IMG/VR virus record: IMGVR_UViG_3300034082_001433
Span: 1 to 42,207 of that record
Source: a virus
Length of the DNA stretch: 42,207 nucleotides
Strand: one strand, 5' to 3'
Within the stretch, counting starts at the first letter, position 1; each line of letters starts with the position of its first letter. A program made the translations under genes and the position numbers. Below, piece after piece: positions 1 through 42,207 of this stretch. Under the pieces are notes generated by a model, which worked only from the letters and a program-made list of their open reading frames with translations, searched no databases and was not told where the DNA came from.

Positions 1-1
1 C

Positions 2-295
2 ATGGAGATGGCTTTGTCCAGGGATATTCATTGTTTAGTGACATTTAATAGCATTGCTGCAACTGAGGCAGTATTGTTAGGTAAGCCAGCGTTTACTCTC
101 GGGCCTAATGCTGCACATGCTGTTAGTTTATCGGATCTTTCACAGATTGAAAAACCAAAAATTCCAACAGCAGAAGAAGTTGAAGCCTGGGCAGCTCATC
201 TGTCATACTGTCAGTTTTCGGAAGCAGAAATGAGGGACGGCACTGCTTGGAGAATCTTAAACGATGATGATGTGACTCTCTGGCAACCCGAGTAA
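2..295 (+). CDS. GT-B-like glycosyltransferase, C-terminal fragment (cut by window start)
   Basis: Only the C-terminal ~97 residues are in the window; the gene very probably starts upstream, so the first ATG is not a proven start. The run FNSIAATEAVLLGKPAF is the donor-side signature of GT-B / capsule-polysaccharide transferase-like proteins (N-S/T-x-x-x-x-E-A-x-x-x-G-x-P). The tail W-x-x-x-L-x-x-C-x-F-x-x-x-E-M-R-x-G matches the tails of the genes at 304 and 9797, so it is a third member of that family. It ends 8 bases before the next gene, apparently co-transcribed. Likely role: sugar transfer to a phage or host surface polymer; substrate unknown. Confidence 0.6.
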   Translation: MEMALSRDIHCLVTFNSIAATEAVLLGKPAFTLGPNAAHAVSLSDLSQIEKPKIPTAEEVEAWAAHLSYCQFSEAEMRDGTAWRILNDDDVTLWQPE

Positions 296-303
296 GGATA
301 ATA

Positions 304-1203
304 ATGTTCGACGTTGTTGTTTACCTAAGTTCCTTACATAAACAAACACCTGGTAGAAAGGTGGATACTCTTACAGCATTTGCTGACGGGGCAAGGCTGC
401 AAGGAGCTCGTGTACACATTGAAACTCGATACACTATCCAGTCTGCAAAATTAGCTGTCATCCTTGGCTGGCCAAGTCCAATCCAAACAACTGAAAATAT
501 TAAATTACGTGCTAAGATAGTCGAGCATCAGAGGCAGCAAAACAATCACATCATGGCCATAGACGCTAACTGTTTCAAATTCAAAGATCTTGACAGCAAA
601 TATCTAAGATACAGTATCAACGGTGTTGATTACGATTCCAGCGAATACGCTAATAAAAACTCTGACTCTTCTCGTTGGGATATTTTATCCAGTGATATTG
701 GACTAGAAATGAAAGACTGGAAACGACACGGAGAATATATTTTATTCTTAGTGCAACGTGACGGCGGATGGAGTATGAAAGGTCAAAGTCCTGTAGAATG
801 GACAAGACAAAAAATAGAAGCAGTAAGAAAAGTATCTAATCTTCCAATTGTGCTTAGACCGCATCCAGGAAAAATAGCAGATCTAAGACCACTGTTACGG
901 CCCGGAGTAACAATCAGCGACAGCACCAAGATTCCGATAGAACACGATCTAAGACGTGCCAAGGCAGCATTTGTGTTTAACAGCAGTAGCGGAGTTGCAT
1001 CAATCTTAGAAGGTGTTCCGTTATGGGTTGATGACAGCAGTAGTGTGTGTTGGGATGTTGCCAATTATAACATCGGAGATATTGATCATTCAAAGCAACC
1101 CGATAGAAGCCAGTGGATTAATGATCTTGCTGCGTGTCATTGGACTGATCAAGAAAGTCGACAAGGCCTTGTTTACAAACAGTTCTTGCCTTACTTAACG
1201 TAG
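304..1203 (+). CDS. GT-B-like glycosyltransferase / capsule-synthesis-like protein
   Basis: 299 residues. The C-terminal half carries RPHP (185-188), FNSSSG (225-230) and EGVPLWVDDSSS (236-247), the pattern of the nucleotide-binding half of GT-B or capsule-type transferases. A family tail follows: PDRSQW, then C-H-W-T-x-x-E-x-R-Q-G. ATG start preceded by AAGGA at about 5-6 bases. It follows the partial transferase at 2-295 and converges on the leftward reductase at 1195-1977, overlapping it by 9 bases. The C-terminal half is clearly homologous to the product at 9797-10621. The N-terminal half is not recognised. Sugar donor and acceptor unknown. Confidence 0.65.
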   Translation: MFDVVVYLSSLHKQTPGRKVDTLTAFADGARLQGARVHIETRYTIQSAKLAVILGWPSPIQTTENIKLRAKIVEHQRQQNNHIMAIDANCFKFKDLDSKYLRYSINGVDYDSSEYANKNSDSSRWDILSSDIGLEMKDWKRHGEYILFLVQRDGGWSMKGQSPVEWTRQKIEAVRKVSNLPIVLRPHPGKIADLRPLLRPGVTISDSTKIPIEHDLRRAKAAFVFNSSSGVASILEGVPLWVDDSSSVCWDVANYNIGDIDHSKQPDRSQWINDLAACHWTDQESRQGLVYKQFLPYLT

Positions 1204-1977
1204 TTTACCAATCGCAGTATCTAGTGCATCACTGATGTGCTGTATTGGAAATACTGAAAATAATTTATCAACATTCATAACACAATTAGATCTTGGAGCA
1301 ACTGTGGCGGCTTTAAATTCATCTCTGGTAAACCATTCTTTATCTAATTCAAGTTTATCAGCAACCTGTTTAGTAGTAGCAGATCCCGGGTTACAAACAT
1401 TGTAAATTCCACTGGCAGGTTTATTCACTGCAAAGTACACAGCTACCTTGGCCACATCAACTATGTAACTAAATGAGTTTTCATAGTCAATTAATTTTTG
1501 ATAGTTTGATAGTTTTGTAAAAATATTCTTGGGTTCATGTGTGTCGCCAAATGGCATGCGGATTCTTAGCAGATATGATTTGTTAAGATACGGAGTCATT
1601 AATTCTTGAAACAACGCCTTCGACCCACTGTAAAAAGATCCATTATTAAAATCAAAATTAGGAGCATCATCCTCAGTCCACCCGCCGGATTTGTAACCAG
1701 TGTATACACATCCGCTGGTGATATGCACGATAGGGGTAACGGGATTCGCAACTTCTAATTGCAATGGAAATACTACATTGCCATTGATGGTTTCTTGTTT
1801 ATATTGTTCACAGGCATCGACATTGGGTGAACCTGTGTAGCCAGCAGCATTGATGATTGCCGTTGTACCAGCGGGAACTATCTGGGAGTGTCCAATCCAT
1901 GTGTGATGAATATTTTGATCTTCTAATTCTTTTTTAATCTGCGTCCCAACATACCCGTGTCCGATTAATGTAATCAT
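1195..1977 (-). CDS. RmlD-like NAD(P)-dependent sugar reductase/epimerase (extended SDR)
   Basis: 260 residues. The N-terminal dinucleotide-binding motif GHGYVG (6-11) and the active-site pair Y116-x3-K120 (YSGSK) identify an extended short-chain dehydrogenase, closest in style to dTDP-4-dehydrorhamnose reductase. HITSGCVYTG (85-94) matches the strand before the catalytic Ser/Thr in this family. Expected role: reduce or epimerise an NDP-sugar in the cytoplasm for the transferases upstream in the operon. Its ATG overlaps the stop of the cytidylyltransferase gene (ATGA), so translation is coupled. It is the last gene of the leftward operon. Confidence 0.75.
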   Translation of the reverse strand: MITLIGHGYVGTQIKKELEDQNIHHTWIGHSQIVPAGTTAIINAAGYTGSPNVDACEQYKQETINGNVVFPLQLEVANPVTPIVHITSGCVYTGYKSGGWTEDDAPNFDFNNGSFYSGSKALFQELMTPYLNKSYLLRIRMPFGDTHEPKNIFTKLSNYQKLIDYENSFSYIVDVAKVAVYFAVNKPASGIYNVCNPGSATTKQVADKLELDKEWFTRDEFKAATVAPRSNCVMNVDKLFSVFPIQHISDALDTAIGKLR

Positions 1978-2462
1978 AGTGCGTCTCTTGATTTTATCAA
2001 TTCGGGAGAATACTGTGGCAATGCCTCGACATTATTGAGATCTTTGGCATTTTCTAACTTTGCTGTTCTAGCACGTAACTCGCTGGAAGAATACTTGTGA
2101 CCACGTTTATGGTAGTGCAATTCTATTCCCACGTCCATACAATACTGTTTACCTGTGAAATCTCTATTTAAATATTCTTCACTTAAAAATCTAATATGGA
2201 TTGTCTGTGTTTGTAACAACTGTAATAGATCAAATTCAGTTTCGTAGATTAAAATTTCATCAACATACTTGCAGGCCTGAAGCTGAACATATCGTTCATA
2301 TGCACTTTGCACCGGTTTATTTTTTGAACCAGGACGATCGACGGTTGGATCGATCTGTAGAGCAACTATGAGATAGTCGCATAATTCTTTCTCCATTTTT
2401 AACATTGTTACATGTCCAGCATGTAACAAATCAAAACTACTGCAATTAAATCCTATTTTCAT
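1974..2462 (-). CDS. TagD-like cytidylyltransferase
   Basis: About 162 residues. HAGH (14-17) is the HxGH nucleotide-binding motif of the nucleotidyltransferase alpha/beta-phosphodiesterase superfamily. SSSELR (125-130) matches the second signature, ISSTxxR. Close relatives (TagD, Tarl-type) make CDP-glycerol or CDP-ribitol from CTP. I prefer the ATG at 2462 over a TTG six bases upstream because AGGAG lies 9 bases before the ATG. The C-terminus runs about 30 residues past the usual TagD end. Together with the reductase it suggests a CDP- or NDP-activated building block. Exact substrate cannot be read. Confidence 0.75.
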   Translation of the reverse strand: MKIGFNCSSFDLLHAGHVTMLKMEKELCDYLIVALQIDPTVDRPGSKNKPVQSAYERYVQLQACKYVDEILIYETEFDLLQLLQTQTIHIRFLSEEYLNRDFTGKQYCMDVGIELHYHKRGHKYSSSELRARTAKLENAKDLNNVEALPQYSPELIKSRDAL

Positions 2463-2510
2463 CTGCAAGTTCTCCTAACTCTACACTTTGTAAGTAACAC
2501 TCACTGGGCA

Positions 2511-3185
2511 TTATAATTTTCCTATAAACTTTTTATTATTCGCCACCCACTGTTGAGCAGCTTCTGACTTATAATATTCACTGGTCCAGTCACTGTATAT
2601 TTGCCAGTTGTTCGGAACATCATAGTCTTTTCTTATAAGATACATTTGACAACTAACGCTAACGGCTCTAGCATCTGGTGCTAGAATATATTTAAACATT
2701 ACATTACCACTCTTATGTTTAGGACCATTCAGTCTAGTAACAATAGATTCTTCAGAGTCTAATCTAGATTTTTTTGCAATAACAACAAAGTCAGTTATTT
2801 TTTTCGTTGCACTAGCATCTAATCTTTCGTGTAGCTTATCATAATGATTCTTAAAATCCACTCCCATGAATGCTACATCATTGTTGTCATTTACAATTTC
2901 GTCTAGTTCGCTTAGAATTACCGGCATTGAATTATTTGTAAACCAAGTGTCAGTTCTAAGTTTAATAATAATATCTTCATTGACTTGTTTTACTGCCTGT
3001 AAGAAATCCCATACTTGGACCCCACCACTGGATTGAAATGGTCCTGTTGTGCTAGGGCCCGGTCTAGTAAAGTCGTAGACGTTCATTTCATATTTTGTTC
3101 TAAACAACTCAAATAATCTGTCATGATTAGTCCGAGAAGTTTTATCAAATTTTCGTTGACCGATGTATACTACGGCAATTGCCAT
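2511..3185 (-). CDS. WavE-like putative glycosyltransferase, copy 2
   Basis: 224 residues. It shares with its upstream neighbour (3170-4027) the blocks GGVQVWDF and IIKLRTDTWFT and a late C-Q-x-x-L-I-R-K. The RTD triad resembles the acidic metal-binding motif of WavE-type LPS transferases, so a GT-A-like fold is plausible, though this is by-eye recognition only. It overlaps the neighbour by 16 bases and is followed by about 50 non-coding bases before the cytidylyltransferase. It is shorter than its paralogue by about 60 residues, mainly at the C-terminus. Confidence 0.5.
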   Translation of the reverse strand: MAIAVVYIGQRKFDKTSRTNHDRLFELFRTKYEMNVYDFTRPGPSTTGPFQSSGGVQVWDFLQAVKQVNEDIIIKLRTDTWFTNNSMPVILSELDEIVNDNNDVAFMGVDFKNHYDKLHERLDASATKKITDFVVIAKKSRLDSEESIVTRLNGPKHKSGNVMFKYILAPDARAVSVSCQMYLIRKDYDVPNNWQIYSDWTSEYYKSEAAQQWVANNKKFIGKL

Positions 3186-4027
3186 CTTTTGAAATCCTCA
3201 ATATTTAAATCCTGCGCTTCCCATCCTTGTTGACTTCTCCACCAATTAACTGCATCTTGCATAGGGTGAGGAATTATAAAAGTTTTCTTTCCTATTTCGG
3301 ATTTATCATCTAAAATGTAACTTTGTATATAGTCCTTGCAAACTTCATTATCACCGGGATATGAAGTATATGTTTTTCTAATTAACCATGTTTGACATAA
3401 TATTCTAAAGGCATTGACGTCTTGAAAATTAAAATGTTCAGTTTTTGTCATAGGAATCAACAGTTTAAAAAGATTGTTACCGCTGCGACGTTTTTTTGGT
3501 GAAAGTGAAATAATGTAGTCTATGACTTCATTACCAGGCTTTAGTTGAGATCTGTTTGCTACAATTGCAAAATCCTGCACACCGCCAGGAACTCCGTCTA
3601 TGACAACCATTTTGTGATAGATCTTTCCAGCATTTTCATGGATCCAATCACTACCAAAAAAAGCCATATCTGTTTTGCCTACAAGGATTTTTTTCATCTC
3701 TTCACATATGATAGAAATACTAGAGTCAGTGAACCAAACGTCTGTGCGTAATCTCATCACATATGGTTCCGTGGTACGTTCACAACTTCTGTAAAAATCC
3801 CAGACCTGAATGCCGCCGCCTTGTCCTCGACGATATGCATTGTCAAGATTGGGGTCACCTTCTTCAAAAGGACAAACACCTCGATCAGGGTCGTCTTTGG
3901 TAAACCAATAGACGGTAATATCTATAATTTCTTTAAGACGATCAAACAGTCGTTGATGATTTTGTTTGACAATTTCTAAGTTATGTCTTTTATCACCGGT
4001 ATAAAATATTGCCAGTTTTTCTTTCAT
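3170..4027 (-). CDS. WavE-like putative glycosyltransferase, copy 1
   Basis: 285 residues. Key blocks are GGGIQVWDF, MRLRTDVWFT and C-Q-T-W-L-I-R-K, all mirrored in the adjacent gene 2511-3185, so the two are tandem duplicates. The RTD triad may be the nucleotide-sugar metal site, as in WavE-like LPS-core enzymes. The start overlaps the stop of the NTP-transferase/HAD gene (ATGA), showing coupled translation. The C-terminal extension rich in Trp and Gln (NWWRSQQGWEAQ) is absent from the copy. Acceptor and donor are unknown. Confidence 0.5.
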   Translation of the reverse strand: MKEKLAIFYTGDKRHNLEIVKQNHQRLFDRLKEIIDITVYWFTKDDPDRGVCPFEEGDPNLDNAYRRGQGGGIQVWDFYRSCERTTEPYVMRLRTDVWFTDSSISIICEEMKKILVGKTDMAFFGSDWIHENAGKIYHKMVVIDGVPGGVQDFAIVANRSQLKPGNEVIDYIISLSPKKRRSGNNLFKLLIPMTKTEHFNFQDVNAFRILCQTWLIRKTYTSYPGDNEVCKDYIQSYILDDKSEIGKKTFIIPHPMQDAVNWWRSQQGWEAQDLNIEDFKRWQLP

Positions 4028-5046
4028 ATAAAATCGCTTAAATTATCTTGATCTCTTTTTATATTTACAGCTACCGCACGTGGCCAGGGATTAGCATCGT
4101 TGTAATCGTTTATTAAAACACGTTTAGTGTTTGGCAATCCGGAAATTAACTTGAAGTCAACAAATCCTAGATCTTTTAGCATTTGCTCTGTTATTGCGTG
4201 TGAGTTACTGCTTCGTGCGGTGGTAAAGATTACTTGACTGCCATTGGCAATTAATTCTTTAACACATTTTATATTCTTTTCGAGTGGAATCGGCGTAGTT
4301 CCTACTTCTAGTCTCGACTGTGCTTTGATTATTGTACCGTCAACGTCGCAGAACAGCACAGCCTTATCATTATACTCAAACCATTCTTCTGCGGTGCCTA
4401 CATCTACATAATTTGTAACAGCACTTTCTTTGAATATTGCATTATCATTTAGACATTCTTCAATAATATGACTAACAAAGATTTCTTTTACGTTTGCATC
4501 TTTTAATTTTTCAAAAGCCGACATAAACATATCTGCTGATTCAAATTTGTATCCGCCCACACAGAACTTGTCAGATACAACCTGCTTTTCAATAATACTG
4601 GTAATGATGCCTTGGTCGTTAGACACTATAAAACTCTTGCTAGCTAATCGTTTTAGGATTTCGTGATCTCTAATGTTTGAAACGCAGACGTAATTGCCTT
4701 CTTGATAATCGTGGTCAAAAAAACTATCGCAGTCTTTGATTAAAAATTCTTCTGTGGTTAATTCTGCTTGTTTTAGTATCTGATAAACGGTATCAGCAGG
4801 TCCTGTTGTTCTATTTTCTAAAATTATAACCTGTATAGCATCACCGTATTCATTCTTGATATATTCAGCAGTATTATATTGATCGTTGTGTTCTTTTAGA
4901 ATACCGAGAGTGATATTGTGCTTGCCTATAAACGATTCAAGGGACCGTTCAAACATATATTTGCCTTGAAAGTCTGCAAGAATGTATTTTGGGCGCATAT
5001 TAGGAAATCTTGTAGATAACCCAGCAGCTGGCATTATTATTTCCAT
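4024..5046 (-). CDS. Sugar nucleotidyltransferase fused to HAD-family phosphatase
   Basis: 340 residues in two domains. Residues 1 to ~225 form an NTP-transferase domain: MPAAGLSTRF (5-14) is the nucleotide-binding loop with the G-x-x-x-R-x-P style, and DCD (105-107) is the metal-binding acidic pair. Residues ~230-340 form a HAD domain: nucleophile motif DVDGT (234-238), motif II in TTARSS (275-280) and an acidic ND (313-314). The fusion would activate a sugar phosphate (NTP to NDP-sugar) and remove a phosphate from the same or a related intermediate. The adjacent kinase could supply the phosphate ester. The order kinase, then nucleotidyltransferase, looks like a salvage-type activation route. 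Confidence 0.75.
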   Translation of the reverse strand: MEIIMPAAGLSTRFPNMRPKYILADFQGKYMFERSLESFIGKHNITLGILKEHNDQYNTAEYIKNEYGDAIQVIILENRTTGPADTVYQILKQAELTTEEFLIKDCDSFFDHDYQEGNYVCVSNIRDHEILKRLASKSFIVSNDQGIITSIIEKQVVSDKFCVGGYKFESADMFMSAFEKLKDANVKEIFVSHIIEECLNDNAIFKESAVTNYVDVGTAEEWFEYNDKAVLFCDVDGTIIKAQSRLEVGTTPIPLEKNIKCVKELIANGSQVIFTTARSSNSHAITEQMLKDLGFVDFKLISGLPNTKRVLINDYNDANPWPRAVAVNIKRDQDNLSDFI

Positions 5047-5780
5047 AACAAATTAATTCCTTTTAACAAAAAGTTTCTTTCAAGAGTATCCGGTTTACTA
5101 TGCCTATACACTCTTAACAACATTAGAATTAACAGATAGTCGTTGTTTGCTTCTGGATATCGTTCTAATATTCGTTGTTGTATGTGTTTGGTTTTTACAT
5201 CTAACATCGCATTATCTTTTCTGGTAAACCAGCCTAATTCTAAATCTTGTCTTAATTTTGCAATATCAAATACGTAGGAATCATATTCTATGGTTGCACA
5301 GTCGATAAGAAAAAATCCTCGATCAGTGGTAAAAATAATATTTTCTAGTGTTAAATCACCGTGATAATTTGAACTCGGTAATATTTTAGGAAGACGCTCT
5401 AGTAGTTGTTCACGAGTAAATGGCATCTCATCAAAACTAACTTCTTGTAATTTTTTAATATATGTTTCTGTATAATCTTTGTCTACAGCATTATTAGAAA
5501 GTTTATCTAAGATAGATAATATAAAATCTAATAATTTTTCGTAGTTGCTAGTTTTAAGATATGATTTGATATCTAGTCCGTGTAGATATTCCATATCGAT
5601 CATTTTATTTGATATTGTGTATAGTTGTGGAAGTGGATAATCTACTGACAGTACCTGCATACGTTCGATGTTTCTGGATATGTTACCAATCTTTCGTACA
5701 AAGAGTTTGTTGTGTTTCTGCATCAATAATATTTGATTTCCAGAAAACCCATGAAGCTCTTTAACTACCTTGGCGGCCAT
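5037..5780 (-). CDS. APH/choline-kinase-like phosphotransferase
   Basis: About 247 residues from the ATG at 5780. A TTG 15 bases further upstream is possible but overlaps the preceding gene more. HGDLTLEN (140-147) is the catalytic loop of aminoglycoside/choline kinase-like enzymes (Asp142 catalytic, Asn147 metal), and LID (158-160) holds the metal-binding Asp. It lacks a recognisable export signal, so it acts in the cytoplasm on a small alcohol or sugar. The start lies 1 base after the methyltransferase stop and the end overlaps the nucleotidyltransferase/HAD gene by 10 bases, so it probably feeds that enzyme. Drug resistance is unlikely in this context. Confidence 0.7.
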   Translation of the reverse strand: MAAKVVKELHGFSGNQILLMQKHNKLFVRKIGNISRNIERMQVLSVDYPLPQLYTISNKMIDMEYLHGLDIKSYLKTSNYEKLLDFILSILDKLSNNAVDKDYTETYIKKLQEVSFDEMPFTREQLLERLPKILPSSNYHGDLTLENIIFTTDRGFFLIDCATIEYDSYVFDIAKLRQDLELGWFTRKDNAMLDVKTKHIQQRILERYPEANNDYLLILMLLRVYRHSKPDTLERNFLLKGINLLWK

Positions 5781-5781
5781 A

Positions 5782-6339
5782 TCACTTGTATGCAACTACT
5801 CTGCTGTCAATACTGGATTTAGCATGAAGGTTGTTTTCGATCTGCACTCTTGTGAATCCAACATCGCGAAATAGTCTCGACATGCTTTCTGCGCTATATC
5901 CCCACTTGTGTAACATAGTCGGATCTGGATATCTAACACTATCTCCATATATGCCTGCTACAGTTCTTTTATGTAGACGCTTGTCATGCGACCAAAAACA
6001 GTCTGGATTATTAACAACTTCTTGACACATTTTTAATAAGTCGGGCCATTCGGTAGCTGCTGCACCACCCGGTCTAAGAATTCTATAAAACTCTTTATAC
6101 ATAACAGGAATGTGTTGACGACTAATATGCTCTACTACGTGAACACTTAATATTTCATCTACACAGTTGTCCGGTAAGGGAAAAGGTTTAGTAATATCGT
6201 GGATCATTACATTCGGATCGTGTGACATGTACTCGCCGTCAATGTTTAGATAGCCATCAAACAATCGGCTACCGCAACCAAGATGTAACCGTACTTTTTG
6301 TCCGCTGTTTGTTAATTCATTTACTTTTTCATTAAGCAT
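5782..6339 (-). CDS. Class I SAM-dependent methyltransferase (type 11)
   Basis: About 185 residues from ATG 6339 (a TTG four codons upstream is the only longer option; GGAA sits 8-9 bases before the ATG). LHLGCGS (18-24) is the SAM-binding glycine motif, followed by the acidic strand end LNIDGEY, then LSVHVVEHI and YRILRPGG, the classic motif I to III order of type 11 methyltransferases. It overlaps the next methyltransferase gene by 8 bases. It probably methylates a sugar or nucleotide sugar of the same pathway; the substrate is not readable. Confidence 0.75.
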   Translation of the reverse strand: MLNEKVNELTNSGQKVRLHLGCGSRLFDGYLNIDGEYMSHDPNVMIHDITKPFPLPDNCVDEILSVHVVEHISRQHIPVMYKEFYRILRPGGAAATEWPDLLKMCQEVVNNPDCFWSHDKRLHKRTVAGIYGDSVRYPDPTMLHKWGYSAESMSRLFRDVGFTRVQIENNLHAKSSIDSRVVAYK

Positions 6340-6910
6340 TTTTAGTTCCAAACATATTAATCATCGAATAAGGAAGATATTTTTTCATAGAGCCATCTTC
6401 ACGGGTTTCAATAAAAGCTCTTCTGCGATCAAAGTCGCTGTCTTTCTCTACAAACTCTACACTATCAGACAGTTCAGTTGAATACGCAAAGTTGTCCCAT
6501 TGAAATTCTGGAAATAGGAATTCAATGGCCTTAAAACTGTACCTGTAGTAATCATCTGGGTATTTATGGTATTTCCAAACCCAGGGACTGTTGATGTACA
6601 ACTTTCCACCGGGTTTAACTAAATCAGATAATACTTTGGCCATTAGCCAGGGCGTCGGGGTATGTTCAAGTACACTACAACAAATAATCAAATCAAAATA
6701 ATTTTTAGGTAACGGGTTATCTTCCTTGGTTAAATCGCAGACAACATCTACACCGGCACCTTCTTCGAGATCGACACCGACATATTCTACATCTGTGTAA
6801 TTTTCTCTAAATTCAGATACACTAACAATTTTACTGCCTATTTCAAGAACAGGGCCTTTGGCTTTAGGATATACTGTTTTTAAATAAACTATATCGTTGG
6901 GGCTACCCAT
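6332..6910 (-). CDS. Class I SAM-dependent methyltransferase (second copy in operon)
   Basis: 192 residues. PVLEIGSKI (20-28) is a SAM-binding motif I, YVGVDLEEG the acidic ribose-binding strand, and CCSVLEHTPTP and VKPGGKLYI complete the class I pattern. The Y-H-K-Y-P-D-D-Y-Y-R-Y-S stretch is typical of small-molecule or sugar methyltransferases of this group. The start ATG lies 1 base after the stop of the GT-B gene upstream. It is not an obvious duplicate of the neighbouring methyltransferase. Confidence 0.75.
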   Translation of the reverse strand: MGSPNDIVYLKTVYPKAKGPVLEIGSKIVSVSEFRENYTDVEYVGVDLEEGAGVDVVCDLTKEDNPLPKNYFDLIICCSVLEHTPTPWLMAKVLSDLVKPGGKLYINSPWVWKYHKYPDDYYRYSFKAIEFLFPEFQWDNFAYSTELSDSVEFVEKDSDFDRRRAFIETREDGSMKKYLPYSMINMFGTKNA

Positions 6911-6911
6911 A

Positions 6912-7874
6912 TTACATACCTAATTGACGTCTAACTTCTTCTATAAATCGGTTAGATAACACTCGTGCTGAATAGTTTTCTTCTGTGTATTTTTGACCAG
7001 CACGGATTCTTTCTAACGTCTTACCGTGATGTGCTAGAGCCCACTTAATACCAGCAATGTAATCATCCTGCCAAGTGTATGGTGCAAATTCTTCATAGCT
7101 GGCTAATGCTGTTGTAATAACAAATTTACCAGACATTAAACTATCGATTAATCTATTTGCGCTTTTAGTATCTGTTCTTGGATTATCTGTTTGCACAGGC
7201 ATTAATACGATATCACACTCGGATAACAATTGACCTTGTCGTTCCCAGGTCCATTCTTGCATGTCGAGTTTGTCAAAATTAATTCCGCTGATTTGACCTT
7301 TAGATTGTCTAAGACTCATTTTGCTGAGTAGTCTATCTGTTTTAGCACTGATCATGGTGTATTTGTAATTGCCAATTTCTTTTTCTAAACGCTGCCAAAT
7401 TTCTACAACAGGCAAAAATTTAAAACTTGATTGACTGCCAAACCATAGCAATTTAATTTCCTTGCCAGGAGAAAATGTTGGCTCAAGTTTAGGACGTTCA
7501 AATGGATCTGGCATAACAATACTGTCTCGACCAGTATGATGCTTGGTACTTACACCCATTTGCACACTGTTAACCGACACAAGGTCTGCTAATCGACAGC
7601 AAGGTTCGTATTCTTCTTTTTCTTCAAATTTATTATCACACAGGTCGTAAATTGTTTTTGCACCTAGATCTTTAGCCCGTTGAATGCTGGCAGGCTGACT
7701 GCGTTTTAAAAATATCACGATGGTAGTGTTGTCCACTTCTGACCAGTCAGTTAGAATTTTAGCATCGTAGCCTTGATCAGCCAACGCCTGACAGGTAACT
7801 TCTCCACGTAATCTATGACTGGCTCGTTTTGGTTTGTATGCGTCACTAAAGAATCTAATTTTTACGTTGTGCAT
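6912..7874 (-). CDS. GT-B (group 1-like) glycosyltransferase
   Basis: About 320 residues. I chose ATG 7874; the open frame extends to a TTG at 7886, which deepens the overlap with the FkbM gene and has no ribosome site. The sequence has a two-domain GT-B look: an N-terminal Rossmann-like half, then KLLWFGSQSSFK (the start of the nucleotide-sugar domain), and near the C-terminus the E/D-x7 region SANRLIDSLMSGKFVITTALASYEEF, the usual group 1 donor-binding segment. Cytoplasmic. Donor and acceptor unknown. Confidence 0.7.
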   Translation of the reverse strand: MHNVKIRFFSDAYKPKRASHRLRGEVTCQALADQGYDAKILTDWSEVDNTTIVIFLKRSQPASIQRAKDLGAKTIYDLCDNKFEEKEEYEPCCRLADLVSVNSVQMGVSTKHHTGRDSIVMPDPFERPKLEPTFSPGKEIKLLWFGSQSSFKFLPVVEIWQRLEKEIGNYKYTMISAKTDRLLSKMSLRQSKGQISGINFDKLDMQEWTWERQGQLLSECDIVLMPVQTDNPRTDTKSANRLIDSLMSGKFVITTALASYEEFAPYTWQDDYIAGIKWALAHHGKTLERIRAGQKYTEENYSARVLSNRFIEEVRRQLGM

Positions 7875-8512
7875 TTTAAAATCCAATCTTTTTTATGTTG
7901 ATCTACTACTCGAAAACCCCAAGACTCTAATATTTTGATAGATGGTTTATCGGTCATTGCGTCTTTGTATTCGTGCTTTTGTTGTTCAACAACAATTACT
8001 GGTTTATTTCTAAGAATAGTCTGCATTGCACCAGCAAGGATTTCTTCTTCAAATCCCTCTACGTCAATTTTTATTAAATCAATATTTTCATAGTTGTAAC
8101 TATCCAGTGTCCTTAACGGAATAGAACCCTTGCCTACCGATGTGGGATCGATATGACTATGCCCGGTATTCCCCTGAACGATATTCATTTCTATCAGTGA
8201 TTCAGTGCGCCCAAGTGCTACTGGTTCAATTATATAATTACTGCCTAGCACGTTTTTCTTAAAACATTCTCTAAATTCAGGAACTGGTTCGAAAGCAATA
8301 ACTTTTTCAAATTGTTTTACAAGATCGCAAGCCCATAGACCTACGTTTGCACCGATATCAATACAGATTCTTTTGTTATCACAAAATGCAATTGCAGAAT
8401 CTCTAGCCCTCCATTGATATCGAACTACTCCGTCATTCTTGAGACTTTTTGCAAGCATCCTAGGAAAATGATCATCATAATCCGGAAACCAAAATCCATG
8501 ACTTTCTATCAT
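7862..8512 (-). CDS. FkbM-family methyltransferase
   Basis: 216 residues. The FkbM order is clear: DIGANVG (52-58) binds SAM, FEPVPE (74-79) follows the acidic strand, and KIDVEGFE (148-155) is the diagnostic C-terminal block. FkbM-type enzymes O-methylate polyketide or sugar hydroxyls and are common in surface-polysaccharide clusters, including viral ones. The ATG overlaps the stop of the GT-A gene upstream (ATGA). It is the third methyltransferase in one operon, so the glycan made here is probably heavily methylated. Confidence 0.85.
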   Translation of the reverse strand: MIESHGFWFPDYDDHFPRMLAKSLKNDGVVRYQWRARDSAIAFCDNKRICIDIGANVGLWACDLVKQFEKVIAFEPVPEFRECFKKNVLGSNYIIEPVALGRTESLIEMNIVQGNTGHSHIDPTSVGKGSIPLRTLDSYNYENIDLIKIDVEGFEEEILAGAMQTILRNKPVIVVEQQKHEYKDAMTDKPSIKILESWGFRVVDQHKKDWILKCTT

Positions 8513-9351
8513 TTAAATGTACTCCAATATTTTTCTAATCTGTTGACTTTGAGATCTGTTTGTAAACTATGACCGTGATCCTTGCGATCGCCTTTGAGAT
8601 GATCAAGATATCCGCCCCATTCGCAATTAATCAAAGGATGGCCCTCACCTACTGAATTTGTTTTCGATGGTCTTAGGTCGCCAAGCTGTTGACTCCAATT
8701 TAATTGTTTTAGTTCTGGTACTGTTTTTCTTACAGCATCAAACACAAAACTGTCATGCCACTCACCTAAGGTGAAGATACCATTTTCTGCGTCATCGTAA
8801 TATCTTTGAAAAGTTTCTAGGAATTTTTTTGTTGCAGGACTTCTAAGATTCATAGCGTACAGGCCGCATTCACTGTATTTTCCTTCTCTGCCAAGGTAAC
8901 ATAAATCAAAAGACGGTGAACATAGTGCTAAAACTTTTTCACGGGTAATTGCACTGTGACAAACCATATCAGCATCCATCCATAACAGGATATCAGCATC
9001 AGTTGTTCTAGCACAGTGAAAAATTGCATAAACTTTATGAGCGAATCTCACAGCATGCCACTTGAACGCTTTCTTTGAATCCTTTCGACCGCCTCTAACA
9101 GGATCACCGCTGACATCACCGTTGGCCTTGGGCACATCCTTCCAACGGTTTTTAAATTCTGTTAATTCTTGAACATCGTCGAGGCTGAATAGGGTCACAT
9201 GATTATGATTTCTAACAATGGGATTACATTTTTCTGGGTATATGTGCAGAGTAATTTCCTCTGGCCAGTTTTCACAGAATCCGTCGATCATCCTCTGTGC
9301 ATATTTTTTTAAACCTTGTTCATGAAAGGTTGTTACCACTGCTATCTTCAT
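8509..9351 (-). CDS. GT-A-like glycosyltransferase with DxD motif
   Basis: 280 residues. ILLWMDADMV (121-130) contains the DAD metal/nucleotide-sugar motif typical of GT-A enzymes. The later segment with GEWHDSFVFD and a C-terminal D-H-G-H-S-L region could hold the remaining catalytic residues. No membrane span is seen, so it is cytoplasmic. Start and stop overlap both neighbours by four bases (ATGA), tying it into the operon. Substrate unknown. Confidence 0.65.
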   Translation of the reverse strand: MKIAVVTTFHEQGLKKYAQRMIDGFCENWPEEITLHIYPEKCNPIVRNHNHVTLFSLDDVQELTEFKNRWKDVPKANGDVSGDPVRGGRKDSKKAFKWHAVRFAHKVYAIFHCARTTDADILLWMDADMVCHSAITREKVLALCSPSFDLCYLGREGKYSECGLYAMNLRSPATKKFLETFQRYYDDAENGIFTLGEWHDSFVFDAVRKTVPELKQLNWSQQLGDLRPSKTNSVGEGHPLINCEWGGYLDHLKGDRKDHGHSLQTDLKVNRLEKYWSTFK

Positions 9352-9746
9352 CTATAATGCTCCCATACGTGAAAAATGCCTTGCAGGCTGGTGCAGGCCC
9401 AACCGGAATCGTACAAAGGTTTGGCTATAGCGTTATCTATACGAACGCCGCCCTCGACGAAAATTTTTGAATTGTGTTTTTTCCATAATGCTTCTACTTT
9501 ATCAAGATTACACAACTCATTGTGATCGATAAAAATTGATGCAATATTTTGTATATGATCTAATTTAACAAAAGTTTCTTTATAAACAAGATTTTTAGCC
9601 TTAAACGCCGGCTGTGCTGTGCTGACCACAAATACTGTGTCATATATTTCTACAACTTGCTCTAAAATTCCAAAAGCCGATCCTAGCACCAGGGCATGAT
9701 CGCGGTCTCTTGAAAGTTTATGCAGTCTTTTTTTGAATTTGTTCAT
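9348..9746 (-). CDS. Hypothetical protein, first gene of the leftward glycan operon
   Basis: 132 residues, family not recognised. The N-terminus is basic (KFKKRLHKLSRDRDH) and followed by ALVLGSAFGILEQV, which has the strand-loop-helix look of a Rossmann-type nucleotide site but lacks a full SAM glycine motif. An alternating beta/alpha pattern follows. It starts 37 bases left of the divergent gene at 9797-10621 and has late-type promoter octamers just upstream. Its ATGA overlap with the GT-A gene indicates operon membership, so a helper role in glycan modification is likely but unproved. Confidence 0.55.
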   Translation of the reverse strand: MNKFKKRLHKLSRDRDHALVLGSAFGILEQVVEIYDTVFVVSTAQPAFKAKNLVYKETFVKLDHIQNIASIFIDHNELCNLDKVEALWKKHNSKIFVEGGVRIDNAIAKPLYDSGWACTSLQGIFHVWEHYR

Positions 9747-9750
9747 AATC

Positions 9751-9758
9751 TATAAATA
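9751..9758 (+). promoter_or_regulatory. T4-like late promoter octamer TATAAATA (rightward)
   Basis: Exact match to the T4 late promoter consensus TATAAATA, placed 38 bases before the ATG of the rightward gene at 9797. By analogy, transcription would start near 9768. No ORF covers the site. Confidence 0.55.
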
Positions 9759-9782
9759 TACAGCAGTATTAACTACGTAGAT

Positions 9783-9790
9783 TATTTATC
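9783..9790 (-). promoter_or_regulatory. T4-like late promoter octamer GATAAATA (leftward)
   Basis: One mismatch to TATAAATA, on the minus strand 36 bases before the start of the leftward glycan operon at 9746. It interlocks with the rightward octamer at 9751, so the two units could be switched on together late in infection. Confidence 0.4.
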
Positions 9791-9796
9791 AACATT

Positions 9797-10621
9797 ATGC
9801 GCTTCAGATTATATCGAGAATACGGTGCTTTGAACAGTCCCCCAGTGTTTGATGCCATAGAACAGGGGCTAAGACAACAAGGACACGTCATTGTCACCGA
9901 CAACGAAGATGTTGCAGTGATATGGTCGGTATTATGGTCTGGCAGAATGCGGCAAAATAAACTGATTTATGATAAATGCCAGCAGCAAGGCACACCCATT
10001 CTGATAATAGAAGTGGGTAATCTAAAAAGAGGCGAAACTTGGCGGATCAGTCTCGACCATATTAACAATCTTGGTAAATTTGCTAACGAAAGTAATTTAG
10101 ATATGACCAGACCTGAAAAATTAGGTGTTAAATTACAGCCGATTGCTACAACCCGGCGCGGTGAAATACTTATTGCCTGCCAACATCAAGAAAGTCTTCA
10201 ATGGCAAGGCATGCCTGCTATGAAAGATTGGGTAGGAACCACTATTGAAAAAATAAAACAGCATACTCATAGAAGAATCCGTGTAAGGTATCACCCTCGA
10301 TCAGCATTTCCGTTCAAGCAGTCTGGAGTAGAGGTAGAACGACCTATGCTTGTACCCAATACCTATGACAGTTTTGATATTTTTTACAATTATCACTGCG
10401 TGATTAACCACAACAGCGGTCCAGCTGTTCAAGCAGCCATAAATGGGGTTCCTATATTATGTGATTCATCCAGTCTAGCTGCGGATCTCAGCATCAAGTG
10501 GTCAGAACTAGATAATCCCTATGTACCAGACAGGTCTGAATGGTTTATAAAACTTTGTCACACCGAGTGGACCGTTGACGAAATACGCCAAGGCACCCCA
10601 ATTTCTAGATTATTCGGTTGA
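9797..10621 (+). CDS. GT-B-like glycosyltransferase (third paralogue)
   Basis: 274 residues. RYHP (164-167), NHNSGPA (204-210) and NGVPILCDSSS (216-226), with a C-terminal PDRSEW then H-T-E-W-T-x-x-E-I-R-Q-G, repeat the order seen in the 304-1203 product. The two are paralogues separated by the leftward operon. The family resembles capsule-polysaccharide transferases of GT-B fold. The stop codon TGA lies inside the TTGACA -35 box of the next gene's promoter (10618-10623), and the last codons read GGT TGA. Confidence 0.65.
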   Translation: MRFRLYREYGALNSPPVFDAIEQGLRQQGHVIVTDNEDVAVIWSVLWSGRMRQNKLIYDKCQQQGTPILIIEVGNLKRGETWRISLDHINNLGKFANESNLDMTRPEKLGVKLQPIATTRRGEILIACQHQESLQWQGMPAMKDWVGTTIEKIKQHTHRRIRVRYHPRSAFPFKQSGVEVERPMLVPNTYDSFDIFYNYHCVINHNSGPAVQAAINGVPILCDSSSLAADLSIKWSELDNPYVPDRSEWFIKLCHTEWTVDEIRQGTPISRLFG

Positions 10622-10646
10622 CAACCAGAAATCAAGGCTGTATACT
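10618..10646 (+). promoter_or_regulatory. Sigma70-type promoter, TTGACA-17-TATACT, for 10653 gene
   Basis: TTGACA at 10618-10623, a 17-base spacer, then TATACT at 10641-10646. The ATG at 10653 begins 6 bases after the -10, so the transcript would start at or next to the start codon (leaderless). The -35 contains the stop of the preceding gene. Confidence 0.8.
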
Positions 10647-10652
10647 TGAATA

Positions 10653-11837
10653 ATGCTATCATCAGAATTTGCCGAAGACATATTTGTTGAATTTTATAAT
10701 CTTGTTTCCCAACAAAAAATATCCATACAAGGTCAAGATTTTTCACCTATCTCAAGTTTCCATGAAAAAATCATCAACAGCGGAGAGCTGACCAAAAATC
10801 AGGCAAATTTCCTCATAAAATTATTAGAAAAATACAAGACTATGTCAGCCATGGCTGGTCTTGACTATGGATCTAAACTTGCTGACCTCAAATGGCAAAG
10901 ACCGTTTAGAGTATTAGATCTCAGCAAAACAATATATGTAGAGCTACGTGAAAACAAACTGGAAATTTGTCTAAAATTTCCTTATCAGTTGAAAAAAGAG
11001 TTCGAAGATGAAATCGCAAGTCGAGAGGCATTGCATACTCATGGTTTTTGGGATTCAGAAGACAAAGTAAGACGCTTGGATTTTTATCATTATAATTTAA
11101 TTGCGCTCTACGAATTTGCCTGCAAACATAATTTTGAAATTGATGACTCGTTTATGATTGCGTTGGGTGATGTTGAAGAAATTTGGCAAAATTCTGAATG
11201 CGTATCACCACACAGCACAATAGGCATTTATGGAGTTGAACTAAAAAATTCCAGTCAAGAAACAAAACAATGGTGGGATGAACATCGACGCAGTTCTCCT
11301 GTTAGTGATTTGTTATTAGCCAAAAGCATGGGGTTTGTATACCAAGAAAAACCTCAAAATTTAGTGGAAAAAATCGCAGCTAGCCAAGAAAACAGTTTCT
11401 GGATTAAATCCAATCAAGAGTTTTTTGAATTAGTTAAATCTTTTTCTGGAAAAATATGTGTGTTACTAGATCGAAGCAGCGCCACGCTACCTTGGCTGCA
11501 GAATTTTGTAGCCGCTGCCGAGAAAAGTGGTGTTAGCCGTGAAGAAATCAAGGTGTGTTTTAGAGAAAACAAAGAATCTACAACTGGCCTGAATGATTGG
11601 ATCAAGATCGCAGGAGTTGGCGGCAAAGTCGAAACCGGCAGGATATTAATTTTTGAATCAAAGCCAGCCAAGTGGTTGTTTAAGTCAGACAATGATGTTA
11701 CAATGTTAGTAACAAATAACATTTTTCCACCAACAAATACCATGGCACGAGATTGGTTTGCGTGTCATCCTTGTGTGATATATCTTGGTGACACTAGACC
11801 AACAGAAACTAAAGGACAAAAAATTGTTGAACTGTAA
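10653..11837 (+). CDS. Conserved phage protein upstream of uvsW, unknown function
   Basis: 394 residues. Not recognised as an enzyme. It reads as a soluble, mixed alpha/beta protein: an N-terminal helical part with ELTKNQANFLIKLLEKY, a block WQRPFRVLDLSKTIYVEL leading to KFPYQLKKEFEDEI, and a C-terminal half with a nucleotide-fold-like rhythm (GKICVLLDRSSATLPWL). It overlaps the next gene's start and so is coupled to the UvsW-like helicase, suggesting a partner in DNA repair or replication (inference). The ATG has no ribosome site and sits 6 bases after a -10 box. Confidence 0.65.
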   Translation: MLSSEFAEDIFVEFYNLVSQQKISIQGQDFSPISSFHEKIINSGELTKNQANFLIKLLEKYKTMSAMAGLDYGSKLADLKWQRPFRVLDLSKTIYVELRENKLEICLKFPYQLKKEFEDEIASREALHTHGFWDSEDKVRRLDFYHYNLIALYEFACKHNFEIDDSFMIALGDVEEIWQNSECVSPHSTIGIYGVELKNSSQETKQWWDEHRRSSPVSDLLLAKSMGFVYQEKPQNLVEKIAASQENSFWIKSNQEFFELVKSFSGKICVLLDRSSATLPWLQNFVAAAEKSGVSREEIKVCFRENKESTTGLNDWIKIAGVGGKVETGRILIFESKPAKWLFKSDNDVTMLVTNNIFPPTNTMARDWFACHPCVIYLGDTRPTETKGQKIVEL

Positions 11838-13278
11838 ATTGACAATCAAAGACGAAGTAAACATCAAGGTGGAAGGACTGCGGGTTGAAACACGACGGAA
11901 AATTGTCAATAAATTAAAATTCGATTTGCCCTATGCTCGACATATGCCTGCATATAAACTGGGTCGTTGGGATGGAACTAAAACCTATTTTAACATAGGC
12001 GGCAGTGGATATCTTGCACACCTTGATGTGATTCTAGCAGTGATCGAGGATGAGGGATATGACATCGAAGTCGAAGATCTTAGACCGCATCAGGAATTGA
12101 AATTTGCCGCCATCGATGAAAATTATTGGGCTGACCTTGGCAAGACTTGGCCCAAAGGACATCAGCAGGCAGGAGAACCTATTGTACTGAGAGACTATCA
12201 GTATGAAGTGATCAACAAGTTTTTAGAGAATCCCCAGGCCTTACAAGAAGTTGCCACAGGTGCCGGTAAGACTATCACTACTGCTACGTTAAGTCATCTA
12301 TGTGAACCATATGGTAGAACAATGGTGGTTGTACCTAACAAGTCATTGGTTGTTCAGACTGAAGAAGACTATCGCAATCTAGGACTAGATGTTGGTGTAT
12401 ATTTTGGAGATAGAAAAGAATTAGGCAAGACGCATACCATATGTACTTGGCAAAGTTTGAATGTGTTAGACAAGAAAAGCTATGACAATGATACCATGAC
12501 TTTAGCAGAATTCTGCGAAGGAGTCTGTGCAATTATCGTCGACGAAGTCCACCAAGCCAAGGCCGAAGTGTTGACCAAACTACTAACACAGAACTTTCGC
12601 AACTGTGCCATACGTTGGGGACTCACAGGAACTGTGCCTAAAGAACAGTGGGAATTCCAAGGCATATTGGCCAGTATAGGACCTGTGATAAATCAGGTGA
12701 GTGCTCATGATCTACAGGAAAAAGGAGTGTTGGCGCAGTTGAACATCAATGTGTTGCAGACTAATGATGTGCAGGTGTTTACATCATTCCAAGACGAATA
12801 CTCATTTCTTGTCACAGACGACAAGCGATTACAATGGATTGCTAACAAGATCACTGCGTTATCCGCCACTGGCAACACCCTGGTATTGATCAATAGGATC
12901 GATACTGGTAATAAATTAATCGCACTAATTCCTCAAGCGGTATTTGTTAGTGGCGGTATGAAATTAGATGACCGCAAGGAAGAATACGATGAAATTAAAA
13001 CAAGTGATGACAAGATTATTTTGGCGACTTATGGTGTGGCCGCTGTGGGTATTAATATTCCACGCATTTTTAATCTGGTTCTTCTTGAACCCGGAAAGAG
13101 CTTTGTCCGCGTTATACAAAGCATTGGGCGAGGCATTAGAAAAGCAGAAGACAAAGATCACGTAGAAATTTGGGATATTACCTCTGCTTGCAAATACAGC
13201 AAGAGACATCTTACAGAAAGAAAAAAGTTTTATAAAGAGGCCAAGTACCCCTTTACCATTACCAAGGTTAATATATGA
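11824..13278 (+). CDS. uvsW: UvsW-like superfamily 2 DNA helicase
   Basis: About 484 residues. Walker A ATGAGKT (about 144-150), DEVH box (about 240-243), GLTGT (motif III) and QSIGRGIRK (motif VI, about 432-440) identify an SF2 helicase. The ~110-residue N-terminal domain ending in RPHQ...LRDYQ matches T4 UvsW, which handles recombination intermediates and branched forks and helps switch from origin- to recombination-dependent replication. No ATG fits: I chose TTG 11824 because AAAGGA (11811-11816) lies 7 bases upstream. A TTG at 11827 is equally readable. It overlaps the preceding gene by 14 bases. Confidence 0.9.
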   Translation: MLNCKLTIKDEVNIKVEGLRVETRRKIVNKLKFDLPYARHMPAYKLGRWDGTKTYFNIGGSGYLAHLDVILAVIEDEGYDIEVEDLRPHQELKFAAIDENYWADLGKTWPKGHQQAGEPIVLRDYQYEVINKFLENPQALQEVATGAGKTITTATLSHLCEPYGRTMVVVPNKSLVVQTEEDYRNLGLDVGVYFGDRKELGKTHTICTWQSLNVLDKKSYDNDTMTLAEFCEGVCAIIVDEVHQAKAEVLTKLLTQNFRNCAIRWGLTGTVPKEQWEFQGILASIGPVINQVSAHDLQEKGVLAQLNINVLQTNDVQVFTSFQDEYSFLVTDDKRLQWIANKITALSATGNTLVLINRIDTGNKLIALIPQAVFVSGGMKLDDRKEEYDEIKTSDDKIILATYGVAAVGINIPRIFNLVLLEPGKSFVRVIQSIGRGIRKAEDKDHVEIWDITSACKYSKRHLTERKKFYKEAKYPFTITKVNI

Positions 13279-13781
13279 GAATACTTACACTAAACAATCA
13301 AGCATTTGATTTAAACGAACTACCGGACGAGGTAGACGAAGACACAAGATTTTCGGTACTGGATAATTCAAATCCTCAAGAACCGGATTTCTTTTTCATG
13401 CCGTTGATATTTCTAGAATCATTTAACTCGCCTGCTATCGTGTTGAACATAGGCGGCTATGAAGTGCAGATGCCCCTGGACTGGTGCATGGTAGTAGGCG
13501 ACAAAGACTGCGGACTTGACCCCGAAGTTTTACCGTTAACATCAATTAATGAACGTGGGTTTGATGCGTTAGTGTTCAATCCAATCAAAGGATTTAGAGC
13601 AGAATATATGCCTATAGAAATTGTTAATATCTATCAAGATGTGCGCTGGTATTTTCCTAAGATGAAAAACGGGCAGTTGCTTACTGTACCACTCAGCGAG
13701 GAAGTTAACCCGCCCTGCGTGTTCTTTGTCAAAGAAGTCAGTAGACAAAGTGAAGTTTTGCAGTTACACAAATTGATTTAA
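13275..13781 (+). CDS. Conserved hypothetical phage protein next to uvsW
   Basis: 168 residues. Its ATG overlaps the uvsW stop (ATGA). It has a strongly acidic N-terminus (ELPDEVDEDTRF) and a hydrophobic beta-rich core (FFFMPLIFLESFNSPAIVLNIGGYEVQMPLDW). No catalytic motif is visible. Tight coupling suggests a role in the same replication or repair step. I do not recognise the family with confidence. Confidence 0.65.
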   Translation: MRILTLNNQAFDLNELPDEVDEDTRFSVLDNSNPQEPDFFFMPLIFLESFNSPAIVLNIGGYEVQMPLDWCMVVGDKDCGLDPEVLPLTSINERGFDALVFNPIKGFRAEYMPIEIVNIYQDVRWYFPKMKNGQLLTVPLSEEVNPPCVFFVKEVSRQSEVLQLHKLI

Positions 13782-13807
13782 TTAAATACACATATTAAGG
13801 AGTTACT

Positions 13808-14161
13808 ATGAAGGCAGGAAAAGTATGGGGACAAACAGAATTGCTAGAAGCCAACGGTGTACTTGAGTTTCACCGTATCGAAGCTAAGGCTGGCGGTGTT
13901 TGTTCTAAGCACAAACACAAATTTAAATGGAACGGATTCTTTGTTGAATCTGGACAGATGATTATCCGTGTATGGAAAAATAATTATGACCTTGTAGATG
14001 AAACTGTGCTATCTGCAGGACAATACACAAAAGTGGCACCGGGTGAATATCATCAGTTTGAAGCCGTCACTGACTGCGTTGCCTTTGAATTATATTGGGC
14101 AGAGTTTGATCACAATGACATCGAACGTGACACTGTTGGGTACGCCAAAGATAAAAAGTAA
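13808..14161 (+). CDS. Small cupin-domain protein
   Basis: 117 residues. It shows a single conserved cupin barrel: H35-x-H37 and E47 in the first motif (G-x5-H-x-H-x-x-E style) and PGEYHQF (H82) in the second, giving a likely metal site. ATG is preceded by AAGGAG at about 5-8 bases, the strongest ribosome site in this stretch, which suggests high expression. The substrate is unknown; such small phage cupins may act on sugars or small metabolites. Confidence 0.7.
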   Translation: MKAGKVWGQTELLEANGVLEFHRIEAKAGGVCSKHKHKFKWNGFFVESGQMIIRVWKNNYDLVDETVLSAGQYTKVAPGEYHQFEAVTDCVAFELYWAEFDHNDIERDTVGYAKDKK

Positions 14162-14180
14162 ATGCCAACAAAGGTCTAAT

Positions 14181-14423
14181 ATGGGATCTCTTAAACCAGG
14201 TACAACTTACATTTATGAAAAGGCCGACGGCATAACCTATGCTAGAGAATTTCATGCACCTCACAGTGAGCGATTCGAAATTGGCAGAGACTTCGAAATG
14301 ATTTTAAAAGAAGAGCAGAGTCTTTGGCAAGAAATAGTTCGAGCAGGTCGAACCAATCAGGCCTTGCAAGAAGCTCTCGATCGTGTTAAAATACTATATC
14401 ACTTGAGCAAAGACAATGGCTAA
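14181..14423 (+). CDS. Small conserved hypothetical protein
   Basis: 80 residues. A longer frame opens inside the cupin gene, but the ATG at 14181 has AAAGG (14170-14174) six bases upstream and is the sensible start. The sequence has an early YEKADGITYAREF stretch and a helical, charged C-terminal half. No domain recognised. Overlaps the gp62-like gene by 8 bases, so it is read with the replication genes. Confidence 0.6.
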   Translation: MGSLKPGTTYIYEKADGITYAREFHAPHSERFEIGRDFEMILKEEQSLWQEIVRAGRTNQALQEALDRVKILYHLSKDNG

Positions 14424-14895
14424 AAACAAACACGTAGACCTATTCAAAGATATCATACCCTGTGTCGATCAGGGTATCAAAGAACTTTGGGATGCTGCCA
14501 CAGAAGAAGGTCGTAAAGAAATCAAAGGAGATCTTTGGAATCTCAACAGATATATCAGTAGTGTTGCTACCTCTGACAGAGAAATACAAGAACACTATCT
14601 ACTCACAGTCAATCAATACTACAATAGAAATTGGGCCAATGTTAGTCAGCATCCCAAACTGCAATGGCTGACTCTGGCTTCTTGCAGTCATGAAAGCAAG
14701 GCCAAACAGTTCCACGAGTGGATTGCATTAAAGAAAGAAAAGAACAAAAAAGAAGAATTCCTTGCAGACTTATTTCCAACTATGAAGAGAGCGGACCTTG
14801 CTACACTTGCAATCATTACCACAGACAGAGAAATCAAAGACTATTGTCAAAACCTTGGGTGGGACAAAAAAGAAGTCAATGCAATTAAATTTTAA
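14416..14895 (+). CDS. 62: Putative sliding-clamp loader small subunit (gp62-like)
   Basis: 159 residues. The pattern DIIPCVDQGIKELWD, then LWNLNRYISSVA, HYLLTVNQYYNRNW, HPKLQWLTLASC and a C-terminal DREIKDYCQNLGWDKKEV matches my recollection of gp62-like clamp-loader small subunits in T4-like marine and freshwater phages. It is all-helical, as expected. gp62 binds the gp44 ATPase to load the gp45 clamp for DNA polymerase. T4 gp62 is longer (187), so the assignment is tentative. No gp44 gene lies in the window. Confidence 0.5.
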   Translation: MAKNKHVDLFKDIIPCVDQGIKELWDAATEEGRKEIKGDLWNLNRYISSVATSDREIQEHYLLTVNQYYNRNWANVSQHPKLQWLTLASCSHESKAKQFHEWIALKKEKNKKEEFLADLFPTMKRADLATLAIITTDREIKDYCQNLGWDKKEVNAIKF

Positions 14896-15562
14896 ATGCG
14901 AACACTGCGAGAAGTTATTTGCCAAAGAAAAGACTTTGGTGGTGCATGTCTGTGAACAAAAACGCAGACACCTTAGTCGCAATGAAAAACATGTGTTAAT
15001 GGGATTATTGACCTTTCAGAGATTTTATCAGCTCACGCAAAAAGCACAACAGCCAAAGACCTTTGAAGAATTTGCTTCATCTAGTTTCTATACAGCCTTT
15101 GTGAAGTTTGGTAGTTTCTTGGTTAATACAGCGCCTATATATCCTGAACGATTTGTGGATTATGTGGTCAAGAGTGGAGTTAAACTAGATCATTGGTGTA
15201 GAGATGAATTGTATCAGAGCTATATTGCAGAATTAATCAAAGTCGAACCTGCTGATGGAGCCATACAACGAAGTATCATGACCATGATGAGCTGGGCGGA
15301 ATCGAATTCGGCAGCGTGGGAACACTATTTTGCCTATGTAAATCTAAACAGAGCCACGCATGATATCAAAGAAGGATTAGTAAGTCCTTGGATGATATTG
15401 AATGCTCGCTCTGGCAAAGAAATGTTGACTCGCATGAATGACGAACAATTAGAAATTATTGGACCTGTGATAGATCCACAGTTTTGGCTGCGTAGATTTA
15501 AAACATTACCAGCAGATGTGGAATTAGTCAAGGATGTTATCAAAGAGGCAAAAATACAGTGA
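14879..15562 (+). CDS. Conserved T4-like protein with N-terminal zinc finger
   Basis: About 227 residues from ATG 14879, which overlaps the gp62-like stop by 17 bases. Residues 6-26 hold a C2H2-like finger (C-E-H-C, then H-V-C and R-R-H after about 12 residues). The rest is helical and rich in aromatic residues (FEEFASSSFYTAFVKFG; WCRDELYQSYIAEL). The layout is familiar from T4-like phages of aquatic bacteria, but I know no function. A nucleic-acid-binding role in replication or late transcription is a reasonable guess only. Confidence 0.6.
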   Translation: MQLNFKCEHCEKLFAKEKTLVVHVCEQKRRHLSRNEKHVLMGLLTFQRFYQLTQKAQQPKTFEEFASSSFYTAFVKFGSFLVNTAPIYPERFVDYVVKSGVKLDHWCRDELYQSYIAELIKVEPADGAIQRSIMTMMSWAESNSAAWEHYFAYVNLNRATHDIKEGLVSPWMILNARSGKEMLTRMNDEQLEIIGPVIDPQFWLRRFKTLPADVELVKDVIKEAKIQ

Positions 15563-15762
15563 TTGAAGAAAACAAACAAGAACTAGAATCCATATCCAGC
15601 GACGACATCGATATAGAAGTAATGAGCACTGAGGAAGACAACGAACATTGTGTATATGTCAAGTTTTCAAACTTTGCTGATGAGGAATCTGCAGAAGAGT
15701 ATGCAGAATTTTTAGCAGAAACATTGCCCTTGTTGCTGTTTGAAACTACAAGGATGCAATGA
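15559..15762 (+). CDS. Small acidic hypothetical protein
   Basis: 67 residues starting with GTG that overlaps the previous stop (GTGA). AGAGG lies about 10 bases upstream. Highly acidic (more than 20 Asp/Glu), with EESAEEYAEFLAETLPLLLFE near the end. The charge could mimic DNA, as in some host-inhibitor phage proteins, but this is inference. Overlaps the next gene by four bases. Confidence 0.6.
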   Translation: MIEENKQELESISSDDIDIEVMSTEEDNEHCVYVKFSNFADEESAEEYAEFLAETLPLLLFETTRMQ

Positions 15763-15974
15763 TGTTAAGAAAACTCATAGACGGAACCACAGTTCAAGAA
15801 TTTAGCACAGCAGTGGAATTAACTATCACAACCAAGTGTCCGGATAAGTGGATGTTGGTTGATAGAGAAACTGGGGAGATATACACTCCTTATACCACAC
15901 CAGGACCTAGACAGTGGAAGAAAATAGACTATGCCACATGGGCACCACCTGAAGAGATCAAAGACAATGGCTAA
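15759..15974 (+). CDS. Small conserved hypothetical protein
   Basis: 71 residues, start ATGATG overlapping the previous stop. The middle reads WMLVDRETGEIYTPYTTPGPRQWKKI, a compact beta-type segment common in small phage proteins. No motif assigns function. Overlaps the 2OG-oxygenase-like gene by 8 bases, continuing the tightly coupled run. Confidence 0.6.
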   Translation: MMLRKLIDGTTVQEFSTAVELTITTKCPDKWMLVDRETGEIYTPYTTPGPRQWKKIDYATWAPPEEIKDNG

Positions 15975-16644
15975 ACACGATACAGCAAAACTGCTGCCTT
16001 TTACAAATATAGGAGTTCTAGAATCAACTCTTCCGGAAGATATATTTCAACTTCTAAAAACTTCTATAGATAACTTAACTGAAGATGCTGAAACTTACAA
16101 TACTAGACTAGTAGGACACATACGAGAAGAATATTCGTTGGATCATATTAATAATGCAATGTCCGGATATATTATTGGAGTAGCCAATGCGTGGTCAGAT
16201 GCACATCCCGGGTATATTGCTGGATTTGAAGAAGCACATAAAAATAAGAATTACAAACTAGAACTCACTAGCTTATGGGTCAATAAACAGAAAAAACATG
16301 AATTTAATCCGTTGCATACGCATCCATCGGTATTGAGTTTTGTTATCTGGATTAAGATTCCTTATAGTTTAGAAGATGAAATAAATTATTTTCCTCGGCT
16401 ATCGGGTAAGGATAGTGATAGGGGAAATGTACATACTTCAAAGTTTTGTTTTGTTTATGTAGATACACTAGGCAGTATTAAACAAGTACCAATTCCAGTT
16501 GATAGCAGTTATGAAGGAACTATTATGATGTTCCCGTCGGTCTTGAATCATATTGTTTACCCGTTTTATACTTCAGACGAGTATAGAATAAGTGTTTCTG
16601 GGAATATTAGAATAAATGTGTTGGACCAGTGTAAAGAGAATTAG
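15967..16644 (+). CDS. Putative 2OG-Fe(II) oxygenase (2OG-FeII_Oxy_5-like)
   Basis: About 225 residues from ATG 15967; the longer frame upstream is inside the previous gene. WVNKQKKHEFNPLHTHP (104-120) supplies H117 and H119, MMFPSVLNHIVYPF (187-200) gives H195, and YRISVSGNI gives R207 for 2-oxoglutarate. This order (HxH, distal H, then R in a beta strand) matches the phage 2OG family with HTHP in place of HxD. Substrate unknown; protein, nucleic acid or sugar hydroxylation are all possible. Confidence 0.65.
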   Translation: MAKHDTAKLLPFTNIGVLESTLPEDIFQLLKTSIDNLTEDAETYNTRLVGHIREEYSLDHINNAMSGYIIGVANAWSDAHPGYIAGFEEAHKNKNYKLELTSLWVNKQKKHEFNPLHTHPSVLSFVIWIKIPYSLEDEINYFPRLSGKDSDRGNVHTSKFCFVYVDTLGSIKQVPIPVDSSYEGTIMMFPSVLNHIVYPFYTSDEYRISVSGNIRINVLDQCKEN

Positions 16645-16645
16645 C

Positions 16646-17221
16646 ATGGATATTGATATAGATTTTTTCGATCGTGAGCAAGCATTGGCCTTGTTCAAAC
16701 ATGTACGAGCTAGTCGTATTGATGATAATAAATTAGTTAAACATAACACAGGCGTATATCTGCATGAGGTGCCTGTAAATGCTGTGGAAAATCTTTGTGC
16801 GGTGCCTTACGAAGAAGCAGAAGAAAAAAACTATTTTAAGATTGATTTTTTAAATGTTGGCATCTATAAAGGTGTCAGAGACGAAGCACATCTCGTTCAA
16901 CTCATGGAGACTGAACCGTTATGGGATCTACTACAAGACGAAGAATTTATCCAGAACCTATTCCATGTGAATGGGCATGGGTCTACTCTGAGACAGAGCA
17001 AACCAGAATCTATCGAGCAATTGGCAGCAGTGTTAGCGATGATTCGACCCGCGAAACGTTATCTGATTGGGAAAGATTGGACTACGGTGATGACGGAAGT
17101 TTGGACCAAGCCCGAGAATGACGAATACTTCTTTAAGAAATCTCATGCCACTGCCTATGCTGTGGCAGTTGTGGTTCAGATGAATTTAATCTGCGAACAG
17201 ATTAGCATAGAGTATAGTTAG
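16646..17221 (+). CDS. Miniature DnaE-like (C-family polymerase motif) protein
   Basis: 191 residues from ATG 16646. Four blocks are collinear with bacterial DnaE: DIDIDF (2-7; DnaE PDFDVDF), KIDFLN (65-70; KFDFLG), AVLAMIRPA (128-136; ALFRPGP) and FFKKSHATAYA (162-172; FNKSHSAAYA). The PHP domain and most of the thumb and fingers are missing, so it cannot be a complete polymerase III. It may be a reduced relic acting as a replication regulator. Located between gp62-like and primase genes. It converges on a leftward gene, overlapping by 4 bases. Confidence 0.6.
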   Translation: MDIDIDFFDREQALALFKHVRASRIDDNKLVKHNTGVYLHEVPVNAVENLCAVPYEEAEEKNYFKIDFLNVGIYKGVRDEAHLVQLMETEPLWDLLQDEEFIQNLFHVNGHGSTLRQSKPESIEQLAAVLAMIRPAKRYLIGKDWTTVMTEVWTKPENDEYFFKKSHATAYAVAVVVQMNLICEQISIEYS

Positions 17222-17589
17222 ACTATCTTTCTAACCAAAGTAATCGACTTACGTTTGATTCTCTTTACGATTATGTCGTTTAGACTGGTACAAGGACCGT
17301 GCATGAGTTTAACATCTTTGGTCGAAAAGTTTCTAATCACGTATCGGAATTCAATGATTTCTCTGGCCAAGAAAATGTTAATAGGAATTTGCCTGTTTGA
17401 TTCCCACCACCAGACTTCGCCTAGTTCTAGGAATCGCTGTTTTTCCTCGTCTGTTTTTATCATAGAGTAGTCATACATACTAGTGACTTGAGCATCTTGG
17501 TTGATAATGATGCCCACATATTCGTGGCTAACATGCACTATAACGCTGATAAAAGGGAAATTTTCTTGTAGGTTAGTTGTTATTCTCAT
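17218..17589 (-). CDS. Hypothetical phage protein (isolated leftward gene)
   Basis: 123 residues, the only leftward gene between 9.8 and 23.2 kb. A beta-rich N-terminal half (FISVIVHVSHEYVGIIINQDAQVTS) is followed by helices and a basic tail (VKRIKRKSITLVRK). A W-W-W-E-S segment is notable. No family recognised. It is divergent from the virion gene at 17621 and shares a 31-base intergenic gap with it. Confidence 0.55.
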   Translation of the reverse strand: MRITTNLQENFPFISVIVHVSHEYVGIIINQDAQVTSMYDYSMIKTDEEKQRFLELGEVWWWESNRQIPINIFLAREIIEFRYVIRNFSTKDVKLMHGPCTSLNDIIVKRIKRKSITLVRKIV

Positions 17590-17591
17590 TC

Positions 17592-17599
17592 GATAAATA
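17592..17599 (+). promoter_or_regulatory. T4-like late promoter octamer GATAAATA
   Basis: GATAAATAC lies 21 bases before the ATG of the putative virion protein gene at 17621. It matches the T4 late consensus except for the first base, and fits late expression of a structural protein. Confidence 0.5.
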
Positions 17600-17620
17600 C
17601 TGCTAAAGGTCCATTAGTGT

Positions 17621-18448
17621 ATGCAATTCAATCCTGTTTATTTGTATGTCAACAAACTCGATGTATTTACCACCCCGACGGACACTTGGTCAACTGAGAG
17701 GTATCGTAGAGTGTACAATAGAAACCTAAAAATATTTCGTGGTGTTGATAATCGCATTGACATCCAGGTCCGTAATAGTGATCAAAAAGCCAGCAACATC
17801 GCAGGCAGCACTTTGGTATTTAATCTCGTAAGCCAAGACACCAAAGATTTAGTACTACAGAAAGACTTCACAGCTATGGATCTTGCCACAGGCAAGGTAA
17901 CTGTGATAGTCACTGCAGACGAACTGTTAGATCTCAATACCGGATTTTATAATTACAGCATAGTCAAAGAAGTACGATCTACAGTAGATAGCACAGACTA
18001 CACAGTGACTTCTAAAATGCCATTATATATGGATAGTCAATACTCCGCAGTAGGCACCTTAGAAATTACTGGGGATGTTTATGGTGGAGTAGCAGACAGC
18101 GTAAACGTCAGTACTTTCAACTATACCAATCCTTTCACTCAAGGTGAAGACGAACCGTTTCCGTGGTACGTCAGCGAAATCATAGATGCTGCACCCAATA
18201 CATCACCAGCATACCCTATACACACATTCCAATTTTATACAACCAATTACACAGGCACGGTAGAGATCCAAGCCAGTCTTGACGCTCAGGGTGCTACGCC
18301 TAGAGAAACTAAATGGGCCACTGTAGCCACAGTAGATCTTCTTACCGAACGATATAAAAACGTCACAGGCAAGTACAATTGGTTTAGAGTCAAACACATT
18401 CCGGCATTAAACAACACAGGAACCGTTGACAAGATACTGTACAGATAG
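17621..18448 (+). CDS. Putative virion structural protein (baseplate/tail, beta-rich)
   Basis: 275 residues. The opening, with DVFTTPTDTWSTERYRRVYN, then IFRGVDNRIDIQVRNSDQ and GSTLVFNLVSQDTKD, resembles the N-terminal beta-sandwich of phage baseplate-upper or tail-decoration proteins: a per-subunit statement of an Ig-like fold, rich in Thr, Asn and Val. A second beta domain follows (SPAYPIHTFQFYTTNYTGTVEIQ). A late-type promoter octamer is just upstream. The primase promoter -35 is inside its 3' end. Confidence 0.55.
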   Translation: MQFNPVYLYVNKLDVFTTPTDTWSTERYRRVYNRNLKIFRGVDNRIDIQVRNSDQKASNIAGSTLVFNLVSQDTKDLVLQKDFTAMDLATGKVTVIVTADELLDLNTGFYNYSIVKEVRSTVDSTDYTVTSKMPLYMDSQYSAVGTLEITGDVYGGVADSVNVSTFNYTNPFTQGEDEPFPWYVSEIIDAAPNTSPAYPIHTFQFYTTNYTGTVEIQASLDAQGATPRETKWATVATVDLLTERYKNVTGKYNWFRVKHIPALNNTGTVDKILYR

Positions 18449-18454
18449 TATACT
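18426..18454 (+). promoter_or_regulatory. Sigma70-type promoter, TTGACA-17-TATACT, for primase
   Basis: TTGACA 18426-18431, spacer of 17, TATACT 18449-18454. The primase ATG (18461) starts 6 bases after the -10, identical in geometry to the promoter at 10618, implying a leaderless mRNA. The whole -35 lies within the preceding coding region. Confidence 0.75.
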
Positions 18455-18460
18455 TGTAGT

Positions 18461-19486
18461 ATGACTCTAGTCGTTGATAAATTTCGAACACTGCTCCCGC
18501 CTCGTGCTAAATCAAGCCCATCTGGTTGGACATCATTCAACGCACCTTGCTGTCATCATAGAGGACATAGTCCAGACACTAGAAAACGTGCGGGTATAAG
18601 ATTTGATGGCAACGGCATAGTCTACAACTGTTTTAATTGCAAATTTACCACTGGTTGGCAACCTGGCAGTAACATAGGCGAGAAAATGAAAACGCTGTGT
18701 CGATGGTTAGGTGCTAGCGAAGACACAATCAAAGAACTTGTGTTTGAAGCAATGAAAACAGAAGGTGATGAATACAAACCAGAACACCACGAAATCAAAC
18801 TAGAGTTTACAGATAAAGAACTACCAGAAGGTGCAATGCCTTTGTTAGAGTGGATAAACAGTGAGTATTGGAAAGACATATCATTAGAAGTAGAACCCGT
18901 AATTGCCTATGTTGTGAGCAGGGGGTATGACCCATTTGATGGCAACTTCTACTGGAGTCCTGCTCCTGGCTACGAGAACCGTGTTATCATTCCTTTTAAG
19001 TGGGAAGGGCGTATTGTAGGCAATACTGCTAGGAAAGTCACAGACGGTAGACCCAAATATCTTTCAGACCAACACCCGCATTTTGTATTCAACTTTGATC
19101 AACAAAAAGAAAATCAGAAGTATATATTTGTATGCGAAGGCCCGTTTGATGCTCTAGCAGTTGGGGGTGTAGCACTGCTTACCAACGAGATTGCTGAACA
19201 ACAATCAAGGATAATTAATAGTCTAGGTGCAGAAGTTATTGTGATTCCAGACCAAGATCGAGCAGGACTAGTATTGTTCGATCGTGCGGCAGAACTTGGG
19301 TGGTCGGTGGCTATGCCTAATTGGGATCCCGATGTCAAAGACACAGCCGATGCTGTGTTAAGATATGGTCAACTGTTTGTAATAGTTGATGCAATAAAAA
19401 CAGCAACAGCGAATCCTGCAAAGATTGAGATTGAAAAAAGAAAGATGTTGAACAATATAACATTAATGGAAAATCAAAATGATTAA
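18461..19486 (+). CDS. 61: DNA primase, T4 gp61 type
   Basis: 341 residues, nearly the length of T4 gp61 (342). The N-terminal zinc finger uses C30, C31/H32-33, C57 and C60. A TOPRIM domain follows: CEGPFDAL with Glu226, then IPDQDRAG with Asp264 and Asp266 for metal-dependent primer synthesis. It works with the gp41 helicase, encoded three genes downstream, as the primosome that makes lagging-strand primers. Start is ATG 18461 with no ribosome site but a correctly spaced leaderless promoter. Confidence 0.9.
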   Translation: MTLVVDKFRTLLPPRAKSSPSGWTSFNAPCCHHRGHSPDTRKRAGIRFDGNGIVYNCFNCKFTTGWQPGSNIGEKMKTLCRWLGASEDTIKELVFEAMKTEGDEYKPEHHEIKLEFTDKELPEGAMPLLEWINSEYWKDISLEVEPVIAYVVSRGYDPFDGNFYWSPAPGYENRVIIPFKWEGRIVGNTARKVTDGRPKYLSDQHPHFVFNFDQQKENQKYIFVCEGPFDALAVGGVALLTNEIAEQQSRIINSLGAEVIVIPDQDRAGLVLFDRAAELGWSVAMPNWDPDVKDTADAVLRYGQLFVIVDAIKTATANPAKIEIEKRKMLNNITLMENQND

Positions 19487-19595
19487 AAAAATACTAGATT
19501 TTATTTTATATCCTTGGCACAAATACCAAGAACACAAGACATGGAAAAAACGTTTAGAAGAATTACGTAAACGTGATCCATTTATCTACAAATGA
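19479..19595 (+). CDS. Tiny basic protein between primase and carbamoyltransferase
   Basis: 38 codons. The ATG overlaps the primase stop by eight bases and the TGA overlaps the next ATG by four, so it is translationally coupled on both sides. A hydrophobic N-terminus (ILDFILYPWHKY) is followed by a Lys/Arg-rich helix with KRLEELRKRDP. An amphipathic peripheral membrane role is possible. Coding is supported by the overlap structure; function unknown. Confidence 0.6.
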   Translation: MIKKILDFILYPWHKYQEHKTWKKRLEELRKRDPFIYK

Positions 19596-20533
19596 TCGCC
19601 TGGGGGGTTAACGCCCTTAATCACGGAAGTAGTCTGGCTGTATTCAAGGACGGTAATTTGTGGTCCAATCAAGCGGGCTCGTCGGATGAGTTAGACAGCA
19701 AAATAATCACCGATGCTCTGCATGTTGGAGTACCTGATCGTATCTTTTGGTACGAGCGACCCTGGGTCAAGAAAGCAAGACAGGCATATGCAGGACAGTG
19801 GCATCGCGTATTAGACATGAGAGTACTTCCACGCAGATACATGAAAGCACAACATTACGCACCAATTACTTATACACCGCATCATGGTAGTCATGCAGCC
19901 GCAGGCTACTATACCAGTCCGTTTAATCACGCTGCTGTTGTGGTACTCGACGCCATAGGTGAGTTTGAATGTGCTACTATATGGGAAGGAAAACACGGTG
20001 AGATGAAGAAAGTGTGGAGTCGCAGCTATCCAAACAGTCTAGGGTTGTTCTATAGTGCATTTACTCACGCTCTAGGAATGACTCCATTACAAGACGAATG
20101 GAAATTACAGGCAATGGCAGAAAACGGCAATCCTAAAATTTTTTATTACAGAGTACAGAAATATTTTACAGGACTACTAGAATTGAATTATAACTTTCAC
20201 AAAGGTGTCAAGGATCAAAAATTTTATATAGATAGCATAGAAGACGAAGCAAATCTTGCAGCCGCGGTTCAATTGGTATTTGAAGAACAAATTGAAATGA
20301 TTATGAATAAAGCAAAAGAACTGACAAATGCAGATTGCCTAGTATACATGGGTGGATGTGCGATGAACAGCAAGGCAAACAAGACAGTAGTTGAACCCAA
20401 GTTCAAATATATTTGGTCATTGCCTAATCCTGGGGATCCTAGTAGTTCAGTAGGGGCAGTCTTGTATCACACTAAACAAAGAGAGTGGAAATACGACTTC
20501 GGTGTTGCAAAACACATAGCAATTAGTGTATAA
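19592..20533 (+). CDS. Carbamoyltransferase, Kae1-like N-terminal domain only
   Basis: 313 residues. WGVNALNHGSSLAVFKDG and HHGSHAAAGYY (H97, H98, H101) are the metal- and nucleotide-binding signatures of the NodU/CmcH/TobZ O-carbamoyltransferase family. VVVLDAIGEFE and GLFYSAFTHALGMTPLQDEWKLQAMA follow as in the family. Full-length enzymes have a C-terminal YrdC-like domain and are about 550-600 residues; this lacks it. It may carbamoylate a sugar or nucleotide, or need a separate YrdC partner. Similar short versions lie near primase in other T4-like phages, as I recall. Confidence 0.8.
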   Translation: MIAWGVNALNHGSSLAVFKDGNLWSNQAGSSDELDSKIITDALHVGVPDRIFWYERPWVKKARQAYAGQWHRVLDMRVLPRRYMKAQHYAPITYTPHHGSHAAAGYYTSPFNHAAVVVLDAIGEFECATIWEGKHGEMKKVWSRSYPNSLGLFYSAFTHALGMTPLQDEWKLQAMAENGNPKIFYYRVQKYFTGLLELNYNFHKGVKDQKFYIDSIEDEANLAAAVQLVFEEQIEMIMNKAKELTNADCLVYMGGCAMNSKANKTVVEPKFKYIWSLPNPGDPSSSVGAVLYHTKQREWKYDFGVAKHIAISV

Positions 20534-20534
20534 T
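20505..20534 (+). promoter_or_regulatory. Possible sigma70-type promoter before helicase
   Basis: TTGCAA (20505-20510), 18 bases, then TATAAT (20529-20534), with the helicase ATG 7 bases later. It is weaker than the TTGACA-17 set and lies in the carbamoyltransferase 3' end. It could allow separate expression of the helicase. Confidence 0.4.
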
Positions 20535-20541
20535 ATAATAT

Positions 20542-21957
20542 ATGATAAAAACATACGATTACGAAGTACAAAAATTATATCTTGAACTCATGCTGGCAGA
20601 TGCTGAAGTATTTGTTCGTTGTCAAGGTATTTTTGATCATAGCCTATTTGATCGCAAACTACAAGATGCTGCAGAATTCATGCATGAATATGCCAAGGGC
20701 TATAATGTATTGCCAGACTATGAAATGGTTAATGCCACCTGTAGAACTGAACTTAAACGTCCTAATGATCTCAAAGATGGTCACATGGATTGGTTCATGG
20801 ATGAATTTGAAAAGTTTACTCAACACAAGGCTCTTGAACGTGCAATTATACAATCGGCTGATTTACTAGAAAAACATGACTACGGTGCAGTAGAAGTATT
20901 GATCAAAGAAGCTGTGCAAATTGGTCTTGCTCGAGACATGGGCACAGACTATTTTGCTGATCCCCGTGGAAGATTGATGGGCATCAAAGACAAGAACGGG
21001 CAGGTAAGCACAGGGTGGCCTTCGATGGATCGGAGGTTATTTGGAGGATTTAATCGAGGAGAGTTGAATATCTTTGCAGGTGGATCAGGAGCAGGTAAAA
21101 GTTTGTTCTTGGCCAATCTAGGTGTAAACTTTGCACTTGCAGGGCTGAACGTGGTTTATCTAACATTAGAACTTTCAGAAGCATTGGTTAGTATGCGTAT
21201 CGATGCAATGCTCACAGGTATTGCAACCAAAGACATCTTCAAGGACTTGGACGATGTTGAAATGAAAGTCAAGATCATTGGCAAGAAATCTGGACTGCTA
21301 CAGGTCAAATATATGCCAAGTGGCAAGACTGCCAATGATATTCGTGCATACCTAAAAGAATATGAAATCAAAGTAGGCAAGAAAGTTGACGTATTGTTGG
21401 TTGACTATTTGGACTTGTTGATGCCATTGAGCAAGAAGATTAGCCCAGCAGACTTGTTTATCAAAGACAAGTATGTATCAGAAGAATTGCGTAACCTAGC
21501 AGTGGAAAAGAACTGTGTGTTTGTAACAGCGGCACAGTTAAATCGTGGCGCTGTTGAAGAAGTTGAATTTGATCACAGTCATATCAGTGGTGGATTATCT
21601 AAGATTCAAACAGCGGATAACGTGTTTGGTATCTTTACAAGCCGGGCTATGCGTGAACGTGGACGCTATCAATTACAGTTGATGAAGACACGTTCATCAA
21701 GCGGTGTAGGAATGAAGATTGATCTTGAGTTCAATCTTGAAAGTTTGAAAATCAGTGATTTGCCCGAAGACGAACAAGAAAGTACAAATGGTGCAAGTCG
21801 TGGCGGATCTAGCATCATCGAACAGATCAAACGCAAAACCGAGATCAGTAATAGAGAAGAGCCCTCAGAGGGTGTTCCTGTGGCCAAGGTACGAGCGCAG
21901 GTAGAAAGCACAAAATTACGTGAAATTTTAAACAGCATGAACACCGATGAAGAGTAG
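20542..21957 (+). CDS. 41: Replicative DNA helicase, T4 gp41 / DnaB type
   Basis: 471 residues, close to T4 gp41 (475). RecA-like core: Walker A GGSGAGKS (180-187), GLNVVYLTLEL (H1a/H2 region), Walker B VLLVDYLDLL (about 284-293), FVTAAQLNRGAVEE (H3) and LMKTRSSSGVG (H4). The N-terminal 150 residues form the helical collar. Hexameric 5'-3' helicase that unwinds the fork and carries primase. It starts with ATG 9 bases after the carbamoyltransferase stop and overlaps the next gene by 11 bases. Confidence 0.9.
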   Translation: MIKTYDYEVQKLYLELMLADAEVFVRCQGIFDHSLFDRKLQDAAEFMHEYAKGYNVLPDYEMVNATCRTELKRPNDLKDGHMDWFMDEFEKFTQHKALERAIIQSADLLEKHDYGAVEVLIKEAVQIGLARDMGTDYFADPRGRLMGIKDKNGQVSTGWPSMDRRLFGGFNRGELNIFAGGSGAGKSLFLANLGVNFALAGLNVVYLTLELSEALVSMRIDAMLTGIATKDIFKDLDDVEMKVKIIGKKSGLLQVKYMPSGKTANDIRAYLKEYEIKVGKKVDVLLVDYLDLLMPLSKKISPADLFIKDKYVSEELRNLAVEKNCVFVTAAQLNRGAVEEVEFDHSHISGGLSKIQTADNVFGIFTSRAMRERGRYQLQLMKTRSSSGVGMKIDLEFNLESLKISDLPEDEQESTNGASRGGSSIIEQIKRKTEISNREEPSEGVPVAKVRAQVESTKLREILNSMNTDEE

Positions 21958-22186
21958 TAGATTTGAACTTTATCATTGGCACACACGCAACGGTAAAGAC
22001 ATAATAGAAGTAGACTGGCCCAAAGTACACAAAACTGTGGGCTCGGATTTGATTAACTGGATCAACAAACAGCCCAAGGAAAAATGTCAGTTAGTCGTAG
22101 ATAAACTCAACGACGATTTCAAGCTCATAGCAGAATTCTACGATCAGCAAACATTGGTAGCCTATCACTTAATGTGGGCTAAATAA
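21947..22186 (+). CDS. Small conserved hypothetical protein after helicase
   Basis: 79 residues. Starts inside the gp41 gene (11-base overlap). The core is HWHTRNGKDIIEVDWPKVHK followed by LINWINKQPKEK and a hydrophobic tail. It reads as a compact single domain. No motif I can name. Position suggests a replication accessory role, by context only. Confidence 0.55.
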   Translation: MKSSRFELYHWHTRNGKDIIEVDWPKVHKTVGSDLINWINKQPKEKCQLVVDKLNDDFKLIAEFYDQQTLVAYHLMWAK

Positions 22187-22189
22187 TGG

Positions 22190-22531
22190 ATGCGAGCAAA
22201 AGAGTTTATAACTGAGAGAGAAATGCCCGAACGCAAGAGTCGGACAATGAGCACGGCTTTTGAGTTTCCTACCATGCCCAGTTCAGATGCATATCAGGCA
22301 TATAGATTCGGTATTGCCATGGCCAATCACAAAGAACCACCTTACGGTCCTACTGAACAACATGCTGTGATCAGTGCTTATACCCCCGAAGACGAAGAGA
22401 TCATACATGCAGCCGAACGAGCCACTGGCCATAAGGGACGATTAGTAGCTGATCGTGGCAGTCACGAGCCTGACTCTACAGAAACAACAAGTCCTGTGGC
22501 CAAACCTAAACGCAATCGCTACGGAGTTTGA
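22190..22531 (+). CDS. Putative capsid-targeted internal protein (N-terminal MRAKEFITE)
   Basis: 113 residues. The first 9 residues, MRAKEFITE, parallel the T4 capsid-targeting sequence of internal proteins (MKTYQEFIAE). They end in I-x-E, the cut site type of the prohead protease gp21. If so, the mature protein would begin at Arg10 and be packaged in the head. The rest contains HKEPPYGPTEQHAVISAYTPEDEEIIHAAERATGHKG, no domain recognised. It starts 3 bases after the previous stop and ends 1 base before the GTG-started nucleotidyltransferase. Confidence 0.6.
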   Translation: MRAKEFITEREMPERKSRTMSTAFEFPTMPSSDAYQAYRFGIAMANHKEPPYGPTEQHAVISAYTPEDEEIIHAAERATGHKGRLVADRGSHEPDSTETTSPVAKPKRNRYGV

Positions 22532-22532
22532 C

Positions 22533-23243
22533 GTGAGATTAAGAGAATTTTCAAACAACGATTTTGTCACGGTAAATGCAGATCTAAATCCCAAACTGTG
22601 GCAAGAGGGTAGACTGGACGGTGCAGTACGTCAAAAGTTGATAGAGATCGCCCGGGCCTTTGTGGATTTCGTGGGCATTGATCTAGACATCAAAGACTAT
22701 ACAATAACAGGATCTAACGCCAACTACACCTGGAGCAAGTACAGCGACCTTGATCTGCACGTGATCATCGAAGGCGAAGTCTCTGATGAACAACGTGAGC
22801 TTTTTACCGCTAAAAAGGCACTCTGGGCTGAATACCACGATATCACTGTCAAAGGCTTGCCTGTGGAGTGTTATGTACAAGGCGAAACAGAAACACATCA
22901 CAGCACAGGAGTCTACAGCATTATAAACAGTTCGTGGATTATCAAGCCTCAGAAGACAGAACCCGAGCTAGATGACCAGGCAGTGGAAGCTAAAAAAGAC
23001 AGTATGCTGTCATTGATAGAGCAAGCTCTGTTAAGCAAAGATCTAGAAAAATTACGAGCAGTCAAAGACAAGATCACAGTCATGCGCAGAGCTGGCCTGG
23101 ATCGTGCTGGAGAGTGGAGTGTTGAGAACGTGGTGTTTAAGATATTACGTAATCTAGGTCTGATAGATCAAATCACCGAAAAAATAAGAGAGCTGGAAGA
23201 TGCCGAGCTCTCTTTGGAACAACAGACCAACGTGTTAGACTAG
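22533..23243 (+). CDS. Predicted nucleotidyltransferase (Pol-beta-like NTase fold)
   Basis: About 236 residues from GTG 22533, chosen because GGAG sits 6 bases upstream. The longer frame to 22455 overlaps the previous gene and has no ribosome site. GSNANYTWSKYSDLDLH (60-76) is the G-S-x9-S-D-x-D motif of the Pol-beta NTase superfamily, with D72 and D74 as metal ligands; ECYV (about 110-114) may hold the third acid. The C-terminal half is helical. Such phage proteins may transfer nucleotides to RNA, protein or small molecules. It converges on BI-1 with a 4-base overlap. Confidence 0.7.
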   Translation: MRLREFSNNDFVTVNADLNPKLWQEGRLDGAVRQKLIEIARAFVDFVGIDLDIKDYTITGSNANYTWSKYSDLDLHVIIEGEVSDEQRELFTAKKALWAEYHDITVKGLPVECYVQGETETHHSTGVYSIINSSWIIKPQKTEPELDDQAVEAKKDSMLSLIEQALLSKDLEKLRAVKDKITVMRRAGLDRAGEWSVENVVFKILRNLGLIDQITEKIRELEDAELSLEQQTNVLD

Positions 23244-23935
23244 TCTTTTCTACCGCCGAACAGTTGCAGTAGGTTTATAAACAGATTAATAAAGTCCATG
23301 TACAGGCTTAATGCACCTGATACTTCTACCGCAGGGCTGGTATCAACTGAAACCATTTCACGGATCCGTTGTGTGTCGTAGGCAGTTAATCCCAAAAAGA
23401 TAATGATAGCCAATGCACTAACAACCATCTGCATCACAGTGCTGCCAATAAAAATGTTCACAATGCTGGCAATGATGATAGCAATCAAACCTACAAACAT
23501 AAACCTACCCACGCTGTCTAGACTGCGCTTGGTAAAGTAACCGTATCCACTCATCACAGCAAACAGGATGGCAGCACCCATGAATGCACTCACAATACTG
23601 CCCATGGTGAACACAGCAAAGATCATTGAAAAACTGAGACCCATTAGAGCTGCGAATCCATGTAAACAAAGCTGTGCAACTTCTTTGCTGGGGTTGTTGC
23701 CCAACACATAACTAACACCAAATATGGCTGCTAGGGGCGCAAAGATCACGATCCACTTGAGCACACCTGTAAAAAAGAATTGCAGCAACTCGGGTGTGGT
23801 GCCTACAAAATAACTAACCAACATTGATACTACGACTGCTAGACTCATGTGACCGTAGACACGACCCATGGCACTATTGACTTCTTCTGCTGAGCGGTAA
23901 TCTGTGACTCCGCCAGTGTAATTTGTTCCGAACAT
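23240..23935 (-). CDS. Bax inhibitor-1 (YccA/YetJ-like) seven-span membrane protein
   Basis: 231 residues with about seven hydrophobic spans from residue 30 to the end. TAYDTQ (184-189) and LYMDFINLF (211-219) are the conserved BI-1 motifs; D187 and D214 form the aspartate pair that gates Ca2+/H+ flux in YetJ. E. coli relative YccA binds and modulates the FtsH protease. AAGGAG is 6 bases before the ATG. It is the second gene in a two-gene operon, 13 bases after the cytochrome c gene. The role in infection is unknown: membrane homeostasis or FtsH control are candidates. Confidence 0.9.
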   Translation of the reverse strand: MFGTNYTGGVTDYRSAEEVNSAMGRVYGHMSLAVVVSMLVSYFVGTTPELLQFFFTGVLKWIVIFAPLAAIFGVSYVLGNNPSKEVAQLCLHGFAALMGLSFSMIFAVFTMGSIVSAFMGAAILFAVMSGYGYFTKRSLDSVGRFMFVGLIAIIIASIVNIFIGSTVMQMVVSALAIIIFLGLTAYDTQRIREMVSVDTSPAVEVSGALSLYMDFINLFINLLQLFGGRKD

Positions 23936-23948
23936 TTGAACTCCTTGG

Positions 23949-24245
23949 TTATTTGATATTGAGAATATACGTTGCTAATTTCTTGGCATCTACGTCAGAG
24001 ATTTGCGGGTGAGCAGGCATGGGCATGGCACCCCAGACTCCAGCACCACCAGCACGTATTTTTTTGGCCAGTTTATCAGTGGCATCTGCCTGGCCACGAT
24101 ACTTGTTGGCCACGGCTTTGAAAGCTGGACCTACCACAGTTTGGTTGACATTATGGCAGGCCAAACAGTTGTTTTTCATCAAGAGATCATTGTCTGCCCA
24201 CGCTGGCGAAGACATCAAAATCAAACTCATAATCACAGTTTTCAT
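23949..24245 (-). CDS. Exported class I cytochrome c (c551/c552-like)
   Basis: 98 residues. A signal peptide MKTVIMSLILMSSPAWA is predicted to be cut before Asp18-Asn19, leaving about 81 residues, the size of c551. The haem site is C27-L-A-C30-H31. The distal segment GVWGAMPMPAHP matches the GVWG-x-x-PMPP loop of Pseudomonas c551 and supplies axial Met76. DVDAKKLATYILNIK is the C-terminal helix. Maturation would need the host Ccm system in the periplasm. AAGGAG lies 5-6 bases before the ATG. First gene of an operon with BI-1. Confidence 0.93.
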   Translation of the reverse strand: MKTVIMSLILMSSPAWADNDLLMKNNCLACHNVNQTVVGPAFKAVANKYRGQADATDKLAKKIRAGGAGVWGAMPMPAHPQISDVDAKKLATYILNIK

Positions 24246-24274
24246 AATTACTCCTTGTGGTTGCTATAACCTTA

Positions 24275-24303
24275 ATTATATACTATAATATTTACATAGT
24301 CAA
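24275..24303 (-). promoter_or_regulatory. Sigma70 promoter for cytochrome c/BI-1 operon
   Basis: On the minus strand TTGACT (24303-24298), 17 bases, TATAAT (24280-24275). Five of six -35 bases and all -10 bases match the consensus. A roughly 23-base leader with AAGGAG follows. It is independent of the rightward genes on either side. Confidence 0.85.
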
Positions 24304-24342
24304 GAAATGATTGTGCCAAAAATCGTGTTTTTCGATCTTGGC

Positions 24343-24350
24343 AATAAATA
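24343..24350 (+). promoter_or_regulatory. T4-like late promoter octamer AATAAATA
   Basis: AATAAATAC ends 20 bases before the ATG of the 24371 gene; one mismatch to TATAAATA. Its distance to the start codon is like that of the octamer at 17592. Confidence 0.45.
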
Positions 24351-24370
24351 CGCATATAACTTAACCAATC

Positions 24371-24808
24371 ATGCTACACATAATCAACGACCTTAAAGAC
24401 AACCTACTCACACTGATCAAAGACGATCCTGTGAGACCTGAACTCACGCCCGAATTCCGTGTGAACTCAAACTCAAAGATATTTGTGTTGAGAGATGATG
24501 TCACTGATGCACCCCTGGCAGTGACCTGTGTGAAGTTTCTAAACCAAATTCCTCACAATGTGGATGAACTAGCAGAACTAACTGTGAATACCAATACTGC
24601 GGTGTTCTATACTATTTGGAGTTATGCATCAGGTGCAGGACGTAGATTGATTGAAGAAGCACAACAACAGATTCGGCAAGAACATCCCGAAGTTGATACC
24701 TATGTGACTCTGAGCCCAAAGACTGAAATGGCTCGCAAGTTTCACCTTAAAAACGGTGCGGAAATGTTCAGAGAAAATCCCGACTCAGTGAACTATCTCT
24801 ACAGATAA
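24371..24808 (+). CDS. GNAT-like protein resembling malonyl-CoA decarboxylase C-terminus
   Basis: 145 residues. TAVFYTIWSYASGAGRRLIEEAQQQI then DTYVTLSPKTEMARKF resembles the GNAT-fold tail of malonyl-CoA decarboxylase (AIFYSISN...G-x-x-LIKQVV...FATLSPIPGF). The helical domain of that enzyme is absent and the catalytic His/Ser cannot be placed. G-A-G-R-R-L may be the CoA-pyrophosphate loop. A small acyltransferase-like role is the best guess; alternative is a structural remnant. Confidence 0.55.
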   Translation: MLHIINDLKDNLLTLIKDDPVRPELTPEFRVNSNSKIFVLRDDVTDAPLAVTCVKFLNQIPHNVDELAELTVNTNTAVFYTIWSYASGAGRRLIEEAQQQIRQEHPEVDTYVTLSPKTEMARKFHLKNGAEMFRENPDSVNYLYR

Positions 24809-25018
24809 TCAACTGCGAACTGTGGGGGTATACAGTCGCACAAAGCCCTGCCATGTATCACCGGTTCTAGCTGTCATTCGATGTGCCAACTGATCAGCCA
24901 CTTGTTCTGCCAACACACGTTGACGCTGTGTGAATACAGCGCCAGTGAGATCCTGGGTTTTCACGGTCTGCCCTGTGACTGAATTGCGGGCCATGGGTAA
25001 TAGATATTGTTCGCTCAT
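24809..25018 (-). CDS. Small conserved hypothetical protein
   Basis: 69 residues, abutting the end of the rightward GNAT-like gene (convergent, no gap). PMARNSVTGQTVKTQDLTG near the start and QRQRVLAEQVADQLAHRM in the middle suggest a beta hairpin followed by an amphipathic helix. No ribosome site; CATAAATA lies 5 bases upstream of the ATG on the minus strand, so it could be a late or leaderless transcript. Confidence 0.55.
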   Translation of the reverse strand: MSEQYLLPMARNSVTGQTVKTQDLTGAVFTQRQRVLAEQVADQLAHRMTARTGDTWQGFVRLYTPTVRS

Positions 25019-25023
25019 ACAGA

Positions 25024-25031
25024 TATTTATG
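25024..25031 (-). promoter_or_regulatory. Possible late promoter octamer CATAAATA
   Basis: On the minus strand, CATAAATA lies 5 bases before the ATG at 25018. It is inside the end of the SGNH gene and one mismatch off the T4 late consensus. The spacing would give almost no 5' leader. Confidence 0.3.
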
Positions 25032-25860
25032 TCAAATGCTGTTTCAACACATAATCAGCAAAATTAATATGATGCTGAATACCGGGATGCAGGTCATCCC
25101 CTGCTGTGGGCAAGCTGGGATCATGTATGACTCGATAGCAGTCATGATCCACTGCAAGGTTATACCAGTCTGCGGGATTGGGTATAACCCAAGGCTCTTG
25201 CAGGGTGGGATCTAGATTGGATCTAGCTGCGTCAAGCTGTGCAAGATATGATTCAGGTTCCACACTCAAGTGAATAACTCGGGCACCAGTGGCTCTAAGA
25301 AATCCATCACACATGGTCTGCAACACTAGGCTGTTGTAGAATCTGTCGTAGACGCCCAGGGGATCAAGGGTATACCTCGAACTATTGTGTATGTAGGTAT
25401 AGATACGTTCATCAATGTCCTCGTTGCTGCGATTTGAAGCACTGAGTCCAAACAACTTGTTGAATCCCGGTCTCACGTATGTGCGCCAAATACCAGTGTC
25501 CACAAGATGTGAAAGTGGTACTGCTGTTCTAGCGGGCCACTGCATTGTCATTCTGCTCATGTAGGTCCACATGACAATGACTAGGTCACCCGGTTCAATG
25601 CTGGGAGCTGCCACAGCACACTGGCGAGCGATCTGCTGAAAACACGCACCACGCCGGGCATGATTCACCACTGGAATGCCCAACTGATCAGCCAAGATCT
25701 GAGGCCAAGCATGAACACTGGGTGCAAGTATGTGTCTATCACTCCAATGCTGGGGACGCCCCAAAGCTGCGACCTCTGCTTCAGTGAGTGGTCCTAGGCT
25801 TACATCAGGAAGTGCGTGTCCTTGTGTGATAGAACAGCCAAAAGTGTGTAGTGTGGTCAT
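25027..25860 (-). CDS. SGNH/GDSL-like hydrolase
   Basis: 277 residues. TFGCSITQG (6-14) is block I with Ser10 as nucleophile. NHARRGACFQQIARQ has the block II glycine. VIVMWTYMSR corresponds to block III but Asn is not obvious there. DDLHPG (255-260) gives the D-x-x-H pair of block V. Likely an esterase, for example a deacetylase of surface sugars, which fits the phage's glycan genes. No signal peptide is seen. The 3' end almost touches the downstream 69-residue gene. Confidence 0.7.
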   Translation of the reverse strand: MTTLHTFGCSITQGHALPDVSLGPLTEAEVAALGRPQHWSDRHILAPSVHAWPQILADQLGIPVVNHARRGACFQQIARQCAVAAPSIEPGDLVIVMWTYMSRMTMQWPARTAVPLSHLVDTGIWRTYVRPGFNKLFGLSASNRSNEDIDERIYTYIHNSSRYTLDPLGVYDRFYNSLVLQTMCDGFLRATGARVIHLSVEPESYLAQLDAARSNLDPTLQEPWVIPNPADWYNLAVDHDCYRVIHDPSLPTAGDDLHPGIQHHINFADYVLKQHLT

Positions 25861-25907
25861 ATACAGTAATTATCCGTGAAGGCTCAAGGTGGAGATTATT
25901 TCTGGCG

Positions 25908-25960
25908 AAGCGCAGCGCAAAATTTTTTTGCGAAGCAGAAGCGCAGATTTTTTAGTCAAA
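25908..25960. repeat. Short GC/AT repeat with hairpin (GCGAAGC-GCAG units)
   Basis: Two similar GCGAAGC...GCGCAG units flank a T-run. In the middle, CGCAAAA and TTTTGCG form a 7-bp stem with a 3-base loop. It lies between the SGNH gene and the 74-residue gene upstream, so on the minus strand it may act as a terminator or processing site, or be a mobile repeat relic. Confidence 0.45.
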
Positions 25961-26176
25961 CAAGGTACGGCAAATTCGGGTATGTTCAGGATAGCGTAGA
26001 ATCCATAGGTCAGCCAGGCCCGAATTATCAAACAACATCCACCAATCTGTGACAACATCAGGATAGTTTCTATCACAGTTGGGATATGATCTGGGCCAAT
26101 AGTTGACATGCTGCTTCCATGCTACTAATTGGTACTGCTGTGAGTCAGTGAGTGATTCTAGATATATCAACAGCAT
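25952..26176 (-). CDS. Small hypothetical protein with strong ribosome site
   Basis: 74 residues. AGGAGG lies 8 bases before the ATG on the minus strand, the best ribosome site in this stretch, which decides in favour of this frame over the overlapping one at 25870-26109. Aromatic-rich (four Trp, five Tyr), with YLESLTDSQQYQLVAWKQHVNYW. No motif assigned. Ends inside the GCGAAGC repeat region. Confidence 0.6.
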   Translation of the reverse strand: MLLIYLESLTDSQQYQLVAWKQHVNYWPRSYPNCDRNYPDVVTDWWMLFDNSGLADLWILRYPEHTRICRTLFD

Positions 26177-26228
26177 ACAAGTCGCCTCCTAGGCTCTGCT
26201 GATATATCCTAGCACACTCATATATCCA

Positions 26229-26242
26229 AAACTCCATGGAGT
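26229..26242. repeat. Perfect 14-bp palindrome AACTCCATGGAGTT
   Basis: AACTCC-ATGGAGTT reads the same on both strands. It sits in the 130-base gap between a leftward gene (start 26176) and a rightward gene (start 26307). Just left of it, GGATATAT occurs twice on the minus strand. It could be an operator for either gene. Confidence 0.5.
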
Positions 26243-26306
26243 TCTCTGAATCTATGAGCAAGATATACAGCATTGTGTATTTACACGCTAGAAGCTATAT
26301 AGATGT

Positions 26307-26531
26307 ATGTTAACTCTAATTGACAGCACGGGTGAATACCATTGCACAGTGACTATCCAAGGTCCAGTGGGGCAAATACGTATTCACGATTTGGTATGGT
26401 GTCCCGCAGATAGACAAGACCTGTGGGAAATATACTACTGGGAAAGTTACACAGTGCTACAAGGTGGGTATCACTGCTGTTTTTCAATTCCGGGTAAGGT
26501 AGAGTTGTTGGATTCGTTGAACCCACGGTAG
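26307..26531 (+). CDS. Small hypothetical protein
   Basis: 74 residues. Beta-rich with a repeating aromatic pattern: DLWEIYYWESYTVLQGGYHCCF. Upstream, TTGTGT-17-TATATA stands 5 bases before the ATG, a weak version of the leaderless promoter layout. No ribosome site. It converges on the possible gene at 26484-26678, their ends overlapping by 48 bases. Coding is plausible but not certain. Confidence 0.45.
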   Translation: MLTLIDSTGEYHCTVTIQGPVGQIRIHDLVWCPADRQDLWEIYYWESYTVLQGGYHCCFSIPGKVELLDSLNPR

Positions 26532-26678
26532 AGTGTGCGCTAGCATCATTATGAACCACATTGAAGTCATAGCATGGTCTGTGCCGCACAAGTGACTGGG
26601 CCAGTATAGACTGTGCAAAAAACCCAAGAAAAACAAGGGAGCTGGAGCAAGTGTTAGTATGAAGTATATTGTACGCAT
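26484..26678 (-). CDS. Small two-span membrane protein (possible)
   Basis: 64 residues. Two hydrophobic stretches, YFILTLAPAPLFFLGFLHSLY and MTSMWFIMMLAHTLPWV, with a short Cys/His loop (SHLCGTDH) between them. A perfect TATAAATA octamer lies 5 bases before the ATG on the minus strand. No ribosome site. The membrane pattern and promoter support it against the antisense frames here; still tentative. Confidence 0.45.
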   Translation of the reverse strand: MRTIYFILTLAPAPLFFLGFLHSLYWPSHLCGTDHAMTSMWFIMMLAHTLPWVQRIQQLYLTRN

Positions 26679-26683
26679 GAAGA

Positions 26684-26691
26684 TATTTATA
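26684..26691 (-). promoter_or_regulatory. T4-like late promoter octamer TATAAATA (leftward)
   Basis: Exact T4 late consensus on the minus strand, 5 bases before the ATG at 26678. It lies 12 bases left of the rightward gene start at 26703, so the two genes are tightly divergent. Confidence 0.4.
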
Positions 26692-26702
26692 GTAAATATT
26701 TC

Positions 26703-27269
26703 ATGATGCTAATAAAATACCAAGGAAATTGCGGATCAGTGATAGACTGGACAGCAGTGATCAACAGTCTAGACTCACAGGGCAACGGCTCAATGGAAGC
26801 CAACACTGTATCAGAACTCAATCAACGACTGCACGAAGCACAGACCTTGAAATTGCATACAGCAGGATATACTCTTGCAGTGAGCCACGGAGTGACTTTT
26901 TACTACTGGGAAAGAGGTGGGTTTGATCGCACAGTGCTTGAACAGTTTGGCAAATGGGTCAATGCTGACATGGTGTTTGCTTGGATTTCTGCGATACAGC
27001 CCGGTGCTTGTGTGCCACAGCACAGTGATTTCGACTATGATCGCTACGATCAAGAGATCACTGAAAACAAAGCCAGACTGACTCGCTGGCACTGCCACAT
27101 ATCGCAGGGGGAGTTTGGGCAGGTTTTTTGTGTGGAAGATCAGTGTTTTTACATGCAGCCAATGGGAGCTGTGTATAGTTGGCACAACCTGGATCTTGTA
27201 CACGGTGGCTCAAACTTTGGATTGACTACCAAGTATCTGTGGTCAGCTATAGGATACGCTAGAACATAG
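26703..27269 (+). CDS. Putative aspartyl/asparaginyl beta-hydroxylase-like 2OG oxygenase
   Basis: 188 residues. PQHSDFD (H107-x-D109), RWHCHI (R128), then GQVFCVEDQCFYMQPMGAVYSWHNLDLVHGGSNFG (H167) match the cupin-type 2OG oxygenase order: HxD, distal His. The segment ending Y-S-W-H-N corresponds to the beta-hydroxylase W-x-F-x-N-x-x-x-H region. ATGATG start; no ribosome site. Target unknown. It is the second 2OG-type enzyme in the window and not closely similar to the first (15967). Confidence 0.65.
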   Translation: MMLIKYQGNCGSVIDWTAVINSLDSQGNGSMEANTVSELNQRLHEAQTLKLHTAGYTLAVSHGVTFYYWERGGFDRTVLEQFGKWVNADMVFAWISAIQPGACVPQHSDFDYDRYDQEITENKARLTRWHCHISQGEFGQVFCVEDQCFYMQPMGAVYSWHNLDLVHGGSNFGLTTKYLWSAIGYART

Positions 27270-27446
27270 TTGCCCAAATGGGTCTACAGCTCTAAAAAAT
27301 TGCGGCGTAAAAAATTTGGGTGGAGTACTTATCATTTCAGGGTGGTGATTCTTGACCCCATAGCTGCTAGTTAGCGCATACTAACTTAGCATATGCATGC
27401 CGACCACCCCACCATGACCACCGACCTGGTCAACCACCGAAGGTCA
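27270..27446. other. Non-coding junction between the rightward and early leftward blocks
   Basis: 177 bases where the convergent blocks meet. Visible items are GTTAG-CGCATA-CTAAC (a 5-bp stem) and a GGTGGT/GACCAGGT-rich stretch at 27395-27446 that can pair with itself. Possibly a bidirectional termination zone. No ORF with a ribosome site. Confidence 0.4.
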
Positions 27447-27638
27447 TCAACAACGATTCTGACCTTGCCGACTCTGGCAACGGTATTCCCAATTGGGCAT
27501 CTGATCGAACAAGGTTTGACCTTGATTGATCTTTGGATCGTAGGCAGTGTCTCGACGATCGTGTGTGGCGCAGCCCGTGCCCGCTAGCACTGTGCTAGCC
27601 AGCACTAATACGCTGCAACAACGCTGGAATGTGTTCAT
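27447..27638 (-). CDS. Small exported Cys-containing protein, possible lipoprotein
   Basis: 63 residues. N-terminus has a signal-like segment CCSVLVLASTVLAGTGC followed by polar residues; the Cys at 23 could be lipidated, though the lipobox (G-T-G-C) is non-standard. The mature part is hydrophilic with two more Cys at the C-terminus. AGAGGA is 5 bases before the ATG. Overlaps the preceding gene by 44 bases. A spanin-like role is possible but no partner gene was recognised. Confidence 0.5.
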   Translation of the reverse strand: MNTFQRCCSVLVLASTVLAGTGCATHDRRDTAYDPKINQGQTLFDQMPNWEYRCQSRQGQNRC

Positions 27639-27819
27639 TGATGTCCTCTACTTGATCTAGTTGTGCTGCTGTCATAAGCTCACGCATGACCACAGCACGG
27701 TTCTTATAGGCTGGAGGCATAGCGTTAACCATAGCATCCACTGCTTCTATGCTGTCACAGTTCCATAACAGTGTGCATATCTGCACGTCCTGAGCACTGA
27801 GTCCTTGTATATTGATCAT
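27595..27819 (-). CDS. Small helical hypothetical protein
   Basis: 74 residues: SAQDVQICTLLWNCDSIEAVDAMVNAMPP then a helical MRELMTAAQLDQVED. The sequence looks like a single compact all-helical domain. Third gene of the unit transcribed from the promoter at 28364, 18 bases after the SWIM protein gene. Weak ribosome site (AGAG). Confidence 0.6.
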   Translation of the reverse strand: MINIQGLSAQDVQICTLLWNCDSIEAVDAMVNAMPPAYKNRAVVMRELMTAAQLDQVEDINEHIPALLQRISAG

Positions 27820-27837
27820 GCCATGCTCTTGAGATAG

Positions 27838-28152
27838 TCACACATGTTTGACCATGTGTTTGCAGGTACCTCTATACGTGAAGCCGGGACAGCTACACGA
27901 GTCTTCTGTGACTGTGTATACTTGCCCACTACTACCAACGACTGTGTGTTCATTTGATGCTTTCTTTGTGTTGAATAAGTTTGAGTTGCCTGGGACGAAC
28001 TTGCGTCCTCTCCGGTCGAATCCCTTGATGGGCTTCTTGAAGTAGAACGGTGTAAGCTCGTTGACTTTTACATAAGCTACTAGATTGTTACCGTCTAGCA
28101 GGTATGTGTGTGCGGGGAATTGGCCCCCTGTGGTCTCTATGACTGCTTCCAT
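27838..28152 (-). CDS. SWIM-type zinc-finger protein
   Basis: 104 residues. The C-terminal YTVTEDSCSCPGFTYRGTCKHMVKHV contains the SWIM pattern C-x-C-x(n)-C-x-H, a zinc site used for DNA or protein binding. The N-terminal half is a small beta domain without a known motif. TAATG overlap with the preceding membrane-protein gene shows coupled translation. A regulator or nucleic-acid-binding role is likely. Confidence 0.7.
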   Translation of the reverse strand: MEAVIETTGGQFPAHTYLLDGNNLVAYVKVNELTPFYFKKPIKGFDRRGRKFVPGNSNLFNTKKASNEHTVVGSSGQVYTVTEDSCSCPGFTYRGTCKHMVKHV

Positions 28153-28337
28153 TATTCGTAGTAGGCGCTGTTACGCAGGCCCAATGTGCCGCAATACATA
28201 ATGCCTAGACCCAACACACTCACTGCCAGGCTACTCAGGAGCTCTGTGTCAGTGATGCTGTGCTCAACACCGCCTACACCAAACATAGTGAGGATTAGTC
28301 CAAAAATTGTTAGTGCTGTGGCTGTTGAGGATTTCAT
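28152..28337 (-). CDS. Small two-span membrane protein
   Basis: 61 residues with two hydrophobic spans (ALTIFGLILTMFGVGGV and LLSSLAVSVLGLGIMYCGTLGL). AAGGAG lies 6 bases before the ATG. First gene of the four-gene unit under the promoter at 28364-28392. Function unknown; inner-membrane location expected. Confidence 0.65.
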   Translation of the reverse strand: MKSSTATALTIFGLILTMFGVGGVEHSITDTELLSSLAVSVLGLGIMYCGTLGLRNSAYYE

Positions 28338-28363
28338 ATGTGCTCCTTAGTGTGTATGTGTTA

Positions 28364-28392
28364 ATTATACGGCCATTTAGCCAAACTGTCAA
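28364..28392 (-). promoter_or_regulatory. Early promoter TTGACA-17-TATAAT
   Basis: Perfect consensus at both boxes, read leftward, for the 28337-27447 unit. Confidence 0.9.
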
Positions 28393-28416
28393 CCAAAGAC
28401 CCTCCAGGGCCTCGGG

Positions 28417-28770
28417 TTAATCCAGTCTGCTGCCGCTGTAGATGTCTTCGATTCCCAGCTCTTGTTTCAGCGTGATTGCATAGGCAGTTGCACCGTGCTC
28501 TGCTGCGTCAACACTCTGACCGTGCCACCAGCTGTTCCAAAGTTGCAGTCCGCCGGTGTAGCTCTTGCGGAATCCCACTGTGGTCAGCGCCTTGCCCAAC
28601 TTGGAGTTGCTGCGTACCTTGTAGACGTTGACCCAAGCAAATCCACATGCGCCCCCGTCTCTACCACCAAAGTGTTTGTCTGAGAATGCCTGTGCTGCTG
28701 CGCGGGCTGCTGCCATGGCCTTGTCGTGGGCGGCTTGTACTTGCGTTGCTTCGATAGTTGCTGTAGTCAT
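28417..28770 (-). CDS. Conserved phage hypothetical protein
   Basis: 117 residues. Ala-rich helical N-terminus (HDKAMAAARAAAQAFSDKHFGG), then GGACGFAWVNVYKV and GFRKSYTGGLQLWN, ending in YSGSRLD. I recall this as a family found in many phages and some prophages, with no known function. AAGGAG is 8 bases before the ATG. Monocistronic under the promoter at 28800. Confidence 0.65.
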   Translation of the reverse strand: MTTATIEATQVQAAHDKAMAAARAAAQAFSDKHFGGRDGGACGFAWVNVYKVRSNSKLGKALTTVGFRKSYTGGLQLWNSWWHGQSVDAAEHGATAYAITLKQELGIEDIYSGSRLD

Positions 28771-28799
28771 TTCGTCTGCTCCTTTGTGTGTATGTGTGT

Positions 28800-28828
28800 A
28801 TTATACGATCAAACACCCAAAGTGTCAA
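28800..28828 (-). promoter_or_regulatory. Early promoter TTGACA-17-TATAAT
   Basis: Perfect boxes with a 17-base spacer, for the 28770 gene. Confidence 0.9.
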
Positions 28829-29102
28829 CCAATAACCCTACACTGTGTAGGTGTTTGATCTGTGTGTCTGCGGGTTGGTCCCAGAAGCGATCATCCTGCT
28901 TGACAGCCGCCATGACTCGTGCTGTGATCCCGGGATAGGCGATCATGATTCTTGAGAATCGATTATATAGCTCTTGACACTGCTCCTGGGTCAATCCATG
29001 CTCTGATCGTGTGCTGCGAGCCTGGAAGGCCAGTAGGGTGATCAAGTGATCGAGGTCCTCGGTGGGCTGTGTTGTGCCCGATTTCAGTGTGTCAAATGTC
29101 AT
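28809..29102 (-). CDS. Hypothetical protein
   Basis: 97 residues, helical and charged: DLDHLITLLAFQARSTRSEHGLTQEQCQELYNRFSRIMIAYPG. No motif. AAGGAG lies about 6 bases before the ATG. Its 3' end runs into the spacer of the next unit's promoter (28800-28828), a compact arrangement. A CCTAC-ACAGT-GTAGG hairpin spans the stop region. Confidence 0.6.
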   Translation of the reverse strand: MTFDTLKSGTTQPTEDLDHLITLLAFQARSTRSEHGLTQEQCQELYNRFSRIMIAYPGITARVMAAVKQDDRFWDQPADTQIKHLHSVGLLVDTLGV

Positions 29103-29127
29103 GTTCGCTCCTTGTTGCTATGTGTTA

Positions 29128-29156
29128 ATTATAACGCACTTTCGCCAATCTGTCAA
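29128..29156 (-). promoter_or_regulatory. Early promoter TTGACA-17-TATAAT
   Basis: Perfect boxes. The -35 contains the TGA stop of the preceding gene (29153-29155). Drives the 29102 gene. Confidence 0.9.
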
Positions 29157-29389
29157 CCGGTTTGAGTGTTGCAAAACTGCCACACTTTGAGGGCATCACC
29201 GCGCAGTCCCATCAATATGCCTTCATAGTCCCTGTATGAGCAGAAAGCCCACTTGCGCTCTGGACGATAGACATAGAAGTCGTAGTCCCGTTGGGTGTTG
29301 TGCTGAGTGCAGATCCGCTTGGCCGTACTAGCCAATTTGTAGTACTTCTGCATGTGTCCCGACTGCTGATCATAGACTACGAAACCCAC
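29153..29389 (-). CDS. Hypothetical protein
   Basis: 78 residues with a GTG start; AAGGAG lies 5 bases upstream, which fixes the start. YYKLASTAKRICTQHN in the N-terminal half looks like a small phage DUF; no function. Follows the exported glycine-zipper gene by 9 bases. Its last codons GGT TGA lie in the next -35 box. Confidence 0.6.
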   Translation of the reverse strand: MGFVVYDQQSGHMQKYYKLASTAKRICTQHNTQRDYDFYVYRPERKWAFCSYRDYEGILMGLRGDALKVWQFCNTQTG

Positions 29390-29398
29390 GGCTGCTCC

Positions 29399-29689
29399 TT
29401 AGTAGTGTCGACGGCCACCGCCGTGACACTCTTGCACATAGATAGGACCTTGGCCTGGTGCGCTGTAGACCTGACGCAGCACACAGGTGGGTGGCATGTG
29501 ATCATGTCGATGACCTTGATGCACAGGCTGTGGGTGGCCATGCTGTGGCTGTGAATGAGGCTTGGAGAGCTGGTAGCCAATCAAGGCTCCTATGGCCACG
29601 CCCAGGACATCGCGCTGTGTGATGTCTGCATGGGATGGAACTGCTATCACAGCGGCTACAGCAACAATGGCGATTTTCACGTGTTTCAT
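29399..29689 (-). CDS. Exported glycine-zipper-like protein with His-rich tail
   Basis: 96 residues. Signal peptide MKHVKIAIVAVAAVIAVPSHA is followed by DVLGVAIGALIGYQLS, a glycine-zipper-like hydrophobic segment, then a Gln/Pro/His-rich linker (HGHPQPVHQGHRHDH) and two Cys. Likely periplasmic or envelope-associated. The His run might bind metal. AAAGGA precedes the ATG. First gene of the unit from the promoter at 29716. Confidence 0.65.
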   Translation of the reverse strand: MKHVKIAIVAVAAVIAVPSHADITQRDVLGVAIGALIGYQLSKPHSQPQHGHPQPVHQGHRHDHMPPTCVLRQVYSAPGQGPIYVQECHGGGRRHY

Positions 29690-29715
29690 TTTGATTCCTT
29701 TATGTCAATACCTGT

Positions 29716-29744
29716 AGTATAACACCTTTTCATTCACTTGTCAA
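29716..29744 (-). promoter_or_regulatory. Early promoter TTGACA-17-TATACT
   Basis: -35 perfect, -10 one off consensus. Starts right where the structured RNA candidate ends. Drives the 29689-29153 unit. Confidence 0.85.
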
Positions 29745-30139
29745 TCACTGGTCTCACCCAGCTAGGCTTGCGCCTTCCACTGCTCGCGACTGCTTCCCAA
29801 TTTATCGTCCATCGGCACCCGTGGTAGGGCCTGCGATGCGCATCGGCCTGACATTCTAGTGTCAGTGATCCTTGGGATAGGACTGCTGGGCCTTGACCTG
29901 CCCAGCATCAGGAAATAGGTGGGGATGTTTGATAGAATAAACAGTTTTGAACCTGCCCTACCGTGCCGTCCACGGACTTGTCTATCAACCACATTACAGG
30001 CCAACTTGATCCGGCGTGCTCGTCCTCCCAGAGGCTCTGGGTGATCTGCTTTCGTGTATTCCAAGTAGAGCCTAGCCGTCACTAGGAATAGTTCTCTACT
30101 TGGGTACCTACCGGAGTTGGTAACCCCTAATCTCTAACT
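29745..30139 (-). ncRNA. Candidate structured non-coding RNA, ~390 nt, own promoter
   Basis: Read leftward from about 30139. No credible ORF. Many local helices are visible: CCAAGTAGAG pairing with CTCTACTTGG (30061-30103, 10 bp, nested CCTAG/CTAGG), GGGTTACC-type hairpin (30102-30126), CCCAG/CTGGG (30027-30041), CCGTG/CACGG (29961-29975), TGTTT/AAACA (29926-29943), an 8-bp TGCTGGGC hairpin (29884-29907), CTGACA/TGTCAG (29848-29865), CGATG/CATCG (29834-29845) and AGGC-GCAA-GCCT with a GNRA loop (29764-29775). GGTAGGGC (29823-29830) and GCCCTACC (29955-29962) can close a multi-branch region. No U-tract terminator. Family unknown. Confidence 0.75.
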
Positions 30140-30145
30140 GTCTCT

Positions 30146-30174
30146 ATTGTAACACCAGTTGCTCAAACTGTCAA
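30146..30174 (-). promoter_or_regulatory. Early promoter TTGACA-17-TACAAT for structured RNA
   Basis: -35 perfect, -10 TACAAT one off. The -35 holds the TGA stop of the preceding gene. No ribosome site or gene start follows for 370 bases, so the product is probably the RNA. Confidence 0.85.
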
Positions 30175-30401
30175 CCAAACGCTTTGTATAACCCTACAAA
30201 GCCTATGGCTAATGCAATCACGTTTACCGTAAACTGCGGCAAGTTGCGAACACGGACAGTCCATGCTAGGAATGCCACTGTTCCGACGAATGCTGCGATA
30301 ATGTTGTAGGGATATGCTTCGGGCCCCATCGCGTTCAGCACATGCATAAGGATGATGGCCACTGCTCCGGTCCACTGTAGAATGTCATTTGTTTTGTTCA
30401 T
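30171..30401 (-). CDS. Small three-span membrane protein (CBU_0592-like)
   Basis: 76 residues with three hydrophobic spans (ILQWTGAVAIILMHVLNAM, YNIIAAFVGTVAFLAWTV, FTVNVIALAIGFVGLYKAF), the size and look of CBU_0592-type membrane proteins. The frame opens further upstream, but the ATG at 30401 begins 6 bases after the -10 box of its promoter, so a leaderless start there is likely. Ends GGT TGA inside the next -35. Confidence 0.65.
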   Translation of the reverse strand: MNKTNDILQWTGAVAIILMHVLNAMGPEAYPYNIIAAFVGTVAFLAWTVRVRNLPQFTVNVIALAIGFVGLYKAFG

Positions 30402-30407
30402 GTGTGT

Positions 30408-30436
30408 ATTATAACACTGAACTGCCAAAGTGTCAA
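30408..30436 (-). promoter_or_regulatory. Early promoter TTGACA-17-TATAAT, leaderless geometry
   Basis: Perfect boxes. Only 6 bases (ACACAC) separate the -10 from the ATG at 30401. The -35 contains the stop of the 30831 gene. Confidence 0.9.
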
Positions 30437-30831
30437 CCGGTTTGGGTGTTGTTTTTCTGCAACAGATCGGCGCCGTCTTCTTGGGCCACAACCACCCGGC
30501 ATGGGGTGAGGTTCTGGTTCAATCGCTCAATCAGGGAGTCTGCATCTGTGCCCTGTGCTAGGAACTGATCGTCACTCTTGCGATAAGCGAAGATCTGTGT
30601 GCCCTGTTGCTCAAGTTTGACATCAACCACGGTGTGATCCTTGGTTCCCTCGACATCATCCAGCTGCCATTCCTTGGATTGGATCTTGATCATGGCCCGG
30701 AGTAGGTCTTCTTCCGTGACCTTCAAGGCCCGCAACAGCTGACGGAATCCATCGAGATGCACGGTCTTGGCAGAATGCCATCCTACGATGATCCCTAGAA
30801 TACCTACGATGATTAGTTCTATCATGTCCAT
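30433..30831 (-). CDS. Membrane-anchored hypothetical protein
   Basis: 132 residues. One N-terminal span (IELIIVGILGIIVGW) anchors a soluble domain with helix VTEEDLLRAMIKIQSKEWQ and a beta part (HTVVDVKLEQQGTQIFAYR). The domain probably faces the cytoplasm given the charged C-side. ATG 30831 stands 6 bases after the -10 of its promoter: leaderless. A second in-frame ATG follows after one codon. Confidence 0.6.
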   Translation of the reverse strand: MDMIELIIVGILGIIVGWHSAKTVHLDGFRQLLRALKVTEEDLLRAMIKIQSKEWQLDDVEGTKDHTVVDVKLEQQGTQIFAYRKSDDQFLAQGTDADSLIERLNQNLTPCRVVVAQEDGADLLQKNNTQTG

Positions 30832-30837
30832 ATTTAT

Positions 30838-30866
30838 ATTATACTGGGTTTTGGCACAAAAGTCAA
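30838..30866 (-). promoter_or_regulatory. Early promoter TTGACT-17-TATAAT, leaderless geometry
   Basis: -35 one off, -10 perfect, 17-base spacer; 6 bases to the ATG at 30831. The terminator of the upstream gene abuts the -35. Confidence 0.85.
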
Positions 30867-30867
30867 T

Positions 30868-30899
30868 AAAAAAGAGACCCTACATTACATAGGGCCTCT
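30868..30899 (-). terminator. Rho-independent terminator
   Basis: Read leftward: AGAGGCCCTA, 7-base loop, TAGGGTCTCT, then TTTTTT. Ten-bp stem with one G-U pair. It ends the 31244 gene immediately before the next promoter. Confidence 0.85.
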
Positions 30900-30916
30900 A
30901 TAAAGGTTGCTGATTA

Positions 30917-30931
30917 CCGGGAGCGAATCGG
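30917..30931 (-). other. 15-nt 3'UTR motif, copy 1 (CCGATTCGCTCCCGG)
   Basis: Lies between the stop of the 31244-30933 gene and its terminator. An identical 15-mer occurs at the same relative position after another gene (38155-38169). Confidence 0.5.
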
Positions 30932-30932
30932 A

Positions 30933-31244
30933 TTATTCAGCAACAGCTTCTGCCTTCGCGACAGTAGTTGTAGTTACCTTGGCAGCTGTGGCCGAAGGGT
31001 TCTTCTTGACTACGTATGCAACAGCAGCTTCGATAGCTGCGTTGCCCTTGCCAAAACCAGTGGCAACCATATGCGCACCGATCTCTGCCTTGGTCATCTC
31101 ATGTGGAAGATCCACAAGCTGTACATCCTGGTGACCATTCTTGGCCAGGATCTTGACACGCATGGTGTCATTGGCGAAGCGGACCTTGGTCTTGCCTTCG
31201 TGTGTTGAAACGCCTGCTACAGCGAACTTTTTATCTGTACTCAT
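30933..31244 (-). CDS. Conserved phage protein, possibly abundant early protein
   Basis: 103 residues. VAGVSTHEGKTKVRFANDTMRVKILAKNGHQDVQLVDLPHEMTKAE is well conserved in my memory of phage proteins, followed by an Ala-rich C-terminal tail (SATAAKVTTTTVAKAEAVAE). No function known. GAGAGG precedes the ATG at 9 bases after a leader of about 50 bases, the longest in this region. It has its own promoter and a strong terminator. Confidence 0.65.
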   Translation of the reverse strand: MSTDKKFAVAGVSTHEGKTKVRFANDTMRVKILAKNGHQDVQLVDLPHEMTKAEIGAHMVATGFGKGNAAIEAAVAYVVKKNPSATAAKVTTTTVAKAEAVAE

Positions 31245-31299
31245 ATCAAATACCTCTCTGTGTGTGTTAAAGTTATGCCAACCAATTCAGCATGTTATT

Positions 31300-31328
31300 A
31301 GTATAGCATGTCTGAACCAAACTGTCAA
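31300..31328 (-). promoter_or_regulatory. Early promoter TTGACA-17-TATACT
   Basis: -35 perfect, -10 one off. Drives the 31244 gene with a 50-base leader that could hold a regulatory site. Confidence 0.85.
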
Positions 31329-31332
31329 CCAT

Positions 31333-31515
31333 TCATTTTACCAAATTAACCTGGATGGTGACACTCTGTTTCTCGTCAAGGGCGGCGATGAATTCGTCGT
31401 CAAAGACCAGATCCTGCATGGTAAGATCGATCATCTCTTCGACCCTAGCCATATCGGGTTTGCCTTCCCCAGCACAAACCACGTTGAAAACAAATTGATA
31501 TTCTCTCATTGCCAT
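31333..31515 (-). CDS. Small hypothetical protein
   Basis: 60 residues, beta/alpha: REYQFVFNVVCAGEGK then MIDLTMQDLVFDDEFIAALDEKQSVTIQVNLVK. Two possible ATGs: 31515 (AAAGGA 4 bases away) or 31509, which gives an ATGA overlap with the preceding stop. Third gene of the 32413 unit. Ends 4 bases before the next -35. Confidence 0.6.
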   Translation of the reverse strand: MAMREYQFVFNVVCAGEGKPDMARVEEMIDLTMQDLVFDDEFIAALDEKQSVTIQVNLVK

Positions 31516-31799
31516 CTATCCTTTGCTAAACTAAAGTTAACCAGGGCTGAGTCACGGAAGAATACATTGCCGTCTGTGTCCCAGGCCCATTCCGGCACTG
31601 CCCGACCCGCCTTCTTCAGGGCCCATGCTTCGTGAATGAAGCATCCCGGCCCATTCATCTGGGTCATGTAGCACCGCATGTCGTAGAAGGCCACAAGGCC
31701 ACGGTCACGAGCATCGTCACCATACCATGCTCCCCCATTGGTTCTATGGGTCCAAGTGCCGTGTCCACTGTAGCGTCGATCCAGTTTGATTACTTTCAT
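31506..31799 (-). CDS. Hypothetical protein, Trp/Gly/Arg-rich
   Basis: About 97 residues from ATG 31799, set by the ATGA overlap with the preceding gene; the longer frame has no support. GHGTWTHRTNGGAWYGDDARDRG then VPEWAWDTDGNVFFRDSALVN suggest a beta-rich fold. No family recognised. Confidence 0.6.
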   Translation of the reverse strand: MKVIKLDRRYSGHGTWTHRTNGGAWYGDDARDRGLVAFYDMRCYMTQMNGPGCFIHEAWALKKAGRAVPEWAWDTDGNVFFRDSALVNFSLAKDRWQ

Positions 31800-32413
31800 T
31801 CTGCGATCAAAGCCTTCTTCTCGACGCCATCCTTGATCCATTCAGTGAGCTCTTCTTGCTCTTGTGATAGGTATTCACGGATGGATTCACTGATACCAAA
31901 TGCTTCGTCCAGCTCAGGATAGTTCTGTTCGATCTCATCGGCACCCATGCCTTCGAGGTTCAGCTCTTCATCGCCACCGTCGCCGTAGACCCCCGCGTAG
32001 CACATACCGCCTTCGTAATACATAGCGTTGACACCAAAGCCCAGGGCCTCTAGTTTCTCATAGGCACCAATCGGAGGTGACCAGGCTGAATCAAAGTAGG
32101 TGTGTAGCATCTTGCCATCTGGATGCACATCAGTGCTTCCCTCACAGCCTACATCCCACTTGGTGCCCCATTCGGCCACGCAGTAGTCATACCAATCTTT
32201 GTAGCCGTAGAGTTCAATGTTTCGAGCCATCTGTGCTTCGTGTGCGGCTTTCTCATCGCCACCTACACAACCTGATACAGTGTCTTTGAGTTCTTGTGGC
32301 ACTGGACAGAACTCTTGTAGGAACTCTCCACGCAACAGTGCGTCGCGGGCTCGAGTGATCATTGTGGGATCTTCGTGTGTGAGTGTTAGGTTGTTGTTGC
32401 ACCAATTAGGCAT
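31796..32413 (-). CDS. Api92/YubB-like protein (DUF1281 family)
   Basis: About 205 residues from ATG 32413, fixed by AAGGAG 7 bases upstream. The start MPNWCNNNLTLTHEDP is the hallmark of the Api92/YubB ferredoxin-like family of phages and integrative elements. W-G-T-K-W-D and SAWSPPIGAYEKLEALGF are further family blocks. It ends with an acidic tail. Function not established; found in mobile DNA as an accessory gene. Confidence 0.75.
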   Translation of the reverse strand: MPNWCNNNLTLTHEDPTMITRARDALLRGEFLQEFCPVPQELKDTVSGCVGGDEKAAHEAQMARNIELYGYKDWYDYCVAEWGTKWDVGCEGSTDVHPDGKMLHTYFDSAWSPPIGAYEKLEALGFGVNAMYYEGGMCYAGVYGDGGDEELNLEGMGADEIEQNYPELDEAFGISESIREYLSQEQEELTEWIKDGVEKKALIAE

Positions 32414-32609
32414 ATTCGCTCCTTTGTTTAGTATTACTATTATACAACCGATCTTCGATATTGTCAACCAAAAGTTTCTCAAGTTCTGTGGCACTTTTGC
32501 CACATATCTGTGCCACGGTTCGTTCGATCTTGATCCTCGCGGGGAGGCTCATGGGATCTTCCAAGGCCTTCACAGCCCGTTGAATGTATTCAAACTCCTG
32601 TGGGGTCAT
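32406..32609 (-). CDS. Small hypothetical protein overlapping next promoter
   Basis: 67 residues: MTPQEFEYIQRAVKALEDP and a helical KIERTVAQICGKSATELEKLL. Its last codons run through the promoter (32439-32467) and the start of the Api92-like gene. Weak ribosome site. It overlaps the preceding gene by 20 bases. Likely coding but the most uncertain of this unit. Confidence 0.5.
   Translation of the reverse strand: MTPQEFEYIQRAVKALEDPMSLPARIKIERTVAQICGKSATELEKLLVDNIEDRLYNSNTKQRSEYA
32439..32467 (-). promoter_or_regulatory. Early promoter TTGACA-17-TATAAT
   Basis: Perfect boxes, inside the preceding gene's 3' end; drives the 32413-31333 unit. Confidence 0.9.
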
Positions 32610-32811
32610 AGTCTTTTACCATTCTATACAAAGGGTCTAGTTCTTCTACATCTTCTAATTCGTAGCCACCTGTGGCCCAATCTACCCACTCAGTGTGAAC
32701 TGGTTCGTGGCACCCGTCCATGAGTTGCTCAACGGCTTCTTCCTCAGTCTCTGCAGTGACTTCGTAGTATTCGCCCACGATGGCATTGCGCCAAAAGGTG
32801 AACTTCTTCAT
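32590..32811 (-). CDS. Small hypothetical protein (DpnD/PcfM-like opening)
   Basis: 73 residues. FTFWRNAIVGEYYEVTAETEEEAVEQLM resembles the short beta-alpha opening of DpnD/PcfM-type proteins; the rest is acidic. TAATG overlap with the preceding gene. Role unknown. Confidence 0.55.
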   Translation of the reverse strand: MKKFTFWRNAIVGEYYEVTAETEEEAVEQLMDGCHEPVHTEWVDWATGGYELEDVEELDPLYRMVKDYDPTGV

Positions 32812-33077
32812 TAACGCCAGTCCTTCTTGTCACCGTAGAGTTCGTTGTAGGTGTAGCCCGCTTGATACTCTGCTTCTTCTTCAGCAGTGAGTTGATCAAC
32901 ACGCGGACCTGAGTCGCCTCCCATACCACCGTAGTGTGGATCCCGTCTGCGACCGTAGTAGGAATCAGCACTGCCACGATCGTAGAGGCAACCGTGTTTG
33001 CCACGCATAAACTGCCAACCACGCAGTGCGCGGACCACAGCCAGTTGTTCTTCATCAGTCAGTATGTGCAAATACAT
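32811..33077 (-). CDS. Small hypothetical protein, Gly/Tyr-rich
   Basis: 88 residues. HILTDEEQLAVVRALRGWQFMRGKHG is a likely helix; the middle is Gly/Arg/Tyr-rich (SYYGRRRDPHYGGMGGDSG). AAGGAG is 6 bases before the ATG. I recall similar proteins in other large phages; no known function. First gene of a three-gene unit. Confidence 0.6.
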   Translation of the reverse strand: MYLHILTDEEQLAVVRALRGWQFMRGKHGCLYDRGSADSYYGRRRDPHYGGMGGDSGPRVDQLTAEEEAEYQAGYTYNELYGDKKDWR

Positions 33078-33104
33078 TCATCGCTCCTTATTGTCTATAC
33101 TGTA

Positions 33105-33133
33105 AGTATAACATCAATCAATCAATCTGTCAA
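33105..33133 (-). promoter_or_regulatory. Early promoter TTGACA-17-TATACT
   Basis: -35 perfect. The spacer contains a four-fold GATT repeat. Drives the 33077-32406 unit. Confidence 0.85.
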
Positions 33134-33144
33134 CCAAAATGACT

Positions 33145-33168
33145 AAAACCCTTAGGGGCTGTAGGGTT
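33145..33168 (-). terminator. Short terminator hairpin
   Basis: AACCCT ... AGGGTT, then TTTT, read leftward. It follows the stop at 33170 and precedes the next promoter by 12 bases. Confidence 0.6.
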
Positions 33169-33169
33169 A

Positions 33170-33343
33170 TTATAGTTGACCGTGTGTGAGCAATTCTGTT
33201 AGGTCGGATTCCAGACTGGCGAGAACTGTTTGAATTGCGTTATAATCGGACAAGCGACAATCGGTTTTATACAATAACTGACTGGCAGTATGTAGCAGAT
33301 TAATGGCTTGTTTAATATCGGATATTTGTGCTAATTGCGACAT
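33170..33343 (-). CDS. Small helical hypothetical protein
   Basis: 57 residues from ATG 33343, 7 bases after the stop of the 49-codon gene. QLAQISDIKQAINLLHTASQLLYK is helical. An upstream TTG could extend it, but without support. Unknown role. Confidence 0.5.
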   Translation of the reverse strand: MSQLAQISDIKQAINLLHTASQLLYKTDCRLSDYNAIQTVLASLESDLTELLTHGQL

Positions 33344-33350
33344 AATAGTA

Positions 33351-33500
33351 TTACAGTTGTTCGATTTGAGCGGCAGCAAAATCTATAATATACACACGGG
33401 TATTTGGCTGCACATTATAGGCAGCGCAGGCAACAGAGGCTGCTGCGAAAGTGTAGTAAAATTGGATAGCTTGCGTAGCTGTGTTAACGATTGCGTACAT
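33351..33500 (-). CDS. Tiny hydrophobic-leaning protein
   Basis: 49 codons, immediately downstream of a perfect early promoter (33528). AIQFYYTFAAASVACAAYNV is weakly hydrophobic and the end DFAAAQIEQL is helical. A ribosome site is not obvious. Real by promoter position and codon continuity; unnamed family. Confidence 0.55.
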   Translation of the reverse strand: MYAIVNTATQAIQFYYTFAAASVACAAYNVQPNTRVYIIDFAAAQIEQL

Positions 33501-33527
33501 GGGGTGCCTGTTTGTTGCTAAGTGTTA

Positions 33528-33556
33528 ATTATAGCGCACTTTCACCAATCTGTCAA
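33528..33556 (-). promoter_or_regulatory. Early promoter TTGACA-17-TATAAT
   Basis: Perfect boxes; drives the 33500 and 33343 genes. Confidence 0.9.
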
Positions 33557-33572
33557 CCGGTTTGGAAAGACC

Positions 33573-33899
33573 CTACTTGCGTCTGGGTTTCAGCAGAGCT
33601 TGCGCTTCTTTGCGCAGTTGCCCAGCTTCCTTGTACTTGCGATCAGCAGCTTCTTTCATCATGGTCGATCGGGCCTGGGCCAGCTTGCTGCCGCCGAACT
33701 CACGATCCACGTAGTAGGCGATCAACCTAGCCTTGATCATGCTGGGAAGGTCCATGCCGTAGTCCTCGGGGCATACGAATTGCACAGGACAGGTGCCCCA
33801 ACCGCCGTACTCTAGGAACTCTGCGTAGTAGCGCCTATGATCCTTGTTGTAGGGATCAAAGGCCACCAAAGGCCTAGCAAAGAAGGCCAGCTTGCTCAT
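33573..33899 (-). CDS. Conserved phage hypothetical protein
   Basis: 108 residues: FFARPLVAFDPYNKDHRRYYAEFLEYGGWGTCPVQFVCPED, then a basic helical end KYKEAGQLRKEAQALLKPRRK. The start ATG overlaps the HTH gene stop by one base (TGATG). Fourth gene of the unit from 34361. The basic tail might touch nucleic acid. Confidence 0.6.
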   Translation of the reverse strand: MSKLAFFARPLVAFDPYNKDHRRYYAEFLEYGGWGTCPVQFVCPEDYGMDLPSMIKARLIAYYVDREFGGSKLAQARSTMMKEAADRKYKEAGQLRKEAQALLKPRRK

Positions 33900-34063
33900 C
33901 AGCTGTTTATAGTTGCATACGGGCTAGCGTCTTCAGCCTCTACACCAACTTCCTGCAACCATCCCAAGACCTGCTCGATGGGGCACTCCAACATGATAGC
34001 AATCATCCTAGGTGAGTGACCTTCGATGTAGAGTTGTTCGATATCATATGCGAGATCACTCAT
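33899..34063 (-). CDS. Small HTH-like protein
   Basis: 54 residues. SPRMIAIMLECPIEQVLGWLQEVG looks like a helix-turn-helix (recognition helix around QVLGWLQ). ATGA overlap with the preceding 42-residue gene. Possibly a DNA-binding regulator of the early genes. Confidence 0.6.
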   Translation of the reverse strand: MSDLAYDIEQLYIEGHSPRMIAIMLECPIEQVLGWLQEVGVEAEDASPYATINS

Positions 34064-34188
34064 TTAGCTGCCTCTTTCATTACCTGTTGAACTTGACTAA
34101 CGCCCTTGTCTGCCACGCTGGCCACACCTGTGATTCCCACAGTTGCCACGAAGATTCCAAGGAAGAATGCTACAAGATGACTCATCAT
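34060..34188 (-). CDS. Tiny single-span membrane protein
   Basis: 42 residues from ATG 34188 (or 34185). HLVAFFLGIFVATVGITGVA is a clear span, then a short helix. AGGAG is 5 bases upstream. It starts 2 bases after the previous stop. Confidence 0.6.
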   Translation of the reverse strand: MMSHLVAFFLGIFVATVGITGVASVADKGVSQVQQVMKEAAK

Positions 34189-34190
34189 GA

Positions 34191-34331
34191 TTACTCCTGT
34201 TCGAAGTTGGGTTGGGGGTTGTTGCGATTACGGAAGTGATACCAAAGCATCTGAGGGATGCCCATACGCCAAGCATACATAAAATCCATTACAATCATAC
34301 CTGCTACGAAAGCTAGAATCAGTTCCATCAT
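34191..34331 (-). CDS. Tiny membrane-associated protein
   Basis: 46 residues. LILAFVAGMIVMDFMYAW is a span; the rest (RMGIPQMLWYHFRNRNN) is basic, so the C-terminus is likely cytoplasmic. AAGGAG is 5 bases before the ATG. First gene of the four-gene unit. Confidence 0.6.
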   Translation of the reverse strand: MMELILAFVAGMIVMDFMYAWRMGIPQMLWYHFRNRNNPQPNFEQE

Positions 34332-34360
34332 TGCCGCTCCTTCTTTGTTAATATGTGTAT

Positions 34361-34389
34361 ATTATAACACCAATCTGCCCAGATGTCAA
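34361..34389 (-). promoter_or_regulatory. Early promoter TTGACA-17-TATAAT
   Basis: Perfect boxes; drives 34331-33573. Confidence 0.9.
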
Positions 34390-34418
34390 TACCTAGATTA
34401 CACGCACACGTAAGCAGC

Positions 34419-34447
34419 GGGGCCTGTGGCTAAAAAGCCACAACCCC
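34419..34447 (-). terminator. Hairpin after VWA gene, no U-tract
   Basis: TGTGGCT-TTTT-AGCCACA with an outer GGGG/CCCC helix, just after the stop of the 34454 gene. Lacks a T-run, so it may protect the mRNA 3' end. Confidence 0.55.
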
Positions 34448-34453
34448 TGGCAC

Positions 34454-35665
34454 TCAAGCCGTCTCGGCCTCCGTCTCATAGATCACTGTCTGTCCAAACG
34501 GTGCGTTGGCCTGTGTGTTGCCTTTGACAATGAATATGGTATCGCAGTAGTCCTCGTTGCCCCAACCACCGCAGGGGTAGCCGTCTGTGAACATAATGAA
34601 CTTCTTGGGTTGGATACCATTCTCTTCCATAAAGGTCCAGTTGACTTCAAAGTCTGTGCCACCACCACCCTGAGGCTCATACTCTTCCAACTCGTGACTC
34701 TCATCGTGTGTGATGGTCTTCCAGTTGTAGATGTCTGTGTCAAAGCACCACAGGTTGATGCGGTAGTCTTCGTACTGGTCCATAATGCCTTTGATCTCGC
34801 TGAGGAATGCAGTTGCATCTTCTTCACCAATGGAGCCTGACATATCAATAGAGATAGCCACGTCAATGGTAGTTGCTTCTTTCATACCTGGCAGGATAGC
34901 ACCTGAATGCATACTCTTGCGATTCACACGCTGAAAGGAGTAGTCGTTGCGAACAATGCTTTGGATCTCTTGTTGCACCAACTGGCGCCAATCGATCTTA
35001 GGCTCAGTCATAGACTTGATCATACGCATAATGCCTGCAGGAGTCTTGCCTGCACCAGCGGCCGCGGCACTTTGGATCATTGCTTCTTTGATCTCTTGAC
35101 GCAGGGTTTCGGCTTCTTCTTTGCTGAGGCTAGGCTTAGACTTACCGTCTTTGGTCTTATCATTACCAGCACCAGCACCTTCTTCTTCTTTGATATGCTC
35201 GTCTAGGAGTTCACCCAATTGCTTGAGCAATTGATCCATAGGGATCTTCTCTGCCTTCTCCCAAAGCTCATCATAGATCTCTTCCCAGGCCATGCCGCGA
35301 TACTTTGGATCGTAGCAGATCTTCACTTCAGTGATCTTCTCACCAATGCGTTCGTCTACAAGGATCTGGTTGACAGCGTAGTCTTGTGCGATGTTCGCCA
35401 ATGTACGATCTCTGCTACCGCAACGACCAAAGTGATCGAATATGGCATGACAGATTTCGTGTGCGAACAGGAACTCTAGTTTCTTAACGGAGAGCTTCTT
35501 AACGAACTCTGTGTTATACATAAAGTCACGACCGTTAGTTGCGGCTGTGGGGCACCAGTCATCGCTTTCAATAAGGCGCATACGAGTGGCCATATTGCCA
35601 AAGAAAGGCGCTTTGAGTAGCAGGCCTACTCGGGCAGTTGTAAGTTTCTCTACGATTGGGTCCAT
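34454..35665 (-). CDS. Metallopeptidase-like/VWA protein (DUF2201 type)
   Basis: 403 residues. HEICH (69-73) is a zincin HExxH motif in the N-terminal metallopeptidase-like domain. An acidic/Ala-rich linker follows. A von Willebrand A domain carries the MIDAS motif DMSGS (274-278), with Thr and Asp in QGGGGTDFEVNW and FTDGYPCG. AAGGAG is 8 bases upstream of the ATG. It pairs with the MoxR ATPase encoded upstream: MoxR/VWA pairs remodel protein complexes or insert metals. Its target in infection is unknown. Confidence 0.8.
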   Translation of the reverse strand: MDPIVEKLTTARVGLLLKAPFFGNMATRMRLIESDDWCPTAATNGRDFMYNTEFVKKLSVKKLEFLFAHEICHAIFDHFGRCGSRDRTLANIAQDYAVNQILVDERIGEKITEVKICYDPKYRGMAWEEIYDELWEKAEKIPMDQLLKQLGELLDEHIKEEEGAGAGNDKTKDGKSKPSLSKEEAETLRQEIKEAMIQSAAAAGAGKTPAGIMRMIKSMTEPKIDWRQLVQQEIQSIVRNDYSFQRVNRKSMHSGAILPGMKEATTIDVAISIDMSGSIGEEDATAFLSEIKGIMDQYEDYRINLWCFDTDIYNWKTITHDESHELEEYEPQGGGGTDFEVNWTFMEENGIQPKKFIMFTDGYPCGGWGNEDYCDTIFIVKGNTQANAPFGQTVIYETEAETA

Positions 35666-35690
35666 ATGTCGCTCTCCTTAGTATGTGTAT

Positions 35691-35719
35691 ATTATAGCAT
35701 CGTTTTACACATCTGTCAA
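35691..35719 (-). promoter_or_regulatory. Early promoter TTGACA-17-TATAAT
   Basis: Perfect boxes; drives the VWA gene. Confidence 0.9.
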
Positions 35720-35720
35720 C

Positions 35721-35762
35721 CAAAAAAGGTGGGCGGACAAGCTCTGAGAAGCTCTCCGCCCC
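35721..35762 (-). terminator. Rho-independent terminator after MoxR gene
   Basis: GGGCGGA ... TCCGCCC, 7-bp GC-rich stem, then a stretch of six Ts, directly before the next -35. Confidence 0.85.
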
Positions 35763-35777
35763 TGCTATGGCGAGGTC

Positions 35778-36863
35778 TTAATTCTCCATGGCACTCAAAA
35801 CATACTTGCCAAAACGCTTGTGGAACTCATCGAAGCTCTTCATCTTCGTAGCGTCCAAGGGCAAGTCATAGTTGGTAAGTGCAGTCTTAGCACCCATCAC
35901 AACCAGCTCAGTTGGGAAATTGTCCATCATATAACGGAAGAAGCAGTCTGCCATAGCATCCCAACCCTTGGCCTTCTTCTCTGCCTGATCCTTCAACTCA
36001 TAGCACAGGCTAACAGTCAAAGAATACATCGCTGACACTTCTTTGATCTGCAAGTCCTTGACCTTACCGCTGAGGATGTCCTCTGCCTTGGGCAAGCGTC
36101 CTGCGATCTTGCGGTGAGCCATAAACTTAGTAGCCAAGCCATCACCTACGGCACCCGCAATCAATGTTGCCAGTGTGTCGTTGTCGCAGTCGTCGTCTTG
36201 CAGGAGATCGCTGACGAACACCCAAGAGCGTGGAGTAGCAAATGCCTTTGAAGGGCTCTTAGGATCAAAGTCATAGAGGTCTTGCTTGGCAAAGCCTACA
36301 TAACCTACGACCTCTGGATGCACCTTGTTCAAGGTAGCCCAGTCTTGGAAGTCATCAAAGTCTACCTTCATCTCCAAGTGGACGAAGCGGTTAGCCAACG
36401 GAGCAGGCATACGATATGTCACGCCACGATCGCCTTCACGGTTACCTGCGGCAACCACGTCAACACCCTTGGGCAATTCGTATGTACCAACACGACGGTT
36501 CAGGATCAACTGATATGCCGCGGCCTGTACAGCAGGGGGTGCAGAGTTCAACTCATCCAAGAAGATGATCGCAGTAGACGCTGGGTCTGTAGGCAGTTCT
36601 GCAGGAGGTGCCCAAACCATCTTGCCCTGGTCTGCGTTGTAATAGGGGATGCCCTTGATGTCTGTGGGTTCCCACAGGGCTAGTCGAACGTCAACGACTT
36701 CACGGCCTGCTGTCTCGCCAATCTGCTTGACAACATCGGATTTGCCAATGCCTGGAGGGCCCCAAAGGAATGTAGGACGACGAGTTTGGATCGCCTTACG
36801 GATCGCCTTCATAGCACCCTTAGGACCTACTTGACGGACGGAAATATCTGTGCTTTTTGCCAT
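35778..36863 (-). CDS. MoxR-family AAA+ ATPase
   Basis: 361 residues. Walker A GPPGIGKS (35-42), Walker B IIFLDELN (99-106), sensor-1 region VVAAGNREGDRG and R-finger area PAPLANRFVHLEM are in MoxR order. GKVKDLQIKEVSAMYS and the C-terminal domain follow. Expected to form a hexamer that uses ATP to remodel a partner, most likely the VWA protein next door. Each has its own promoter, so ratio can be set independently. AGAGG is 8 bases before the ATG. Confidence 0.85.
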   Translation of the reverse strand: MAKSTDISVRQVGPKGAMKAIRKAIQTRRPTFLWGPPGIGKSDVVKQIGETAGREVVDVRLALWEPTDIKGIPYYNADQGKMVWAPPAELPTDPASTAIIFLDELNSAPPAVQAAAYQLILNRRVGTYELPKGVDVVAAGNREGDRGVTYRMPAPLANRFVHLEMKVDFDDFQDWATLNKVHPEVVGYVGFAKQDLYDFDPKSPSKAFATPRSWVFVSDLLQDDDCDNDTLATLIAGAVGDGLATKFMAHRKIAGRLPKAEDILSGKVKDLQIKEVSAMYSLTVSLCYELKDQAEKKAKGWDAMADCFFRYMMDNFPTELVVMGAKTALTNYDLPLDATKMKSFDEFHKRFGKYVLSAMEN

Positions 36864-36914
36864 TTTAAGACCTCTTTAAGTTACCGGTTAAACAATTACT
36901 TTCTCAGTATCATA

Positions 36915-36943
36915 AGTATAACACCAAATCGCTTTGCTGTCAA
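36915..36943 (-). promoter_or_regulatory. Early promoter TTGACA-17-TATACT
   Basis: -35 perfect and overlapping the stop of the 36940 gene; drives MoxR. Confidence 0.85.
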
Positions 36944-37572
36944 CCACTTATCTTCACATAGTTCAGCTGTGTTGTTTTATTGCCACGCTGTGTTTTGATC
37001 TTGCCCTTGATCCTCAGCTCCCCTTCTAGCTCCTTGCCGAACCAGAAATCCACGAAGCTCTCACCCATACGGGCCGTGATCTTGTGCTTGTTGTAGTCAG
37101 GGTTGAAGCGGGCGCTGATCACAGTGATGTCACCCACGATGTTATCCCCGACAGCACCCTGCAGCTGTTCCGAGGTGTAGATTTCACGTTTGAGCTCACT
37201 GTTAGCAGCATCACGCACAGCCACTGAAGGCAAGCATGAGATCACAGCAAAGTCGTAGATATCACGCCCTGTGAACTCTTCTTTGGCGGCCAGCTTCATT
37301 GCAGTCTCTTGGAACTCATTGAGTCGACCTGCGATGGCCAGGAATGTGTATGATTTGAAATGATTACGAGCAGTCTGCCCCGCAGCAATGTCTGCAGCAG
37401 TGACCAGAGAGTAGTCACCCCGAGCAAGCCAGTTCTTGACCAAGCTCTTGTTGGCAGTCTTGATCTTGACACCAGCCTCAGCTGTGTCCCATTGATCTTC
37501 TTTGAAGTACCCCTCGTTGATACGCTGCGCAGCAGCAGCACAACCCCAGACCTGATCAGCAGTGAATATCAT
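36940..37572 (-). CDS. Conserved phage hypothetical protein
   Basis: 210 residues from ATG 37572, fixed by AAGGAG 6 bases upstream. FTADQVWGCAAAAQRINEGYFKE, then WLARGDYSLVTAADIAAGQ and GRDIYDFAVISCLP; the end is beta-rich and basic. I recall it as a phage-only family; no function. Its last codons read GGT TGA in the next -35. Confidence 0.6.
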   Translation of the reverse strand: MIFTADQVWGCAAAAQRINEGYFKEDQWDTAEAGVKIKTANKSLVKNWLARGDYSLVTAADIAAGQTARNHFKSYTFLAIAGRLNEFQETAMKLAAKEEFTGRDIYDFAVISCLPSVAVRDAANSELKREIYTSEQLQGAVGDNIVGDITVISARFNPDYNKHKITARMGESFVDFWFGKELEGELRIKGKIKTQRGNKTTQLNYVKISG

Positions 37573-37599
37573 TGTCGCTCCTTGCTTGTTCATGTGTGT

Positions 37600-37628
37600 A
37601 TTATAACACTATGTATCCAATCTGTCAA
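37600..37628 (-). promoter_or_regulatory. Early promoter TTGACA-17-TATAAT
   Basis: Perfect boxes; drives the 37572 gene. An ATG sits 6 bases after the -10, but the true start is downstream at the ribosome site. Confidence 0.9.
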
Positions 37629-37657
37629 CCGGTTTGGAGTGCCGGCCGGTGTGGCAA

Positions 37658-38050
37658 TTACGCCACACGATAGTTCTTCCACCCATTGTGATCTCCTGCT
37701 AGGCGACCTTTGCGTTTATGGCACATTGGGCACAGCTCATCTAAGTTCTTAACACGGTTGTCATTGCAGTTACCATTCTTGTGATCTATCTCTGTCATGC
37801 CTATTGCCCAAGGAGCTTTCTTGTAGTTAATAGCACAGGCAAACCCTAAATGACTATCACTGTTAGAGCAGCGGCCAGTCTTGAATGGCGTTACCCCAGG
37901 AGCATGAGCATGCCGTCCATAGCTGGCTCCTTGGCAATGCCCGCAATGAATTCTCCAGCGTTTGTTGCCTTGCTCATCTTTGTGACTATAGGTTACAGGC
38001 TTGGTGCAACCATGATTGATACACTTGGGTCTAAATTCTAAAGTTGTCAT
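37658..38050 (-). CDS. HNH endonuclease-like protein
   Basis: 130 residues from the second of two ATGs (GGGAG 6 bases upstream). The zinc-binding pairs C-I-N-H-G-C and C-G-H-C precede TEIDHKNGNCNDNRVKNLDELCPMCHKRKG, an HNH motif with D-H, N and C-x-x-C-H. Such stand-alone HNH genes in phages are often homing enzymes; this one has an early promoter of its own. The hairpin GTGTGGC/GCCACAC covers its stop codon. Confidence 0.75.
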   Translation of the reverse strand: MTTLEFRPKCINHGCTKPVTYSHKDEQGNKRWRIHCGHCQGASYGRHAHAPGVTPFKTGRCSNSDSHLGFACAINYKKAPWAIGMTEIDHKNGNCNDNRVKNLDELCPMCHKRKGRLAGDHNGWKNYRVA

Positions 38051-38077
38051 CATGCTCTCCCTGTTAAGTTAGAGCTA

Positions 38078-38106
38078 GTATACTGTCGTTATACCGAAGT
38101 GTCAAC
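38078..38106 (-). promoter_or_regulatory. Early promoter TTGACA-17-TATACT
   Basis: -35 perfect; drives the HNH gene. Confidence 0.85.
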
Positions 38107-38110
38107 CAAA

Positions 38111-38142
38111 AGAAAAAGGCTGTTGTATTTCTACAACAGCCC
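38111..38142 (-). terminator. Rho-independent terminator after HTH gene
   Basis: GGCTGTTGTA-GAAA-TACAACAGCC, a perfect 10-bp stem with a GAAA loop, then TTTTTCTTTT, ends the 38462 gene. Confidence 0.92.
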
Positions 38143-38154
38143 CAAAAGACGCCC

Positions 38155-38169
38155 CGGGAGCGAATCGGC
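38155..38169 (-). other. 15-nt 3'UTR motif, copy 2 (CCGATTCGCTCCCGG)
   Basis: Identical to 30917-30931 and, as there, between a stop codon and a strong terminator. Confidence 0.5.
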
Positions 38170-38189
38170 TTGTCTTTGTGGAAACTCTA

Positions 38190-38462
38190 TTACAGAGTGA
38201 TGCCCATTGCTTTGGCTTTGTAGCCTAGAGCAACGATTTCGCGGCTTGGTTGACCCATCACGTATTCTGTGACTGTGACACCGTTGCCTGCCTTGCGGGT
38301 GTTGCTGTAAACAGCATAACCGTTCTGCTTGATGCGGCTAACTTCTGCGCTCAAGTTGCCAACGCCCAAGTCATGCTTGGCTTTGGATGCTGTCAAGGCT
38401 GCACCGTTGTAGAGTGCTGTGAAGACTTTGAAAGTCTTGGTTTCTGGATTGAATCTCTTCAT
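38190..38462 (-). CDS. Winged-HTH-like DNA-binding protein
   Basis: 90 residues. KTFKVFTALYNGAALTASKAKHDLGVGNLSAEVSRIKQNGYAVYSN has the helix-helix-helix-wing order, with LSAEVSRIKQNG as likely recognition helix and wing. AAAGGA is 9 bases before the ATG. Own promoter and terminator. A phage transcriptional regulator is likely. Confidence 0.65.
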   Translation of the reverse strand: MKRFNPETKTFKVFTALYNGAALTASKAKHDLGVGNLSAEVSRIKQNGYAVYSNTRKAGNGVTVTEYVMGQPSREIVALGYKAKAMGITL

Positions 38463-38508
38463 TTTTAAGTTTCCTTTGTTGTAGGCTGTTCTTTAACAGC
38501 GTCTTATT

Positions 38509-38537
38509 ATAATAACACCTGCTGCTCAGCAATGCAA
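38509..38537 (-). promoter_or_regulatory. Early promoter TTGCAT-17-TATTAT (weaker)
   Basis: Same 17-base spacing, with two mismatches at -35 and one at -10; drives the wHTH gene at 38462. A shifted -10 (TATAAT) would give a 20-base spacer. Confidence 0.55.
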
Positions 38538-38539
38538 CC

Positions 38540-38740
38540 TCAATCCTTCCGTTTAACGGAAACATTTGCTCGAAAGAACGTGCCCATGATCACCACAGCA
38601 CCCCAAGTCCAAAACGTGAACTCAATGGCCAGTACAGGGAACAGTGTGTTCAGACTCCAGATCACCAGCCAGGGGCCAATGGCGATCAACACCACAACCA
38701 CGGCTATGGCCAGGACCAATTTTAACATAGTATCAAACAT
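38540..38740 (-). CDS. Small two-span membrane protein
   Basis: 66 residues from ATG 38740 (GAGGAG 7 bases upstream). LVLAIAVVVVLIAIGPWLVIW and FWTWGAVVIMGTFF are spans, with a basic tail. A family I recall in large phages; function unknown. Confidence 0.65.
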   Translation of the reverse strand: MFDTMLKLVLAIAVVVVLIAIGPWLVIWSLNTLFPVLAIEFTFWTWGAVVIMGTFFRANVSVKRKD

Positions 38741-38978
38741 TATCAATCTCCTCGATTTCTTGTAGCCGTTTCAAATCAGCTAGTTCTCTATCAATCAACT
38801 TCTCCATCTTCTTGGCACCCGTGTTGCTGGATCCCTTCTTGTACATCTGATGGTAGTGCTCTGCACAGTAGCTCTTGCCTGCTATGCTCTTCTGCCCGCA
38901 CATCTTGAAAGGCCACTTGATCTGCTCTGACCCGATGTACTGGCACTCTTTGGCTGAGCCCAATCCTGTATCTATCAT
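38733..38978 (-). CDS. Small zinc-motif protein, GcrA-like
   Basis: 81 residues. CQYIG, then CGQKSIAGKSYCAEHYHQMY gives the C...C-G...Y-C-x-x-H zinc-site pattern seen at the C-terminus of GcrA cell-cycle regulators. GcrA links to sigma70 RNA polymerase in alphaproteobacteria. The rest is a charged helix. ATGA overlap with the AAA ATPase gene. Confidence 0.6.
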   Translation of the reverse strand: MIDTGLGSAKECQYIGSEQIKWPFKMCGQKSIAGKSYCAEHYHQMYKKGSSNTGAKKMEKLIDRELADLKRLQEIEEIDNV

Positions 38979-40078
38979 GCCATACCCTTCATAACAGTTA
39001 CACGAGCCATATTCTGCCAGTTAGCAGGGAAGCTCTTCTTCAAGTCTGCACACTTCAAAACAGTACGCAGGCTCAGCTCTCGCATATGGCTACGGTTCTC
39101 AAGGATGAAATTAACGATCTCATCTTTAGCCGTTTCCTCAAGCTCGTATGAATCCAACATACCATCTTTGACGATCTGCTTGATACGCAGAACCTTCTCA
39201 CGGTCTGTGTCCATACGCAGGTCAATGAAGTGACAGCGTGACTCTAGTGCCGCCAAGTGCTCTTGAAGCTTCTTGCTACGCACATTCTCAAACTTCAAGT
39301 TGGTGATAAAGATAGCACCACCCTTGAAATCAAACTTGTCAGGCACTCCTTCTGAGCGTAGCACACGGCTGTCAGTGTTCCACGAAATAGTACGCTTCTT
39401 TGAAGTGTCCAAAGCGGCCTTGAGAATGTTGAGTGCAACGTCGTCCAAAAGGATTGAGTCACAGTCATCGAACACAACAATGTTCTTGGGATCGCTGAAC
39501 TTGTACAGTTTGGAGTAGAGTCCAATTGCTGACATAGCACCTTTGACAATCTCATACTTGGGCTTGCGCTGGCCCATCATATCAAACAGGTCATCTTTGG
39601 CAAGTACTTCTTCAACACCAAAGCTCTTGCCTACACCTGGAGGGCCTGTGACAATCATAGCACGAACGTCACCAGTTTTCACTGCTTTGGTCATATCCTT
39701 GAGGATCTCAAAGCGCAGTCGTGTACGCTCGATGATCTGCTCATCAGTTTCGTCTGCGACAGCAGAGTCTGGCACTTTGACCTGTGTGAAGTCTGTAACA
39801 GTAGCATCGTTCTTGCCAGCCTTGGTGGGCTTGGCAAGGGCCTGCAACATTGTAACCCCTGCTGGAGCTCCTGCAATTGCTTGAACATCACTTTGGTTGC
39901 ATCGTACCTTACAGGTCTCGCCGCCACCCTTGATGTTGTAGCCTGAACGGGCCTTGATGTAGCCTTCCCAACCATTGCTGGCTTCGGTGACAAAGTCCCC
40001 TACCATATCCAGTTCAATGCCTGGGTAGATCTGATTGCTTTTGGCACCGTACTGACCTTGTGCTAGTGTAATACGCAT
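38975..40078 (-). CDS. AAA ATPase with N-terminal beta domain
   Basis: 367 residues from ATG 40078, AGGAG about 9 bases upstream. A small beta domain (1-60) with GWEGYIKARSGYNI is followed by a linker, then Walker A GPPGVGKS (145-152), Walker B VVFDDCDS (201-208), sensor ITNLKF and R-finger region ALESRCHFIDLR. Phage ATPase of this kind, function unknown. Operon with GcrA-like and membrane proteins. Confidence 0.75.
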   Translation of the reverse strand: MRITLAQGQYGAKSNQIYPGIELDMVGDFVTEASNGWEGYIKARSGYNIKGGGETCKVRCNQSDVQAIAGAPAGVTMLQALAKPTKAGKNDATVTDFTQVKVPDSAVADETDEQIIERTRLRFEILKDMTKAVKTGDVRAMIVTGPPGVGKSFGVEEVLAKDDLFDMMGQRKPKYEIVKGAMSAIGLYSKLYKFSDPKNIVVFDDCDSILLDDVALNILKAALDTSKKRTISWNTDSRVLRSEGVPDKFDFKGGAIFITNLKFENVRSKKLQEHLAALESRCHFIDLRMDTDREKVLRIKQIVKDGMLDSYELEETAKDEIVNFILENRSHMRELSLRTVLKCADLKKSFPANWQNMARVTVMKGMA

Positions 40079-40115
40079 AGTTTTCGCTCCTGTGTGTGTT
40101 GTTAACATAGTGTCT

Positions 40116-40144
40116 ATTATATGCTCAATTAGGGAGTTTGTCAA
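40116..40144 (-). promoter_or_regulatory. Early promoter TTGACA-17-TATAAT
   Basis: Perfect boxes; drives 40078-38540. Confidence 0.9.
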
Positions 40145-40155
40145 CCCCTAATTAA

Positions 40156-40584
40156 TTACCCTTCAACTGGAAGGGCTTCTAGTGCATCTTTAAGGGCCAC
40201 AAGTCCGTTCTTTACCAGACCGTCTGTGTCGTAGACTGCACCCGCATACCATACACCGTCTCGCATCACGTAGTAGTACTCGCCACAGCAGCCCTGGACC
40301 TGCTCGAGGAACTCTTCGAATGAGTGTGCAACTGACCACGGAGTGCTCTGCAGGAACTCATTAACATCCTCACCCTGGGCTTCACGATCTTCGTAGAAGT
40401 TCATTTCTTCCAGTGTCTCTTTGACGCCACTGTTGTCCCCACGTGCGATCAGCTGATTAGCTGCTGTGGAATCGTAGTGGGCCAACAGGATGCGACCTGT
40501 GTAGTCCAAATAGCCATCATAGTGGCAATAGACGCTCTTGCAGACATCGCCATGCATGACTGCTACTCTTGATCGTGTACCCAT
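40156..40584 (-). CDS. Conserved phage hypothetical protein
   Basis: 142 residues. The opening GTRSRVAVMHGDVCKSVYCHYDGYLDYTGRILLAHY is a widespread phage family signature with no known function. The C-terminal part has CCGEYYYVMRDGVWYAG. AAGGAG lies 8 bases before the ATG. Single gene unit. Confidence 0.7.
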   Translation of the reverse strand: MGTRSRVAVMHGDVCKSVYCHYDGYLDYTGRILLAHYDSTAANQLIARGDNSGVKETLEEMNFYEDREAQGEDVNEFLQSTPWSVAHSFEEFLEQVQGCCGEYYYVMRDGVWYAGAVYDTDGLVKNGLVALKDALEALPVEG

Positions 40585-40618
40585 AAGTTTCGCTCCTTAT
40601 TTGTTTGTGTAAGTGTGT

Positions 40619-40647
40619 ATTATAACACGGGCCGGAGCCCGTGTCAA
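40619..40647 (-). promoter_or_regulatory. Early promoter with palindromic spacer
   Basis: TTGACA-17-TATAAT. The region from -35 to -10 contains ACACGGGC-TCCG-GCCCGTGT, an 8-bp inverted repeat, unlike the other AT-rich spacers. Could be an operator. Drives the 40584 gene. Confidence 0.85.
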
Positions 40648-40655
40648 CCAATACT

Positions 40656-41009
40656 TTAAATACCCTGGAACTCTGTAAGGGCTTGTTGTGCGTCTGTGTC
40701 CAGCATACAACGATCCATTGCCGTCTGCTTCTCACGTGCAACTGTGGCACGGTAGGCTTCCAGCTCTGCGACCTTTGCTTCCATAGCAGGCCACACAACA
40801 TCAGAAGGGTTCAAGTAGGGGCCAGTGTAGTCCCGCTTTTCTTCTTTCAGTGTAATCTCGCCGCTGGCAATGCCTTCAAACACCATGCCCCATGTAGGCT
40901 GTTCAGGACGGCCAGTAGGGCCAAACAGTGCCTCTGCTTTGGCTTGTACTTTCTCTCGGGCAATCTCGTTTAAACGGTTAACAAAATACTCACGCTGTGC
41001 TTGTTCCAT
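40656..41009 (-). CDS. Hypothetical helical protein
   Basis: 117 residues, strongly helical with heptad-like charged stretches (YFVNRLNEIAREKVQAKAEALF; MEAKVAELEAYRATVAREKQ). AAGGAG is about 8 bases before the ATG. No domain recognised. Confidence 0.6.
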   Translation of the reverse strand: MEQAQREYFVNRLNEIAREKVQAKAEALFGPTGRPEQPTWGMVFEGIASGEITLKEEKRDYTGPYLNPSDVVWPAMEAKVAELEAYRATVAREKQTAMDRCMLDTDAQQALTEFQGI

Positions 41010-41039
41010 TTTTCGCTCCTTCTGTGTGTGTAAGTGTAT

Positions 41040-41068
41040 ATTATAGCACCAAACCGCAGGGCTGTCAA
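41040..41068 (-). promoter_or_regulatory. Early promoter TTGACA-17-TATAAT
   Basis: Perfect boxes; drives the 41009 gene. Confidence 0.9.
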
Positions 41069-41075
41069 CCCCTGT

Positions 41076-41414
41076 TTAATCGCCCCTGCAGTCTGTGTTC
41101 AGCTCTGGGCGCAGTGTACGCCGTAGTTCTACTTCCCGCTTGTGTGCAGCCGCTTTGCCACGCAGGGTCTCATGAACTAGTACTTCTATCTCGCTCTTGT
41201 CGTTCAAAGAGCGCAGGGCCCGGCAAAGCAGCCAGTCCTTGTTCTCTTTCTTGGCACGATAGAAGTGCTTGGCCGCACGAGCCAGCACTGACTTGTTAAT
41301 AGTTGTCTCTGTTTTGGCAGTGACTCCTATGTAGCTAGCACCGTTGACACGCAACTCATAGATGATGTGCGTACGGTCGACTCGCTTTTTACGGGTGGGC
41401 TTTTCTAAGTTCAT
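41076..41414 (-). CDS. GIY-YIG nuclease-like protein
   Basis: 112 residues from ATG 41414. HIIYELRVNGASYIGVTAKT is a GIY-YIG motif (Y-E-L ... Y-I-G). A following Arg/His (ARAAKHFYRAK) and KREVELRRTLRPELNTD give candidate Glu and Asn of the family. Stand-alone GIY-YIG genes in T4-like phages are usually homing enzymes. The ATG lies 6 bases after a perfect -10: leaderless; the longer frame runs through the promoter and is rejected. Confidence 0.7.
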   Translation of the reverse strand: MNLEKPTRKKRVDRTHIIYELRVNGASYIGVTAKTETTINKSVLARAAKHFYRAKKENKDWLLCRALRSLNDKSEIEVLVHETLRGKAAAHKREVELRRTLRPELNTDCRGD

Positions 41415-41420
41415 GTGTAT

Positions 41421-41449
41421 ATTATAGCACCAAAATTCCAATCTGTCAA
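41421..41449 (-). promoter_or_regulatory. Early promoter TTGACA-17-TATAAT, leaderless geometry
   Basis: Perfect boxes; 6 bases to the ATG at 41414. Confidence 0.9.
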
Positions 41450-41455
41450 CCGAAT

Positions 41456-41480
41456 CCTAAAGCCCTTACGGGCCTTAGGG
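41456..41480 (-). terminator. Hairpin after 41481 gene
   Basis: CTAAGGCCC-GTAA-GGGCTTTAG, 9-bp stem with a GNRA-type loop, directly after the stop, short T-rich arm only. Confidence 0.6.
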
Positions 41481-41819
41481 TCATGCGTTCTGCATGTACG
41501 TATTAATAAACAGTTCCCCCACATCGCAGCTCACGTAGGTGTCTCCCTGCATGCCCTGCTCGCTGTAGCTGACATCGCTGCTATCAAAGCCCATAGTTGT
41601 AAGCAGTGCTTTAAGCTCTGTCATAAACAGCTTGTCTGTGTATATAAGACCGTGTTTAGCTGTGTCCCACGTTGCTGCTGTAAAGCGCACACGCAGCTCG
41701 CCAAAGCTCAGCTCATCGTTTGTGTATGCAAGTTGCAGACCTGTGACCTCTACTGCCTTAGCAGTGCTGCTCCAGTAGCCCTTGCCGTTTGTGTTTAGTG
41801 TTGCGTTAACTTTGTACAT
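41481..41819 (-). CDS. Conserved phage hypothetical protein
   Basis: 112 residues, beta-rich: MYKVNATLNTNGKGYWSSTAKAVEVTG then GLIYTDKLFMTELKALLTTMGF. No known function. AAGGA precedes the ATG. Second gene in its unit, 9 bases after the 40-residue gene. Confidence 0.6.
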   Translation of the reverse strand: MYKVNATLNTNGKGYWSSTAKAVEVTGLQLAYTNDELSFGELRVRFTAATWDTAKHGLIYTDKLFMTELKALLTTMGFDSSDVSYSEQGMQGDTYVSCDVGELFINTYMQNA

Positions 41820-41828
41820 GATGCGTCC

Positions 41829-41951
41829 TTAACTTGCTGTGTTGTAAACTGGGTACTGGCCCGCCGCGTCGTAGTACCACACACCGTTAATTAGTGTGTA
41901 GCCCCTCTTGCGGAACAGTGTTGCGTAGTACTTGCTGTAGTTAAATGCCAT
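41829..41951 (-). CDS. Tiny Tyr-rich protein
   Basis: 40 residues, seven Tyr: NYSKYYATLF and GVWYYDAAGQYPVY. AAGGAG 6 bases before the ATG supports it strongly. First gene after the promoter at 41979. Confidence 0.65.
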   Translation of the reverse strand: MAFNYSKYYATLFRKRGYTLINGVWYYDAAGQYPVYNTAS

Positions 41952-41978
41952 CTCGCGCTCCTTTGTTGCTAAGTGTGT

Positions 41979-42007
41979 ATTATAGCACAGGTTCACCAAA
42001 GTGTCAA
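41979..42007 (-). promoter_or_regulatory. Early promoter TTGACA-17-TATAAT
   Basis: Perfect boxes; drives 41951-41481. Confidence 0.9.
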
Positions 42008-42016
42008 CTGCTGCGC

Positions 42017-42033
42017 AAAAGCCCCTAGGGGCT
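42017..42033 (-). terminator. Terminator hairpin AGCCC-CTAG-GGGCT
   Basis: Followed by TTTT, between the stop at 42040 and the next promoter. Confidence 0.7.
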
Positions 42034-42039
42034 GCAGGG

Positions 42040-42207
42040 TTATGCGTTAACTAGGTATTCCTCAACGTTAAGTACTACGTCCTCAAGCCCGCCCTCAGCC
42101 CACTCCTGTGTAAACTTTTGTTTAGCACGTTCCAAATTGGCAGTGCTATCGTATACCCCTACGTTGTAAAACTCGTATTCGTTGTCCCCCAGCCCCTGCG
42201 CTTGCAG
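42040..42207 (-). CDS. Hypothetical protein, C-terminal part (cut by window end)
   Basis: 55 residues visible, the 5' end lies beyond the window. EYEFYNVGVYDSTANLERAKQKFTQEW then VLNVEEYLVNA. Not recognised. The stop is followed by the AGCCC-GGGCT hairpin. Confidence 0.6.
   Translation of the reverse strand: MQAQGLGDNEYEFYNVGVYDSTANLERAKQKFTQEWAEGGLEDVVLNVEEYLVNA

Follow-up and report, generated by a model that had tools for sequence, protein, structure and literature searches.

The window analysed here is an IMG/VR virus record of 42,207 bases, within which the minus strand carries a cytochrome c gene and, separated from it by 13 bp, a gene for a Bax-inhibitor-1 (BI-1) family membrane protein. 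The features of the locus are collected in Table 1. The arrangement described in an earlier note on this DNA, with two open reading frames on the strand opposite to their flanks and AAGGAG before each start, is present in full. The promoter motif TTGACT-17-TATAAT (24303-24275) matches the consensus at 11 of 12 positions, and each of the ten relatives examined (10/10) has this promoter with a spacer of 17 nt as well. From this layout the cytochrome and BI-1 genes are presumably transcribed jointly.

Table 1. Features of the cytochrome c and BI-1 locus, in positions of the window
Feature	Position	Strand	Basis or remark
Nucleotidyltransferase-domain gene	22455-23243	+	One flank of the gene pair
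BI-1 family membrane protein, YbhL/YetJ type, 231 aa	23240..23935	-	Pfam PF01027; predicted fold matches YetJ
Asp214 codon, second Asp	23294..23296	-	Asn in 61 of 217 phage homologues
Asp187 codon, first Asp of the di-aspartyl pair	23375..23377	-	Invariant in 304 homologues
AAGGAG ribosome-binding site of BI-1	23941..23946	-	Sequence
Exported monohaem cytochrome c, c551/c552 type	23949..24245	-	98 aa; Pfam PF00034 and 1a56 match
Axial-Met codon (mature Met59, in GAMPMP)	24018..24020	-	Alignment to c552; invariant among the homologues aligned
Haem attachment motif CLACH	24153..24167	-	Sequence
AAGGAG ribosome-binding site of the cytochrome	24251..24256	-	Ancestrally that of BI-1, from sequence and relatives
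Putative promoter TTGACT-17-TATAAT	24275..24303	-	BI-1's own; kept in relatives without the cytochrome
145-aa gene	24371-24808	+	Other flank of the gene pair

The phage is a large, freshwater-type tailed phage. With the PA5oct-type jumbo phages of Pseudomonas it shares 50% identity in the replicative helicase (DnaB) and 48% in a conserved gene at 38975-40144. The helicase, the PHROG matches present in the window, and the large terminase on the 85-86 kb contigs of close relatives all agree with the earlier description of the pair as a phage operon. The order of GNAT-like gene, cytochrome, BI-1, and nucleotidyltransferase also occurs in contigs of three further metagenomes (3300003277, 3300027756, and 3300015244), the cytochromes of which are 98-99% identical. 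An assembly chimera, or bacterial contaminant DNA within a phage contig, would be in keeping with the bacterial type of the genes and with a shift in GC content across the window, but these three independent contigs have the same order between the same phage flanks and none of the bacterial loci examined (0/131) holds both genes, making this explanation hardly credible; the chimeric assembly raised as a concern in the earlier note is excluded by the three contigs. That note had also set against its own reading a lack of relatives in any phage together with a near-identical bacterial locus, and what was found is the reverse, with relatives in phages and no pair among the 131 bacterial loci. The GC content climbs from about 40% to 50% across positions 1-42207, with the shift at about 22-28 kb, and since the relatives span part of this stretch the shift does not look like a join. 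Elsewhere in the window, a run of genes at 304-9746 resembles, by eye, nucleotide-sugar, glycosyl-, and methyltransferase functions, which suggests a possible phage-encoded glycan or virion decoration. A carbamoyltransferase-like gene at 19592-20533 is 82% identical in L070 and about 40% identical in L009, L028, and L053, and this appears to be a rapidly exchanged position, most of the neighbouring genes there being more than 80% identical.

The cytochrome matches Pfam Cytochrom_C (PF00034) at 4.7e-10, over the curated cut-off. The features of the precursor sequence are a 17-residue Sec-type signal ending in AWA and a mature part of 81 amino acids that carries CLACH (CxxCH) at residues 10-14 and the methionine of PMP at residue 59, so that the export signal, CxxCH, and axial Met previously listed as c551-like features are all present. 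The best relative among solved structures is PDB 1a56 (5.7e-24), which is likewise 81 residues long and which we take to be Nitrosomonas europaea cytochrome c-552. By sequence, the protein is assigned as a class I cytochrome c and would be an electron carrier of the c551/c552 type. With the bacterial c551/c552 proteins (N. europaea c552 and P. aeruginosa c551) it shares the signal peptide, the mature domain of about 81 aa, the CxxCH motif, the axial Met in GxxPMP, and the Pfam Cytochrom_C domain. It differs from them in being phage-encoded and located in a phage operon, and in having its nearest kin among other phage genes (L217-L221, 66-70% identity), whereas the closest bacterial cytochrome found is at most about 59% identical.

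The BI-1 protein (231 aa) matches Pfam Bax1-I (PF01027) at 2.8e-53, with 181 bits against a curated cut-off of 34.1, and the earlier description of a seven-span protein with both aspartates holds, seven hydrophobic spans as well as Asp187 and Asp214 being present. A structure model based on a 51-sequence alignment, used in place of a narrower alignment that gave an unusable model of pLDDT 43, reached a pLDDT of 83.6 and its sole confident matches were YetJ structures, with a probability of 1.00. Among the E. coli paralogues, the protein is 37.4% identical to YbhL (2e-43) and 23.4% identical to YccA (5e-11), and YccA lacks both Asp residues whereas YbhL retains both. A YccA-type identity is ruled out by these differences, and the comparison with YccA drawn in the earlier note is better replaced by one with YbhL. 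Sequence and predicted fold together place the protein in the YbhL/YetJ branch of the BI-1/TMBIM family. Like B. subtilis YetJ and E. coli YbhL, it has kept Asp187, Asp214, and the seven spans, and its predicted fold is that of YetJ; unlike these proteins, phage BI-1 falls in clades made up of phage sequences alone, outside the bacterial sequences compared. All of the 217 phage and 87 bacterial BI-1 proteins have Asp187, and at position 214 the phage proteins have Asp in 156 cases and Asn in 61. Nearly all members of the second phage clade (the L225 clade, L336-L390) have Asn at this second conserved Asp, and if these proteins are YetJ-like their pH gating should be changed. Since Asn at position 214 is found in 61 of 217 proteins, including the L225 clade, the di-Asp gate would not be universal.

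A different function for BI-1 would be to act mainly as a brake on the FtsH protease, shielding phage or host membrane proteins, including respiratory ones, with the cytochrome as an accessory; precedents are E. coli YccA and mitochondrial TMBIM5, two inhibitors that bind FtsH-type proteases (PMC9379554). In some phages BI-1 adjoins ClpP, which is in line with such a role, but phage BI-1 is YbhL-like and not YccA-like (37% versus 23%). We know of no FtsH link for YbhL, and we consider this function quite improbable.

The history of the locus can be read from relatives in which BI-1 and the window's upstream neighbour are both kept but the cytochrome is missing (L003, L010, L025/L072, L028/L029, and L053/L057/L058); the more rearranged relatives L064 and L070 likewise have no cytochrome. 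In L003, L010, L028, L053, and L072 the promoter, ribosome-binding site, and BI-1 lie between the same flanking genes, with the cytochrome absent. The distance from TTGAC(T/A/C)-17-TATAAT to BI-1 is 26-32 nt without the cytochrome and 340 nt with it (ten relatives), and AAGGAG occurs twice in cytochrome-bearing relatives. Because of this difference in spacing and the doubled AAGGAG, comparison of the relatives shows an insertion of the cytochrome between the promoter and ribosome-binding site of BI-1 and BI-1 itself. Repeated loss of the cytochrome is less likely than insertion because its dS, 0.22-0.24, is the lowest of the locus, the neighbours having values of 0.32-1.14. The low dS may reflect recent arrival or spread of the gene, and strong codon constraint or gene exchange between phages could also explain it. 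The cytochrome has a dN/dS of 0.037-0.046 and BI-1 one of 0.025-0.049; such values (about 0.04) indicate strong purifying selection on both genes, which rules out pseudogene or passenger status for either. A ready-made bacterial pair was also rejected as the source, since the two genes were together in 0/131 bacterial loci and have different nearest bacterial groups. The cytochrome was probably captured, in the history of the phage, from Burkholderiales-like bacteria.

By our own count, c551-type genes are present on about 45 viral contigs belonging to roughly 14 lineages, and a tblastn search of isolate phages with the cytochrome gave no match. The bacterial cytochrome family is concentrated in one order, that of G410 (264 of 300 genomes), which appears to correspond to Burkholderiales in the GTDB sense, and the presumed host group is read from the cytochrome alone. 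The tree of the cytochrome with bacterial homologues that the earlier note had called for places the phage sequences in several groups, with 8 changes (7-9 in bootstraps) in a tree that is made from few columns and whose starred branches force just 2 changes. On this tree, repeated capture of c551-type genes by phages is likely, though unproven branch by branch. Among these phage genes, L221 (6001-6237) and L218 (6001-6297) share their upstream sequence; the L221 cytochrome is cut at residue 79 and followed by different genes, a break that may be a truncation, a recombination, or an assembly join. In L233, L238, L239, and L241 a peroxiredoxin gene is located no more than 2.5 kb from the cytochrome, in L063, L054, L060, and L066 no more than 2.5 kb from BI-1, and another peroxiredoxin-like ORF is near the cytochrome in L437. 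These neighbours possibly form part of a broader set of redox genes in large freshwater phages.

Relatives of BI-1 were found in at least 597 stretches of viral contigs, and the best 80 of these at least 597 stretches have identities of 85-94% and lie mostly in quite different phage neighbourhoods. Two more scans of viral contigs gave a BI-1 group of 70-91% identity and a second clade with an identity of about 44% to the protein of the window. In a neighbour survey of 219 loci, forming 111 clusters at 95%, the neighbours of BI-1 that could be identified most often, with names read from their sequences, are MazG, ThyX, ribonucleotide reductase, DNA ligase, IscU, IscA, and ClpP. The BI-1 tree, proposed together with that of the cytochrome, separates the phage proteins from the sampled bacterial ones, with both phage clades starred and a support of just 59 for one split. 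The nearest bacterial BI-1 proteins found are those of Alphaproteobacteria (49-51%), those in genomes of the cytochrome's bacterial order being 30-38% identical. In isolate phages, tblastn with BI-1 returned 8 weak, unannotated records of at most 41% identity. BI-1 is an old and widespread gene of environmental large phages and is essentially absent from isolate genomes; its history in phages is much longer than that of the cytochrome, and its spread much wider. A second-clade BI-1 (L349 and L388, at 4001-4672) adjoins the same nucleotidyltransferase-like gene as the BI-1 of the window, which suggests that one type of BI-1 took the place of another at a single locus. The contig 3300032288_004815 (117,666 bases; L326 and L327) contains the BI-1 locus twice, near both ends and in opposite orientations, through either an inverted duplication or an assembly palindrome.

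The gene pair, which according to the earlier note was to be searched for in other phages, is seen in three lineages, namely the window group with its three other contigs, L225, and, in a looser form, L226. L225, a phage contig of 119 kb, carries genes for a family-B DNA polymerase, a clamp loader, and tail fibres, and its cytochrome and BI-1 are 51-53% and 44% identical to those of the window. Here the cytochrome and one small ORF are located between a histone-like gene and BI-1, with overlapping starts and stops, whereas the relatives L340 and L347 have no cytochrome and BI-1 follows the histone-like gene after 12 bp. By this comparison, the insertion of the cytochrome directly upstream of BI-1 in L225 is assigned as independent. 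The small ORF (L225:6276-6455) carries a CGCG motif and overlaps both the cytochrome and BI-1, and a similar CGCG ORF is present at L220:10776-10964. The order in L226 is BI-1, aldolase, gap, cytochrome, and glyA, and this pairing is weak because no BI-1 is present on the contigs of its relatives L436-L439 and the cytochrome of L437 keeps its place before glyA. No BI-1 was seen on many cytochrome-bearing contigs, some of them over 200 kb, and the cytochrome was found in one of 19 BI-1-bearing virus contigs tested, that one belonging to the window group. Most phages with BI-1 have no cytochrome nearby, and most of the contigs with the cytochrome have no BI-1, so the pair is not obligatory.

The mostly separate occurrence of the cytochrome and BI-1, the tie of the cytochrome to glyA and not to BI-1 in the L226/L437 group, and the position of BI-1 amid mixed phage genes (MazG, ThyX, RNR, IscU, and ClpP) would all be expected of two unrelated auxiliary genes that each act alone and share a promoter through a permissive insertion site upstream of a well expressed membrane-protein gene. 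However, same-strand insertion directly upstream of BI-1 has taken place independently in two lineages with BI-1 proteins that are 44% identical. By a rough binomial, three pairings among 14 lineages (within about 1.2 kb) have a probability of 0.0003-0.0025 if the chance is 1-2% each, but of 0.16 at a chance of 10% each, as for gene islands, and clustering of auxiliary genes could explain the three pairings. We regard the unrelated action of the two genes as doubtful. With two independent insertions, co-expression looks favoured, while joint action is unproven.

The explanation that we prefer, and that as a whole we hold to be slightly better than an even bet, is that the cytochrome and BI-1 genes of this large tailed phage are truly transcribed as one unit and constitute a host-energy operon, in which c551 would support respiratory electron flow and BI-1 would be a pH-gated ion leak. 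The phage lineage has long carried BI-1 under its own sigma-70-like promoter, and a captured c551/c552-type cytochrome was inserted ahead of it later. The cytochrome would be exported through Sec, loaded with haem by the host Ccm machinery, and would shuttle electrons in the periplasm between the host bc1 complex and either a nitrite reductase or a terminal oxidase, thereby replenishing the carrier during host gene shutdown. BI-1 in the inner membrane may act through the Asp187-Asp214 pair as a pH-gated Ca2+/H+ leak or exchanger that limits over-energisation or ion overload, and both proteins together would preserve a usable proton-motive force and inner membrane over the course of a long infection.

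Within the BI-1 family, YetJ is a pH-dependent calcium channel (PMC8446389), and TMBIM5, a Ca2+/H+ exchanger, keeps hyperpolarisation in check and is an inhibitor of an FtsH-type protease (PMC9379554). Mitochondrial TMBIM5 (MICS1/GHITM) is, like phage BI-1, a BI-1-family inner-membrane protein, and it was reported to bind cytochrome c (Oka 2008, cited in PMC7598220), a report that was later doubted. For the phage pair such binding would be hypothetical, and the link between TMBIM5 and cytochrome c is itself questioned (PMC9379554 and PMC7598220). By analogy, the TMBIM5 report motivates a reading in which phage BI-1 would exchange Ca2+/H+ and at the same time hold or position the phage cytochrome on the periplasmic side of the inner membrane, so that respiratory electron flow would be coupled to membrane protection. 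Selection for such a cooperating module would have brought a cytochrome directly upstream of BI-1 more than once, and we consider the module improbable.

The host-energy explanation likens the pair to the electron-transport auxiliary metabolic genes of phages, as host-type energy genes under selection in a phage. Cyanophage photosystem genes are phage auxiliary genes for electron transport, and viral tetrapyrrole genes are also auxiliary metabolic genes (PMC11480375); in contrast to both, a heterotroph's respiratory carrier is here joined to BI-1. By their host-type metabolic role, phage context, and selection, the two genes qualify as putative auxiliary metabolic genes. A search of the open-access literature, with subscription journals and preprints outside its scope, found no paper on phage BI-1 or on a BI-1-cytochrome pair, in agreement with the earlier suggestion that the pairing is undescribed. 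Auxiliary metabolic genes are already known as a kind, and what is new is this combination and its repeated assembly. The finding indicates that phages of heterotrophic bacteria, and not cyanophages alone, carry parts of electron transport chains, and BI-1 is an apparently undescribed and very common membrane gene of environmental large phages. This suggests that some phages keep the membrane energy system of the host running during infection. If the two proteins cooperate, they would provide a small bacterial system for the disputed link between the BI-1 family, cytochrome c, and membrane energisation.

Follow-up and report, generated by a model that had tools for sequence, protein, structure and literature searches.

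Two structured RNA families of phage tRNA islands stand in tandem behind a sigma70-type promoter in a viral contig

Introduction

Phage tRNA islands are known to hold just a few conserved classes of structured RNA, of which GOLLD and ROOL build RNA cages. The tRNA cluster of phage T4 holds the small stable RNAs C and D, of unknown function. GOLLD and ROOL, structured RNAs of phages and prophages, often lie near tRNA islands, and their function is likewise unknown (PMC12286853). Theta ribozymes, which are HDV-like, adjoin phage tRNA genes (PMC10879173), and phage ICP1 makes an abundant ncRNA of ~800 nt from an ORF-less gap, its most abundant phage transcript (PMC7567579).

Here we analyse a stretch of viral DNA of 42,207 nt (the window; IMG/VR record IMGVR_UViG_3300034082_001433, positions 1 to 42,207), in which a first-pass annotation had proposed a phage non-coding RNA gene of about 390 nt with its own sigma70 promoter at 29745-30174. 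A non-coding RNA gene behind its own sigma70-type promoter is indeed supported, whereas a single RNA of ~390 nt is not: the span consists of two unrelated modules in tandem, RNA-B and RNA-A, which other phages carry independently of each other. Like GOLLD (RF02032), both are structured phage RNAs of tRNA islands, but GOLLD is often longer than 800 nt and assembles as a 14-mer nanocage, whereas RNA-A has 155 nt, RNA-B ~220 nt, and their structures are different. ROOL (RF03087) also lies near tRNA islands and is pseudoknotted like RNA-A, yet its model has 574 positions. Theta ribozymes are minimal self-cleaving HDV folds that cut at the tRNA 3' end; RNA-A and RNA-B are larger, lack the HDV strand order and occur also without tRNAs. 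With the T4 RNAs C and D, known by description, the likeness is one of place only, and the ICP1 ncRNA, likened by description only, differs in length. A search of open-access literature on phage tRNA-cluster RNAs yielded papers on GOLLD, ROOL, theta ribozymes and ICP1, and no earlier description of RNA-A or RNA-B.

Promoter, coding potential and known RNA families

The features of the locus are collected in Table 1. The promoter, placed as in the first-pass annotation, reads TTGACA-17-TACAAT on the minus strand (30174-30146) with a TG before the -10 element. Among standalone copies of RNA-B, five of eight are preceded at 10-20 nt by an 11/12 promoter, at the place where array copies have a tRNA; array copies reach at most 9/12. 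Between 28364 and 33556, the minus strand of the window carries eleven sigma70-type promoters of 11-12/12, most of them ahead of single small genes. The span was said to hold no credible ORF, which agrees with our results: the longest ORF (106 aa, GTG start, 29762-30082) has no Pfam match, a frame stays open through RNA-B in 0/45 homologues and through RNA-A in just 2/38, so that no ORF is conserved. A terminator-like site was looked for at the 3' end and none was found, in line with the reported lack of a U-tract.

Table 1. Positions of the promoter, the two RNAs and their structural elements in the window
Feature	Position	Strand	Evidence
Sigma70-type promoter, TG-extended -10	30146..30174	-	11/12 consensus; L127 RNA-B preceded by same promoter
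RNA-B, ~220 nt, structured	29919..30139 (approx.)	-	covariance model R2 29905-30136, 205.7 bits; 55 distinct homologues
RNA-B long arm: outer GUA/UAC, P3 (CCAAG/CUUGG), P3b (CCUAG/CUAGG)	30056..30107	-	covariation counts
RNA-B long-range H1 (CCAAC/GUUGG + CCGG/CCGG), closes first domain	30001..30120	-	covariation counts
RNA-B second domain: P5 (UUGAUAG/CUAUCAA), P6 (CCGUG/CACGG), P7	29929..29988	-	P5, 6/7 pairs with double-sided change
RNA-A, ~155 nt, structured, three pseudoknots	29762..29917	-	covariance model R1, 183 bits
RNA-A 5' H-type pseudoknot: PK1 (CCU/AGG) + P1 (UGCUGGGC/GCCCAGCA)	29884..29913	-	9 pairs with double-sided change
RNA-A PK2 (UCCCAA/UUGGGA), closes core	29795..29877	-	invariant in 38/38, hence outside the reach of covariation
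RNA-A P3 hairpin	29848..29865	-	double-sided change in 5/6 pairs
RNA-A P5 (CAUCG/CGAUG) + P6 (GCCC/GGGU)	29810..29838	-	7 pairs with double-sided change
RNA-A PK3: CCAC of P6 loop with GUGG	29777..29824	-	GCAC/GUGC in L002, L072
RNA-A P7, 3' GNRA hairpin (GGC-GCAA-GCC)	29765..29774	-	2/3 pairs covary
Hairpin P8 (CUGG-GUGAGA-CCAG)	29745..29761	-	by eye: CCAG/CUGG in L011; CCGG/CCGG in L019, L044

The window has no match to any family of Rfam 15, at the gathering score or at E up to 10, and neither ARAGORN nor Rfam finds a tRNA or tmRNA in it, which bears out the earlier view that RNase P and tmRNA are not involved. For the RNA-A copy L072 and for L110, Rfam likewise gave nothing beyond chance or flanking-tRNA matches. 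A relation to large ornate RNAs had also been suggested, and in part this stands, as GOLLD occupies the same tRNA islands in three of the phages tested, which it shares with RNA-A or RNA-B (G002:141221-141685, G004:362284-362748, G025:164359-164824); its distance is ~2 kb or less, from RNA-A in G002 and from RNA-B in G025. However, the GOLLD covariance model, which matches these three at the gathering score, misses the window. As GOLLD sits at positions other than those of RNA-A and RNA-B and is absent from the window, the two RNAs are different families in a shared niche. The ROOL model matched none of 15 records, where no positive control matched either, and the window had no cmscan match.

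The folding energy of the whole span is just mildly low (z = -1.66; 8 of 100 shuffles were equally good) and is uninformative for the span as for RNA-A. The case was therefore made to rest on homologues, which show overwhelming compensatory change in both RNAs and retain their stems through it; together with the lack of an Rfam family, this agrees with the earlier proposal that the RNA is new.

RNA-A is a pseudoknotted RNA family

A distant blastn match to Bordetella phage PHB04 (unannotated, 47164-47280) served as the seed for RNA-A, and IMG/VR was then scanned for two strings conserved between the window and PHB04, TCCTATCCCAAGGATCA and ACGATAAATTGGGAAG. Both strings occur at constant spacing in most contigs, and the pattern scans place RNA-A in about 55 IMG/VR contigs, mostly fragments, besides PHB04. 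Since the fetching patterns fix some bases, the apparent invariance of these strings is partly by construction.

Alignment A3, with 38 distinct copies, supports nine helices (PK1, P1, P2, PK2, P3, P5, P6, PK3 and P7), including three pseudoknots. The helices are paired in 97.2% of cells, and 24 pairs show double-sided change, a level that none of 500 shuffles reached; 169 cells are doubly compensated, versus 37 expected from shuffling, and sliding the partners gives no more than 26. In L072, the most divergent copy, all five P5 pairs are kept with other bases. One further pair, 29788 with 29785, also covaries and closes the two-base loop of a small hairpin. The local stems of the first-pass annotation are present, and its GNRA hairpin is P7 (29774-29765). 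Beyond the 3' end, many copies without a tRNA on that side have the P8 hairpin, as judged by eye and not by a formal count. RNA-A is thus a new RNA family with a common structure that covaries across diverse genomes.

The compact, pseudoknotted cores of the two RNAs, their strings of invariant nucleotides and the onset of RNA-A 1-7 nt past a tRNA in many arrays would suit self-cleaving or otherwise catalytic RNAs that mature tRNAs in the manner of theta ribozymes. The strand order argues against this, as the covarying strands of RNA-A run PK1-5', P1-5', PK1-3', P1-3' with nothing between them, which is a plain H-type pseudoknot and does not match the double-nested HDV order of theta ribozymes. 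Given also the lack of an Rfam match and the standalone copies without a tRNA, we regard a ribozyme as very unlikely.

RNA-B is a second family

RNA-B came to light when the 5' half, taken for a leader, was compared with the other loci and matched L017, L026, L029 and L038 over 96-99 bases at 83%; these matches sit in tRNA arrays, in slots other than those of RNA-A. A pattern scan of IMG/VR returned 77 contigs, 55 of which are distinct true copies, and a looser pattern returned 85. In alignment A5, built from 45 copies, eight helices are paired in 94.7% of cells, with 37 pairs showing double-sided change (0/500 shuffles as high) and 282 doubly changed cells versus 95 in shuffles. Folding the window copy on its own by energy, independently of the alignment, recovers the main helices (z = -2.74), and on held-out contigs that are not in the model R2 scores up to 226 bits. 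P3b shows double-sided change in all five pairs and is paired in 100% of cells; the two parts of H1 are paired in 95.6% and 100%, with five pairs changed on both sides. RNA-B, too, is a new RNA family with a covarying common structure across diverse genomes.

The terminal stem of RNA-B keeps its pairing while its sequence varies, with double-sided change in 13 of 15 pairs; in the window copy this outer stem is weak (6/13 pairs). Its inverted-repeat ends, together with insertion beside tRNAs, would recall a MITE-like mobile element whose inverted ends make the terminal stem. The compensatory change in that stem and the single copy of RNA-B make such an origin scarcely credible.

Two modules rather than one RNA

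RNA-A is single-copy in all 16 records tested (24-364 kb), and so is RNA-B in 21 of 21, bar one second match of 18 bits. RNA-B was found in 8 of 24 RNA-A records (three of these matches are weak), on the same strand and within about 2 kb; the 22 RNA-B records selected for lacking a known RNA-A have none. L127 lacks RNA-A: there, the promoter of the window and an almost identical RNA-B run straight into a coding sequence. The independent occurrence of the two RNAs and the arrangement in L127 indicate that the unit in the window is two cassettes placed together. They adjoin in the window and L039 only, whose sequences agree fully across the 11.7 kb compared; their co-transcription may thus be recent.

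The first-pass annotation had linked the span by an 8-bp long-range pairing of 29823-29830 with 29955-29962. The complement is exact and the modules are contiguous behind one promoter, as expected of one continuous RNA of ~390 nt joined through this pairing. Yet RNA-A and RNA-B are apart in every other genome that has both, except the identical L039, the complement is absent from the RNA-A copies L002, L019 and L072, and its RNA-A side lies within P6 and PK3, which both covary. The RNA-B side is an invariant single-stranded segment, and phages that lack RNA-A retain it. One continuous RNA is therefore highly improbable. The pairing bridges the modules at the expense of RNA-A helices that covary, and so lacks support as a helix that defines the fold. 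Chance, or contact of one RNA with the other, may account for it, but it does not form the backbone of a single fold. We also considered intermolecular pairing of RNA-B with RNA-A and rejected it, as the complement, scored by eye, is present where a genome has both RNAs, yet many genomes without RNA-B have it too, and it is inseparable from ancestry.

Genomic context

Both RNAs are usually cassettes inside phage tRNA arrays. In several arrays (e.g. L005, L006, L015, L018 and L041) RNA-A lies 1-12 nt from tRNAs on both sides, and this tight packing sets a limit of about 155 nt to the mature RNA; its neighbours vary among Tyr, Val, Met, Pro, Cys, Asp and Phe tRNAs. Elsewhere RNA-A comes after the stop codon of a small CDS, or lacks any nearby tRNA. 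In L011, L042-L046, L052, L053 and L056, RNA-A comes directly after the stop of a conserved small ORF ending in GHSHQSY, where it would be the 3' UTR of that mRNA. The PHB04 copy, at 47135-47292 of that record, is located 0.7 kb past tRNA-Met, tRNA-Asn, tRNA-Pro and a tmRNA; all of these, like RNA-A itself, are unannotated there.

Several neighbouring elements were recorded along the way. Permuted-type (betaproteobacterial-like) tmRNA genes were found in L002 (1898-2269), L009 (6265-6783), L016 (4118-4489), L055 (1660-2077) and L131 (6795-7147), and L055 also has a group I intron (RF00028, 5670-5872) about 0.9 kb downstream of RNA-A. Just upstream of RNA-A, L049 and L059 carry a T-arm and CCA remnant (GGGGATCGGATCCCC..GCCGCCA) that resembles a truncated tRNA or minihelix. 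More stem-bounded inter-tRNA modules, of the types AAACAC..CTTCAGCGG..GTGTGTTTTCATATAG and AAAACACATT..GTGTGTTTCTATATGG, occur in L012, L016, L025 and L031 (upstream of RNA-A) and in L006 and L007, and are probably further unlisted structured RNAs.

RNA-B adjoins tRNA-Glu(UUC) in 40 of 44 array copies, 28 times after it and 12 times before it; Glu makes up 5.8% of the tRNAs in these loci. No probability is put on this adjacency because related phages are not independent, and shared ancestry could be its source. Where RNA-B follows a tRNA, its terminal helix usually extends into the tRNA ACCA, which is paired by a UGGU on the far side.

This pairing, the closeness of RNA-B to tRNA-Glu and the position of both RNAs within untranslated arrays would also fit cis-acting processing or antitermination signals of stable-RNA operons (put/EAR-like), which would help RNA polymerase across long untranslated arrays or guide tRNA cleavage. 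Such signals are unlikely here, as many copies have no surrounding tRNA (those of the window, L127 and L121, and RNA-A behind the small CDS), and the positions within arrays are scattered and not promoter-proximal, with one copy per genome. Action in trans is favoured over action in cis because tRNA processing would sever RNA-A from its neighbours in arrays, and because a cis element should hold a fixed place there, while the positions vary.

RNA-A was found in none of 369 Gammaproteobacteria genomes, and 12 pattern matches in genome_contigs all lacked the remainder of RNA-A; searches for a bacterial or plasmid origin gave no match. As to a universal protein partner near RNA-A, no family is common to more than 15 of 40 loci. 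An RNA-guided nuclease was considered on account of the PHROG label 'HNH endonuclease' at 34457-35665 of the window and set aside: by Pfam, the region encodes a DUF2201 metallopeptidase/VWA protein and a MoxR-like ATPase (34457-36863 together), and the label looks wrong.

A role as decoy or antidote RNAs against host defence, i.e. tRNA-targeting nucleases or toxins, is suggested by the phage-only occurrence in the searches made, the single copies in tRNA islands and the link of RNA-B with tRNA-Glu(UUC). Type III antitoxins are H-type pseudoknots, which also speaks for it. However, ToxI-type antitoxins are short tandem repeats, whereas RNA-A and RNA-B are single long RNAs, and no defence partner was identified. 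We consider this role unlikely; being one way of acting in trans, it overlaps with the reading that we prefer.

Discussion

Our preferred reading, to which we give a probability of roughly 0.7, is a two-gene stable-RNA unit, in which a promoter is followed by RNA-B and then RNA-A, members of two new phage RNA families that mature with tRNAs and act in trans. In the window, the sigma70-type promoter would drive RNA-B and then RNA-A. In arrays, RNA-A would be cut from a tRNA-type precursor, out of the gap between two tRNAs, and RNA-B would be freed by cleavage of its long terminal helix, paired in many arrays with the ACCA end of the upstream tRNA; standalone copies would be transcribed directly. 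Once mature, the RNAs may work in trans, as compact particles of RNA or of RNA and protein. What is envisaged for the ends, processing and abundance of both transcripts is predicted from sequence. A stable trans-acting RNA fits a cassette that can draw its transcription from a tRNA operon, the 3' end of an mRNA or a promoter of its own, and it fits RNAs that are single-copy, conserved in structure and untranslated.

The two RNAs most probably serve to support or shield the phage's own translation machinery in the course of infection, which would place them in the niche of GOLLD and ROOL; the task of RNA-B would be tied to tRNA-Glu(UUC). The tRNA/tmRNA islands and the absence of RNA-A from the bacteria tested suggest a role in translation takeover or in countering defences that attack tRNAs.

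More tentatively, and with less than even probability, RNA-A and RNA-B may be catalogue-orphan classes that belong, as single-copy components, to the core of the RNA islands in large phages rich in tRNAs, with RNA-B working on or with tRNA-Glu(UUC). If so, RNA-B would, for example, guard tRNA-Glu(UUC) or couple its 3' maturation to infection, and the islands would be a multi-RNA machine of tRNAs, tmRNA, GOLLD, RNA-A and RNA-B and not a tRNA store. The link of RNA-B with tRNA-Glu(UUC) provides a specific, testable hypothesis, and the presence of RNA-A in the cultivable Bordetella phage PHB04 offers tractable material on non-tRNA RNAs in infection. Phage records of up to ~367 kb thereby gain two more compact classes, each present once and with its structure under strong selection. 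With each family present in dozens of phage genomes, phages carry more conserved RNA machinery than has been catalogued.
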